Positions 1 through 64,000 of a stretch of DNA of 64,000 nt are shown here, piece by piece. The position numbers and the translations under genes were made by a program. The notes beneath the pieces are model-generated. The model was not told the origin of the DNA. It worked only from the letters and a program-made list of their open reading frames with translations, and did no database searches. Positions within the stretch are counted from its first letter, which is position 1. Each line of letters opens with the position of its first letter. The stretch is from Streptomyces sp. PTY087I2 (GTDB lineage: Bacteria > Actinomycetota > Actinomycetes > Streptomycetales > Streptomycetaceae). The stretch is taken from the NCBI RefSeq assembly GCF_001687325.1, contig NZ_LZRD01000006.1:124001-188000 (forward strand), written 5' to 3'.

Positions 1-3000
1 GCGGACACCGAGCCCGCACCGGACAGCGACGTTGACCGGAAAGCCGCGCCGGCCCTGTTCACCCCGCTCATGCACTGGCTGCGCCGGCAGCCCGACCACT
101 GGCGCGGCTTCCATCAGTCGATGCTGGTCACCGTCGAGTCCACGCTCACCGAGGACCGCCTGCGGACCGCGCTCGGGCACCTCTTGGCCACCCACGACCT
201 GCTGCGCGCCCGCGTCACCACCGACCACCCCGACGGCCGCCCCCGGCTCACCCCCTCCGATGCCGCACCCGACCCGGCGACCCTCCTCACCGTCGTCCCC
301 GTCGACGGCGACGACACCGAACTACGCCGGGCCGTGGAGGCCCAGTCCCGTGCCCGTGCGGCCGAACTCGACCCGTCGCAGGGTGTGTTGATGCGGGCCG
401 TCTGGTTCCCGCGCGGGCCCGGCCGGGACGGTCGGCTGCTGCTCCTCGTTCACCACCTGGCCGTGGACGGCGTGTCCTGGCGGATCCTGCTGCCCGACCT
501 CGCGCACGCCGTCGCCACCGGCACCCCGCCGGCCCGGACCGGCACCTCCTTCGCCCACTGGTCGGGTGAGTTGTACGAGGACCCCGAGCGCTTCGCCGCC
601 GAACGGCCCCACTGGGACGGCGTCCTGGCCGACCGGCCCACCCCGCTCGCCCCCGACGACGCGGCGAACACCCCGCACACCCCCGGCGAATTGCGCACCG
701 AACTCGCCCCCGATCTCACCGCGCCGCTCCTTGCCGCCACCGCCGCCGCGTTCCACGCACGCCCCGACGAACTCCTCCTTGCCGCACTCGTCCACGCCGT
801 CGGCGGCGACACTCCGGTCCTGGTCGACCTCGAATCCCACGGCCGCCATGAGGAGTTGGCTCCAGGAGCCGGTCTCTCCCGTACCGTGGGCTGGTTCACC
901 ACCCAGTACCCCGTCCGGCTGGACCCCGGCACCGGAGGAGTCGGCCAGGACGTCAAGCGGGTCCGGGACCGGCTCGCGGCCGTTCCCGGCCGGGGGACGG
1001 GGTACGGGGCGCTGTACGGGCAGGCCCCCAGCGGGGCCCAGGCCGCCTTCAACTACCTCGGCCGGTTCACCGCCGACACCCCGGACGGGCACTGGGTCCC
1101 CGCGTCCGAATCCGACGCGGTCCACCCGGGACCGCAGCCCGTGCTCCTCGACGGGCACGTCCTGGACCTCAACGCCTCGACTCTGGACGGCCCCGAGGGT
1201 CCCATCCTCACCGTCCGCTGGACGTACGCCACCGATGTCATCGATCTCGAGCGGATGCGGGCCCTCGCCGACCGGTTCACCTCCGCCCTCACCGAACTCG
1301 TCCACCGCCGCGACGAACCCGGCTTCGCGGGACACAGCCCGGGCGACTTCCCGGTGTCCCTCGACCAGCACGAGATCGCCGAGCTGGAAGCGGCGAGCCC
1401 CGCACTCGACGGCGTACTGCCACTGACGCCACTCCAACACGGTCTCGCCTACCACGCGTTGGCCGTGGAGCCCGGAGCTGATCCGTACGTCGTCCAGCTG
1501 GAGTTGGAGATCAGCGGACCGCTCGACCCCGGCCGTCTGCGCGACGCCGCGCGGGCCGTCGTGGACCGGCACGCCAACCTCCGCGCCGGATTCCGCCGCC
1601 TCAGCACCGGCCGCCTGGTCCAGTACACGACCGCCGACACCGCACCGGAGTGGACCGAACACGACCTGCGCGCGTGCCCGGGCGCCCCGGTGACGGATGC
1701 CCTGGCCGCCTTGGTTTCCGCAGACCGCGTCCGCCCCTTCGCCCCGGACCAGCCACCACTGCTCCGCTTCACCCTGATCCGCACCGCCGACGACCGGTGG
1801 CGGCTGCTGTTCACCAGTCACCACCTGCTGCTCGACGGCTGGTCCGCGCCGCTCCTGCTCACCGACCTGTTCGACGCCTATGCCGGACGCCCCCCGGTCC
1901 GCCGCCGCCCCTTCGCCGACTACGCGCGCTGGCTCGCCGACCGCGACCGCCCCGCCGCCGAAGCCGCATGGCGCACCGCGCTCGACGGAGTCACCGAGCC
2001 CACCCTCATCGCCCCCGGCGACACCCCGGCCGCCGCCCTGATCCCCGAGGAGACCGCCACCGTCCTCGACTCCGCCCTCACGGCCGCGCTCCAGAACCGC
2101 GCCCGCACCACCGGCACCACCCTGAACACCGTCGTCCAGACGGGCTGGGGGCTCGTCCTGTCCCGGCTCACCGGACGCGACGACGTCGTCTTCGGCGGTG
2201 CGGTCTCCGGCCGGCCCGCCGAACTCGACGGCGTGGAAGGGATGCTGGGACTCTTCGTCAACACCCTGCCCACTCGCGTACGTGCGGCTCCCGCCCGCAC
2301 CCTGGGCGACGCGGTGGCCGATCTCCACGCCCGCCAGGTGGCCCTGCTCGACCACCAGCACCTCGGCCTCGCCGACATCCAGCAACTCGTCGGCCTGCCC
2401 GCACTGCTGGACACCATGACCGTCTTCGAGAACTACCCCTTCGACGACGACGCGCTCTCTGGAAGTGAACGCGCCGCAGGGCTCGACGTACGCGGCGTCG
2501 GCGGGCGCGACGCCACCCACTACCCGCTGACCCTCGCGATCACCCTCCAGGGCGGCCGGCTGCGGCTCGTCCTCAAGCACCGCCCCGACCTGTACGACAG
2601 CGCGGCAGCCCGTGCCGTCCTCGACTGGCTGACGCGCGCCCTGGACCTCCTCGCCCACCGGCCCGACCTCCCCGCCGGACAGGTGGACCTCGCCCCGGAC
2701 GCCTCCGCCACACTCAGCGGCCGGCCGGGCATCCCCGCCGCCCTGGGCTGTGCCGGAACGGTCGCGGCCGTCGCCGCCGACACGCCCGACGCCATCGCCG
2801 TACGGCCCCTCGACGGCGGGCAGCAGCCGGTGACGTACGCGGAACTCGTCGCGCGAGCAGCCGAGTTCGCGGGGCGGCTGCGGGAGGTGGGGGCCGGACC
2901 CGAGTCCGTCGTGGCCCTCCTGCTGCCACGCTCGGTGGACCTCGTCGTCGCCGAACTCGCCGTGGCCTGGGCCGGAGCCGCCTACTTGCCCCTGCACCCC

Positions 3001-6000
3001 GACTGGCCCGCCGAACGCATCCGCACCGTCCTCGGCGCAGCCGACGCGGTCGCCCTGATCTGCCGCTCCGGCACCGGCACCGACGCCTTCGGACCGGTCC
3101 CGGTGCTCCACCCGTACGGCGGGAGCACGCCCTCAGCTCCTCGTACGCTCCCGGCACCTCCCGCCCCGCACCGGCTCGCCTACGTCATGTACACCTCCGG
3201 CTCCACCGGCGAGCCCAAGGGCGTCGCCGTCCCCGAGAGCGCCGTCCTCGCCCTTGCCGAGGACAGCCGGTTCGCGGGCGACGCCCACCGGCGGGTCCTC
3301 GTGCACTCCCCGCACTCCTTCGACGCGGCCACCCACGAGATCTGGGGCACCCTGCTGCGCGGCGGCGAACTCGTCCTGGCTCCCGACGCGCCCCTCGACC
3401 CGGCACGCTGGCGCGAGCTGCTGACCGGCGGCGCGGGCCGGGGCGGGGGAGTGGGCAGCGCCTGGTTCACCGCCGGACTGTTCGCGCTCCTCGCCCAGGA
3501 CGCACCGGAGACCTTCACCGCCCTGCGCGAGGTGTGGACCGGCGGCGACGTCGTCTCCCCCGGGGCGGTGGCCGCCGCCCACGCCGCCGCTCCGCACCTC
3601 CGCGTCGTGAACGGCTACGGACCCACCGAGACCACCACGTTCGCCACCGCCCACCTCCTCGACCCCGAGGCATCCGACGCCGGCCCGCTGCCCATCGGAC
3701 GGCCGCTCGACGGCATGACCCTGAGGGTGCTCGACACAGCCCTGCGCCCTGTGCTGCCCGGTGTCCCCGGCGAGCTGTACATCGGCGGGGCCGGCCTCGC
3801 CCGTGGCTACCACGGCCGACCCGGCCGCACAGCCGAACGCTTCGTCGCCGACCCGCACGGGAGCCCGGGGGAGCGGCTGTACCGCACCGGCGACCTGGTG
3901 CGCATCCGGCCGGACGGGGCCCTGGACTTCCTGGGCCGCACCGACGACCAGATCAAACTGCGCGGCCACCGCGTCGAGCCCGGAGAGACAGAGGCGGGCC
4001 TCCTCGCCGAACCGGGCGTCGCCCGCGCCGCCGTGACCCTGCGCACCGACCTCCCCGGCGGCCCCGCCCTCGTTGGATACGCGGTTCCCGCTCCGGGCAC
4101 CACCCTGGACACCGAAGCGCTGCGCCGACGCCTCGCCGCTCGCCTCCCCGACTACCAGGTCCCCGCCCACCTCATCGCCGTCGACGCGCTCCCGCTCACC
4201 GAGAACGGCAAGGTCGACCGCGCCGCCCTGCCCGCCCCCGATTCCTCCGCCCCGGCGGGCCCCGACCACCGGCCACCGGCCGATCAGCGCACCGAACTCC
4301 TCTGCCACGCCTTCGCCGACGCCCTCGGGCTCCCCTCCTTCGGCCCGCACGAGGACTTCTTCGAACGCGGCGGTCACTCGCTGTCCGCGATGAGCCTGGT
4401 GGGCCGGGCCCGTACGCTCCTCGACGCGGACCTCTCCGTCGGCGACCTCTTTACCGCTCGCACCCCGGCCGCCACCGCAGCCCTGCTGCGCGCAGCACGT
4501 ACGCCCGCCCGGCCCTCGGCGGCCGTCGACCGACCGCGCCCCGCCGAACCGCCGCTCTCCGCCGCCCAGCAGCGCCTCTGGTTCCTCCACCGGCTGGAGG
4601 AGGAACCCACCGCCGCGTACAACGTGCCCATCGCCCTCCGCCTCACCGGGACGCTTGACGAACGGGCGCTGGAGCGGGCACTCGCCGATCTCACCGCCCG
4701 CCACGAGGTGCTGCGCACGGTGTTCCCCGAGCGCGAGGGCCGCGCCGTGCAGCACATCCTCGCCCCGGGCGACGCCCCCGTACCCCTCACCGTCCGGACG
4801 ACGACCCCCGACGCCCTGGACGCCGCGCTGGCCGAGGCCGCGAGCCTGCCCTTCGCCCTGGACCGGGAGACGCCGCTGCGCGCCGGCCTGTTCCGGGTGG
4901 CCGCCGAGGACGGGACGAGCGACGTGCTGCTTCTCGTCCTGCACCACATCGCCGGGGACGAGTGGTCCGTACGCCCCCTGCTCGACGACCTGTCGACCGC
5001 CCTCGCCGCCCGCTGCGACGGCCGGTCCCCACAGTGGACGCCGCTGCCCCTCCAGTACGCCGACCACACCCTGCGGCAACAGGAGCTGCTCGGCGACGAG
5101 ACCGACGAGGACAGCGAGATCAGCCGGCAGGTCCGCTACTGGAAGGACCAACTCGCCGGACTCGCACCGGAACTGCCTCTCCCCATGGACCGGCCGCGCC
5201 GCCCGGACACCGGCCACGACGGAGGCATCGTCGAATTCGGGCTCTCCCCGCAGGTCACCGCCGGACTCCGCCGGCTCGCCTCCCGCACCGGCGCGACCCC
5301 GTTCATGGTCGCCCACGCGGCCCTCGCCGTTCTGCTCCACCGGATCGGCGGCACCGACGACGTCCCCGTGGGCACGCTCGTCGCCGGACGCGACGACGCG
5401 GCAGTGCACGACCTCGTCGGCTTCTTCGTCAACACCCTCGTCCTGCGCACCGACGTCGGCGGCGACCCGACCCCGGCCCAGCTCGTCGCCCGCGCCCGGG
5501 CCGCCACGCTCGACGCACTCGACCACGCCGACGTCCCCTTCGAGCGCCTCGTCGACCTGCTCGACGTCGAACGCTCCCTGGAACGCCACCCGTTGTTCCA
5601 GGTCATGCTGAACTACCAGACGCGCACCGCCGAAGGCCCGGAACTGGGCGGTCTGAACAGCGAGCCGGTCGCCGTCCACACCCGTACGGCCAAGTTCGAC
5701 CTCACGTTCACCCTGGTCCAGGAACCGGGAGCCGACGGTCCGTTGAACGGCGGCATCACCTACCGCACCGGCCTCTTCGACGCGGCGACCGTACGCAGGA
5801 TCGCCGACTGGTACGAACGGGTCCTGGTCGCCTTCGCGGACCACCCGGACCGGCCCGTCGGCGGCTGCCGTCTGCTCACCGACACCGAGCGGCACCAGCT
5901 CCTCACCACCTGGAACAGCGCCGAGGAGCCCGTCCAACCCGTCTCGCCCGCCCGGGAGTTCGCCGAGCGAGCCGGTCTCGCGCCCGATGCGCCCGCCGTG

Positions 6001-9000
6001 ATCGACGGCGACCGCACCATCCCGTACGGCGAACTCCTCGCGGACGTCCGGTCGCTGGCCGCCCGCCTCCGCGAGCACGGAGTGCGGCGCGGCGAACCCG
6101 TCGCGGTCCTTCTGCCCCGGTCGGCGGAGCTGGTCACCGCCGTGCACGCCGTGCTCCAAGCGGGCGGAGCGTATCTGCCGCTGGACCCGGACCACCCGGC
6201 CGCACGCCTCTCCGTGATGCTCGGCGACAACCCGCCCCCCGTGCTCCTCACCGACCGCGCGCGGCTGGATCTGCTGCCCGACGGCTTCGACCGGCCGGTG
6301 GTGCTGCTCGACGACCCGCGCCCGGCGGCCCCCGCCGATTTCGCCCCTGCCGAACCCCACCCCGCGCAGCCCGCGTACATCCTGCACACCTCCGGCTCCA
6401 CCTGCCGCCCCAAGGCCGTCTCCGTCCCCCACGGGGCGCTCGGCAACCGGCTCGCCTGGACACAGCGGCGGTTCCCGCTCGGGCCGGGGGACCGCATGCT
6501 GGCCAAGGCGGCCCCCGGGTTCGACGTCTCGGTCTGGGAGCTGACCGGCCCCCTCCTCGCCGGAGCCACCGTCGTCCTCGCCGGACCGGACGCGCACCGC
6601 GACCCCGCCCAACTCGCCCGGCTGATCAGCGAACACACCGTCCACGCGGTCCATTTCGTGCCGTCGATGCTCACCCTGTTCGCCGCCGAGCCGGAAGCGG
6701 CGCGCTGCACCTCGCTGCGGTGGATCTTCAGCGGCGGCGAAGCCCTCACCGACACCCTCGTACGACGCTGCGCGGAGGTGTTCACGGCCCCCGTCGTCAA
6801 CCAGTACGGGCCGACGGAGGCGGCCGTCGACGTCACCGCCCGTACCGCCGTTCCCGGCGAACAGCCCCTCGCCCCGCTCGGAGCCCCGGGAGCGGGAACC
6901 CGCGCCTACGTCCTGGACGCGGCCCTGCGGCCTGTACCGCCCGGAGTGAGCGGCGAACTGTATCTGGGCGGGCAGCAGTTGGCGCTCGGCTACCTCGGCC
7001 GGACCGCGCAGACCGCCGAACGCTTCGTCGCCGACCCGTTCGGAGCCCCGGGGGAGCGGCTGTACCGTACCGGCGACCTGGCCCGCTGGAACGTGCGCGG
7101 CGAGCTGGAGTATCTGCGCCGCGCCGACGACCAGGTGAAGCTGCGCGGCGTACGGATCGAGCCGGAGGAGGTGCGCAGTGTCCTCCTCGGCCACCCGGAT
7201 GTCCGGGATGCCCTCGTCCTCGTACGCGACGATCTGCGCGGAGCGGCACGGCTGGTCGGGTACGTCACCCCCGAGGGCCCGGCCGCGCCACCCACGCCCG
7301 ACGGTCTGATCGCGCACTGCGCCGGCCTGCTGCCCGGGGCCCTGGTGCCCTCCGACGTCGTCGTCCTGGACCGCTTCCCGCTCACCGTGAGCGGCAAGGT
7401 GGACCGCTCGGCGCTCCCCGCGCCCGCCGTCGCGGACCCGGCCGGGGACGGGGAGCTGCCGGAGGACGCGACCGAGCGGGTCCTCGCCGAACTGATCGCC
7501 GATCTGCTGAAGCTGCCCGCCGTCGGACGGCACGACAGCTTCTTCGGACTCGGTGGCGACAGCATCACCTCCATCGTGCTGGTCAGCGCCGCCCGGCGAC
7601 GCGGACTCGTGATCAGCCCCCGTGACGTCTTCGAACAGCGGACCGTCTCGGCCCTCGCCCGCGTGGCCCGGCGGGAGGAGACCGCGGCCCTGGTGCACGA
7701 CTCGGGGGCCGGGGCCGTGCCGCTCACGCCCGTCATGCACGCGCTGCGCCTTCGTGGCGGCGACCATCGCGCCTACCACCAGTCCCTCCTGGTGACCACG
7801 CCGCCCGGCCTCACCGCCGGGCGGCTGCGCCCGGCGCTCGGCCGGCTCGTCGCGCACCACCCCGTGCTGGCCGCCCGGCTGGACGACGCGTGGACGCTGC
7901 ACGTTCCGGAGGGCCCAGACCTTGCTGACGACGTGCTGAGCGTCGTACGGGCGGGCGCGTCCCTCACCGACACGATCACCGACGCCTCACGGAGCGCCAT
8001 CGGAGAACTCGACCCGCACAGCGGCCGCATGCTGCGCGCCGTCCTCCTCGAACCCGAGGACGGGGAGCCGGGCCGGCTGCTGCTGGTCGCCCATCACCTG
8101 GTGGTCGACGCGGTGTCCTGGCGGATCCTCCTCCCCGACCTCGCCCAGCTGTGTGCCGACCCGGACGCGCCGCTGCCCCCGGTGGAGACCTCCTTCCGCA
8201 CCTGGTCCCGGGCCCTGACCGGAACCGTCGCCGACCGCCGGACCGAACTCCCTTACTGGAGCCGGGTGCTGGGCGAGCCGGGGCCCACCCCGTACGGCCG
8301 GGAACCCGACCCCGCCACCGACACCCCGGACACCGTCCACCGGCTGATCACCACCGTCCCCGCCGACCTGGCCGAACCCGCCCTGAACGAGGTGACCGCC
8401 GCGTTCCACTGCACCGAACAGGACGTCCTGCTCACCGCGTTCGTCCTCGCCCACAGCCGCTGGCGCAGCGACGACAGCACCCTCGTGCTGCTCGAAGGGC
8501 ACGGCCGCGACGGCGCACTCCCCGAAGTCGCCGCCCCCGCAAGGGCGGTGGGCTGGTTCACCAGCCAGTACCCGTTCCGGGGCCGGCTCACGGAGGCCGG
8601 AGCCGACGCCGCCATCGCCGACCCCAACGCGGCCGGACGGCTCCTCAAGCAGATCAAGGAGCAGCTGCGCGCCGTCCCCGACCATGGCATCGGCTACGGC
8701 CAACTGCGGTACCTGGATGCCGCATCCGGGGCCGCCCTCGCCGCCCGCCCCGAACCCCTGACCGGCTTCAACTACCTGGGCCGCTACGACGTCGGCGAGA
8801 CCGACGCCGCCCCCGAACCCTGGACCCCGAGCCCCGAGTCGGCCGCCGTATGGCGCCCGGCCCCCGCGCTCGGCGTCCACACCGCGGTGGACCTCGACAT
8901 CACCGCACTGCGCCGCCCCTCGGGCACCGAGCTCTCCGTCAGCTGGCACCACGCGAGCCGCCTGGTGAGCGACGAGGAGATCGCGGTCCTGGACCGCTGG

Positions 9001-9131
9001 TGGCGCACCGCCCTGGACACCCTGGTGGCGGCCGCCCGCACCCAGGCCGCCGGGCACACCCCGTCCGACCTCGGCCTGCTGTCGCTGAGCCAGGACGAAA
9101 TCGACGAGTTCGAAGACGAGTGGAGGACCAC

Positions 9132-9135
<4 letters not shown>
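1..9135 (+). CDS. Nonribosomal peptide synthetase, 5'-truncated: E-(C-A-T)-(C-A-T-E)
   Basis: Multimodular NRPS open from the first base, so its start lies left of the window. Domains by position: epimerisation about 50-1370 (HHLAVDG, NYLGRF); condensation 1405-2690 (HHLLLDGWS); adenylation 2750-4230; carrier about 4270-4490 (GGHSL); condensation 4545-5870 (HHIAGDEWS); adenylation 5930-7430; carrier 7450-7680 (LGGDSI); epimerisation 7715-9090 (HHLVVDAVSW). Aligning the A domains by eye to PheA gives the ten-residue codes DAHWWGGTFK (close to valine codes) and DVWHFGQVDK (close to serine codes, but G for S and Q for L); the final K is assumed. The second A domain has Cys for the conserved Gly of core A3 (TSGSTCRPK). 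The stop codon overlaps the next NRPS start (GTGA). The iron-uptake genes downstream point to a siderophore. Family certain; substrates are predictions. Confidence 0.97.
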
Positions 9136-24668
<15,533 letters not shown>

Positions 24669-24682
24669 CCGGCCGCTCCACA

Positions 24683-24720
24683 CCCGAGGGGGATCCGGCC
24701 GGTGCCGGATCCCCCTCGGG
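24683..24720 (+). terminator. Terminator hairpin after the NRPS genes
   Basis: Perfect 17-bp inverted repeat (left arm 24683-24699, right arm 24704-24720) with a 4-base CGGT loop, starting 14 bases after the NRPS stop. There is no T-run, as is common in high-GC actinomycetes. Confidence 0.85.
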
Positions 24721-24746
24721 GACGCCCCGCGGACCGGGCGCACGCA

Positions 24747-24782
24747 TCGGCCCGTCGGCGGCACACGCCGCCGACGGGCCGA
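24747..24782 (-). terminator. Terminator hairpin after the siderophore-binding protein gene
   Basis: Perfect 16-bp inverted repeat (24747-24762 and 24767-24782) with an ACAC loop, just past the 3' end of the leftward lipoprotein gene. With the preceding hairpin it separates two convergent transcription units. Confidence 0.83.
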
Positions 24783-24798
24783 GAGGCTCAGCAGTCCG

Positions 24799-25788
24799 CT
24801 ACATCTTTTTCAGCATGTCTTCGATCTCGTCGACCGTGGCGATAGCGAAGGTGTAGTTGGCCATCACGAAGTGCCGCGAGGGGAAGGCCCGTCCGGCCTT
24901 GACAGCGGGCACGCCCTTCCACAGTTTGTGGTCCAGGAGCGCCTGCGTGGTGGGCGTCGGCTTGCCGTCGGCCTGCACCGAGTAGATCAGGGCGTCGCAG
25001 TCCTTGAGGACGTCCATCTCCTCGTAACTCTTCGGCACGAAGCCCGCCTCCTTCTCGGGCAGCCCGGCGCCGATCCGCAGACCCACATCGCGCATCACGG
25101 TGACCAGCGGCGTTCCGAGGAAGAATTTGCCGTTCGGACCACCGCTCAGCGGGGCCCAGGTGGTCGTCTCGATCTGCTTGCGGTAGGCGGTTTTCACCTC
25201 CGCGAGCCGGTCCTCGTACTCCTTCTTCTTCGCCGCCAGCTCGCTCTCGCGGTTGACCGCCTTCGCCACCTTGGCGATCTGCTCGTTCCAGAACGCCCCA
25301 CTGGTGTGCCAGTCGAAGTAGGCCACCGGTGCGATGGTCTTGAGCGGAGCCGACTTCTCCTTGTAGAACTGATCGATGATCAGATCCGGCTTCAGGGCCG
25401 CGATGGCCTGGGAGTTGGGCGTCCCCGACGCGCCGATCGTGTCGACGCCCTTGAGCTGCTCGTAGCTCTTCTCGGGCAGCAGCTGGGGGTTGGCCGCCCC
25501 GTCGGGGATGCCGACGGGCGCGATCCCGAGATCGAGGAGCATCAGCGCGTCGTAGTTCTCCAGAACCACCACCCGCTTGGGGTTCTCCGGGACCTTCACC
25601 GTCCCGTTGTCCGTCTCCAGGCTGCGGGTCGCCGCACCGGCCGGCTCCTTGGAACCGCCGTCCGAGGCCTTGCCGTCGGACTCGCTCACGCCACAGGCCG
25701 TCAGCCCTAACGCCGCCGCGGCACCCGTGAGTCCGCCGAGGAAACGCCTGCGCTCCACCGGGCCGGACAGGACACGTGAACGTGCCAT
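24799..25788 (-). CDS. Iron-siderophore ABC transporter substrate-binding lipoprotein (FecB/FepB type)
   Basis: A 329-residue extracellular binding protein expected to capture a ferric siderophore and pass it to a FecCD-type permease. The N-terminus has a twin-arginine-like RRRFLGG, a hydrophobic stretch and a lipobox LTAC, so it should be exported and lipid-anchored. The body has periplasmic-binding-protein features such as VVVLENYDAL near the start and the IYSVQAD and AFPSRHFVMANY segments. The ATG at 25788 is preferred to the GTG six bases upstream because GAAGGAG then has proper spacing. Leu in the signal peptide (25708-25710) is coded by TTA, the rare bldA-dependent codon. The gene converges on the NRPS and is divergent from the siderophore-interacting protein gene across an iron box. 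No permease gene is visible in the window. Confidence 0.93.
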   Translation of the reverse strand: MARSRVLSGPVERRRFLGGLTGAAAALGLTACGVSESDGKASDGGSKEPAGAATRSLETDNGTVKVPENPKRVVVLENYDALMLLDLGIAPVGIPDGAANPQLLPEKSYEQLKGVDTIGASGTPNSQAIAALKPDLIIDQFYKEKSAPLKTIAPVAYFDWHTSGAFWNEQIAKVAKAVNRESELAAKKKEYEDRLAEVKTAYRKQIETTTWAPLSGGPNGKFFLGTPLVTVMRDVGLRIGAGLPEKEAGFVPKSYEEMDVLKDCDALIYSVQADGKPTPTTQALLDHKLWKGVPAVKAGRAFPSRHFVMANYTFAIATVDEIEDMLKKM

Positions 25789-25848
25789 GGTCACTCCTTC
25801 GTCGAGAAACAGAAAGATCTTCCGGCCGCACGAGGGCGCGGCCAGAAG

Positions 25849-25867
25849 TAAGGTATGCCTAACCTAT
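25849..25867. promoter_or_regulatory. Iron box (DmdR/IdeR operator)
   Basis: TAAGGTATGCCTAACCTAT is a 19-bp imperfect palindrome close to the known DmdR1/IdeR consensus TTAGGTTAGGCTAACCTAA. It lies between the divergent binding-protein and siderophore-interacting protein genes, about 60 bases from each start, so one Fe2+-loaded repressor could silence both. Seen in sequence; repressor identity is inferred from the motif. Confidence 0.88.
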
Positions 25868-25928
25868 CGCTTCCGGGCAGGATTCAGGGAGCCGACCATC
25901 CCGATCAGCAACGAGGAGTCCGCACGTC

Positions 25929-26726
25929 ATGAGCACGGTCGCGACCGACGAACAACGAAACCGCAGGCCAGGGCGCATCCACGTGACCACCGTGCGCAGG
26001 CTGCGGCACATCACTCCCCGAATGATCAGGCTGACACTCGGAGGTGACGATCTGTCAGAGTTCAGCAGCAATGGGAGCGATCAGCATGTCGCCCTCTATT
26101 TCTACGAACCCGGCGTCGAACTGCCCCGGCCGTTCACGAGCGAGGCGGCCCGCGCCCTGCTGCCCACCGCCAAACCGCGTCTGCGCCGCTACACCATCCG
26201 CGACCACCGCCCCGAACTCCACGAGGTCGACATGGACTTCGTGCTGCACGGCCCCGATCAGCTCGCCTCCGGATGGGCTGAGCGCGTCCGGCCGGGGGAC
26301 GAGGTGATCTGGTTCGGCCCGAGCCCCGCCTACCCGGTCGCCCCGGCCACCGACTGGACCCTCCTCCTGGGCGACGAGACCGCGCTGCCCGCCATCGGCG
26401 CGATCCTCGAAGAACTCCCCCCGGGACACCGCGTCCTGGCCGCCGTCGAGGCCGCCGACCGGGCGGAGGAACAACCCCTGCCCACCCGGGCCGACGCCAC
26501 CGTGACCTGGCTCCACCGCCACGACCGCGCCCACGGAGACCTCCTGCGCGAACACGCCACCGGCCTTCAACTCCCGGACGGGAAGGGGCGGGTGTGGGGC
26601 GGCGCGGAACGCGGCGTCATGCGGGACCTGCGCCACCACTTCGTCCACGTCCGCGGACTCGACCGCTCGGACACCCACCTGACCGCCTACTGGACCCAGG
26701 GCGAAACCCAGGACAGCGAGGTCTGA
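25929..26726 (+). CDS. Siderophore-interacting protein (FAD-dependent ferric-siderophore reductase)
   Basis: A 265-residue cytoplasmic flavoprotein of the SIP/ViuB family, which reduces ferric siderophores so that iron is released after uptake. Visible landmarks are a beta-barrel start (VTTVRRLRHITPRMIRLTL), the FAD-binding RRYTIR motif near residue 75, GDETALPAI near residue 148, and the C-terminal WGGAE and YWTQGE segments. The length is normal for the family. ATG at 25929 follows a GAGGAG about ten bases upstream. It is the first gene of a tight operon with the hydrolase and two ABC half-transporters, and its promoter region carries the iron box, so it should be induced under iron limitation. 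Confidence 0.94.
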   Translation: MSTVATDEQRNRRPGRIHVTTVRRLRHITPRMIRLTLGGDDLSEFSSNGSDQHVALYFYEPGVELPRPFTSEAARALLPTAKPRLRRYTIRDHRPELHEVDMDFVLHGPDQLASGWAERVRPGDEVIWFGPSPAYPVAPATDWTLLLGDETALPAIGAILEELPPGHRVLAAVEAADRAEEQPLPTRADATVTWLHRHDRAHGDLLREHATGLQLPDGKGRVWGGAERGVMRDLRHHFVHVRGLDRSDTHLTAYWTQGETQDSEV

Positions 26727-26734
26727 CCCCCACC

Positions 26735-27607
26735 ATGCCTTCCGCACCCCTCAACGGAATCGACGTCGTCTTCGACGACACCGGCGGCGACGGCGAACCC
26801 GTGGTCCTCGTCAACGGCACCGGCGCCACCCGCACCGCCTGGCGCGCCCACCAGACCCCCGCCCTGGCCGCCGCCGGCTACCGGGTCATCGCCCCCGACA
26901 ACCGCGGCATCCCGCCGAACGCCTTACCGCCCGGCGGCATCACCGTGGAAGCCATGGCCGCCGACCTGGCGGCCCTGATCGAACACCTGGCCCTCCCGCC
27001 CTGCCGCGTCGTCGGCTTCTCGCTCGGGGCGTCGATCGTCGGCGAACTCTGCCTCACCCGGCCCGAACTCGTCTCCCAGGCCGTCCTGATGGCCGGACGG
27101 GCCCGCGTCGACACCTTCGGCGACGCCGTCTCCCGCGCGGCCGCCGACCTGTACGACAGCGGAGCCGCCGTCCCCGCCACCCACGACGCCGTCTTCCGGG
27201 CCCTGTGCTACCTGTCGCCCCACACCCTGCGCGACCCCGGCGCCGTACAGGACTGGCTCGACGTCTTCACGTACGCCCGGGCGGCGACCGGCCCCGGCGT
27301 CCGCGCCCAGTACGACGCCATGCGCCACGTCGACCAACTGCCCCGGTACGCCACGCTCGACGTACCGCTGCTCTGCATCGGCTTCGCCGACGACGTCATG
27401 ATCCCGGCGGCGGCCGGCCGCGAGATCGCCGACACCGCCCCCGGCGCCCGCTACACCGAGATCGAACGCTGCGGCCACTACGGCCACCTCGAACGCCCCG
27501 CGGAGGTCAACGCCGCCATGCTCGACTTCTTCGCCCGCCGCCCCGAGGCCGCGCACGCCGCAGGCCGGGGCGAGAGCCCCCGCACCACCGGGCGGGGTGG
27601 CGCGTGA
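26735..27607 (+). CDS. Alpha/beta hydrolase in siderophore operon
   Basis: A 290-residue alpha/beta-hydrolase fold protein. The nucleophile elbow GFSLGAS gives Ser96, the acid is probably in the segment FADDVMIP, and the histidine is in CGHYGHLERP near the C-terminus, so the catalytic triad looks intact. The start ATG is 8 bases after the previous stop, without a strong ribosome site, implying translational coupling. Codon 64 (26924-26926) is TTA, suggesting dependence on the bldA leucyl-tRNA. Two roles are possible: releasing the peptide from the NRPS that lacks a thioesterase (as proposed for CchJ in coelichelin biosynthesis), or hydrolysing the ferric siderophore after import. The sequence alone does not decide between them. 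The gene overlaps the next by four bases (GTGA). Confidence 0.88.
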   Translation: MPSAPLNGIDVVFDDTGGDGEPVVLVNGTGATRTAWRAHQTPALAAAGYRVIAPDNRGIPPNALPPGGITVEAMAADLAALIEHLALPPCRVVGFSLGASIVGELCLTRPELVSQAVLMAGRARVDTFGDAVSRAAADLYDSGAAVPATHDAVFRALCYLSPHTLRDPGAVQDWLDVFTYARAATGPGVRAQYDAMRHVDQLPRYATLDVPLLCIGFADDVMIPAAAGREIADTAPGARYTEIERCGHYGHLERPAEVNAAMLDFFARRPEAAHAAGRGESPRTTGRGGA

Positions 27608-29319
27608 ACGCCACGACCGAGCAGCGCGTGTACGAGCCCACCACCCGCGACGGGCTGAGACTCCTCGCGGGCTGCCTCCGGGACCGCCCCGCCCTCGCCG
27701 TCCTCGCCGTACTCGGCGGACTCGTCTACCAGCTTGCCCTGATCGCCCTGCCCTGGTTCATCGAACGCGCCGTCGACCAGGGCATCGTCCAGGACGACCA
27801 CTCCGCCCTCCTGCGCTGGGCCCTGATCATCGTCGGTGCCGGAATCCTCGCCGCCGCCGCCGAGATGGTCCTCGGCTGGTACTCCACCCTGCTCGCCACG
27901 ACCCAGGGCAACCGGCTCTACATCGCCCTCGCCGACCGCGTCTCCCGCCTCGACGCCCGCGCCGTCGCCCGGTACGGGGAGGGCGACCTCGGCATGCGCG
28001 GCACCCGGGACGTGGACCTGGTCCGCGGCTGGCTCTCCGGCGTCGCCTCGTTCCTCACCGGCGTCACCGGGTTCGTCGTCATGATCGTCGCGATCATGCG
28101 GCTCGACCCGCTCCTCGCCCTGATCTGCCTGCTGTGCGTACCGCCCCTGGTGTGGATCAACACCTACTGGTTCCCCAAGCGGTTCGGCGCTGCCAACACC
28201 GCCCTCTCGGCCGCCCACGGCAGCCGCGCCGACGCCGTCGAGGAACTGCTCTCCGCCAGCGCCGCCGTCCGCGGCCTCGGCGGCGAACCCGCACTCGTCC
28301 GCCGCCACCACGAGCGCAGCGCCACCGTCACCGAACACACCCTGACCACCGGCCGGGTCTCCGCCGGCTGGGCCGCCCTCTCGCCCTTCGTGCCCGCCCT
28401 CGCCATCGGCGCGGGCCTCGGCCTCGGCGGCGTCGCCGTACTGCGCGGCACCATGTCCGTCGGCGGCATCGTCGCCTTCACCAGCTGGATGAGCATGCTC
28501 GTCCTCTGGGTCGGCGTCATCACCCTGCGGATCAGCCAGCTCAGCCAGGCCACCACCGCGGCCCGCCGCCTCCAGGACGTTCTGCTGCCGCACCCCACCG
28601 ACCGGGCCCCCGGCACAGCCCCGCTGCCCGCGACCGGCGACCTCACCGCCGAAGGCGTCGCCCACAGCGCGGGCGGACACCCGATCCTGGCCCCCGTCGA
28701 CCTCACCGTCCGCCCCGGCGAACTCGTCGCCGTGACCGGCCCCACCGGCTCCGGCAAGACCACCCTGCTGCGCGTCCTCGCCGGACTCCTCCCGCCCACC
28801 GCCGGCACCGTGCGCTTCGGCGGCCAGTCCCTGGAGGAGGCCGACCCCGCCGAGGTCCACGCCCGGCTCGGCTTCGTCCCCCAACGCCCCGTCACCGTCA
28901 GCGGAACCCTCGCCGACAACCTCCGCCTCGGCTCCGCCCACACCGACGACGAACTGCGCGCCGCCTGCCGTACGGCCGCCCTCGACGACTACCTCGACGC
29001 GGCTCCCGACGGGCTCGACACCCTCGTCGGCGAACGCGGCAGCACCCTCTCCGGCGGCCAGCTCCAACGCCTCGCCCTCGCCCGCGCCGTCCTGCGCAGG
29101 CCCCCCGTCCTCCTCCTGGACGACATCACCTCCGCGGTCGACACCACCACCGAACGCACCCTGCTGGAACGGCTGCGCGCCTGGTCCGGCGAGACCGCGA
29201 TCGTCTGCGCCACCCACCGCGGCGGCTTCCTCGACGCGGCCGACCGCACCCTGACCCTCGCCCCGGCCAAGGCGGCCGCCCCCGACGACACGGAAGAGCG
29301 GGTGACCACCGGTGGCTGA
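27604..29319 (+). CDS. ABC transporter half-subunit (TMD-NBD fusion), first of a heterodimer
   Basis: A 571-residue exporter-fold half-transporter. An N-terminal membrane domain with about six segments (for example GGLVYQLALIALPWF and VTGFVVMIVAIM) is followed by an ATPase domain: Walker [10 protein letters not shown] near residue 383, signature LSGGQLQ, Walker B VLLLDD and H-loop CATHRGG. The residue after Walker B is Asp rather than the catalytic Glu, so its own ATP site is probably weak. The GTG start overlaps the hydrolase stop. Paired with the next gene and a siderophore-interacting protein, it resembles mycobacterial IrtAB or YbtPQ, exporter-fold proteins that import ferric siderophores. 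Export of the new peptide is the alternative. Confidence 0.94.
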   Translation: MNATTEQRVYEPTTRDGLRLLAGCLRDRPALAVLAVLGGLVYQLALIALPWFIERAVDQGIVQDDHSALLRWALIIVGAGILAAAAEMVLGWYSTLLATTQGNRLYIALADRVSRLDARAVARYGEGDLGMRGTRDVDLVRGWLSGVASFLTGVTGFVVMIVAIMRLDPLLALICLLCVPPLVWINTYWFPKRFGAANTALSAAHGSRADAVEELLSASAAVRGLGGEPALVRRHHERSATVTEHTLTTGRVSAGWAALSPFVPALAIGAGLGLGGVAVLRGTMSVGGIVAFTSWMSMLVLWVGVITLRISQLSQATTAARRLQDVLLPHPTDRAPGTAPLPATGDLTAEGVAHSAGGHPILAPVDLTVRPGELVAVTGPTGSGKTTLLRVLAGLLPPTAGTVRFGGQSLEEADPAEVHARLGFVPQRPVTVSGTLADNLRLGSAHTDDELRAACRTAALDDYLDAAPDGLDTLVGERGSTLSGGQLQRLALARAVLRRPPVLLLDDITSAVDTTTERTLLERLRAWSGETAIVCATHRGGFLDAADRTLTLAPAKAAAPDDTEERVTTGG

Positions 29320-31051
29320 GCACCAGCGCCTGACCGCGACCCCCGACCAGCGCCGCGTCCTGCGCAGAGCCTGGCCGTACATGCGCCCCGAACGCCGGGG
29401 CATCACCCTGGCCCTGCTGGCCGGCGCCGCCGCGACCGCCACCACCGTCGCCGTACCCGCCGTCATCGGCGCGGGCGTCGACCAGATCCTCCAGCGGGAC
29501 CGCACCGGCCTGTTCACCGCCGTCGCCGCCCTCACCGCACTGGCCCTGCTGCGTCTTGTCCTGTTCCGCCAGTCCGAACTGCTGCTCATCTCCGTCGGCG
29601 AACGCGTCGTGCGCACCCTGCGCGAACTGGCCGTCACCAGGCTCTCCCGGGCCCCGCTCCGCTTCCTCGAAGCCCACCCCTCCGGCGACCTCCTCCGACG
29701 TACCACCACCGAGATCGCCGACCTCGCCAACTTCGTCCGCAGCCAGCTCCCCGACGTCCTCACCGTCGCCGCGTACCTCCTCTTCACGACCGTGCTGCTG
29801 CTCACCTACTCGCCGCTGCTGACCCTCGCCCTGGCCGTGGTGTTCGTCCCGGCCATCGTCATGGTCCTGCGGCTGTTCAAGAAGGCCGCCAACCCGGCCT
29901 TCGCCGCCGAGGCCGCCGCCGCCGGAACCGTCGCGACGACCTACCGCGAACTCGTCCAGTCCCGCGAGATGCTCCGGACCGGCGGGGGCATCGGCTTCTG
30001 GCGCGAGCGGTTCCTCGCCGACAACGAACGGCGCTACCGCGCGGCCCGCCGCAGTCAGCGCAGCCTGTTCCTGATCAGCCTCGCCCGTATCGTCCAGAGC
30101 CTCACCACGGCCGTGCTCCTGCTGGTCGGCGGCTGGCTCGCCGCCCGGGGCTCCATCAGCGTCGGCACCGTCGTCGTCTTCATCCTCGCCACCCGCCAGC
30201 TCTTCGACTCCGCCACCCAGGCGTCCAACCTCGTCGGACAGGTGCAGATCTCCCTCGTCGGCCTCGCCCGGCTCCTCGACCTGCTGACCACCACCGCCCC
30301 CCGCGCCGGGATCCACGCCCCCCGGCCCGCACCCGACGACGCCGGACCGGCGCCCGTCACCGCCGGACCGGCGCCCGTCACCGCCGAACGCGGCGACCTG
30401 GAGATCGACAACCTCCGCTACTCCTACGTGGCAGGCACCGAAGTCCTGGGCGGACTCTCCGTACGGGTGGAGGCGGGCGAACGCGTCGGACTCGTCGGCC
30501 CCACCGGCTCCGGCAAGACCACCCTCGCCAAACTGATGACCGGCCTCTACACCCCCGACAGCGGCACCGTCCGCTACGACGGCCACGACCTCGCCGCCCT
30601 CGACCCCGCCGAACTCCGCCGCCGGATCGTCCTGATCCCACAGCGCGTCCACCTGATCGAGGGCACCCTCCTCGACAACCTCCGGCTGGTGCCCGGCGAC
30701 CCCGACGAGCGGCGCATCGCGGAGGCCGTCGACCACCTGGGCCTCGCCGACTGGGTCCGCTCGCTCGACGAGGGGCTGCACACCGGCCTCGGACGCGGTA
30801 CGGGCCGGCTCTCGGCCGGTGAACTCCAGCTCATCGGCCTGGTCCGCGCGGCGCTCCTGGACCCGGCGGTCCTCGTCCTCGACGAGGCCACCGCCGACAT
30901 CGACCCCGAGACGGCACGCACCCTGGAGACGGCCATCGACACCCTGCGCACCGACCGCACCCTCATCGTCATCGCCCACCGCGAAGCCACCATCAAACGG
31001 CTGCCCCGCATCATCCGCCTCGACGAGAACGCCCTGCTGGCCCACAACTGA
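29312..31051 (+). CDS. ABC transporter half-subunit (TMD-NBD fusion), second of a heterodimer
   Basis: A 579-residue partner of the preceding half-transporter, starting at a GTG that overlaps its stop by eight bases. The membrane domain covers roughly residues 20-320. The ATPase domain has Walker [10 protein letters not shown] near residue 395, Walker [11 protein letters not shown] with the catalytic Glu present, and H-loop IAHREA. The signature motif is LSAGELQ instead of LSGGQ. Combined with the Asp in the partner's Walker B, this predicts a dimer with one normal and one degenerate ATP site, as in many heterodimeric exporters. A perfect 21-bp tandem duplication lies in the linker between membrane and ATPase domains. 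A strong hairpin follows nine bases after the stop. Confidence 0.94.
30341..30382 (+). repeat. 21-bp tandem duplication in ABC transporter linker
   Basis: Two perfect head-to-tail copies of a 21-bp unit (30341-30361, 30362-30382) encode AGPAPVT twice in the hinge between the membrane and ATPase domains. The unit keeps the reading frame and probably only changes linker length. Confidence 0.9.
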
Positions 31052-31059
31052 ACTCCCGT

Positions 31060-31095
31060 CGACGGCAGCCCGCACACCCGTGCGGGCTGCCGTCG
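31060..31095 (+). terminator. Terminator hairpin of the siderophore transport operon
   Basis: Perfect 16-bp stem (31060-31075 and 31080-31095) with an ACCC loop, nine bases after the stop of the second ABC gene. It marks the end of the four-gene operon. Confidence 0.88.
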
Positions 31096-31163
31096 TTACC
31101 CGCTCCCACCGCCTAGGCTGCGACCCGGCACCGGCCCCGACGGATTCAGGAGCGCACCCCCGT

Positions 31164-31727
31164 ATGAACCACCCCGTCCGCGACGTCCCCCTCCCCTTCC
31201 CCGACGCGCTGAGCACCGACGCGTCCCCCGCGCCGCACCCCCTGCTCGCCCCGGTGACCGGACTCCTCGGCACCTGGCGGGGCACGGGCAGCGGCGGGTA
31301 TCCGACGCTGGAGGCGGACTTCACGTACGCGCAGGAGGTCACCTTCAGCCACGACGGGCGGCCCTTCCTCGCGTACGAGGCCCGGGCCTGGCTGCTCGAC
31401 GCGGACGGGAAACCCCTGCGGCCGTCCGCCCGGGAGACCGGCTGGTGGCGGCTCCAGCCGGACGGCCGGGTGGAAGCCCTGATCACCCAGCCCACCGGCA
31501 TCGCGGAGATCCTGTCCGGCCACGCCCGCGACGGCGCCGCCGACCTCGCCACCGAACAGGTCTCCCTCGCCCCCACCGCCAAACAGGTCGACGCCACCCG
31601 CCGCCGCTACACCCTGACGGACCCGGACACGCTCGCCTTCGTCCACGACCTCGCCGCGGTCGGCCGCCCGCTCCAGCACCACCTGTCCGCCGAACTCCGC
31701 CGCACAGCGCCTGGCCAGCGCATTTAG
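31164..31727 (+). CDS. Nitrobindin-like heme-binding beta-barrel protein (THAP4/DUF1794 family)
   Basis: A 187-residue protein with the family hallmark [13 protein letters not shown] near residue 35 and a late histidine-containing segment [11 protein letters not shown], where nitrobindins carry the proximal heme ligand. These ten-stranded barrels bind ferric heme and interact with NO or peroxynitrite; the physiological role in Streptomyces is unclear. The ATG at 31164 is preferred because all family motifs lie downstream and the frame further upstream is shadow of the ABC gene; AGGAG is present about eight bases before it. It follows a strong terminator, so it is probably an independent transcription unit rather than part of the siderophore locus. 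Confidence 0.88.
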
Positions 31728-31815
31728 TTGCCGGAGCGTGACCGAACCGGCGGCATGGCGGCCGGGCCACGGGGCAGGTGGACGGGAAGCACAGGAGAAC
31801 AGGAGCACCTTCCCG

Positions 31816-32244
31816 ATGTCCCTTCCCTCATACCCGGATTCCCCGTACTCGGCGCCGCCCGCGGCCGGCCACGACCCCTACGGCGGGCCACCGCCCGCCC
31901 GGACGAACGGCTTCGCCGTCGCCGCCCTGGTGCTCGGCCTCCTCGCCTGCCTGTTCTTCTGGACCATCGTGGGCGGACTGCTCCTTGGGCTGCTCGCCGT
32001 CGTCTTCGGCGTCATCGCCGCGCTCCGCACCCGCCAGGGCCGCGCACCGCGCCGCGTGATGGCCATAGTCGGCGCCGCGTTCGGCGCGCTCGGGCTCATC
32101 GGGTCGGCGGTCTTCCTCGTGGTGGCGATCTCCGTGTTCGACTCCCAGGAATTCAAGGACTTCGAGAACTGCATGGACCGGGCCTACGGGCGGGCCGCCG
32201 AGGACCGGTGCACGGAGGACTTCATCGACGAACTGACCAACTGA
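31816..32244 (+). CDS. Small DUF4190-type membrane protein
   Basis: A 142-residue protein with a proline/glycine/tyrosine-rich cytoplasmic-type N-terminus (about 40 residues, with DPYGG), then two hydrophobic hairpin segments: residues about 40-78 (GFAVAALVLGLLACLFFW and the following stretch) and about 90-115. A short acidic tail with two cysteines follows. This layout is typical of the DUF4190 proteins common in actinomycetes, whose function is unknown. ATG at 31816 has an AGGAG about ten bases upstream; an in-frame ATG at 31738 is possible but lacks the family-like start. Confidence 0.82.
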   Translation: MSLPSYPDSPYSAPPAAGHDPYGGPPPARTNGFAVAALVLGLLACLFFWTIVGGLLLGLLAVVFGVIAALRTRQGRAPRRVMAIVGAAFGALGLIGSAVFLVVAISVFDSQEFKDFENCMDRAYGRAAEDRCTEDFIDELTN

Positions 32245-32296
32245 CCGGTCCCACGGGAGCCGCCGTCCCGCGGGGCGGCGGCGTACGCTCGGGCTC

Positions 32297-32683
32297 ATGG
32301 TGCATGTACTGGGCAGCAGGATCCTGCTCCACCCCACCGACCCCGACCGCTCCCGCGCCTTCTACGGCGAGGCCCTGGGCCTCGCCGTGTACCGGGAATT
32401 CGGTACGGGCCCCGAGCGCGGCACGGTCTACTTCCTCGGCGGCGGATTCCTGGAGGTCTCCGGCCGGAGCGAGGAGCCGCCCTCGTCGGCCATCCGGATC
32501 TGGCTCCAGGTCGACGACGCCGAGGCCGCCCACGAGGAACTGCGGGCGAAGGGCGTCACCGTCCTGCGACCGCCGAAACGCGAGCCCTGGGGGCTGGTCG
32601 AGATGTGGATCGAGGACCCCGACGGGGTGCGGATCGCCGTCGTCCAGGTGCCCGACGACCACCCCCTGCGCTACCGGCCCTGA
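32297..32683 (+). CDS. VOC-family (glyoxalase/bleomycin-resistance fold) protein
   Basis: A 128-residue single-copy vicinal oxygen chelate domain: SRILLHPTDPDRSRAFYGEA at the start, a central FLGGGFLEV strand and a C-terminal EDPDGVRIAVVQ, which is the usual end of these beta-alpha-beta-beta-beta modules. Substrate cannot be read from the sequence; possibilities include a dioxygenase-like enzyme or a drug- or metabolite-binding protein. Its 3' end overlaps the convergent NmrA-like gene by 13 bases, with no room for a terminator between them. Confidence 0.88.
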   Translation: MVHVLGSRILLHPTDPDRSRAFYGEALGLAVYREFGTGPERGTVYFLGGGFLEVSGRSEEPPSSAIRIWLQVDDAEAAHEELRAKGVTVLRPPKREPWGLVEMWIEDPDGVRIAVVQVPDDHPLRYRP

Positions 32684-33555
32684 GCGACGGCCCCGCCCGT
32701 CGACGGCCGCAACTCCCGCGCCACGAACGCGTCGAAGTCACCCGGCGGCCGCCCGGTGACGCGCAGCACGGTGTCGGTGACCCGGTCCTCGGCCCCGTCG
32801 GCGATGGCGCGGTCCAGTCCGGCGAGCAGCTCCGCGAACGGGGCGGGCATCCCGGAGGCGGCCAGCCGGTCGCGCATCGCCTCGTACCCCAAGCGCTCAT
32901 GGACCACCGGGCGTCCGGTGCCCCGGCCGACGGCCTCCGCGACCTCGTCGTAACTCAGCGTCCCGGGACCGGTGATGACCAGGTCGGTGTCGGGGGCCTG
33001 CTCGTCGGTCAGGGCGTGTACGGCGACGGCGGCGATGTCCTCCGCGTCCACGAACCCGACCCGCCCGCCGCCCGTGGCCGTCCTGATGACCCCGGCCTCG
33101 CGGATGCTCAGCGCGTGCACATGAGCGCCGGCGAAGTTCTGCATGAACCAGGACGGCCGCAGCACCGCCCACGCCCCGAAGAGGTCCGGCAGAGCCTGGT
33201 GGACGACACCGGTCGCGGGCCCACCCATGGAGATCGCCGAGGAACTGAGCAGCACCGCCCGGCCCACACCGGCGTCGCGGGCCCGCTCCAGGAAGGGCAG
33301 CATCAGCCCGGCCGGCTCCGGGTGGCCGACCGGCGGCACCAGATAGACCCGGTCCACGCCGGTCAGCGCCGGGCCGTGGCTGGTGGAGTCCTCCCAGTCG
33401 AAGCGGACCCCCTCGGTGCCGAGGGCCGCGCGAGCGGTCCGGGAGGCGGCGCGCACCCGGTGGCCCGCGGCGGAGAGCCGGGCCGCGACGCGGCTTCCGG
33501 TGGTGCCGGTCGCGCCGATGACCAGGGTTGCGCCGGGGGCTGCGTCGGGGTTCAT
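32671..33555 (-). CDS. NmrA/SDR-like NAD(P)-binding protein
   Basis: A 294-residue atypical short-chain dehydrogenase with an N-terminal Rossmann motif GATGTTGSRVA near residue 15 and LRPSWFMQNF in the middle, a pattern typical of NmrA-like proteins and NAD(P)H:quinone reductase 2 relatives such as QorB. A redox-sensing or quinone-reducing role is likely but unproven. The ATG at 33555 has GGAG six bases upstream; the longer upstream frame would run through the regulatory repeats. It is divergent from a TetR gene, which probably represses it through the two repeats between them. Confidence 0.87.
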   Translation of the reverse strand: MNPDAAPGATLVIGATGTTGSRVAARLSAAGHRVRAASRTARAALGTEGVRFDWEDSTSHGPALTGVDRVYLVPPVGHPEPAGLMLPFLERARDAGVGRAVLLSSSAISMGGPATGVVHQALPDLFGAWAVLRPSWFMQNFAGAHVHALSIREAGVIRTATGGGRVGFVDAEDIAAVAVHALTDEQAPDTDLVITGPGTLSYDEVAEAVGRGTGRPVVHERLGYEAMRDRLAASGMPAPFAELLAGLDRAIADGAEDRVTDTVLRVTGRPPGDFDAFVARELRPSTGGAVAQGR

Positions 33556-33578
33556 GAAGGCTCCGTCACTTAGTATGT

Positions 33579-33630
33579 GGACCCTGGGTCCGTTTTGCGG
33601 TCGACGATACGGACCGCTGGTCCGTTTTGC
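33579..33630. promoter_or_regulatory. Pair of operator-like repeats between the NmrA-like and TetR genes
   Basis: Two 20-bp direct repeats, GGACCCTGGGTCCGTTTTGC (33579-33598) and GGACCGCTGGTCCGTTTTGC (33611-33630), start 32 bases apart, about three helical turns. Each contains a small palindrome (GGACC...GGTCC). Their location suggests that the adjacent TetR protein binds here and controls both divergent genes. The binding protein is inferred. Confidence 0.75.
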
Positions 33631-33644
33631 AATCGAGGAGCGCC

Positions 33645-34238
33645 ATGACCGCCCGCACACCCCGCAAGGACGCCGTCCGCAACCGTGCGGCCGTCCTCGC
33701 CGCGGCCGATGAGCTCTTCGCCCGCAGCGAGAGCCCCGCGACCATCACGATGGCCGACATCGCGGCGGCGGCCGGAGTCGGCAAGGCGACCCTCTTCCGC
33801 GGCTTCGGCGACCGCACCGGGCTGATCCAGGCGCTGTTCGCCACCCGCCTCGAACCGATCAGGGCCGCCGTGGAGGACGGCCCTCCGCCGCTGGGCCCCG
33901 CGACCCCACCGCACCGGCGGATCCCCGCCCTGCTCGATGCCGTCCTGTGCTTCAAGCTCGACAACCGGCACCTCGCCCTCGCCCTGGAGGACACCGGCGA
34001 CGCGGGCCCCTACCGGGCCGAGCACTACGAACGCTGGCACCGTGTCCTGCGGGACATGCTGGACCGGATCGACGGCCGGACCGACAGCGCGTTCGCCGCC
34101 CATGCCCTGCTGGCCGCCACCCGCGCGGATCTCGTCGAGCATCTGATCACCCGCCAGGGCATGTCGCACGAGGAGATCCGCGCCCAACTGGCGCGGTACG
34201 CGGTCCAGGTGATCGGGTCCGGTACGCCGGACGCCTGA
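33645..34238 (+). CDS. TetR-family transcriptional regulator
   Basis: A 197-residue repressor-type regulator. The N-terminal helix-turn-helix covers about residues 10-55, with ITMADIAAAAGVGKATLFRGF as recognition region; the C-terminal part is a variable ligand-binding domain whose ligand cannot be predicted. The ATG at 33645 is chosen because GAGGAG lies about six bases upstream; a TTG 18 bases earlier is in frame but would start inside the second operator-like repeat. Divergent placement from the NmrA-like gene and the twin repeats suggest autoregulation and local control. Confidence 0.92.
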   Translation: MTARTPRKDAVRNRAAVLAAADELFARSESPATITMADIAAAAGVGKATLFRGFGDRTGLIQALFATRLEPIRAAVEDGPPPLGPATPPHRRIPALLDAVLCFKLDNRHLALALEDTGDAGPYRAEHYERWHRVLRDMLDRIDGRTDSAFAAHALLAATRADLVEHLITRQGMSHEEIRAQLARYAVQVIGSGTPDA

Positions 34239-34332
34239 CCGGCGGTCTCCGCACATCAGTCCACCCCCGCCCGCCGCCGCACCGCCGGTTGCACGCGCAC
34301 CGGGTGTTTGCCACGGTGTGGGTGGGTAGGCG

Positions 34333-34350
34333 GCCCGGTGATCACCGGGC
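34333..34350. promoter_or_regulatory. 18-bp perfect palindrome upstream of bL37 gene
   Basis: GCCCGGTGATCACCGGGC reads identically on both strands and sits 54 bases before the bL37 start, in a 166-bp gap without genes. It could be an operator or a hairpin ending the TetR transcript. Nothing else was recognised in this gap. Confidence 0.45.
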
Positions 34351-34404
34351 GACCCCGCCCGTTGGCCGTCCGCAATGGAGCACCGAGCAGATAAGGAGGG
34401 TTCG

Positions 34405-34482
34405 ATGTCCTCGAAGCGACGTCGCAAGAAGAAGGCCCGCCGCAAGAACGCCGCGAACCACGGCAGGCGTCCGCAGAGCTGA
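34405..34482 (+). CDS. 50S ribosomal protein bL37 (25 residues)
   Basis: A 25-codon gene preceded by a near-perfect ribosome-binding site AAGGAGG (34393-34399) five bases before the ATG. The product is extremely basic (SKRRRKKKARRKN) and ends in ANHGRRPQS. The basic body plus the NHG[K/R]RP ending matches the actinobacterial small ribosomal protein bL37, known from mycobacterial ribosome structures, where a 24-residue protein binds the large subunit. The gene is too short for most gene finders. It is followed six bases later by a strong terminator hairpin, consistent with a real, separately expressed unit. Identity rests on memory of the family motif. Confidence 0.85.
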   Translation: MSSKRRRKKKARRKNAANHGRRPQS

Positions 34483-34487
34483 GACGA

Positions 34488-34531
34488 CGCCGCGGCCCCA
34501 CCGGACTCCTGAGCCCGGTGGGGCCGCGGCG
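34488..34531 (+). terminator. Terminator hairpin after bL37 gene
   Basis: Perfect 17-bp stem (34488-34504 and 34515-34531) with a 10-base loop, starting six bases after the bL37 stop. It could also end leftward transcription of the kinase operon, whose last gene stops at 34601. Confidence 0.87.
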
Positions 34532-34600
34532 GTTCCCGTGGGCCGGGGGAGGGCCGTGCGGAACTCGGGTCCTCCTCCTGATGCCCGGTGGGCGCCCGAT

Positions 34601-35545
34601 TCACACCCCAAGCGGGGCCGTGGGTTCCGTTCCCGCCCTGGCGCAGACCGAGGCGGCCGTCGCGGCCGCGTATTCCAGCATCGCCTGCGCCTCCTCGCCG
34701 GACAGTTCGGTCCGCCACCCGGTCTCCGCCCCGAGCCAGGTCAGCACCCCCGCCATGAACGCGTCACCCGCGCCGATGGTGTTCACCACCCGCACCGGAC
34801 GGGCGGGCACGGAGATCGCCGGGGCGTCCTGGACGTACGCGACGGCACCCCGCGCACCCCGGGTCAGCACCACCAGCCGCCCCTGCGCGGCAAGCCTGCG
34901 GCAGCTCGCCTCCGGCTCCGCGTCCGGCCACAGCCGTACCAGATCCTCGTCGCTCGCCTTCACGACCCGCGCGAGCGCGCACAGCTCGCGCAGCCGCTCC
35001 ACGCTCCGTACGGGGTCCAGGGTGCGGTCCTCGCGCACATTGGGGTCCACCGCGAGCACCCCGCCCCGCGCCGCCGCCCGCGCGGTGGCGGCCACGACCT
35101 CCGCCGCCGGTCCGACGACTGCGGCGAGCCCGCCCGCGTACACCGCGCCGAAACGCGTGACCTCCGCCGCGCGGTCGGGCAGCGCGAAGGTCGCCGTGTC
35201 CCCGAGATGGAAGCGGTACGTGTTCCCGTGGACACCCGGGTCGGCCACCGCGAGCGCCGTGGGCAGCGGCGAGCGGGCGCTCAGCGAGAGATCGACGCCC
35301 GCACCGGTCAGCCACGCCTCGATGTCGTCCGCGAAGGCGTCGTCGCCGAGCCCGCCCACGAAGGACGGCCGCCCGCCGAGGCGGGCCAGACCCACCGCGA
35401 CGTTCGCCGGCGCACCGCCCGGCTGGGCCACCCGGACCGCGGCGTCGTCCCCGGCCGGCACCAGATCCACCAGCGCCTCGCCGAGCACGAGGACCGGGCC
35501 GGGGTCCCGGGCGGGGCCGGGACCCGAGGGCGAGGTGTCCGTCAC
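34601..35545 (-). CDS. PfkB-family carbohydrate kinase (fructokinase-like)
   Basis: A 314-residue ribokinase-fold sugar kinase. The first PfkB signature is GGAPANVAVGLARLGG (about residues 43-58) and the second, containing the catalytic Asp and anion hole, is NTIGAGDAFMAGVL near residue 255. The length and sequence style are those of bacterial fructokinases, which would fit a pathway from a polyol through a ketohexose to a hexose phosphate. The GTG start overlaps the dehydrogenase stop by four bases. It is the last gene of a five-gene leftward operon with a binding protein, two permeases and a dehydrogenase. Substrate inferred from context. Confidence 0.9.
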   Translation of the reverse strand: MTDTSPSGPGPARDPGPVLVLGEALVDLVPAGDDAAVRVAQPGGAPANVAVGLARLGGRPSFVGGLGDDAFADDIEAWLTGAGVDLSLSARSPLPTALAVADPGVHGNTYRFHLGDTATFALPDRAAEVTRFGAVYAGGLAAVVGPAAEVVAATARAAARGGVLAVDPNVREDRTLDPVRSVERLRELCALARVVKASDEDLVRLWPDAEPEASCRRLAAQGRLVVLTRGARGAVAYVQDAPAISVPARPVRVVNTIGAGDAFMAGVLTWLGAETGWRTELSGEEAQAMLEYAAATAASVCARAGTEPTAPLGV

Positions 35546-36531
35546 GGCTGCACCACGATCTTGCGGCCGATACCCGCCTGGAAGCGCTCGATCGCCTGCG
35601 GATACTGCTCCAGCGGCAGCCGGTCGCTGATGAACACCGACGGGTCCAGCACCCCGCTCGCGAAGAGCGCGGCGGCCCGCTCGTAACTGTGCAGGACCGC
35701 CATCGACCCGGTGATGGTGATCTCCTGGTTGTAGATCCGGTACGGCTCGATCACCGCCGTCGTCGCGTAGTCGGAGACCCCGAACTGGAGGAACGTACCG
35801 CCCTTGGCGACCCTCCCCAGCCCGTCCTGGATCGCGGCGGCGTTGCCGGTGGCGTCGATGACGACGTCCCAGCCGCCCGGCCGTTCCAGCTCCTCGGCGC
35901 GGGCCGCGGCGCCGGTGCAGCCGAGCGTCGTCGCGGTGGCGAGGCGCTGGGGGTTGACGTCCAGCATGTCCACCGACGCCGCGCCGGTGCGCTTGGCCAG
36001 CTCCAGCATCATCAGCCCCATGGTCCCGGAGCCGTAGATCAGCACCTGGGCCCCGAGATTGCCGTTGAGGACGTCGTAGCCGCGCACCGCGCAGGACAGC
36101 GGCTCGATCAGCGCCGCGTCCCGGACGTCGATGTGCTCCGGCAGCCGTACGCAGTTGGCGACGGGCGCCACCGCGTACTCGGCCGCACCTCCGGGCACGG
36201 TGACGCCGATCGCCGCCCAGTTGTCGCAGAGGTTGCCCCGGCCGGAGCGGCAGTAGCGGCACTCGTGACAGTGCAACGAGGGGTCCACGGCCACCTTGTC
36301 GCCGACGGCCAGCTCGGTGACGTCCGCACCGAGCCCCACGACCTCCCCGGCGAACTCGTGCCCCGGCACGATCGGCAGCGTCGGCGCGAACTCGCCCTGG
36401 AGGATGTGGAGATCGGTCCCGCACAGCCCGCACGACGCCACCTTGACGACCACGTCACGCGGACCGGGCGTGGGGTCCGGCACGGTGGTCACGGAGACCT
36501 TGCCGACGGCTTCGACGATGGCTGCCCTCAT
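35542..36531 (-). CDS. Zinc-dependent medium-chain alcohol/polyol dehydrogenase
   Basis: A 329-residue MDR enzyme. It has the catalytic zinc region CGLCGTDLH (Cys near residue 37) and GHEFAGEVVGLG (residue about 61), four clustered cysteines of the structural zinc site (ECRYCRSGRGNLC), and the Rossmann motif GSGTMGLMMLELAKR with an acidic LDVNPQR that favours NAD. Such enzymes oxidise sorbitol, mannitol or related polyols to ketoses. It lies between a sugar permease gene (ATGA overlap upstream) and a fructokinase-like gene (GTGA overlap downstream), so import, oxidation and phosphorylation of one polyol is the simplest reading. The exact substrate is unknown. Confidence 0.92.
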   Translation of the reverse strand: MRAAIVEAVGKVSVTTVPDPTPGPRDVVVKVASCGLCGTDLHILQGEFAPTLPIVPGHEFAGEVVGLGADVTELAVGDKVAVDPSLHCHECRYCRSGRGNLCDNWAAIGVTVPGGAAEYAVAPVANCVRLPEHIDVRDAALIEPLSCAVRGYDVLNGNLGAQVLIYGSGTMGLMMLELAKRTGAASVDMLDVNPQRLATATTLGCTGAAARAEELERPGGWDVVIDATGNAAAIQDGLGRVAKGGTFLQFGVSDYATTAVIEPYRIYNQEITITGSMAVLHSYERAAALFASGVLDPSVFISDRLPLEQYPQAIERFQAGIGRKIVVQP

Positions 36532-37412
36532 TTGACTGCTCCCAGCGAGAGGCCCTGGACGAGTTTGTCCTGGGCGGCGTAGCCGGCGACGAGCACCGGC
36601 AGGGACACGACCACGGACGCCGCGCACAGCTGGGCGAGGAAGAGACCCTGGCTGGTGACGAAGGTGGTCAGATGGACGGGGGCGGTTCCGGCGACCACAC
36701 CGGTCAGCACCCGTGCGAACAACAGCTCGTTCCAGCTGAAGATGAAGCAGATCAGGGCGGTCGCGGCGATCCCGGGACCGGCGACCGGGGCGACGACCCG
36801 GCGCAGCACCGTCGGCAGCCGGGCCCCGTCGACCTGCGCCGCCTCGATGATGGAGACGGGCACGTCCGCGAGGAAGGACTGCATCATCCACACCGCGATC
36901 GGCAGGTTCATCGAGGTGTAGAGCAGGACCAGCAGCCAGATGTTGTCCAGCAGCCCCGTGTTCTTCGCGAACAGATACACCGGCAGCAGCCCGGCGACGA
37001 CGGGCAGCATCTTGGTGGACAGGAAGAAGAACATCACGTCCGTCCACTTGCGCACCCGGCGGATCGACAGCGCGTACGCGGCGGGCAGCGCGAGCAGCAG
37101 CACCAGCACGGTCGAGAAGAACGACGCGGCCAGCGAGTTGACCAGCGGGGGCCACGGGGTCGGGCCGCCCCCGCCGCCGAAGAACGTGCGGTAGCCGTCC
37201 AGGGTCAGGGCGGCGGCGAGCGACGGCGGGTTGGTCGCCGCGTCGGCCTCCGCGTGGAAGGACGTCAGCACCATCCACAGGGCCGGCAGACAGAAGCCGA
37301 TGCCCACCACCCAGGCGACCACGCCCAGGGCCGCCGAGCGCCGACGGGCCTTGCGCTCGGGCCCGTTGACGGGCGAGGTGACGGACGGGGAAGTCACGGT
37401 CGAGGCGCTCAT
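36528..37412 (-). CDS. Sugar ABC transporter permease (MalG type)
   Basis: A 294-residue inner-membrane permease with about six transmembrane segments and the cytoplasmic EAA loop EAAQVDGARLPTVLRRVV near residue 190, which docks the ATPase. It pairs with the MalF-type permease immediately upstream, whose stop it overlaps in an ATGA. No ATPase gene is present in the operon; in Streptomyces, CUT1 systems are usually energised by the shared ATPase MsiK coded elsewhere, which is the likely explanation here. Confidence 0.93.
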   Translation of the reverse strand: MSASTVTSPSVTSPVNGPERKARRRSAALGVVAWVVGIGFCLPALWMVLTSFHAEADAATNPPSLAAALTLDGYRTFFGGGGGPTPWPPLVNSLAASFFSTVLVLLLALPAAYALSIRRVRKWTDVMFFFLSTKMLPVVAGLLPVYLFAKNTGLLDNIWLLVLLYTSMNLPIAVWMMQSFLADVPVSIIEAAQVDGARLPTVLRRVVAPVAGPGIAATALICFIFSWNELLFARVLTGVVAGTAPVHLTTFVTSQGLFLAQLCAASVVVSLPVLVAGYAAQDKLVQGLSLGAVK

Positions 37413-38371
37413 GCGCGGCTCGCCTCCTCACGGAAGAGGGAGGAGACCACCCGGAGCGCGAAGGTGGCGATGATGATCGTGCCGATCACCACGACCACGC
37501 CCGCCGCCGACGCCAGCCCGTACTCATGGGCCCGGTAGAAGGTCTCGTAGACGGTGTACGGGAGGTTGGCGGTGCCCAGACCGCCTGAGGTGATCGTGAA
37601 CACCGCGTCGAAGTTCTGCACGATGTACACCGACCCGAGCAGGATGCCGAGTTCGAGGTAGCGACGCAGATGCGGCAGGGTCAGATGGCGGAATATCTGC
37701 CAGGGCCCGGCCCCGTCCAGCCGCGCGGCCTCGATGATCTCCGCCGGCCGGCTTTGCAGTCCGGCCAGCAGGATCAGCATCATGAACGGCGTCCACTGCC
37801 ACACGAGCGACGCCTCGATGGCGATCAGCGGCATCTCGGAGGTCCACTCCGGCTGGGCGATCGACTCGATGCCGAACAGCTCGCCGAACCAGGTGAGCGC
37901 CCCGTTGAACAGCCCGTACTCCGGGTTGTAGAGCGCGTGCTTCCACAGCAGCGCCGCGGAGACCGGCACCAGCAGGAACGGAGTGATCAGCAGGGTGCGC
38001 ACGAACCCCCGGCCGAAGAAGGTGCGGTCCAGGAGCAGCGCGAAGACCAGTCCCAGCACGACGCTGACGATCACGACGGTCGCGGTCAGGACGACGGTCG
38101 TCACGACCGATTCGCGCAACGCCTCGTCGGTGAAGACGGACGCGTAGTTGGACAGACCGGTGAAGTGGCGCTTCTCCGGCTTGAGGGAGTTCCAGTCGAA
38201 GAGCGAGATCACCAGCGTGGCCACGAAGGGCAGTTGGGTGACGGCGATCAGGAAGATCAGCGCGGGCAGCAGAGGCGCGCGGGTCGCCCAGGCGCGCCGC
38301 CTGCCGCCGTCCGGCTGCTTCGCCGGGGCCTGCGGGGAGGCCGTGGTCTCTCTCGTTGCGGTGACGGTCAT
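37409..38371 (-). CDS. Sugar ABC transporter permease (MalF type)
   Basis: A 320-residue inner-membrane permease with a basic N-terminus, six or so transmembrane stretches (LLPALIFLIAVTQLPF, VVLTATVVIVSVVLGLVF and others) and an EAA loop EAARLDGAGPWQIFRHLTLP near residue 220. The ATG at 38371 overlaps the stop of the binding-protein gene by four bases and is the only start consistent with the family length. It forms the translocation channel together with the MalG-type protein. Confidence 0.93.
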   Translation of the reverse strand: MTVTATRETTASPQAPAKQPDGGRRRAWATRAPLLPALIFLIAVTQLPFVATLVISLFDWNSLKPEKRHFTGLSNYASVFTDEALRESVVTTVVLTATVVIVSVVLGLVFALLLDRTFFGRGFVRTLLITPFLLVPVSAALLWKHALYNPEYGLFNGALTWFGELFGIESIAQPEWTSEMPLIAIEASLVWQWTPFMMLILLAGLQSRPAEIIEAARLDGAGPWQIFRHLTLPHLRRYLELGILLGSVYIVQNFDAVFTITSGGLGTANLPYTVYETFYRAHEYGLASAAGVVVVIGTIIIATFALRVVSSLFREEASRA

Positions 38372-39735
38372 CGGTACTCCTCCGCGACCTTCTCGGCCAG
38401 CTTCTGGGAGGCGTCGAGCGCGGCGTCCACCGACTGGCGGCCCGCGATGGCGGCGCTGATCTCCTGCGCCACCCGGGTGCCCAGATCGGTGAACTCCGGT
38501 ACGCCGACGAACTGGATGCCCGCCGTCGGGCGGGGCTGGGTGCCCGGGTTCTTCGGGTCGGCCTCGGAGATCGCCAGCTCGGTGACATCGGCGAACGCCC
38601 CCGCCTCCGCCCGGTAGTCGGGGTTGGCGTAGGTCGAAGCCCGTTTGCCCGCCGGGACGTTGGACCAGCCGCTGGTGGCGCCGACGAGCTCCTCGTACTC
38701 CTTGCTGGAGGCCCAGGACACGAACTTCCAGGCGTCGTCGGCCTTCTTGGACGCCTTCTGGAGACCCCAGGCCCAGGTGTAGAGCCAGCCCGAGCTCTTG
38801 GTGCGCTCGACGGGGGCGGGGACGTACCCGATCTTCCCCTTCACCGGGGAGCCCTTCGCCTCCAGGGATCCGGCGCCCGCCGTGGCGTCGTACCACATGG
38901 CGGTCTTGCCCTGCGTCATGTTGTTCAGGCACTCCGCGTACCCGGACTGCGGTGCGCCCAGCTCTCCGTGCTCGCGCACGAGATCGACGTAGAACTTCGT
39001 CGCCTTCTTGAACTCCGGTGCGGTCAGGCGCGGTTCCCAGTCCTCGGTGAACCAGGTGCCGCCCATCGTGTTGACGACGGTGGTCAGCGGGGCGATGACC
39101 TCGCCCCAGCCGGGCAGCCCGCGCAGACAGATGCCCTTCATCCCGCGCTCCGCGCCGTCCGTCTGCTCGGCGAGCTTCGCCACCTGCTCCCAGGTCGGCT
39201 TCGCGGGCATCGTGAGGCCCTGCTTCTCGAAGACGTCCTTGCGGTACATCAGGAAGGACGACTCGCCGTAGAAGGGCTGGGCGTAGAGCTTGCCGTCCTC
39301 GGCGGTCAGCGAGTCCTGGAGCGGTTGAAGAATGTCCTCCTGGTCGAAGGCCGTATCGGCCTTCGTGTAGTCGTCGAGGGGGTGCAGCCAGCCGTTCTTC
39401 GCGAAGAACGGCAGCTCGAAGTTGCTGATGGTGGCGATGTCGTACTGGCCGGCCTGGTTGGAGAAGTCCTGGCTGATCTTGTCGCGTACGTCGTTCTCGG
39501 GCAGCACCGTGAAGTGGACCTTGATGCCGGTCTCCTTCGTGAAGTGCTTCGCGGTGAGCTTCTGGAGCTCGACCATCTGCGGGTTGTTCACCATCAGTAC
39601 GTTCAGCGCGTCACCGCCCCCGAAGGAGGTCCCGCCCGCTCCGGCGCAGCCGGTGGCGAGCAGGGCCAGTGCGGCGGTCACGGCGCACGCGCGCCCCCGC
39701 ATACGTGGTCGGCGGCGGCGTCCTGGATGAGGCAT
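38368..39735 (-). CDS. Sugar/polyol ABC transporter substrate-binding lipoprotein
   Basis: A 455-residue extracellular solute-binding protein of the family that includes maltose- and polyol-binding proteins. A basic N-terminus (RRRRPRMRGR) and hydrophobic stretch end in a lipobox LATGC, so it is a lipoprotein. Binding-domain landmarks include VLMVNNPQMVELQKL at the mature N-terminus and LYTWAWGLQKASKK in the C-terminal half. ATG at 39735 has AGGAG five bases upstream. It is the first structural gene of the operon, 120 bases after the DeoR gene. Polyol specificity is suggested by the dehydrogenase and fructokinase-like genes downstream, not by the sequence itself. Confidence 0.93.
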   Translation of the reverse strand: MPHPGRRRRPRMRGRACAVTAALALLATGCAGAGGTSFGGGDALNVLMVNNPQMVELQKLTAKHFTKETGIKVHFTVLPENDVRDKISQDFSNQAGQYDIATISNFELPFFAKNGWLHPLDDYTKADTAFDQEDILQPLQDSLTAEDGKLYAQPFYGESSFLMYRKDVFEKQGLTMPAKPTWEQVAKLAEQTDGAERGMKGICLRGLPGWGEVIAPLTTVVNTMGGTWFTEDWEPRLTAPEFKKATKFYVDLVREHGELGAPQSGYAECLNNMTQGKTAMWYDATAGAGSLEAKGSPVKGKIGYVPAPVERTKSSGWLYTWAWGLQKASKKADDAWKFVSWASSKEYEELVGATSGWSNVPAGKRASTYANPDYRAEAGAFADVTELAISEADPKNPGTQPRPTAGIQFVGVPEFTDLGTRVAQEISAAIAGRQSVDAALDASQKLAEKVAEEYR

Positions 39736-39855
39736 GGGGGCTCCTGATCAGTCGTAGCGGCTCGGTGATCGGGTGGATGCGGGCATGGCGGACCACGCCC
39801 CGGCGGACGGGGGGAGTGGAGCGGTGGTGGGGCTTCCTGCGGGCGATGGGGACCG

Positions 39856-40617
39856 TCAGACGCGGATGACCTGGGGGCCGAGCAGGGAGTAGCGCTGGGC
39901 CTCGGCCGAGGGGAGTCCGGCGTCGGTGACGATCGCCTCGAAGTCACCGACCCCGGCGAACCGGCAGAAGCTCACCGCACCGAACTTGCTGTGGATCCCG
40001 GCGAAGATCCTCCGCCGCGAACTGCGCAGCGCCTGCGCCTTGACCTCGGCGACGGCGGGATCCGGGGTGGTGAGACCGTACTCGCGGGAGATGCCGTTGG
40101 CCCCGACGTACGCCAGGTCGATCACGAATTCCGAGAGCATCCGGGAGGCCCAGTGATCGACGGTCGCCATCGTCGAGCCCCGGACCCGGCCGCCCAGCAG
40201 CAGCACCGAGGTCTTCTCGACCGCGGCGAGGGAGGTGGCGACGGCCAGGGACGCGGTGACCACGGTCAGCGGCCGGTCCTGGGGAAGCGCCTCGGCGACG
40301 AGCTGCGGGGTGAAGCCCTCGTCGACGAAGACCGTCTCGGCGTCACCGAGGAGATCGGCCGCGGCGGCCGCGATGCGCGACTTCTGCGGAACGTTACGGG
40401 TGGTGCGGACAGCGAGCGTGGTCTCGAAACCGGCCGACTCCACCGGGTAGGCGCCCCCGTGGGTCCGGCGGACGAGCCCGTGCTCCTCCAGTACGTGCAG
40501 ATCGCGGCGGACGGTCTCCTTCGCCACCTTGAACAGGTCGGCGAGGGCGTTCACCCCGACCGAACCCTCCCGCCGGGCCGTGTCCAGAATTCCCCGACGG
40601 CGTTCCTCGGTGTCCAC
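39856..40617 (-). CDS. DeoR-family transcriptional regulator of the polyol operon
   Basis: A 253-residue repressor: an N-terminal DeoR helix-turn-helix (VNALADLFKVAKETVRRDL, residues about 20-40) and a sugar-phosphate sensing domain containing VFVDEGFTPQLVAEAL and LLLGGRVRGSTMATVD. GTG at 40617 is chosen because it gives the normal family length; the open frame extends 52 codons further without family-like sequence. It is transcribed toward the binding-protein gene and probably represses the operon until a phosphorylated sugar intermediate accumulates. Operator sites were not identified with confidence. Confidence 0.9.
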   Translation of the reverse strand: MDTEERRRGILDTARREGSVGVNALADLFKVAKETVRRDLHVLEEHGLVRRTHGGAYPVESAGFETTLAVRTTRNVPQKSRIAAAAADLLGDAETVFVDEGFTPQLVAEALPQDRPLTVVTASLAVATSLAAVEKTSVLLLGGRVRGSTMATVDHWASRMLSEFVIDLAYVGANGISREYGLTTPDPAVAEVKAQALRSSRRRIFAGIHSKFGAVSFCRFAGVGDFEAIVTDAGLPSAEAQRYSLLGPQVIRV

Positions 40618-40781
40618 GGCGCACTTCCCTGGTCGCTGCTGCGCCCGTTTCGGGCGGAGCCCGCATGTCCGTTCGGGCTCATGTGTCGTTTGTACAAGCA
40701 GTCCAGGGGCCACGACCAGCTGCTTCACCGAATCCCCTCGGCCCGTTCGTGCCCGCTTTCCGGGGGTGAACATGCTGGTCA

Positions 40782-40815
40782 GGCCCGGACGGCCGCCGCG
40801 TCAGCTGTCCGGGCC
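40782..40815 (-). terminator. Hairpin downstream of LLM oxidoreductase gene
   Basis: A 9-bp perfect inverted repeat (GGCCCGGAC at 40782-40790, GTCCGGGCC at 40807-40815) with a 16-base loop, 65 bases past the oxidoreductase stop. It lies in a 262-bp gap (40618-40879) that otherwise contains only the probable promoter of the DeoR gene. Confidence 0.5.
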
Positions 40816-40879
40816 GCCCGCTTTCCCGTCTTCGTCGCCCGAATGGTGCCCGAAGTGCGGGACGCGGGTGCGCCGGCTG

Positions 40880-41779
40880 TCAGAGTCCGGTGCCGAACGC
40901 CTCGGCCAGCTGACGCCATTCGGCGCGCGGCAGGCCGGCGCCGCCCTCGTCGGCGGTGAGGACCTGCAACGCGACATGGTCAGCGCCCGCGTCGAGGTAC
41001 TCCCGCGTCCGGCGCGTCACGTGCTCGGCGTCGCCCAGCGCGAAGAGGGCGTCGAGGAGACGGACGCTGCCGCCGCCGTCGAAGTCGCCTTCCGTGAACC
41101 CGAGGCGCAGCAGATTGGCCGTGTAGTTGGGCAGTTGGAGATACATCCCCAGCATGGTCCGCGCGGTCGTGCGGGCCCGGTCGAGGTCGGTGTCCAGCAC
41201 CACGGTCAGCTCCGGGGCGAGCAGCGCGCCGGGGCCGAGCGCCGCACGGGCCTCAGCGGTGTGCTCGGTGGTGACGAGATACGGGTGCGCGCCCAGCGAC
41301 CGGTCGGCCGCGAGCTTCAGCATCTTCGGCCCGAGAGCCGCCAGGACCCGGTGCCCGGAGCCCACGGACGGTTCGGCGGCGTCGAGCGCGTCGAGATAGG
41401 CCACCATCGCGCTGTACGGCTTCGCGTACTGCGGCGCCATCGGACCGTGGCTGACGCCCAGCCCGAGGACGAAGCGGCGGCGCGCGTCCGGGTCGATCGC
41501 CGAGACCGCGGCCGCCACCTCCTCCGCCGTGTGGTTCCAGATGCTCAGGATGCCGGTGGCCACGGTGATCGAGCGGGTGGCTGCCACGACGGCGGCGGCG
41601 TCCCCGGGCGTCGGACTGCCCCCGACCCAGACGGTGCCGTACCCCAGCTCATCGAGTTCGGCGAGTGCGTCGGCGATCGCCTTCCCGCCCGCGTCGTCCA
41701 CGCGCGACGCGTGCAGAGCGCTGCTCCAGATCCCCACGCGTCCGAAGGTGCTGCCCGTTCCGGTCGTCTCAGAAGTCAT
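40880..41779 (-). CDS. LLM-class F420-dependent oxidoreductase
   Basis: A 299-residue luciferase-like monooxygenase-fold protein. Typical elements are YGTVWVGGSPTPGDAA near residue 48, ITVATGILSIWNHT near residue 72 and FVLGLGVSHGP near residue 103, with a C-terminal GADHVALQVL. In actinomycetes this subgroup generally uses coenzyme F420 instead of FMN; the substrate cannot be predicted. It is flanked by unrelated genes and reads as a monocistronic unit. Confidence 0.88.
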   Translation of the reverse strand: MTSETTGTGSTFGRVGIWSSALHASRVDDAGGKAIADALAELDELGYGTVWVGGSPTPGDAAAVVAATRSITVATGILSIWNHTAEEVAAAVSAIDPDARRRFVLGLGVSHGPMAPQYAKPYSAMVAYLDALDAAEPSVGSGHRVLAALGPKMLKLAADRSLGAHPYLVTTEHTAEARAALGPGALLAPELTVVLDTDLDRARTTARTMLGMYLQLPNYTANLLRLGFTEGDFDGGGSVRLLDALFALGDAEHVTRRTREYLDAGADHVALQVLTADEGGAGLPRAEWRQLAEAFGTGL

Positions 41780-41880
41780 GGTGTCATCAACAATGACCTG
41801 GCCCGGCTATTCCTGCCGGGAGGGTCATTCACCCGACCGGATGCGCGGGCCCGATCCCGCCGGGGCCGTGACGAGCGGTC

Positions 41881-43074
41881 TCAGTCCTCGGGGACGTCCT
41901 TCATGAACACGATCCCGTCGATGCGCGCCAGATGCGCCGGATCGAGCGGGGCATAGCCGAAGTACGGGGACGTGCGCTGTACGGGGCCCGTGGCGGCGGC
42001 CGCCTGAGAAGCGTCCACCAGGCAGGTCGCGGCCGGCAGCGCGTACAGGGCCCCTTCGAGGGTGTCCGGCGGCGGGACGCCGACCCCCTGATGCCGCATC
42101 GTGCCGAACGCGGTGGCCAAAAAGCCGTACTCATCGCCCAGGCGAGTGTTCACGATGGCGCCCGCGCTCCACCACTCCAGCCGCTGCCCGCCCATCCGCA
42201 TCGAGCTGATGTCGCGCTGGAGATGGCTGTTGTGTGCGTGGACCAGAACCGGCCCCCGCTCGGCGAGCGCCAGGAGGTTGTCGGCCATCATCTGGTCCCG
42301 CAGGCCCGTCAGTCGCGCCAGCCGACTCGGCGAGGCGTCGGCCATCCAGTGGTGGTACCGCAGCAGCCCCGAGGCGGCGCGGGCTTGGAGCCGCGCCCGG
42401 TCGAACGCATCCCGTGAGGTCGCCGCGATCAGATGCGGCGTCCAGGCATGGAGCAGCGCCTCCAGGTCGTCGGCGAGCAGCCGCAGTTCCCCGGCCTCCG
42501 CCGACCGTCCGAAGGACGCGGACGGGTCCAGCATCGCGGCGGGGTCGGTCCACCGGTCGTCGGGGCCCAGCAGACGATCGAGCGTTTCGGCGGTGCAGGG
42601 AATCAGCCCCGGGTCGACATGGTCGGTGAGGGTGCGGTGGAGTGCGGTGAGGGTCGCGCGGGGGCTCGCGGCCCAGGCCATCTCCAGCGGGCCGTCGAAG
42701 CCGGCGAACCGGACCTGGTCGGACGCGGGCCGGCCGTCGTTGAACGCGCGCATCCAGCACACCAGTTCACGACTGGCGGCGGATGCCCCGAGCCCGTGGG
42801 TGAACCCCCGCTCCAGTACGTCGTCCAGGGCGCCCGCGCCCGTCGTCACGTAGTCGTCCACCAGCAGTCCCGCCACGCAGTCGCTCTCGACGGCGATGGC
42901 CCGGTACCCCTCCTGCTCGACCAACTGCCGGAAGAGGGCGTTACGCAGGCGGAGCGGGGCGTCCACCCCGTGGGTGGGCTCGCCCAGGGTCAGCAGCCGG
43001 GGCGGGGAGGCGAACAGCCTCATGACGGAGGCGGCGTCGACGGCGTGGGCGATGTCCTTGATGTCGTTGGCCAT
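41881..43074 (-). CDS. Erythromycin esterase-like hydrolase
   Basis: A 397-residue member of the erythromycin-esterase superfamily (EreA/EreB/succinoglycan-biosynthesis-like). Conserved elements visible are the active-site GEPTHGVDAPLRLRNALF near residue 30, AIAVESDC near residue 58, the tryptophan-rich middle and VLVHAHNSHLQRD near residue 278. Characterised relatives hydrolyse the macrolactone ring of 14-membered macrolides, but most homologues have unknown substrates, so resistance should not be assumed. ATG at 43074 is preferred to a GTG three codons upstream. It is divergent from the double-HTH MerR gene with only 58 bases between starts, so joint control is likely. Confidence 0.88.
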   Translation of the reverse strand: MANDIKDIAHAVDAASVMRLFASPPRLLTLGEPTHGVDAPLRLRNALFRQLVEQEGYRAIAVESDCVAGLLVDDYVTTGAGALDDVLERGFTHGLGASAASRELVCWMRAFNDGRPASDQVRFAGFDGPLEMAWAASPRATLTALHRTLTDHVDPGLIPCTAETLDRLLGPDDRWTDPAAMLDPSASFGRSAEAGELRLLADDLEALLHAWTPHLIAATSRDAFDRARLQARAASGLLRYHHWMADASPSRLARLTGLRDQMMADNLLALAERGPVLVHAHNSHLQRDISSMRMGGQRLEWWSAGAIVNTRLGDEYGFLATAFGTMRHQGVGVPPPDTLEGALYALPAATCLVDASQAAAATGPVQRTSPYFGYAPLDPAHLARIDGIVFMKDVPED

Positions 43075-43119
43075 GGCTTCCACCGTATCGTTGAACCCTC
43101 GGTGGAAACTTTCGCGCGA

Positions 43120-43125
43120 TATCCT
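43120..43125 (+). promoter_or_regulatory. Putative -10 box for a leaderless MerR-family transcript
   Basis: TATCCT ends seven bases before the ATG at 43133, which would place the transcription start at or next to the A of the start codon. No ribosome-binding site precedes that ATG, which fits a leaderless mRNA. A matching -35 box is not clear. Confidence 0.4.
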
Positions 43126-43132
43126 CGGGTGT

Positions 43133-43867
43133 ATGAGGCAGAACCCTCAAACACGAGGTCGCCTGCGCCCCGTCGATCTGGCCCGCAGGCACGGTCTGTC
43201 GATGCAGGCGGTGAGGAACTACGAGGAGGCGGGGATCCTCCCGACCGCCGGACGCACCGCGAATGGCTACCGCACCTACACGCCGCTGCACGCGCAGGCG
43301 CTGGGGACGTTTCTCGCCCTGATCCCCGGCCATGGGCACGCGACCGCGACGGCGATCATGCGGGCGGTGAACCGCGACGAGCCGGCGGAGGCGTTCCGGC
43401 TCGTCGACGAGAGCCACGCCCAGCTCCTGGAGGACCGCAGGACGCTGGATGCCGTCGAGCGGGCCCTCCGCGACCTGGGCCCCGCACGCGACGACGGGGC
43501 GGGCCCCGGCGCGATGTTCGTCGGACCGCTGGCGGGAAAGCTGGGCATCAAACCCGCCACGCTGCGGAAGTGGGAGCGCGCCGGGCTCGTGACCCCGCGC
43601 CGCGACCCGCGTACCGGATACCGGGTGTACGACGCGGCCGACGTACGGGACGCGGCACTGGCCCACCAGCTCCGGCGGGGCGGGTACCGCCTGGAGCAGA
43701 TCGCACCGCTCATCGCCCAGGTGCGGGCGGCCGGCGGTCTGGGACCGCTGGCCGCTGCCCTGCACGACTGGCACGCCCGGCTGGCCGCCCGTGGGCGCGC
43801 GATGCTGGCCGGGGCCGCCGAGCTGGATGCCTACCTGCGCGAACGGGAAGGGCCGGCGCGGGCGTAG
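43133..43867 (+). CDS. MerR-family regulator with two DNA-binding domains
   Basis: A 244-residue regulator. The first MerR-type helix-turn-helix (residues about 12-50: RPVDLARRHGLSMQAVRNYE then GYRTY) is followed by a helical middle segment, then a second MerR-type unit near residues 130-170 (GPLAGKLGIKPATLRKWERA, then GYRVYDAADV). A C-terminal helical tail ends the protein. Having two complete winged-helix units in one chain is unusual for MerR proteins, though actinomycete examples related to TioE are known. No cysteine-rich metal site is visible, so an organic ligand such as a drug is more likely than a metal. Divergent from the erythromycin esterase-like gene, its probable target. Confidence 0.88.
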   Translation: MRQNPQTRGRLRPVDLARRHGLSMQAVRNYEEAGILPTAGRTANGYRTYTPLHAQALGTFLALIPGHGHATATAIMRAVNRDEPAEAFRLVDESHAQLLEDRRTLDAVERALRDLGPARDDGAGPGAMFVGPLAGKLGIKPATLRKWERAGLVTPRRDPRTGYRVYDAADVRDAALAHQLRRGGYRLEQIAPLIAQVRAAGGLGPLAAALHDWHARLAARGRAMLAGAAELDAYLREREGPARA

Positions 43868-43870
43868 GCC

Positions 43871-44028
43871 CGCACCGGCCGCACGGCACATGAGCGGATG
43901 GGCCAGGCGGCACCGGCTCCCCGGCACGTGAGCGGATCGGCCGGGCGGCGCACCGGTCGCACGGCACATGAGCGGACCGGTCGGCCTGCGAACCGGCCGC
44001 ATGGCACGTGATCGGACCGGTCAGGCGG
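43871..44028. repeat. Four tandem copies of a ~40-bp repeat between convergent genes
   Basis: Imperfect head-to-tail units at 43871-43910, 43911-43948, 43949-43988 and 43989-44028, sharing a core like GGCACATGAGCGGA followed by CCGGTC/GGCC. They fill the whole gap between the MerR and acyl-CoA dehydrogenase genes and run eight bases into the latter's 3' end. They code for nothing recognisable. Confidence 0.85.
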
Positions 44029-45679
44029 GCAGCCGCTCCAGCAGGCCCGCGAAATCCGTGCCCGCCGGAAGGGTGCCGAACGCCAGCCCCTGGTCCCCGG
44101 CGAGGCGGGACGCGCAGAACGCGTCGGCCACCGCCGCCGGAGCGTGGCGTACCAGCAGCGAGCCCTGGAGGACGAGAGCGGCCCGTTCGACGACCCGGCG
44201 GGCCCGGAGCTGCGCGTCCTCGGGGCGGGCCAGCTCGGCCCGCAGCTCCCGCCAGGCCGCGTCGAGGCGCGCGTCCGCACCGGCGGCCGCCCCGATCTCC
44301 GCGCTCAGGGCCTCCAGGGACTCGGGCTCCCGCGTCAACGCCCGCAGCATGTCGAGGGCGTTGACGTTGCCGGAGCCCTCCCAGATGCCGTTGAGCGGGG
44401 CCTCGCGGTACAGCCGGGGCATCCCGGAGGCCTCGTCGTAACCGTTGCCGCCCAGGCACTCCAGCGCCTCGGCGACCGCGACGGGCTGCCGCTTGCACAC
44501 CCAGTACTTGCCGATGGCGGTGGCCAGCCGGAGAAAGGCGCGCTCCCCGGCGTCGCCCCGGTGCGCGCGGTCGGCGGCCCCCGCCAGGCGCAGGGCGAGA
44601 GTCGTGGCGGCCTCGGATTCCAGGGACAGATCCGCCAGGACGTTGCGCATCAGCGGCTGGTCGATCAACTCGACGCCGAACACCGAGCGGTGGCGCGCGT
44701 GGTGGGCCGCCTGCGCGAGCGCGGCACGGATCCCGGCGGCCGACCCGAGCACACAGTCGAGCCGGGTCATCGTCACCATGTCGATGATGGTGCGCACGCC
44801 CTTGCCCTCGTCACCGACCAGCCAGGCCACGGTGTCGTCGAACTCCGGCTCGCTGGACGCGTTGGACCGGTTGCCGAGCTTGTCCTTGAGCCGCTGGATA
44901 CGGAAGGTGTTCCGGCTCCCGTCCGGCAGCACACGCGGCACCAGGAAGCACGACAGACCGCCGGGCGACTGGGCAAGCACCAGGAACAGGTCGTTCATCG
45001 GCGCGCTCGTGAACCACTTGTGCCCGCGCAGCCGCCAGGTGCCGTCGGCCTGCTCGACGGCGGCCGTGGTGTTGGCACGCACATCGGTGCCGCCCTGCTT
45101 CTCCGTCATCCCCATCCCGGCGAGCAGACCGCGCTTTGCGGCGGGGGCGCTCAGCCCCGGCTCGTACACCCGGCTGGTCAGCAGAGGCTCGTACGTCTTC
45201 GCGAGGTCGGGGGAGCGGCGCAGCGCCGGGACGACGGCGTACGTCATCGAGACCGGGCACAGATGCCCCTGCTCCAGCATCGTGGCCAGCATGAAACCGC
45301 CGGCCCGGGCGACATGGGCCCCGGGGCGCTCGTCGGCCCAGGCGGCGCCCGCCAGCCCGGCCCGCACCGAGGCGTCCATCAGCGCGTGGTACGCCGGGTG
45401 GAACTCGACCTCGTCGATCCGGTGGCCGAAACGGTCGTGGGTGCGCAGCTCCGGCTCGTGCCGGTTGGCCTGGTCGGCCCAGTGCTGCGCCTCCTCGCCG
45501 CCGACGTACCGCCCGAAGCGGTGCAACTCCTCGACGTGCCACTCGGCGCCCTCGCGGCGTACCCCTTCGAGCAGCACCGCGTCGTCGGCCGCGTCGTGAC
45601 CGGTGAGCGGAGGCGGCTGATTGGTCACCTCGTGCGTCACTGCGGTCGGGTTGCTGCGTGGTGCGGTGGGCGTGGACAT
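44021..45679 (-). CDS. AidB-like acyl-CoA dehydrogenase family protein
   Basis: A 552-residue flavoprotein of the acyl-CoA dehydrogenase superfamily, AidB/isovaleryl-CoA dehydrogenase-like branch. The N-terminal HEVTNQPPPL and EFHPAYHALM, the flavin-binding region GMGMTEKQGGTDVRANTT near residue 195, WFTSAPMNDLFLVLAQ, and the late ECLGGNGYDEASGMPRLYREAPLN closely match the AidB pattern. Escherichia coli AidB binds DNA and is linked to protection from alkylating agents; ordinary acyl-CoA oxidation is an alternative. ATG at 45679 follows GGAGGAG six bases upstream. It is the second gene after a TetR regulator 73 bases away on the same strand and probably shares its transcript. Confidence 0.92.
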   Translation of the reverse strand: MSTPTAPRSNPTAVTHEVTNQPPPLTGHDAADDAVLLEGVRREGAEWHVEELHRFGRYVGGEEAQHWADQANRHEPELRTHDRFGHRIDEVEFHPAYHALMDASVRAGLAGAAWADERPGAHVARAGGFMLATMLEQGHLCPVSMTYAVVPALRRSPDLAKTYEPLLTSRVYEPGLSAPAAKRGLLAGMGMTEKQGGTDVRANTTAAVEQADGTWRLRGHKWFTSAPMNDLFLVLAQSPGGLSCFLVPRVLPDGSRNTFRIQRLKDKLGNRSNASSEPEFDDTVAWLVGDEGKGVRTIIDMVTMTRLDCVLGSAAGIRAALAQAAHHARHRSVFGVELIDQPLMRNVLADLSLESEAATTLALRLAGAADRAHRGDAGERAFLRLATAIGKYWVCKRQPVAVAEALECLGGNGYDEASGMPRLYREAPLNGIWEGSGNVNALDMLRALTREPESLEALSAEIGAAAGADARLDAAWRELRAELARPEDAQLRARRVVERAALVLQGSLLVRHAPAAVADAFCASRLAGDQGLAFGTLPAGTDFAGLLERLPA

Positions 45680-45752
45680 CGGATCTCCTCCGGGAGGCGG
45701 GACGGCGGGGCGGGACACACCGGGTGCGGGGACGGGGAGGGAGCGGACCGGG

Positions 45753-46358
45753 TCACGGAGCCGCGCCGGCGCAGCGCAGGGCCACGGCGGTCAGCTCGGC
45801 GACGAGCAGGTCCGCGTCCTGCGCGGCCGAGGTGCTCAGCGGATACACGAGGACCTCGCCGATGGCGCCGGTGAGCGCGGCGGCGGTGATCTCCGCGTCC
45901 TGGCCGGGAAACTCGCCCGCGGCGACCCCCTCGTCGATCACCGAGGCGAACAGCGCCCGGTAGCGGCGTCGGAAGGCCAGGCGCTCCGCGCCGACCGCCG
46001 GCTCGGCGGGCGCCGCGAGCAGCGCGTACGCCAGACCGTGGTTCTCCAGGGCACGGCGGGCGAACCCCCCCCCCCCCCGCCGCAACCGGTCGGCCGGATC
46101 ACCGTCGCCCTCCAGGACATCGCCCAGCACCTCCACCTCGCGCTGCGCGGCGCGCCGGAAGACCTCCACGGCCAGCGCGGACTTGGACGAGAAGTGCTGG
46201 TAGACGGAGCCGGCGGCCATGCCGGCCGCGTCGGCGACCGCGGTCACGGACGCCTGCGCCCAGCCGACCTCGGCCACGACCTCGGTGGCACGGACGACGA
46301 GATGCTCCCGGGCGGCTTCGAGGCGCCGCGTCTCGGCGGGGGTCTTGCGGTAGGCCAT
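45753..46358 (-). CDS. TetR-family regulator containing a 14-G homopolymer tract
   Basis: A 201-residue TetR regulator with the helix-turn-helix at residues about 20-65 (ASVTAVADAAGMAAGSVYQHF) and a C-terminal TetR ligand domain (FRRRYRALFASVIDEG and following). Near residue 95 the coding strand contains 14 consecutive G, read as four glycines (RRGGGGFARR) in a helix where glycines would be unfavourable. Slippage by one base would truncate the repressor, so the gene could be phase variable, or the base count could be a sequencing error. The probable operator lies just upstream of the start; the likely regulated partner is the AidB-like gene downstream. Confidence 0.88.
   Translation of the reverse strand: MAYRKTPAETRRLEAAREHLVVRATEVVAEVGWAQASVTAVADAAGMAAGSVYQHFSSKSALAVEVFRRAAQREVEVLGDVLEGDGDPADRLRRGGGGFARRALENHGLAYALLAAPAEPAVGAERLAFRRRYRALFASVIDEGVAAGEFPGQDAEITAAALTGAIGEVLVYPLSTSAAQDADLLVAELTAVALRCAGAAP
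46065..46078 (-). repeat. 14-base G homopolymer inside TetR gene
   Basis: Fourteen consecutive C on the + strand (G in the coding direction), the longest mononucleotide run noticed in the window. It lies within codons for the ligand-binding domain of the TetR regulator. Confidence 0.95.
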
Positions 46359-46366
46359 GAAAGAAG

Positions 46367-46380
46367 TGAACCATCATTCA
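46367..46380. promoter_or_regulatory. TetR operator-like inverted repeat
   Basis: TGAACCATCATTCA, an inverted repeat with TGAA/TTCA arms, lies eight bases upstream of the TetR start codon. The pattern TGAAT..ATTCA is common in operators of actinomycete TetR proteins, so autorepression is likely. Only 33 bases separate it from the metallophosphoesterase stop on the same strand. Confidence 0.6.
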
Positions 46381-46413
46381 GGGCTTCCCGCCATGGCCGG
46401 TGCGCCTTCCGCC

Positions 46414-47646
46414 TCAGGCCGTGGAAGCCCCCTGCGGGGACCGGAGGACGAGCAGGGTGATCTCGCTGGGGGCGAAGACCCGGAAGGGCGGGCCCCAGAA
46501 GCCGGTGCCACGGCTGGTGTAGAGGAGGGTGCGTGCGCCGTGGCTGCTGAGCCCGGCGACTGCCGGCTGGTCGACGCGGACCAGGTAGTGGAACGGCCAG
46601 ATCTGGCCGCCGTGCGTGTGGCCGGAGAGCTGGAGGTCGATGCCGTGGGCCGCCGCCCGGTCGATGAACTTGGGCTGATGGGCGAGGAGCAGGACGGGGA
46701 GATCCGGATCGGCGCCGTCGAGGGCTCCCGCGAGGTGGGCGCGGTGGCCCGCCAGCCCGGAGGATTCGGCGGTCACGTCGTCGACGCCGGCGACCACGAG
46801 GCTGTCACCACCGCGTTCGAGCAGCAGATGGCGGTTGCGCAGGGGCTCCCACCCCAGCTCGTCCATCAGGTCGACCCAGCCCTGGGCCTCGCTGTAGTAC
46901 TCGTGGTTGCCGGTGACGTAGACCCGGGCCCGGGTGGCCCGCACCGTGCCCAGGGGAGCGGCCTGGGCACGGCGGCGTTCGGCCGTGCCGTCCGCGATGT
47001 CGCCGGTGTGGCAGACGAGATCGGCGTCCAGCGTGTTCACGGTGTCGCAGACGCGTGCGGACCAGCGGGCGCGGTCGAGCGGGCCGTAGTGCGTGTCGGT
47101 GATCAGGGCGACCCGGGTGCCGTCCAACCCGGCCCCCAGACGCGGGAGTTCCACGTCGAGACGGCGGACCCGTGGCACGCGTCGGGCCTCGGCGTACCCC
47201 CAGGCCAGCAGCGCGGCGGCGACGCCGAGGACGGCCCAGGTGACGATGCGCGCCCGGTCCTGCCCGTCGCCGACACTGGCCACGGTCAGGGCGAGCCGCA
47301 ACAGGACGCCGAGCAGAACGGACCAGGTGAACAGGACCCATATACCGCCGAGCAGCGTGTCCCCGACGATCGCCGCCCGGTCCTGCTGACGCCGGCCGTG
47401 GCCCCGCGCCATCGCGACAGGCATCCCGACCAGCCCGAGGACGAACAGCGAGGTGCCGGCCAGTGAGACGGGGAGGGGCCAGTGCTGACCGCCGTACAGG
47501 AGCACCCAGCACGGCACGGCCCACAGCAGGACGGGGGCGACCAGGGGGATGTAGCGCATCAGCCGCTGTAGCCGACTCCGCGGCTCTGCTTGCGCCGCGC
47601 CGTCTGCCGCGCTGTCCGCGGATCGGGTATCGCTGGTCTCGGTCAC
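46414..47646 (-). CDS. Membrane-associated metallophosphoesterase (YkuE-like)
   Basis: A 410-residue protein with four hydrophobic segments in its first 160 residues (LVAPVLLWAVPCWVLLY, LAGTSLFVLGLVGMPVAM, and two more) followed by a calcineurin-like phosphoesterase domain. The metal-binding motifs are complete: DTHYG near residue 187, GDIADG, GNHEYY, and HTHGGQIWP near residue 345. The domain order suggests an enzyme anchored to the membrane. Related YkuE-type proteins act on phospholipid head groups or UDP-diacylglucosamine-like substrates, but the substrate here is unknown. GTG at 47646 has AGGAGG seven bases upstream. Confidence 0.9.
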   Translation of the reverse strand: MTETSDTRSADSAADGAAQAEPRSRLQRLMRYIPLVAPVLLWAVPCWVLLYGGQHWPLPVSLAGTSLFVLGLVGMPVAMARGHGRRQQDRAAIVGDTLLGGIWVLFTWSVLLGVLLRLALTVASVGDGQDRARIVTWAVLGVAAALLAWGYAEARRVPRVRRLDVELPRLGAGLDGTRVALITDTHYGPLDRARWSARVCDTVNTLDADLVCHTGDIADGTAERRRAQAAPLGTVRATRARVYVTGNHEYYSEAQGWVDLMDELGWEPLRNRHLLLERGGDSLVVAGVDDVTAESSGLAGHRAHLAGALDGADPDLPVLLLAHQPKFIDRAAAHGIDLQLSGHTHGGQIWPFHYLVRVDQPAVAGLSSHGARTLLYTSRGTGFWGPPFRVFAPSEITLLVLRSPQGASTA

Positions 47647-48015
47647 GCTTGCCCTCCTGAGGTTCTTCCTGGGCGGATCCCGCCGCCGATGCCCTGCTTC
47701 TGCTCCGGCCGCACTGCCGGATTCTCTCGCAGAGCGCAGGATCCGCTTCGGGGGGTCGGTCCGCGACGCCGAGGGGGAGCCCCGTACCTGGGGCCTCTCG
47801 CCGCAGCCGTCGCACCGCCGTTCCTTTAGGTAGCGCTACGTATTGATAGGCGCCGTCCGAGCGCCGCAAACTCTGGGCGGCAAAGCCCATCACAGGTCAT
47901 CCCCGCGGCCGCCCGGCGTCATCTCCCGTCACCACGCCTCTTCCGTGGTGCCCGCGCGCCGTGCGGTCCACCCCCACCAGGCCCGACCGGGTCTGACGCA
48001 TCAAGAGGAGAAGCT
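47647..48015. other. Intergenic region upstream of S8 protease
   Basis: A 369-bp gap between divergent genes with no convincing coding sequence. It holds the ribosome site GAGGAG just before the protease GTG and a small palindrome TAGCGCTA near 47836, possibly an operator. The promoters of both flanking genes must lie here. Confidence 0.6.
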
Positions 48016-49629
48016 GTGGATCGTCCAGTTCGCACCTTGCGGAGACTGCTCGCCGTCGGCGCCGGTGCCGCCCTGCTCGTCGGTGCCGCCTCGACCGCCG
48101 GGGCCACGGCCGTGCCCGTACCGCCGGGCGGCGGCGAAGGCCGCATCGTCGGTGCGGACCGCCCCGACGCGGTCGAAGGCTCCTACATCGTCACACTCAA
48201 GGACTCCGTGGCCCGCACCGAGATACCCTCCGTCGCGCGGTCCCTGTCCCAGCGCCACGCGGGCCAGGTCAGGAGCACCTACACCACCGCCCTGCGCGGC
48301 TTCTCGGTGAAGATGAGCGAGGAGAAGGCGAAGCGCCTGGCCGCCGACCCCTCGGTGGCCCGCGTGGAAGCCGACGGCGCGGCGTACGCCACCGGCACCC
48401 AGCCCAATCCGCCCAGTTATGGCCTGGACCGCATCGACCAGCGCAACCTTCCGCTGGACAGGAGTTTCACCTACCCCAGTGACGCCTCCAACGTCACGGT
48501 CTACGTCGTCGACTCCGGTGTCCGTATGAGCCACGGCGACTTCGGCGGCCGGGCCACCAGCGGCTACGACTTCATCGACAACGACTCCAACGCCTCGGAC
48601 TGTCATGGGCATGGCACGCACGTCGCCGGTACCGCCGCGGGCAGCTCCTACGGGGTCGCCAAGGGCGCCAAGATCGTCAGCGTCCGCGTACTGAACTGCC
48701 AGGGCAGCTCCGGCACCACCTGGGACCCGGTCCTCCGCGGTATCGACTGGGTGACCAAGAACGCCAAGAAGCCCGCCGTGGTCAACATGAGTGTCGGCGG
48801 CGGCAAGACCCAGTCCATCAACGACGCGATCAGCAACTCCATCGCCTCTGGCATCACCTGGGTCGTCGCGGCGGGGAACAACAACGCCGACTCCTGCCAG
48901 TACTCGCCCTCGTCCACCCCGGCGGCGATCACCGTCGGCGCCACGAACAGCTCGGACGCCCGCGCCACCGGCTGGAGCAACGGCCAGGCCTCCAACTACG
49001 GCACCTGCCTCGACATCTTCGCCCCCGGCGACAAGATCATCTCCACGTCGAACGCGGGCGACAGCGCCAACCAGTCCATGAGCGGCACCTCCATGGCATC
49101 CCCGCACACGGCCGGTGCCGCCGCCCTGCTCCTGGCCGCCAACCCGTCGCTCACCCCCGCCCAGGTCCGCGACAAGCTCGTCGCCGACGCCACCCCGGAC
49201 AAGATCAGCGACGCCCGCCCCGGCTCACCCAACCGCCTGCTCTACACCGGCGCCGGTGGCGGTGAGGACCCGACCGACCCTCCCGGCAAGAGGTTCGAGA
49301 GCACCGGTCAGGTCCAGATCCGCGACAACGCCACCGTCGAGTCCCCCATCACCGTGACCGGCATCGATGGCAACGCCCCCGCCAACCTGTCGGTCACCCT
49401 CGACATCCGCCACACCTTCCGCGGTGACCTCAAGGTCGAACTGCTGCCCCCGGGCGGAGGCGTGGCCGTCCTGAAGAACTTCAACCCGAACGACAGCGCC
49501 GACAACGTCCAGGGCACGTTCACGGTCGACGCCTCCGGCAAGCCCGCCAACGGCGTCTGGAAGCTGCGCGTCACCGACAACTGGGTCAACGACACCGGCT
49601 ACATCAACTCCTGGTCCCTCCAGTTCTGA
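48016..49629 (+). CDS. Secreted S8 subtilisin-like protease with I9 propeptide and C-terminal P-domain
   Basis: A 537-residue secreted serine protease. Order: signal peptide (residues 1-31, ending STAGATA), I9 inhibitor propeptide (SYIVTLKDSV to about residue 120), S8 catalytic domain with Asp in VYVVDSGV, His in DCHGHGTHVAGT and Ser in SGTSMASPH, then a linker GGGEDPTDPPGK and a proprotein-convertase P-domain of about 110 residues (ITVTGIDGNAP to SWSLQF). The catalytic part is proteinase K-like with paired cysteines. P-domains stabilise the catalytic domain or may be processed off. GTG at 48016 is preceded by GAGGAG. A clear hairpin follows the stop. Confidence 0.94.
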   Translation: MDRPVRTLRRLLAVGAGAALLVGAASTAGATAVPVPPGGGEGRIVGADRPDAVEGSYIVTLKDSVARTEIPSVARSLSQRHAGQVRSTYTTALRGFSVKMSEEKAKRLAADPSVARVEADGAAYATGTQPNPPSYGLDRIDQRNLPLDRSFTYPSDASNVTVYVVDSGVRMSHGDFGGRATSGYDFIDNDSNASDCHGHGTHVAGTAAGSSYGVAKGAKIVSVRVLNCQGSSGTTWDPVLRGIDWVTKNAKKPAVVNMSVGGGKTQSINDAISNSIASGITWVVAAGNNNADSCQYSPSSTPAAITVGATNSSDARATGWSNGQASNYGTCLDIFAPGDKIISTSNAGDSANQSMSGTSMASPHTAGAAALLLAANPSLTPAQVRDKLVADATPDKISDARPGSPNRLLYTGAGGGEDPTDPPGKRFESTGQVQIRDNATVESPITVTGIDGNAPANLSVTLDIRHTFRGDLKVELLPPGGGVAVLKNFNPNDSADNVQGTFTVDASGKPANGVWKLRVTDNWVNDTGYINSWSLQF

Positions 49630-49642
49630 ACCACCCCGCGCC

Positions 49643-49685
49643 TCCCGGGCCGGTGAGCCTCTCCGCGAACCTCACCGGCCCGGGA
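49643..49685 (+). terminator. Terminator hairpin after S8 protease
   Basis: Perfect 15-bp stem (49643-49657 and 49671-49685) with a 13-base loop, 14 bases after the protease stop. It isolates the protease from the LAL regulator downstream. The remaining gap to 49900 shows no credible gene. Confidence 0.85.
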
Positions 49686-49900
49686 CGGGGGCGTCCGTGG
49701 CGCCCGCACACGCGCCGCGGACGCCGCTCCTCTTTCCCACGCCTTTCCAGCGCCTATTCAGAGCCGTCGGTACGGGCCATCATGAGGCTGTTCCGACGGC
49801 CCGGTCGCATCGTCCGCCTGCCTCTGCCTGCTTCTGACTGCCCGTTCGCCCTATCACCCATCCGTCATGCCGATGCCGCCCAGGAGCGCGGAAGGAAGCC

Positions 49901-52900
49901 GTGAACGCCGAGCCGCCGCCTCCTCCCTCCGTCCCCGGCCCCCTGATCGGACGCTTTGCCCTCCTGGCCGACGTGTGCGCGGCGCTCGACCGCAGACCCG
50001 CCGTCGCGGTGATCACCGGGGAGGCCGGGGCAGGGAAGAGCCGACTCGTCCATGAAGTCCTGCGGCGGACCGCATCACCGGAGGCCGTCACCCTGGCCGC
50101 CCGCTGCCAGGAGACGGACGCGCCCTTCCCGTTCGCGCCGCTCATCGAGGCGTTGAGCCGCTTCCGCTCCGGGTGGATCCCGGCGGACCTGCCGCCGGTG
50201 ACCGGGGCCCTGCACGCCCTGCTGCCCGAGCTCGCGGATCGCCTCCCGCCCGCGCCGCCTCCCCTGACAGACCCACACGCCCAACACCACCGCGTCCTGC
50301 GCGCCCTGCACGCGTACGTGGCATCGCTCGGGGAAGTCGTCCTGGTCGTCGAGGATCTCCAGTGGGCCGACGCCTCGACCTGCGCCCTGCTCCGTACGGT
50401 CGTCGCCGACCCGCCGCCCCACCTGGGACTCGTCCTCACCGCCCGCAGCCATACCGCACCCCACACCGACGCCGAGGGGAGCGACGGACTCCCGTTCCCG
50501 CTGCGCACACCGCCCCACGTCACGGTGGTCGAACGACACCTCGCACCGCTGACGGCGGCGGAGACCGGCGAGCTGGCCGCCGGACTGCTCGGAGTGCAGG
50601 CGGTACCGGAGGAGTTCGCCGACCGCCTGCACCGGTGGACGGGTGGCCTGCCGTACGTGATCGAGGAGGCGCTGCGCGCATGGCCCGGCTCCACGGAGTC
50701 CCCCACCGACGCGGAGGGGGAGCCGGGGGAGCCGCCCCTGCCCGCGTCCGTGCGCCGCGTGGTGGTGGAGCGGCTGCGTGGCCTTCCTCCGGCGGCGCGC
50801 CAGGTGGTTGCGGCGGCGGCGGTACTGGGCGAGCCCGCGCCCGTGGAACTGCTGGGGGCTGTCGCGGGGTTGGGCGAACCGGAGGCGCGGCGTGCGCTCG
50901 GGGCGGCGCTGAGGGAGGGGGTCCTTCGGCCGACGGGGAGCGATGGTGCTTTCCCGCACGATGGGGCGTGCGCCCGAGACGGGGCTTGCGCTCGCGATGG
51001 CGCTTACGCCTGCGCCCGAGACGGCGCCGCTGCCCGCTCCTCCGCTGGAGCTGACGCCTTCCCCCGCGACGGCGCTTACGCCCGCGACGGCGCTTACGCC
51101 CGCGACGGCGCCTGCGCCCGCGACGGCGCCTGCGCCCGCGACGGCGCCTGCGCCCGCGACGGCGCCTGCGCCTGCTCCTCCGACGCCGCTCACGCCCTCC
51201 CCCGCGACAGCGCCTGCGCTCACGACGTAGCTGCCCCCTGCTCCTCCGACGGCGCCTGTGCCTCCCCCCGCGACGGCGCCCACGCCTCCCTCTCCACCAC
51301 CGCTTTCGCCTTCCCCTACGCCTTGGCGCGCCGGGCCGCGTACGACGCGGTCGCCGAACCGGAGCGGCCTGTTCTGCATCTGCGTGCGGCCCGCGCCCTG
51401 GCCCGGCACATGAGTCCCTTCCCGCTGGCGGGGATCGCCGAGCACTACCGGCGCGCCGGCCGTCCCGTCCAGGCGGCGCGCTGCCTGGAGGCGGCCGGGA
51501 ACCGGGCGGCGGGGGACGGGGACGCGGGCCTGGCCGCGGCTCTCTACCTCGACGCCCTGCGCAACGGACCCCCGCCCGTGGCCCGCGACCGGGTCGCGCT
51601 GAAGCTGGCCCGCGTTGCCCTGAACGCCCGGCTTGGCCCGCAAGTGCCCGCCGCGCTGCGGCAGGTCCTCGACCAGCACTCGCTGGGCCCCGGGCCGAGC
51701 GGTGAGATCCGGCTGCTCCTGGGCCTGTTGCTGCGCAACCAGTCGGGGGCCGGGGTGGAGGCGCTGGAGGAGATAGCGCGGGCGGTCCCCGACCTCCTCG
51801 TCGTCTCCACCGGCCAGGCCGTCCGTGCTCTGGCGATCACGGCCATCCCCTCCCTCAAGGGCTGGCCGGTCGGCGAGCACCGCCGTCTGCTGGCCGAGGC
51901 GGAGCGGCTGCTGCCCGAGGTCGAGGAGGAGGACCTGCGCTCCGCCGTGCTGGCCAACCGGGCCACCGCCCTGGCCCTGATGGGCGACCCGTCGGCGTGG
52001 GAGGCGGTGGCCGATCTGCCCGAGACCCTGACCGGTGAGGCGGCGGCGAGGGTGTACGCCAATCTGGCGGGCGCCGCGAACTCCCTGGGCCACCCGGAGC
52101 GTTCCCGTACCTTCCAGGCCCGGGCGTGGCGGGCCGTGCGGACCAACCATGCCCCCTATCTGGAGGCGTTCGTCGAGACGACGGACGTGGTCGCCGCCTT
52201 CACGAACGGCCGGTGGAAGGGGCTCCTGGGGCGGGCCGAGCGTGCCGAGGCGCAGTACCAGGACGTGCCCGACTTCCACGCGGAAGCCCTGCTGGTCTGC
52301 GGACTGCTGCGCCTGCACACCAAGGGGCAGACGGATGTGGCGCGGCGGCTCCTGGAGCAGGCCGTACGGACGACCGCGCTGGACACCGGCGTCGTACTGA
52401 CCGCCGCTGCGGCTGCCGTGGCGCGGATCCACCTGGCGGCCGGCCGCCCCTCGCAAGCTGTTCAGGCCGTGGAAGGGGTGCTGCGGCAGGTCCGCCGTAC
52501 GGGGGCGTGGGTATGGGCGACCGCCCTCGTGCCGCCGTCGGTCGAGGCCTTCGTCCGGGACGGCCGCCCCGACGAGGCGCATCGCCTGGTCGCGGAGCTG
52601 GCCGCGGGCATCGCCGACCGCGACGCACCCGCCGCCCGGGCCGCCCTGCTGACCTGCCGGGCTCTGCTCACCGCCACGGACGACCCGCAGTCCGGGCGTA
52701 CGGCACCCGATGCGCTGTACGCGTCCGCGGCGGACGCCTGGACGCGGCTGGAGCGACCGTACGAAGCCGCGTACGTGCAGGAGGCTCAAGGGCTCCACCT
52801 GCTGGCCTCGGGCGTGCCGGCCGGGCGCGCGGTGCTGCACGAGGTGATCGCGGCCTACCAGGACATCGACGCCGTATGGGATGTGCTGCGGTGTCAGCGC

Positions 52901-53137
52901 GAACTGCGGGAGCACGGCCAGACCACCGTCCGCAGGCCCGGGGCGCTGGGATACGGCGACCACCTCTCGCCCCGGGAGCGGTCGGTGGCCCGGCTCGCCT
53001 CGCTGGGCCTGTCGAACCGCGAGATCGCGCGCGAACTGGTCCTCTCGCACCGGACGGTCGAGCACCACGTGGCACGCGCACTCCGGAAACTGGGGGTCTC
53101 GTCCCGAACCGAGATCGGCGCACACCTCGGACCCTGA
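49901..53137 (+). CDS. LAL-type (LuxR-family, ATP-binding) transcriptional regulator with Cys-rich repeat insertion
   Basis: A 1078-residue regulator. The N-terminal AAA/STAND ATPase has Walker A GEAGAGKS (residues 40-47) and Walker B VVLVVEDLQWAD near residue 150. Helical TPR-like repeats fill about residues 480-1010, and a LuxR-type helix-turn-helix ends the protein (LSPRERSVARLASLGLSNREIARELVLS). Such proteins usually activate secondary-metabolite or exoenzyme genes. Between residues about 345 and 465 there is a strange low-complexity insertion made of ACARDG-like units with about eleven cysteines, coded by 18-bp tandem repeats; it falls where the ATPase winged-helix region should continue. 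GTG at 49901 has GGAAGGA four bases upstream. It lies between two secreted-protease genes, which may be targets. Confidence 0.92.
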   Translation: MNAEPPPPPSVPGPLIGRFALLADVCAALDRRPAVAVITGEAGAGKSRLVHEVLRRTASPEAVTLAARCQETDAPFPFAPLIEALSRFRSGWIPADLPPVTGALHALLPELADRLPPAPPPLTDPHAQHHRVLRALHAYVASLGEVVLVVEDLQWADASTCALLRTVVADPPPHLGLVLTARSHTAPHTDAEGSDGLPFPLRTPPHVTVVERHLAPLTAAETGELAAGLLGVQAVPEEFADRLHRWTGGLPYVIEEALRAWPGSTESPTDAEGEPGEPPLPASVRRVVVERLRGLPPAARQVVAAAAVLGEPAPVELLGAVAGLGEPEARRALGAALREGVLRPTGSDGAFPHDGACARDGACARDGAYACARDGAAARSSAGADAFPRDGAYARDGAYARDGACARDGACARDGACARDGACACSSDAAHALPRDSACAHDVAAPCSSDGACASPRDGAHASLSTTAFAFPYALARRAAYDAVAEPERPVLHLRAARALARHMSPFPLAGIAEHYRRAGRPVQAARCLEAAGNRAAGDGDAGLAAALYLDALRNGPPPVARDRVALKLARVALNARLGPQVPAALRQVLDQHSLGPGPSGEIRLLLGLLLRNQSGAGVEALEEIARAVPDLLVVSTGQAVRALAITAIPSLKGWPVGEHRRLLAEAERLLPEVEEEDLRSAVLANRATALALMGDPSAWEAVADLPETLTGEAAARVYANLAGAANSLGHPERSRTFQARAWRAVRTNHAPYLEAFVETTDVVAAFTNGRWKGLLGRAERAEAQYQDVPDFHAEALLVCGLLRLHTKGQTDVARRLLEQAVRTTALDTGVVLTAAAAAVARIHLAAGRPSQAVQAVEGVLRQVRRTGAWVWATALVPPSVEAFVRDGRPDEAHRLVAELAAGIADRDAPAARAALLTCRALLTATDDPQSGRTAPDALYASAADAWTRLERPYEAAYVQEAQGLHLLASGVPAGRAVLHEVIAAYQDIDAVWDVLRCQRELREHGQTTVRRPGALGYGDHLSPRERSVARLASLGLSNREIARELVLSHRTVEHHVARALRKLGVSSRTEIGAHLGP
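51065..51172 (+). repeat. 18-bp in-frame tandem repeat in LAL regulator
   Basis: Six head-to-tail 18-bp units: two of CGCGACGGCGCTTACGCC then four of CGCGACGGCGCCTGCGCC. They code RDGAYA twice and RDGACA four times. Degenerate copies flank the array from about 50945 to 51300. The unit length keeps the frame, so copy number can change without breaking the protein. Confidence 0.95.
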
Positions 53138-53324
53138 CCGAAGACGTCCGGGAGAGCGACACACTCCACGGTGCATTTTCCGCCATCCCCTGACCTCCCA
53201 GGGTCGTCAATCCACCGATTTGTTACGGTCCAGAGCTCGCCGCAAGAACTACTTATCGGCCAGCCGCATTCCGGGGGTCTTGTGTGGGCCGACCGGTCTC
53301 TCCAGCATGAATAATGTTGTCAGG

Positions 53325-53360
53325 GACACGTCGAATTGATCGTGTTCCCGATGACGTGTC
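53325..53360. promoter_or_regulatory. Spaced inverted repeat upstream of streptogrisin-like gene
   Basis: GACACGTC (53325-53332) and GACGTGTC (53353-53360) are perfect 8-bp arms separated by 20 bases, 55 bases before the protease start. They may be an operator or an mRNA leader hairpin. The rest of the 277-bp gap shows no gene. Confidence 0.4.
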
Positions 53361-53414
53361 ATGGGCGTCCACCCAAACGCCCCGAGTTTCCCCCCACGAT
53401 CTGGAGGAACCACA

Positions 53415-54302
53415 GTGCGACTCTCTCGCCCCCACAGCCTCACGAGACGAGCACGACTCATCGCCGGCGCCACGGGCCTTGCCGCCGCCGCGGCGCTCGC
53501 CCTTCCCGCCGCCGCCACCGCCCAGCCGGCCCCGAAGACGTTCAGCGCAACCGAGCTCAACCAGACCGCCGCCTCCGTGCGCACCGCCGATGTCGGCGGT
53601 ACGGCCTGGTACGTCGACACCGCCTCGGGCAAGGTCGTCGTCACCGCCGACAGCACGGTCAGCAAGGCCGAGATCGCCAAGCTGAGGAGCGAGGCTGGCG
53701 TCAACGCCGACGCTCTCGTGGTCAAGCGCACCCCCGGTAAGTTCTCCAAGCTCATCGCGGGTGGCGAAGCCATCACCACCGGCGGAGCCCGCTGCTCCCT
53801 GGGCTTCAACGTGCAGGACAGCGCGGGCACCAAGTTCGCCCTGACCGCCGGCCACTGCACCAACATCGGCAGCTCGTGGTCCATCGGCACCACCGCCGGA
53901 TCGAGCTTCCCCGGCGACGACTACGGCATCATCCGGCACTCCGACCCGGGTGCGGCCGACGGCCGTGTCTATCTCTACAACGGCAGCTACCAGGAGATCG
54001 ACGGCGCCGCCGACGCCACGGTCGGCCAGTCCGTCCAGCGCAGCGGCAGCACCACCGGCCTGCACGGCGGCACCGTCACCGGTCTCAACGCCACCGTCAA
54101 CTACGGCGCCGACGGCATCGTCTCCGGTCTGATCCAGACCAACGTCTGCGCCGAGCCCGGCGACAGCGGCGGCGCGCTCTTCTCCGGGAGCACCGCGCTC
54201 GGCCTCACCTCCGGCGGCAGCGGCAACTGCTCCTCCGGCGGCACCACGTTCTACCAGCCCGTCACCGAGGCGCTCAGCGTCTACGGGGTGAGCATCATCT
54301 GA
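53415..54302 (+). CDS. sprA: Streptogrisin A-like secreted serine protease (S1/alpha-lytic family)
   Basis: A 295-residue preproprotease. A twin-arginine-like signal peptide (RRARLIAG, cleavage near ATA-Q at residue 37) is followed by a propeptide of about 76 residues and a mature domain beginning [11 protein letters not shown] at residue 114, giving 182 residues, the length of mature streptogrisin A. The triad is His147 (LTAGHCT), Asp169 (DDYGIIRH) and Ser251 (GDSGGALF); cysteines lie near 127/148 and 245/272. Long stretches such as [17 protein letters not shown] and [12 protein letters not shown] match the remembered S. griseus protease A very closely. GTG at 53415 follows GGAGGA with good spacing; upstream frame extensions lack a signal peptide. 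Secreted, chymotrypsin-like. Confidence 0.94.
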
Positions 54303-54339
54303 TCCCGCACGAACCAGGGTTTCGCCATCGGCCCTGAGT

Positions 54340-54371
54340 GCTGTCCCCGCCGGTTCGTCGGCGGGGACAGC
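54340..54371 (+). terminator. Terminator hairpin after streptogrisin-like gene
   Basis: Perfect 13-bp stem (54340-54352 and 54359-54371) with a 6-base loop, 38 bases after the protease stop and 45 bases past the stop of the convergent gene, so it may serve both. Confidence 0.82.
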
Positions 54372-54415
54372 GCCCGTTCGCGTTCGGGACACCCTGTTCC
54401 GGGGGCCACCCCGGC

Positions 54416-54778
54416 TCAGCGGAACTCGTGGACCACCTGGATCTCACCGACGATGTGGGCGTTGAACTCGTCCAGCTCCTCGGCCGGAACCCAGAGCTCA
54501 AGGATGGTCCGCCCGCCGGCCTGCTGGACGGGGTACCGACTCAGGAACTCCGACTCGACCTCGAACCGCGTGACGAACCCGGCACCGTCGTGCTTCACGT
54601 TCCAGTCTCGCGCGATCCTGACCGCGTAGTCCTCGTTGAGCACGGGGTAGAAGATCGGCTGCTCCGGCAGCCGGGGCGGCCAGGCACGCCAGTTCAGCTC
54701 CCGAACCAGCTCAAGCTCCTTGGGGCCGGTGGGCCGCCACAGGGTCGTCGTCGCTCGCCGGCTGGTCATCCGTTGCAT
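54416..54778 (-). CDS. Conserved actinomycete protein of unknown function
   Basis: About 120 residues. It contains LWRPTGPKELELV near the start, WRAWPPRLPEQPIFYPVLNEDYA in the middle, RFEVESEFLSRYPVQQ and a C-terminal ELWVPAEELDEFNAHIVGEI. Highly similar proteins occur widely in Streptomyces and are often labelled ADP-ribosylation/crystallin J1, a name with little support; no ADP-ribosylglycohydrolase metal site is visible in this short chain. The start is uncertain: ATG at 54778 has GGAG just upstream, while another ATG lies three codons later and a GTG seven codons earlier. No clear operon partner. Confidence 0.78.
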   Translation of the reverse strand: MQRMTSRRATTTLWRPTGPKELELVRELNWRAWPPRLPEQPIFYPVLNEDYAVRIARDWNVKHDGAGFVTRFEVESEFLSRYPVQQAGGRTILELWVPAEELDEFNAHIVGEIQVVHEFR

Positions 54779-54864
54779 CGCTCTCCACACGAGGCCCACC
54801 GGTACGGCGGGCCGGGAGACCGGACAATACCGGCACCACGGGCTCGGCCGCGAAGCGTTTTCCC

Positions 54865-54898
54865 GGTGCCTGACCGATGAAAGCCCAGGTCAGGCACC
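54865..54898. terminator. Hairpin at the left end of the accessory region
   Basis: Perfect 11-bp inverted repeat (54865-54875 and 54888-54898) with a 12-base loop. It lies about 90 bases upstream of the preceding leftward gene, so it is more likely a terminator for leftward transcription from the decayed region beyond it. Confidence 0.5.
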
Positions 54899-55498
54899 TC
54901 TTCATCTGCCTCTAGAAGAACCCCAGCTTCTTCGGCGAATACGACACCAGCAGATTCTTCGTCTGCTAGTGGTACAGCAGTTGTATCCAAGCTGACCAGG
55001 GGAAACAGCAGTTGGTGCGGCTCGCTGGAGGGGTCTGGTCCGGAAATGGTCCGGATCTTGGTCCGTCTCGGCTTGCGCAAGGTGTTGCTGCTGGGCGGGG
55101 CCTCCTCGGACTGGCGCTGTGATCGGCAGTGCGACGAGCTGGATTCCGCCGGGGACCTCCCCCCGTTTGCCGAGCACGGGTCGGCTGGTTCAGATGTCCA
55201 GGCGGCGGCGGGTAGGCCGTTGAGGAAGTCGGTCGCCTTTCGGCCTTCGGCGGTCAATGAGTCGCAGCGGAACCGTCCGGACGCCACGGCGGCGGAAGCA
55301 GGAGCGGCAACCAGGAGCAGGGCGGCGCCCCCCCGGCAGACGACGCAGCACGCCGCCCTGCAGCGGATCTCCTGCCCCGTCGTGCTCGCTGCTGACGCTG
55401 GTAGCGCCTGGTGACTACGTGATTCCGATGAATTTTTGACCAGCACCTGAGTTCAGGCGCTAATGTGCCGACATCACCATAGAGGCAGGGGAACTCAC
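54899..55498 (-). pseudogene. Possible decayed, frameshifted coding region; otherwise no gene
   Basis: A 600-bp gap without a convincing intact gene. On the minus strand one frame reads like a signal peptide and mature start (LLLVAAPASA, then FLNGLPAAAWTSEPADPCSANGG); at a run of six G (near 55160) sense seems to continue in another frame as GEVPGGIQLVALPI, and near 54930-55010 the first frame reads an acidic stretch DEESAGVVFAEEAGVLL. This pattern suggests a small secreted-protein gene broken by indels. Codon use in the last part is unusually A/T-rich for this genome. Evidence is by eye only. The right end must contain the promoter of the following rightward gene. Confidence 0.35.
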
Positions 55499-55954
55499 GT
55501 GAATTTTGACCCGTCACAGCTCTTCGACGACTCGGTCACCTGGCTCCTCCAGGCCCTCAAGGCCGGCACGGGCGAGGGCATCAAGGCTGCTGTAGCGCGG
55601 TGGTTCTCCCGGGGGGACGATGATGCCGAGCAAACCGTCCTCAGTCGCCTGGACCGCACGGCTGACGTGCTTGGCGCTGCTCCCGAAGGTCCGGAAGGCG
55701 AGGGCGTACTCAATAGTCAGCATGAGCGTTGGGTCGGCCGGTTCGAGGATGCCTACAGCGACTGGGACGGCGACCAACAAGCAGCTGCTCTTGAGGAGTT
55801 GAGGTTCCTCCTTGAGGAGCACGCACGGGCCGTCGGCGCGCAGTCGGGCGACGGTGGAGTCTCAGTGGCCGGAAACATGAGTATCAAGGCCGAAGGCGGT
55901 TCCATCGCTGCAGCCATCATCAACGGCGGAGCATGCATCGGCTCCCCTTCCTAG
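55499..55954 (+). CDS. Small hypothetical protein coupled to ATPase/TPR gene
   Basis: A 151-residue protein of unknown function. The N-terminal part is helical (SVTWLLQALKAGTGEGIKAAVARWF), a charged middle contains WVGRFEDAYSDWDGDQQAAALEELRFLLEEHA, and the C-terminus is a glycine- and small-residue-rich stretch (VAGNMSIKAEGGSIAAAII). Tails of this GNxSIKAxGGSIAA kind occur, to my recollection, on small proteins next to large P-loop proteins in actinomycete conflict loci; this is an impression, not a search result. GTG at 55499 is the likely start. Its end overlaps the next gene by 22 bases, so the two are translationally coupled. Confidence 0.78.
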   Translation: MNFDPSQLFDDSVTWLLQALKAGTGEGIKAAVARWFSRGDDDAEQTVLSRLDRTADVLGAAPEGPEGEGVLNSQHERWVGRFEDAYSDWDGDQQAAALEELRFLLEEHARAVGAQSGDGGVSVAGNMSIKAEGGSIAAAIINGGACIGSPS

Positions 55955-58455
55955 CCGACTTCGGCACAGAGCTGAACGAAGCCACGGCCACCTCCAGCCA
56001 GGCGGCAGCATTTCCGGACCTGGCTCAGCTCCCCTCTGATACGCGTTTGATCCTTGCGCAGGATCGTTCAATGGCGGCCGAGAAGGTCGTCATCTACAAC
56101 CTCCCTCCCTCCCACACGTCGGCGCCTCCGCTGCCAGCTGTCAGTAAGTCCTTCGCGTCCTGGGAAGTGGGTGAACTCAGTGTCAAACCATCCGTCGGGG
56201 AGGGGCTACCCCCGTACGTCGAGCGGGCCCACGACCTCGAGTTGCGTCAGTGCCTGAGAAAGATCAGGAACGGCTCCTCCTCAGTCGTCGTGATCGAGGG
56301 AAACTCCTGTGCCGGGAAAACACGCGCAGCCTACGAAGGCGCCGGTACAGAGCTGCACGACTGGGCGCTGCTCTATCCTCACTCAACTGACGGCCTCAGG
56401 CAGGCGGCAGCAGAGGGGCTGGTCAGACCACGAACCATCATTTGGCTCGACGACGCCCACAGCACTGTCCTTGCCGATCGGGACGGCGAGAAGGCCGCCG
56501 CGCTGCTCCTGACGCTCAAAGATGCCGTGAGCCACCTGGCGATCGTCGTCACCATCTGGCCCGGCCACTACGAAATGCTCACCGGCGCCGCCCCTGCCTC
56601 CCAGGGGCAGGACCGCCTTGCTCGGCGCCGGACGCTTCTTCAAGCCAGCCACCACGTCACCGTTCCCGACATCTTCACCGACCGCGAGCTCGATGACTTC
56701 CAACGCCGGGTCACCGACCCGCAGTGGGTGCAGGCGGTAGACAGCGCCCGTGGTACCCAGGAGTTGACCCAGACGCTGGCCGCCGCCGTAGAACTCATGC
56801 ACCGCTACCGCCGCAGCGACCACCCCGGCAAAGCCCTGGTGACCGCAGCAGCTGACCTCCGCCGACTCGGAGTGCGCGAACCCATTCCAGCGCGCACCCT
56901 CACCGCAGCAGCACCCGGCTACCTGACCTCGCACGCACGCATGAAACTCGTCGGAGACTGGGCAGCAACCGCACTCGCCTGGGCACGAGAACCCTGCCAT
57001 GGCGTGTGCCCTGCGCTGCCGCCAGTCCTGCACCCCGACGGCATCGGACCGGACCCGGAGCGATGCGACCTCAATGACTATCTGGAGCAGCACATTGCCG
57101 AGGAGCGTGCCTTCACCGCCCCTCCTTCCCCCTTCTGGCAGGCTGCGCTGACGGCGGATCTCGGCGGTCTCTCCTATGCGAAGTTGGGCACCGCGGCCTT
57201 CTCCAGCGCCCGGTTCAAGATCGCTCGTGATCTTTACATCAAGGCACTTGAGCGTCACCACACACCGGCGTTCAGTGACCTCTGCGTCCTCTATAGCGAG
57301 ACGGGAATGATCCACACGCGGCGCGGAATCGACGAGCTCCTTGCGCTGTGCGAACCGATTGAGGACGGCGGCGAAAGCGCCTTTCATCTGGGCACCGACA
57401 TCGGTTATGTCGCGACGGGGCAGGTGGACGCCGAGTACCGAGAGAGAAGTGTCGAACTCGCGACGGCGCTGCTCGAGCGCGCTGCTGAGGCAGGCCACGC
57501 GCTTGCTAGGACCGCCCTCGTCATGATGTACGAGGATCTCGGCCAGCTGGATGAGGCGGCAGCGGTGGCGCGGGTAGCGGATGCTCCAGAAGCCCAGCAG
57601 GAGCATCCAGCGGCACTCTTGCATCAGGCGGCGGAGGGCGACGCGGACGCGCTGCACGAACTGAAGAGGCTCGCGCACATCGTCGGACCCCGCTGGCATG
57701 CCCTCGTGGCCACGGCCTTCGACGTGCCCTCCCGTCTATGCGCGTGGCCTTCCAAGCTGAGCAAGCAAGGGGAGCGGGACCTGGCCCGGCAGCTCCTGGA
57801 TGCCGGCGTCGCCGCGAAGTCCGCTGCGGCTCTGAGCATGTTGCTCAACTTCCTAGACCGCCCGGAGGATCGGCAGGAGGCAGCGGCCCTCAAACGCTCG
57901 GCAGCAGAAACCGACTCACACTTCTTGTTCCAGCTGTTCATGGAACTGTGGCCCGAGCGTCGACGCGAGGCACTCGCACTGCTCAGCAGAGCACGCCGTC
58001 AGCGCCGGCACGGGGCCGTGTGGACCGTCGTCCGGCATCTACACAAGATCCCCAGTGCACGCCACACCGCTGAAGGCATCGCCCACATTCTGGCCATGAG
58101 AGACCGGCAACCCTGGGCACAGTACGAACTGGCCTTGTGGATGTACGAGCGACTTGAAACACCTGAGGAGGGACTGCCCCCGCTGGAGAGCATTCCCGAC
58201 GAGGTGTTCGCGCTCATGGAAGCTGCAGCGGTTCATCACCAAGGCGCACGCCGCTTGTGGGGACAGTTCCTGAGCCGCATGGGGAGGGAGCACGAAGCCC
58301 GCGAGGCCCTGTTCGCCGCTATCGACAGCGGCGACTACACCATCGTCACCCACGGCGAGCTCGGTGAGCACCTGTTCCCGGACCAGCCGACCAAGGCGGA
58401 GCAGTTGAAGATGTACGGCCTCACCCCTGAGGGAGAGCCACACGACGTCTGGTAG
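55933..58455 (+). CDS. P-loop ATPase with TPR/Sel1-like helical repeats (STAND-like)
   Basis: An 840-residue protein. A P-loop is visible as VVVIEGNSCAGKT (Walker A, residues 123-130) and a Walker B-like TIIWLDDAHS (residues 168-177). After the ATPase part (to about residue 350) the rest is alpha-helical repeats resembling TPR or Sel1 units (ARFKIARDLYIKALERHH, ELATALLERAAEAGHALARTALVMMYEDLGQ). This ATPase-plus-repeat layout is that of STAND/NLR-like sensors, including bacterial antiphage proteins, but no effector domain is recognised; the small upstream protein may supply it. ATG at 55933 overlaps the previous gene; a later in-frame ATG at 56071 is an alternative start. Third positions are less GC-biased than in the first 54 kb. 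Confidence 0.88.
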   Translation: MHRLPFLADFGTELNEATATSSQAAAFPDLAQLPSDTRLILAQDRSMAAEKVVIYNLPPSHTSAPPLPAVSKSFASWEVGELSVKPSVGEGLPPYVERAHDLELRQCLRKIRNGSSSVVVIEGNSCAGKTRAAYEGAGTELHDWALLYPHSTDGLRQAAAEGLVRPRTIIWLDDAHSTVLADRDGEKAAALLLTLKDAVSHLAIVVTIWPGHYEMLTGAAPASQGQDRLARRRTLLQASHHVTVPDIFTDRELDDFQRRVTDPQWVQAVDSARGTQELTQTLAAAVELMHRYRRSDHPGKALVTAAADLRRLGVREPIPARTLTAAAPGYLTSHARMKLVGDWAATALAWAREPCHGVCPALPPVLHPDGIGPDPERCDLNDYLEQHIAEERAFTAPPSPFWQAALTADLGGLSYAKLGTAAFSSARFKIARDLYIKALERHHTPAFSDLCVLYSETGMIHTRRGIDELLALCEPIEDGGESAFHLGTDIGYVATGQVDAEYRERSVELATALLERAAEAGHALARTALVMMYEDLGQLDEAAAVARVADAPEAQQEHPAALLHQAAEGDADALHELKRLAHIVGPRWHALVATAFDVPSRLCAWPSKLSKQGERDLARQLLDAGVAAKSAAALSMLLNFLDRPEDRQEAAALKRSAAETDSHFLFQLFMELWPERRREALALLSRARRQRRHGAVWTVVRHLHKIPSARHTAEGIAHILAMRDRQPWAQYELALWMYERLETPEEGLPPLESIPDEVFALMEAAAVHHQGARRLWGQFLSRMGREHEAREALFAAIDSGDYTIVTHGELGEHLFPDQPTKAEQLKMYGLTPEGEPHDVW

Positions 58456-58589
58456 TCCAACGATTAGGAGCTACTGCCACTCACTCCTCGGCCAGTTGCC
58501 CGCGATCGAGTCCGCTCATCCATCTCAGAGCCCGACTAAAGGCAATGCCGTGACTGTGTTGGTGATCTTGTTCGTATGCTGACGACGGT

Positions 58590-59850
58590 CGGTGGCGGTG
58601 GTTCGCTGGTCGTGGCGGGCTGGACGATCCGGGGTTCGACCATTCGCTGCTCAGTGAGTTTCGGGCCCGCCTGACCGAGGGTGACCGGGCCGATCAGCTA
58701 TTGCAATTGATGCTGGACCGCTTGGTGGAGGCCGGGCTACTCAAGGGGCGAGGGCGACAGCGTACCGACGCCACCCATGTCCTGGCGGCGGTGCGCCGGT
58801 TGAGCCCGGCTGGAGCTGGCGGGCGAGAGCGTGCGGGCGGCGCTGGAGGAGATTGCCGGGGCCGATCCGGACTGGCTGATGCCGCTGATTGAGCCCGAGT
58901 GGGCCAAACGTTACGGCCGGAAAGTCCAGATCGGAAAAGTTCCGGGCGGCAAGGCAGCGGTGCGCGAGTGCGCCGAGGAGTTCGGCCGGGACGGGCAGAA
59001 GCTGCTCGCTGCGGCCTGGGCGGCCGATGCCCCGTCGCGTCTGCGGATGTTGCGGCAGGTGGAGATCCTGCGGCAGGTCTGGATACATCAGTATCACTGC
59101 GATCGCGAGGGGTATCTGCGCTGGCGGGAGGGCACGGCCCTGCCGCCGACCGCGCTGCGGTTCGACTCCCCTTACGACACGGACGCGCACTACTGCGTCA
59201 AACGCGATGTCGAGTGGAGCGGATACCGGGTTCATTTCACCGGGTCGTGTGACCAGGATCTGCCGCACCTGGTGGTGCACGTGGCCACCACCATCGCTCC
59301 CGTCCAGGACGGACAGCCGACTGACAAGATCCACGACGACCTCGCCACCCGCCGGCTGGCTCCGGCCGAGCACATCGTGGACACCGCCTACCTCTCACCC
59401 GCCCACATCGAGCGGGACCAGCGCGTTCACGGCATCACACTGCTCGGCCCGATCCTCGCCGGCAACAGCCGCCAGGCCAAAGCTGGCTCGGGTTTCGACA
59501 AGTCGGCCTTCATCATCGACTGGGACAACGAGCAGGCCACCTGCCCGCGAGGTGCCACGAGTGCGTCCTGGACCAAGCTGCACATCTCCGGCCACACCGA
59601 TTTTCAGGCCCGCTTCGCCGACAGCGACTGCCGGCCCTGCCTGGACCGTGCCCGGTGTACCTCCTCGGCCATTCGCTCCCGCTCTGTCGCGGTGCTCCCG
59701 CGGCTGCTGCACGAGATCCAGATGCGTAATCGGCTCGACCAGCAGACCGAGCAGTGGCAGCGTCGGTACGCCATCCGCGCCGGGGTCGAGGCCACCCTCT
59801 CGCAGAACGTCCGAGCGCACGGCCTACGGGTGTGCGGGGCCCTCCTCGCG
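58590..59850 (+). pseudogene. IS1182-family transposase remnant
   Basis: Degenerate transposase. The readable part begins near 58590 without an N-terminus (GFDHSLLSEFRARLTEGDRADQ), shifts by one base near 58805, then continues as VRAALEEIAGADPDWL, RFDSPYDTDAHYCVKRDVEWSGYRVHFT, HIVDTAYLS, GPILAGNSRQAK and YAIRAGVEATLSQNVRAHGLR, a pattern matching IS1182-type DDE transposases, including the DTAY and GVEATLSQ regions. Homology stops abruptly near 59840, where a C-terminal segment of about 40 residues should follow. With both ends missing and a frameshift, it cannot be active alone. No terminal inverted repeats were recognised. It lies between two candidate defence genes. Confidence 0.85.
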
Positions 59851-59882
59851 ACCCGGCCTCCTCGTCACCGGCCAGAAGGGCC

Positions 59883-62324
59883 TCAGAAGAGTCGTTGTGC
59901 AAGGTCGGCAACTGCGGGTCCGTCAGCGGTGGCGAGCAGCGCTCGGAGATCTGCACAGGCGTCGCTATGCCTGGCGGAATCCATGCCTGTTTTTCGCAGA
60001 GCTTTAGCCCAGTTGAGATCGTGGCCGGTGTGGGGTGTGAGCACTGCCAGGCCGGTTTCGCCCTCGACTCGGGTGGTGAGGGCACCTTGCAGAGCGGGCC
60101 AACGGGCGGTGATCTCGGCGAGGGTGATGAGGTGCATGGCGTCTTCGACAGAGAGGGCTTGCGTGGTGCCGTCTTTGTAGGCGAGGACGCGGAGGTAGAA
60201 CTGCCACACGGTCAGAAGCCTCTTGGCTTCCCGAATGGAGAGGTGGCGCTGAGCGCTCAGTCTGTCCTGCAGGCGGTCACGTATGACTGGGTGTGTTTCC
60301 AGGGCGAGTACTTGGGTTTCAAGCTCGGACTGGGGTGCTGCTGCCTCTGCTGGTATCAGGTTCACTGCTGGGGGGTCGACTACTGCGGCTGAATGTGCAG
60401 TTGGTGCGGGGGATGCGGTGTGGAGTTCGGGCGTTTGAGCGACAGGGCCCAGCAGGCTGCTTGTGGCGGCTACGAGGCTGTGGGGGGCGATGGGGGGCAG
60501 GGTGACGGGGAGTTGGATGAGTTTCCGCAGATAGGTCCATCCCCAGGATGGGTCTTGGTGGCCTGCCCGTCCTTGCGTTGAGGCGAGATCGGAGTAGGCG
60601 CTGTCAAGGTGTGCTGCGACGACGGCGGAGTCCAGTCCGACAACGAAGCGGCATGGCACCGCGTTCGGCTCGACGCGTCGATGCGGGGAGTGGAGTGCTC
60701 CGGACAGGAAGAGGTTGATAGCCTCGAAAACTTCGGCGGTTGCGCGTGCCGAGCAGCGATCTAGATCGTCGATGAACACAATGAGTTCGCGACCGCTGGA
60801 CCAGATTGTTTCCAGGAGGTCGCTGATGTCGTGCTGGACGAGATAGAGGTAGCCGGACCGGGCGTTGTAGTAGGGGTCGCGCAGCGCGTTGTCTGATCCG
60901 GATGTCGAGGCGGCAAAGGCACCGCTGAGCACAGGGCCATCGAGGATCTCTCCTGGCAGGAAGGAGTGTGCCCGGCCCAGAAGGAATCGAAGGGCCGTGT
61001 GTAGTACTCCTAGGGACAGTAGAAGCAGGGGAAGGCCGATGGCCAGGAGCGCGGCGTTCACGTTGTGTCCCGACCACCTGTAGTGCGTATCTGCTTTGGC
61101 CAGTTGCGCCACGACTGGGACGATCAAGGCAAAAACGCCTACCCGCAGTAGCGGCGAGAGAAGCCGCCGACTAACGGTGCGGCGCAGGTGATGGCGGTCG
61201 AGTCGTTCTGCGTTACGGCGTAGCCAGTACGCCTCGCGGTCGCGACCTGCGGTGCCTTGCGCTGAGCGTGAGGCTTGCACGATGTCGCGAGAGAGCCCGG
61301 CCCAGATCTGGTCGCTGGTTTGATACGCCCAGGGGTTGAAGCGAACCGTTACCACCGTGCGAGAGGCCGGCGGAGGGGAGGGCGTGCCGTGCAGCAGAGG
61401 CCACCTGCTGTGCTTGCTATTGGCGCCCGCCCGGCTTTGGCTGAGCAGGAACCTGATAGTCGAGCGCACAGGCAGGTTGCGGCGGCGCAGCCGTCGAAAC
61501 CACTTGTTTACCTCATCCTTCCAGTGCTGCCAGCGGCCGACGGAGGCCGGAAGCACGTCCTGCTGGCGGGCAATGACCTCCTTCTCAATAAGTTGCATAA
61601 GCGTAGATTTGCCTGACCCCCACGGCCCCTCGATCGCTACGACCGAGGGGCCGGTACCGTCCTCCGCAACCAGTTCACCCGTCGGCGAGGAGCCTTCCTC
61701 GGCCGGCATGAGCAGGTCGGCCACCGCTGACACCAGGGCCATGCGATCGAGCAGGTCGCTGCCGGCCGGCCGATCGGCAAATCCTCTGAAGTGCACGGTG
61801 CCGTTGTGTAGGTCCGATCCATAAGACGAGTCCCCTAGCGCGGCCTCCCGCTCCAGTTGCTCGCGTTCGAAGCTGGCCAGAAGATCGGCGGAGGGGTCGA
61901 GCAGGGCCGAGCGCAGGACATTGGGGTGTGCGTCAAGCTGCTGATCTAGCCAGCTCGCGCCCAACCAGTCGCCGAGGAACGGGAAGCTCCCGCGCAGTCC
62001 GTGAAACCACTGCAGATCACGTAGCGTGGGGTCCACGGCGCACACCAAGTGCCACTTGTCCGGAGGGTTCCTGGCCGCCACCCTTTCCAGCGTTTGGCGG
62101 ACCTGGCGACGGCGGCTGGTGGTCATGGTCCCAGCAAAGGCTTTGATCTCATAGGCCACACGCTCGCCGGTCTCAGTCTCCGCCACCACGTCGATGCCGA
62201 CGTCGGAACGTCCGGCATCGTCCGAAGGTACGCGTGCGCGAGGGTCCACTTGCAGCAACAGCTTGGTGACCAAGGCGTGAAACTGCTGGTAGTTGGCTGT
62301 AAGGCGGTCCCATGGGTAGCTCAC
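59883..62324 (-). CDS. KAP-family P-loop NTPase with N-terminal PD-(D/E)xK nuclease-like domain
   Basis: An 813-residue protein. Residues 1-150 look like a restriction-endonuclease fold: GID (Asp45), then VAYEIKAF with Glu59 and Lys61, followed by WHLVCAVDPT. The NTPase has Walker A GPWGSGKST (residues 233-241), the KAP motif VRFNPWAYQ (about 327-335), two transmembrane segments (about 390-412 and 421-449) inserted between Walker A and B, and Walker B LIVFIDDLDRC (514-524), then CRFVVGLDSAVVAAHL. KAP NTPases include the phage-exclusion protein PifA; the membrane hairpin would hold the nuclease at the inner membrane. GTG at 62324 has no obvious ribosome site. It is divergent from a gene with a similar nuclease domain, suggesting a joint defence role. 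Confidence 0.9.
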   Translation of the reverse strand: MSYPWDRLTANYQQFHALVTKLLLQVDPRARVPSDDAGRSDVGIDVVAETETGERVAYEIKAFAGTMTTSRRRQVRQTLERVAARNPPDKWHLVCAVDPTLRDLQWFHGLRGSFPFLGDWLGASWLDQQLDAHPNVLRSALLDPSADLLASFEREQLEREAALGDSSYGSDLHNGTVHFRGFADRPAGSDLLDRMALVSAVADLLMPAEEGSSPTGELVAEDGTGPSVVAIEGPWGSGKSTLMQLIEKEVIARQQDVLPASVGRWQHWKDEVNKWFRRLRRRNLPVRSTIRFLLSQSRAGANSKHSRWPLLHGTPSPPPASRTVVTVRFNPWAYQTSDQIWAGLSRDIVQASRSAQGTAGRDREAYWLRRNAERLDRHHLRRTVSRRLLSPLLRVGVFALIVPVVAQLAKADTHYRWSGHNVNAALLAIGLPLLLLSLGVLHTALRFLLGRAHSFLPGEILDGPVLSGAFAASTSGSDNALRDPYYNARSGYLYLVQHDISDLLETIWSSGRELIVFIDDLDRCSARATAEVFEAINLFLSGALHSPHRRVEPNAVPCRFVVGLDSAVVAAHLDSAYSDLASTQGRAGHQDPSWGWTYLRKLIQLPVTLPPIAPHSLVAATSSLLGPVAQTPELHTASPAPTAHSAAVVDPPAVNLIPAEAAAPQSELETQVLALETHPVIRDRLQDRLSAQRHLSIREAKRLLTVWQFYLRVLAYKDGTTQALSVEDAMHLITLAEITARWPALQGALTTRVEGETGLAVLTPHTGHDLNWAKALRKTGMDSARHSDACADLRALLATADGPAVADLAQRLF

Positions 62325-62599
62325 CGGTCAACGATACGATCATGCCAAAACCCTCGCGCTGCTTTGCCTCGAATTCCCTTTCAGCATTAGCCAGCCGTCG
62401 TCTTCCACACGCCCGAGGCCCATGGCAGGGTGCGCGACTACGCGGAGCGCTACCAGGCGGCTGCTGCGTCCTCCGGGCCACGTCGTGTCGACCGTCGCCG
62501 TGGCAACCACCATCGCCTGGGCGGTCGGCGGCCCTGCATTGTCAGTGCCCCGCGAGATGATGGAACCGGAAACACTCGTGCATAGGGCAAAGGCAGGGA
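62325..62599. other. Divergent intergenic region between two nuclease-domain genes
   Basis: 275 bp that should hold promoters for the leftward KAP gene and the rightward nuclease-like gene. No operator was recognised. One forward frame (about 62393-62475) reads VFHTPEAHGRVRDYAERYQAA, which looks like the end of a lost gene, so the spacer may contain leftover coding sequence. Confidence 0.5.
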
Positions 62600-64000
62600 A
62601 TGCTGATGTTGGTGCCGTGGACCACGTTGGAGCCGCTGCAGACGGAGAACGTAGTCGCCGTCATGCTGTGCCGTGAGCACCCTCGGGCCGTCCGGATCCG
62701 CCCCTCGCAGGGCGACGGCGGCATTGACGTTGTCGAAGTCACCGAAGACGGCTGGGTGGTCTACCAGATCAAGTACTTCGCGACCAACCTCGATGCGAGC
62801 CAGAAGAATCAGGTCGCCGACTCCTACAACAAGGTGCAGGCATACGCGGCCTCCCAGGGTGCCCGCATCGCGGCCTGGCACCTAGTTGTCCCGCTGGATG
62901 CCACCAAAGAGAACCGCTTTGCCTGGTTCCGTACGCTCACCCAGGGCTCCGACTTCCCCTGCGAGTGGATGGGACTGGCCCAACTCAACGGCCTGGCGGC
63001 CAAGTATCAGGACGTCATCGACTACTTCCTCGGCAATGGCCTGGAGCGGGTACTGACGCTGCAGCAGCAACTGTTTGACCTGATGGGCCTCCAGAAGAGC
63101 ACCGATCGGGCTCTTGACGAGGGCAGGCCGGCTCTTCTCCAGGCTGCCGACGCCATCGGCGGCCTGGAGGGCCTCTACCAGGCCCTCAACGCGCACGATC
63201 CGTTCTACCGGTACAGCTTCTCGGTCGACCAGGACCGTACGATGCCGCAAGGGGAACCGATGCTCGTCTTTGCCAGCCAGACCCAGGACGGCGACGGGCC
63301 CTGCATCACCTTTCGCGTCTTCGCCCGCTATGAACAGGCTGTGCGGGACCATGAGTTGGGTATCAAGTGGGCGGTGTCCTTCTCCGAAGACAGGCCCGTA
63401 ACCCAGGCATTCCACGAGGCACTTACCTACGGCACCCCGGTGACCGTGTCGTCCACCGAAACCGCATCCTTCAACTGCACCCTGGACCTTCCTGGCGGCC
63501 TGGGCGGCCAGTTCTCCGAAGGCACCGCCAGACTCGGGCCGGCCTGGCAGGACGAGGCACCCAGTCGCAAGATGCGGCTGCAGCTTCTGGATGAAGCTGG
63601 CCAGGTCCTGGAGAGCCTGATCTTCGAGATGGAACCGACCCGCAGAGGGCTGTCCGGGAAAGGGCTGTCAGCATTCGGCCGGGACGCCTCTGGCGTGCTG
63701 GAGGTGCAGACCCTCACGGTCCTGGAGGGCAAGCGGCAGACGACGATGCGGTTCAGCCGCAACCCCCTTGAAGGGCTTCCTCCTGACGAAGTCCTCCCGG
63801 TTGTGCGCTTCATGGCGAGGCTCCACACAGCGCACAGTATTTGCGCTGCTGCACCCTACGGCCCCGTCCACAACAAGCCGATGCCGTTCCAGGGCGACCC
63901 GGACAGTGACATGCACGTGATGGCCGCGCGCGCTGCGGCCGTAGCACAGGCCCTGTCGGTCGTACAGGAATACACAACAGAACAGCTGGTGATGCCCGAC
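62600..64000 (+). CDS. PD-(D/E)xK nuclease-domain protein, 3'-truncated by the window
   Basis: Open from ATG 62600 to the right edge (467 codons, no stop), so the C-terminus is missing; an in-frame stop at 62558 bounds the start, and a second ATG at 62606 has better ribosome-site spacing (GGGA). The N-terminus looks like a restriction-endonuclease fold: SQGDGGID (Asp43), then VYQIKYF with Gln56 and Lys58, then WHLVVPLDAT. This follows the same order and spacing as the N-terminus of the divergent KAP protein. The remaining roughly 350 residues (for example DPFYRYSFSVDQDRTMPQG and a beta-rich middle) match no domain I recognise. Function is probably DNA cleavage in defence; this is inference from motif and context. 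Confidence 0.85.
   Translation, partial: MLMLVPWTTLEPLQTENVVAVMLCREHPRAVRIRPSQGDGGIDVVEVTEDGWVVYQIKYFATNLDASQKNQVADSYNKVQAYAASQGARIAAWHLVVPLDATKENRFAWFRTLTQGSDFPCEWMGLAQLNGLAAKYQDVIDYFLGNGLERVLTLQQQLFDLMGLQKSTDRALDEGRPALLQAADAIGGLEGLYQALNAHDPFYRYSFSVDQDRTMPQGEPMLVFASQTQDGDGPCITFRVFARYEQAVRDHELGIKWAVSFSEDRPVTQAFHEALTYGTPVTVSSTETASFNCTLDLPGGLGGQFSEGTARLGPAWQDEAPSRKMRLQLLDEAGQVLESLIFEMEPTRRGLSGKGLSAFGRDASGVLEVQTLTVLEGKRQTTMRFSRNPLEGLPPDEVLPVVRFMARLHTAHSICAAAPYGPVHNKPMPFQGDPDSDMHVMAARAAAVAQALSVVQEYTTEQLVMPD

Follow-up and report, generated by a model that had tools for sequence, protein, structure and literature searches.

PifA, which excludes phage T7, is a KAP NTPase. A second KAP NTPase, QatA, seems to assemble into heptamers or octamers, binds DNA and is dispensable against some phages, according to the accessible text of PMC13279940. 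KAP ATPases also replace STAND in some conflict systems, and related systems employ REase, TIR and trypsin effectors, as described in the accessible text of PMC8195603 and PMC10907252. Finally, Avs4 (AVAST) is a STAND NTPase with an N-terminal nuclease. We analyzed a 64,000-nucleotide stretch of the Streptomyces sp. PTY087I2 contig NZ_LZRD01000006.1, hereafter the window, whose right end carries two divergent genes with a common N-terminal domain. One encodes a fusion resembling Avs4, but with a KAP domain and two predicted membrane segments in place of STAND; the other encodes the same type of domain followed by a beta-rich module. We propose, with a probability of about 0.6, that these are two independent, likely single-gene defence effectors, placed side by side probably by recombination in an apparent defence island. 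The features of the locus are as follows.

59883..62324, minus strand: nuclease-KAP NTPase fusion gene, an open reading frame of 813 aa (KAP_NTPase 76.8 bits, cut-off 20)
61902..62324, minus strand: N-terminal nuclease-like domain of the KAP protein, residues 1-141, with D45, E59 and K61, recognized by homology to the N-terminus of the second protein
60420..61793, minus strand: KAP P-loop NTPase region, residues 178-635, with Walker A at 233-240 and Walker B at 517-522
61005..61163, minus strand: two hydrophobic predicted membrane segments inside the KAP domain, residues 388-406 and 422-440
62395..62485 (right end approximate), plus strand: remnant, the last ~30 codons of a 390-aa gene, recognized by blastn to the Streptomyces sp. 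CB01635 locus L035
62600..64000 (stop at 64366, beyond the window), plus strand: second gene, an open reading frame of 588 aa in all, with 71 relatives and a structure model of pLDDT 86
62600..63034, plus strand: predicted PD-(D/E)xK-like N-terminal domain of the second protein, residues 1-145, with D43, Q56 and K58
63035..64000 (remainder past the window), plus strand: C-terminal beta-rich module, residues 146-588, from predicted secondary structure

The reading frame of the KAP gene is open, its product ends in the same residues, RLF, as relative P0078, and full-length relatives of the fusion were found at 99-48% (P0072-P0079, P0081-P0086). The sequence-only reading had described a membrane-inserted KAP NTPase, and this was borne out: the Pfam cut-off is passed, Walker A and B are present, and the two inserted predicted membrane segments, each with a hydropathy of 2.21, are helical in a structure model of middling confidence (pLDDT 72). 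The KAP region matched RdrA, ORC/Cdc6 and other AAA+ ATPases, and a sequence search of solved structures returned a single P-loop fragment. PADLOC profiles likened the protein to QatA (1.3e-13) and, over two stretches, to PifA (1.6e-11), the best PifA stretch being the P-loop at residues 222-255 only. Against the QatA equivalog, however, the protein scored 59.6 bits for an NCBIfam cut-off of 600, and QatB, QatC and QatD had no match among the 7 island proteins scanned, so that the locus is not assigned to QatABCD. It does not belong to Lamassu either, since the profile match to its nuclease effector LmuA stops short of the C-terminal part and LmuB (SMC) is absent among the same 7 proteins. Avs profiles matched weakly and at the N-termini (Avs2 at residues 14-96 of the KAP protein, E 0.011; E 0.031 and 0.079 for the second protein); no profile match spanned an NTPase and a C-terminal sensor, and the proteins are thus not counted as Avs members.

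We then considered the 66 relatives of the KAP protein, 16 of which carry the nuclease together with KAP. According to precomputed annotations, other N-termini in this set are Trypsin_2 (4 proteins) and TIR (2 proteins), as confirmed for P0089 and P0100; the trypsin and TIR versions examined have a further P-loop domain between the N-terminus and KAP. The N-terminal slot of the family thus holds different predicted effectors: a nuclease, a trypsin-like protease or a TIR domain. The nuclease-KAP fusion was not found in the literature surveyed, which included the accessible parts of PMC7159879, PMC8195603, PMC10853773, PMC13279940 and PMC10907252, and in PMC8195603 and PMC10907252, as far as accessible, neither it nor the nuclease plus beta-rich family is named. 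On the model of QatA and RdrA, the predicted membrane-seated KAP ATPase would assemble into a ring that serves as both sensor and switch. Upon infection, this ring would gather the N-terminal nucleases and trigger cleavage of DNA close to the membrane, either at the site of phage DNA entry or as a final, suicidal response.

The two N-termini are 36% identical in pairwise BLASTP (E 8e-12), and their profiles align with an hhalign probability of 99.2 and an E-value of 7.4e-20, compared with E 0.036 for a control in which the KAP nuclease was aligned to the C-terminal part of the second protein. This likeness is far beyond chance, and the positions of the motif agree with the common arrangement claimed earlier: GIDV at 43-46, EIK at 59-61 and WHLV at 91-94 in the KAP protein, and GGIDV at 40-44, QIK at 56-58 and WHLV at 93-96 in the second protein. 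Alignment A1 held 64 of the 71 second-protein relatives plus 3 loci (without P0001, P0028, P0031, P0032, P0062, P0064 and P0071), and alignment A2 held 38 of the 66 KAP relatives; broken stand-alone copies in L044 and L048 were excluded. Across 14 KAP rows, 10 stand-alone rows and the second protein, the motif has D in 25/25, E or Q in 25/25 and K in 24/25, and it is intact in both proteins of the window.

Is this domain a nuclease in activity, or in fold only, with a role in DNA binding or assembly? The latter would fit the occurrence of QxK in place of ExK in 65 of 68 second-protein rows, as well as relative P0075, which has R at the position of the motif lysine. Yet D43 and K58 are present in 68/68 of the second-protein rows, position 56 is Q or E in all 68, and Mrr-type nucleases use QxK, so that we regard a fold without cutting as quite improbable. 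Profile matches to nucleases were below cut-off: Mrr_cat_2 at residues 35-67 of the KAP protein scored 17.1 bits for a cut-off of 22, and Mrr_cat matched the window-truncated second protein with E 0.22. For the full second protein, neither Pfam (E <=1) nor NCBIfam (<=0.1) gave a match. In its predicted model, the core of a PD-(D/E)xK fold is present, and a structure-library search placed this model closest to the Avs4 nuclease (PDB 8dgf). Nuclease-type Foldseek matches of the KAP model were weak, the best being EcoO109I (E 0.012, probability 1.00, matched range not given). Based on the motif and, for the second protein, on the model, both N-terminal domains are predicted to form one family of PD-(D/E)xK nucleases, in keeping with the character first suggested for them.

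The second gene is likewise open, and its likelier start is ATG 62606, since the stretch GGCAGGGA precedes this codon and the codon matching 62600 is TTG in the CB01635 relative. The C-terminal module is homologous to the C-terminal part of stand-alone proteins of 528-557 aa (hhalign E 5e-42), and it has no internal repeat (hhalign E 0.043 to 0.63). A known fold for this module was sought within the full-length model, for which the Foldseek tables give no matched ranges, and was not accepted: VIA-align gave two low-Z rows there, 9bgv_A at 4.6 (146-301) and 3wem_A at 4.2 (484-581). A sequence search of solved structures gave the second protein a single row at the level of chance (E 0.35), and no match was found among phages. 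The beta-rich module may sense an invader or restrain the nuclease, in which case incoming DNA would lead to its release.

The sequence-only reading had combined the two genes into a two-component antiphage system, with the KAP protein as sensor and the two nucleases working jointly. The divergent arrangement over an intergenic stretch of 275 bases and the single nuclease family at both N-termini speak for it. In addition, P0001 differs from the second protein at 6 of 588 residues and P0072 from the KAP protein at 9 of 813, both being encoded on contigs of 21,758 bases; a near-identical strain thus probably keeps the pair too. Both genes also have relatives in Streptomyces nigra (P0005 and P0078), encoded on contigs that differ in length. 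Against it, the nuclease-KAP fusion occurs in 2 of 392 Streptomyces genomes and the second gene, at >=80%, likewise in 2, but both are together in only one, the genome of the window itself, and each is alone in one other (G049, G161). These runs scored 2-3 candidates per genome, at which depth a weak extra copy could be missed, and smaller runs (199 genomes, 5-6 candidates scored) agree with them. In CB01635, the 10 kb flanking the second-gene relative (83%) on each side contain no KAP match, and no relative of the second gene lies within 7 kb of the G049 fusion. N-terminal matches in G382, G257 and G213, and in G488, G526, G624 and others, were left out of this reading of gene context. Recurrent side-by-side occurrence was therefore not found.

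The origin of the nuclease domains also argues against such a pair. In a midpoint-rooted tree of 14 nuclease-KAP rows (the protein of the window and 13 of the 16 fusions, without P0072, P0080 and P0107), 22 second-gene nucleases and 18 stand-alone relatives, the second-gene nucleases lie on one side of a branch with support 100/99, one of them, P0070, on a long branch that raised a tool warning. The 14 KAP nucleases are grouped with 4 stand-alone ones on another branch (100/99). The KAP nuclease is thus placed among stand-alone proteins of about 530-555 aa and not beside its neighbour, and the tree does not support the two domains as the sister nucleases for which they had been taken. Given these separate branches, we also rejected the idea that the nuclease was duplicated locally from one of the two genes to the other.

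Further evidence comes from the DNA between the genes. In CB01635, the second gene is preceded by a 390-aa gene (L035:8725-9897), and blastn aligned window positions 62395-64000 with L035 9809-11401 at 84%. Within 58000-71000, homology to L035 is confined to the interval between 62395 and the second-gene stop, and most of the intergenic stretch is homologous to the sequence preceding the second gene in CB01635. The remnant of the 390-aa gene begins 71 bases from the KAP start. From this comparison of sequences, the region between the genes looks like a recombinant junction with its scar still readable, and because the junction truncates the gene that precedes the second gene in CB01635, the two genes seem to have become neighbours only secondarily. 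Taken together with the genome counts and the tree, this leaves a cooperating pair very unlikely, and we favor two independent effectors. A shared operator was also considered and rejected, given that the intergenic stretch contains no inverted repeat, only one imperfect 15-base direct repeat, and is mostly homologous to CB01635 upstream DNA. On the other side of the KAP gene, a transposase-like ORF of 449 residues (58831..60180, plus strand), probably a remnant, carries DDE_Tnp_1_6 at residues 237-335 (4.7e-14); this match does not reach the KAP stop, ending near 59835, and the ORF lies outside the proposed system.

Both genes are part of an inserted island. GC per kb is 0.625-0.705 across about 53-71 kb, compared with 0.746-0.776 in the 3 kb to the left and 0.732-0.782 in 72 to 76 kb, and past 76 kb it drops once more. 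The genes that flank the insertion are ~260 bases apart in relative G006, versus 23 kb in the genome of the window. No tRNA was found in L005 or L006. The inserted region looks like a defence island. The two genes have as neighbours an EACC1 and caspase-helicase gene pair, which fits a conflict system published in PMC7159879, as far as its accessible text goes. This setting, together with the likeness to QatA, PifA and Avs4, upholds the defence role first suggested as a likely one.

A different function is suggested by relatives elsewhere. Among 11 plasmid records with relatives of the second gene, 5 have it at most two genes away from one for a relaxase or coupling protein, where the rough chance expectation, reckoned post hoc, is 1.0 record (P about 0.002); one of the six others lacks one flank at the record start. 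The same helicase gene lies directly upstream in 4 of 6 full-length stand-alone relatives (>=50%, from the group nearest to the KAP nuclease), and in two single-contig genomes the helicase and stand-alone gene are found at contig ends. The telomeric TtrA, a putative DEAD-box helicase, is required for SLP2 conjugation, according to the accessible text of PMC8743542. The nuclease plus beta-rich proteins might therefore serve DNA transfer rather than phage defence. They would then be element-borne nucleases at work in conjugation, attacking, for instance, rival plasmids in the recipient, and the second gene would be a stray copy. However, no relaxase was seen beside the copy of the window and the other chromosomal copies examined, whose neighbours were mostly without a profile scan; the helicase is missing beside the G011 and pSGE copies and beside the short or broken L044, L048 and L100 (0/3); and phage defence is also carried by plasmids. 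We consider a transfer role unlikely. Slightly more doubtful is a broader version, in which the family would comprise unnamed, transfer-linked guard nucleases that destroy competing incoming DNA. Their companions would be relaxases and coupling proteins on the plasmids of actinobacteria, and a TtrA-like helicase at the ends of Streptomyces chromosomes. The KAP fusion would then be the same nuclease placed under a membrane ATPase ring, a conjugation guard turned phage sensor.

Collectively, our results add a predicted nuclease to the effectors of one actinobacterial KAP ATPase family, beside the trypsin-like and TIR versions. Because its effectors differ, this family lends itself to testing how KAP ATPases would activate different effectors. 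The results also draw attention to a nuclease family whose C-terminal module has no assigned fold and whose members are repeatedly found next to conjugation genes and at chromosome ends, and they indicate that a neat divergent pair with a common domain can be the product of island shuffling.

The window lies within contig C6 of an 8.16-Mb assembly of 83 contigs, and the two divergent genes occupy these positions:

59883-62324, minus strand: KAP gene, encoding the nuclease-KAP NTPase fusion
62600 (likelier 62606) to 64366, plus strand: second gene, encoding the nuclease-like domain and beta-rich module, with its end outside the window

Both genes are open, and their lengths are close to those of their closest relatives. 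A transposase-like ORF at window 58831-60180 runs into the 3′ end of the KAP gene, its DDE_Tnp_1_6 match stopping before the KAP stop. At window 55463-58455, two ORFs of 163 and 840 aa overlap; the longer, with a weak nSTAND3 match (E 0.024, under the cut-off), is perhaps another defence NTPase. Elsewhere in this genome, a second KAP NTPase match (L003, G000:C12:12048-12275) lies in an open frame of 1303 aa.

The sequence-only reading had proposed the genes as a two-component antiphage pair, to be sought side by side in other genomes. Among 392 Streptomyces genomes, however, both were present only in the window's own genome (G000), the fusion occurring otherwise in G049 and second-gene relatives at ≥80% in G161. 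The sole second-gene match of G049 is the N-terminus of its own KAP protein, and the sole KAP-protein match of G161 is the N-terminus of its own second gene, so neither assembly shows the partner. A set of 394 genomes drawn across the family, some of them shared with the earlier set, added no further fusions. Just 2-3 candidates per genome were scored in these two runs; runs of 199 genomes with 5-6 scored per genome gave the same answer. A near-identical strain probably keeps the pair, since relatives differing from the window's second and KAP proteins at 6 and 9 residues, respectively (P0001 and P0072), each come from a contig of 21,758 bases. Streptomyces nigra has relatives of both genes (82% for the second gene, 77% for KAP), on contigs of different length.

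Comparison with Streptomyces sp. CB01635 bears on the junction between the genes. There, a 390-aa gene with no Pfam match (L035:8725-9897) precedes the second gene on the same strand. The window aligns with this contig from 62395 to the second-gene stop at 84-85% identity, and no other stretch aligned within 58000-71000. Because the left end of the alignment, 71 bases from the KAP start, falls inside the final ~30 codons of the 390-aa gene, we conclude from the alignment that the window retains a stump of this neighbour (about 62395-62485), the KAP gene occupying the site of its remainder in CB01635.

The two nucleases had also been described as sisters. In a midpoint-rooted tree of 54 rows, the 22 second-gene nucleases instead split from all others (support 100/99), and the 14 KAP nucleases cluster with the stand-alone L038-L041 rows (100/99). 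On this placement in separate groups, the two neighbours are cousins rather than sisters. The second protein's family consists of a nuclease followed by one beta-rich module, of which the stand-alone branch has a distant version (hhalign E 5e-42); all 13 proteins found through the module carry the nuclease. One relative, P0135, has a CRP-like cyclic-nucleotide-binding and helix-turn-helix DNA-binding part ahead of the nuclease and resembles the module in its C-terminal part.

Among 66 proteins found as KAP relatives, the nuclease is joined to KAP in 16; precomputed domains place Trypsin_2 at the N-terminus in 4 and TIR in 2, and many carry WD40 repeats. An extra P-loop domain separates effector from KAP in P0089 (trypsin) and P0100 (TIR). 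Some 90 additional residues precede the nuclease in P0084 and P0086 and read like a helix-turn-helix; those of P0084, the one scanned, had no Pfam match.

In 5 of 11 plasmid records (L089, L091, L092, L095, L098; actinobacterial plasmids), the second-gene relative lies no more than two genes away from one encoding a relaxase or coupling protein. With ten such positions given to each record, chance predicts 1.0 (P about 0.002), a rough figure reckoned after the pattern was seen and from incomplete gene tables. The stand-alone group nearest the KAP nuclease has its own neighbour, the same helicase gene in four of six full-length relatives at ≥50% (present in G195, G138, G068 and G384; absent from G011 and plasmid pSGE):

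L119, L041, L120, L039, L040: stand-alone nuclease and beta-rich gene, 200-250 bases downstream of the helicase gene

No such helicase stands upstream of copies L044, L048 and L100, which are short or broken. Both single-contig genomes, G068 and G384, have the helicase gene at the contig end, reading inward; in G068, each arm of an identical inverted terminal repeat carries it with the nuclease gene. We call the helicase TtrA-like from its family, place and direction, as given in PMC8743542, rather than by comparison with a named TtrA.

GC per kb is 0.625-0.705 around the pair versus ~0.73-0.78 immediately outside. The two flanking genes are adjacent in one of seven relatives read (G006); the other six show just one flank within the stretch compared. 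Right of the window end, the island also holds a 494-aa protein (L006:2497-3981) without a match in Pfam, PADLOC or NCBIfam; one of those six, G002 (L109), has a 35% relative of it <6 kb from the same flank. Beyond it lie:

L006:4037-8350: EACC1 (143 aa), then a 1291-aa fusion of an EACC1-type caspase and an SF1 helicase

The fusion scores 168 bits against NCBIfam caspase_w_EACC1 (cut-off 140) and matches PADLOC MkoC at 3.6e-57, with the best stretch in the helicase part. The two genes fit two-gene system 4 of PMC7159879.

According to PMC13279940, QatA, likewise a KAP NTPase, appears to assemble into heptamers or octamers and binds DNA, though defence against some phages does not need it. The KAP protein would, by analogy, form a membrane-bound ring whose nucleases infection would bring together, and the C-terminal module of the second protein may restrain or aim its nuclease.
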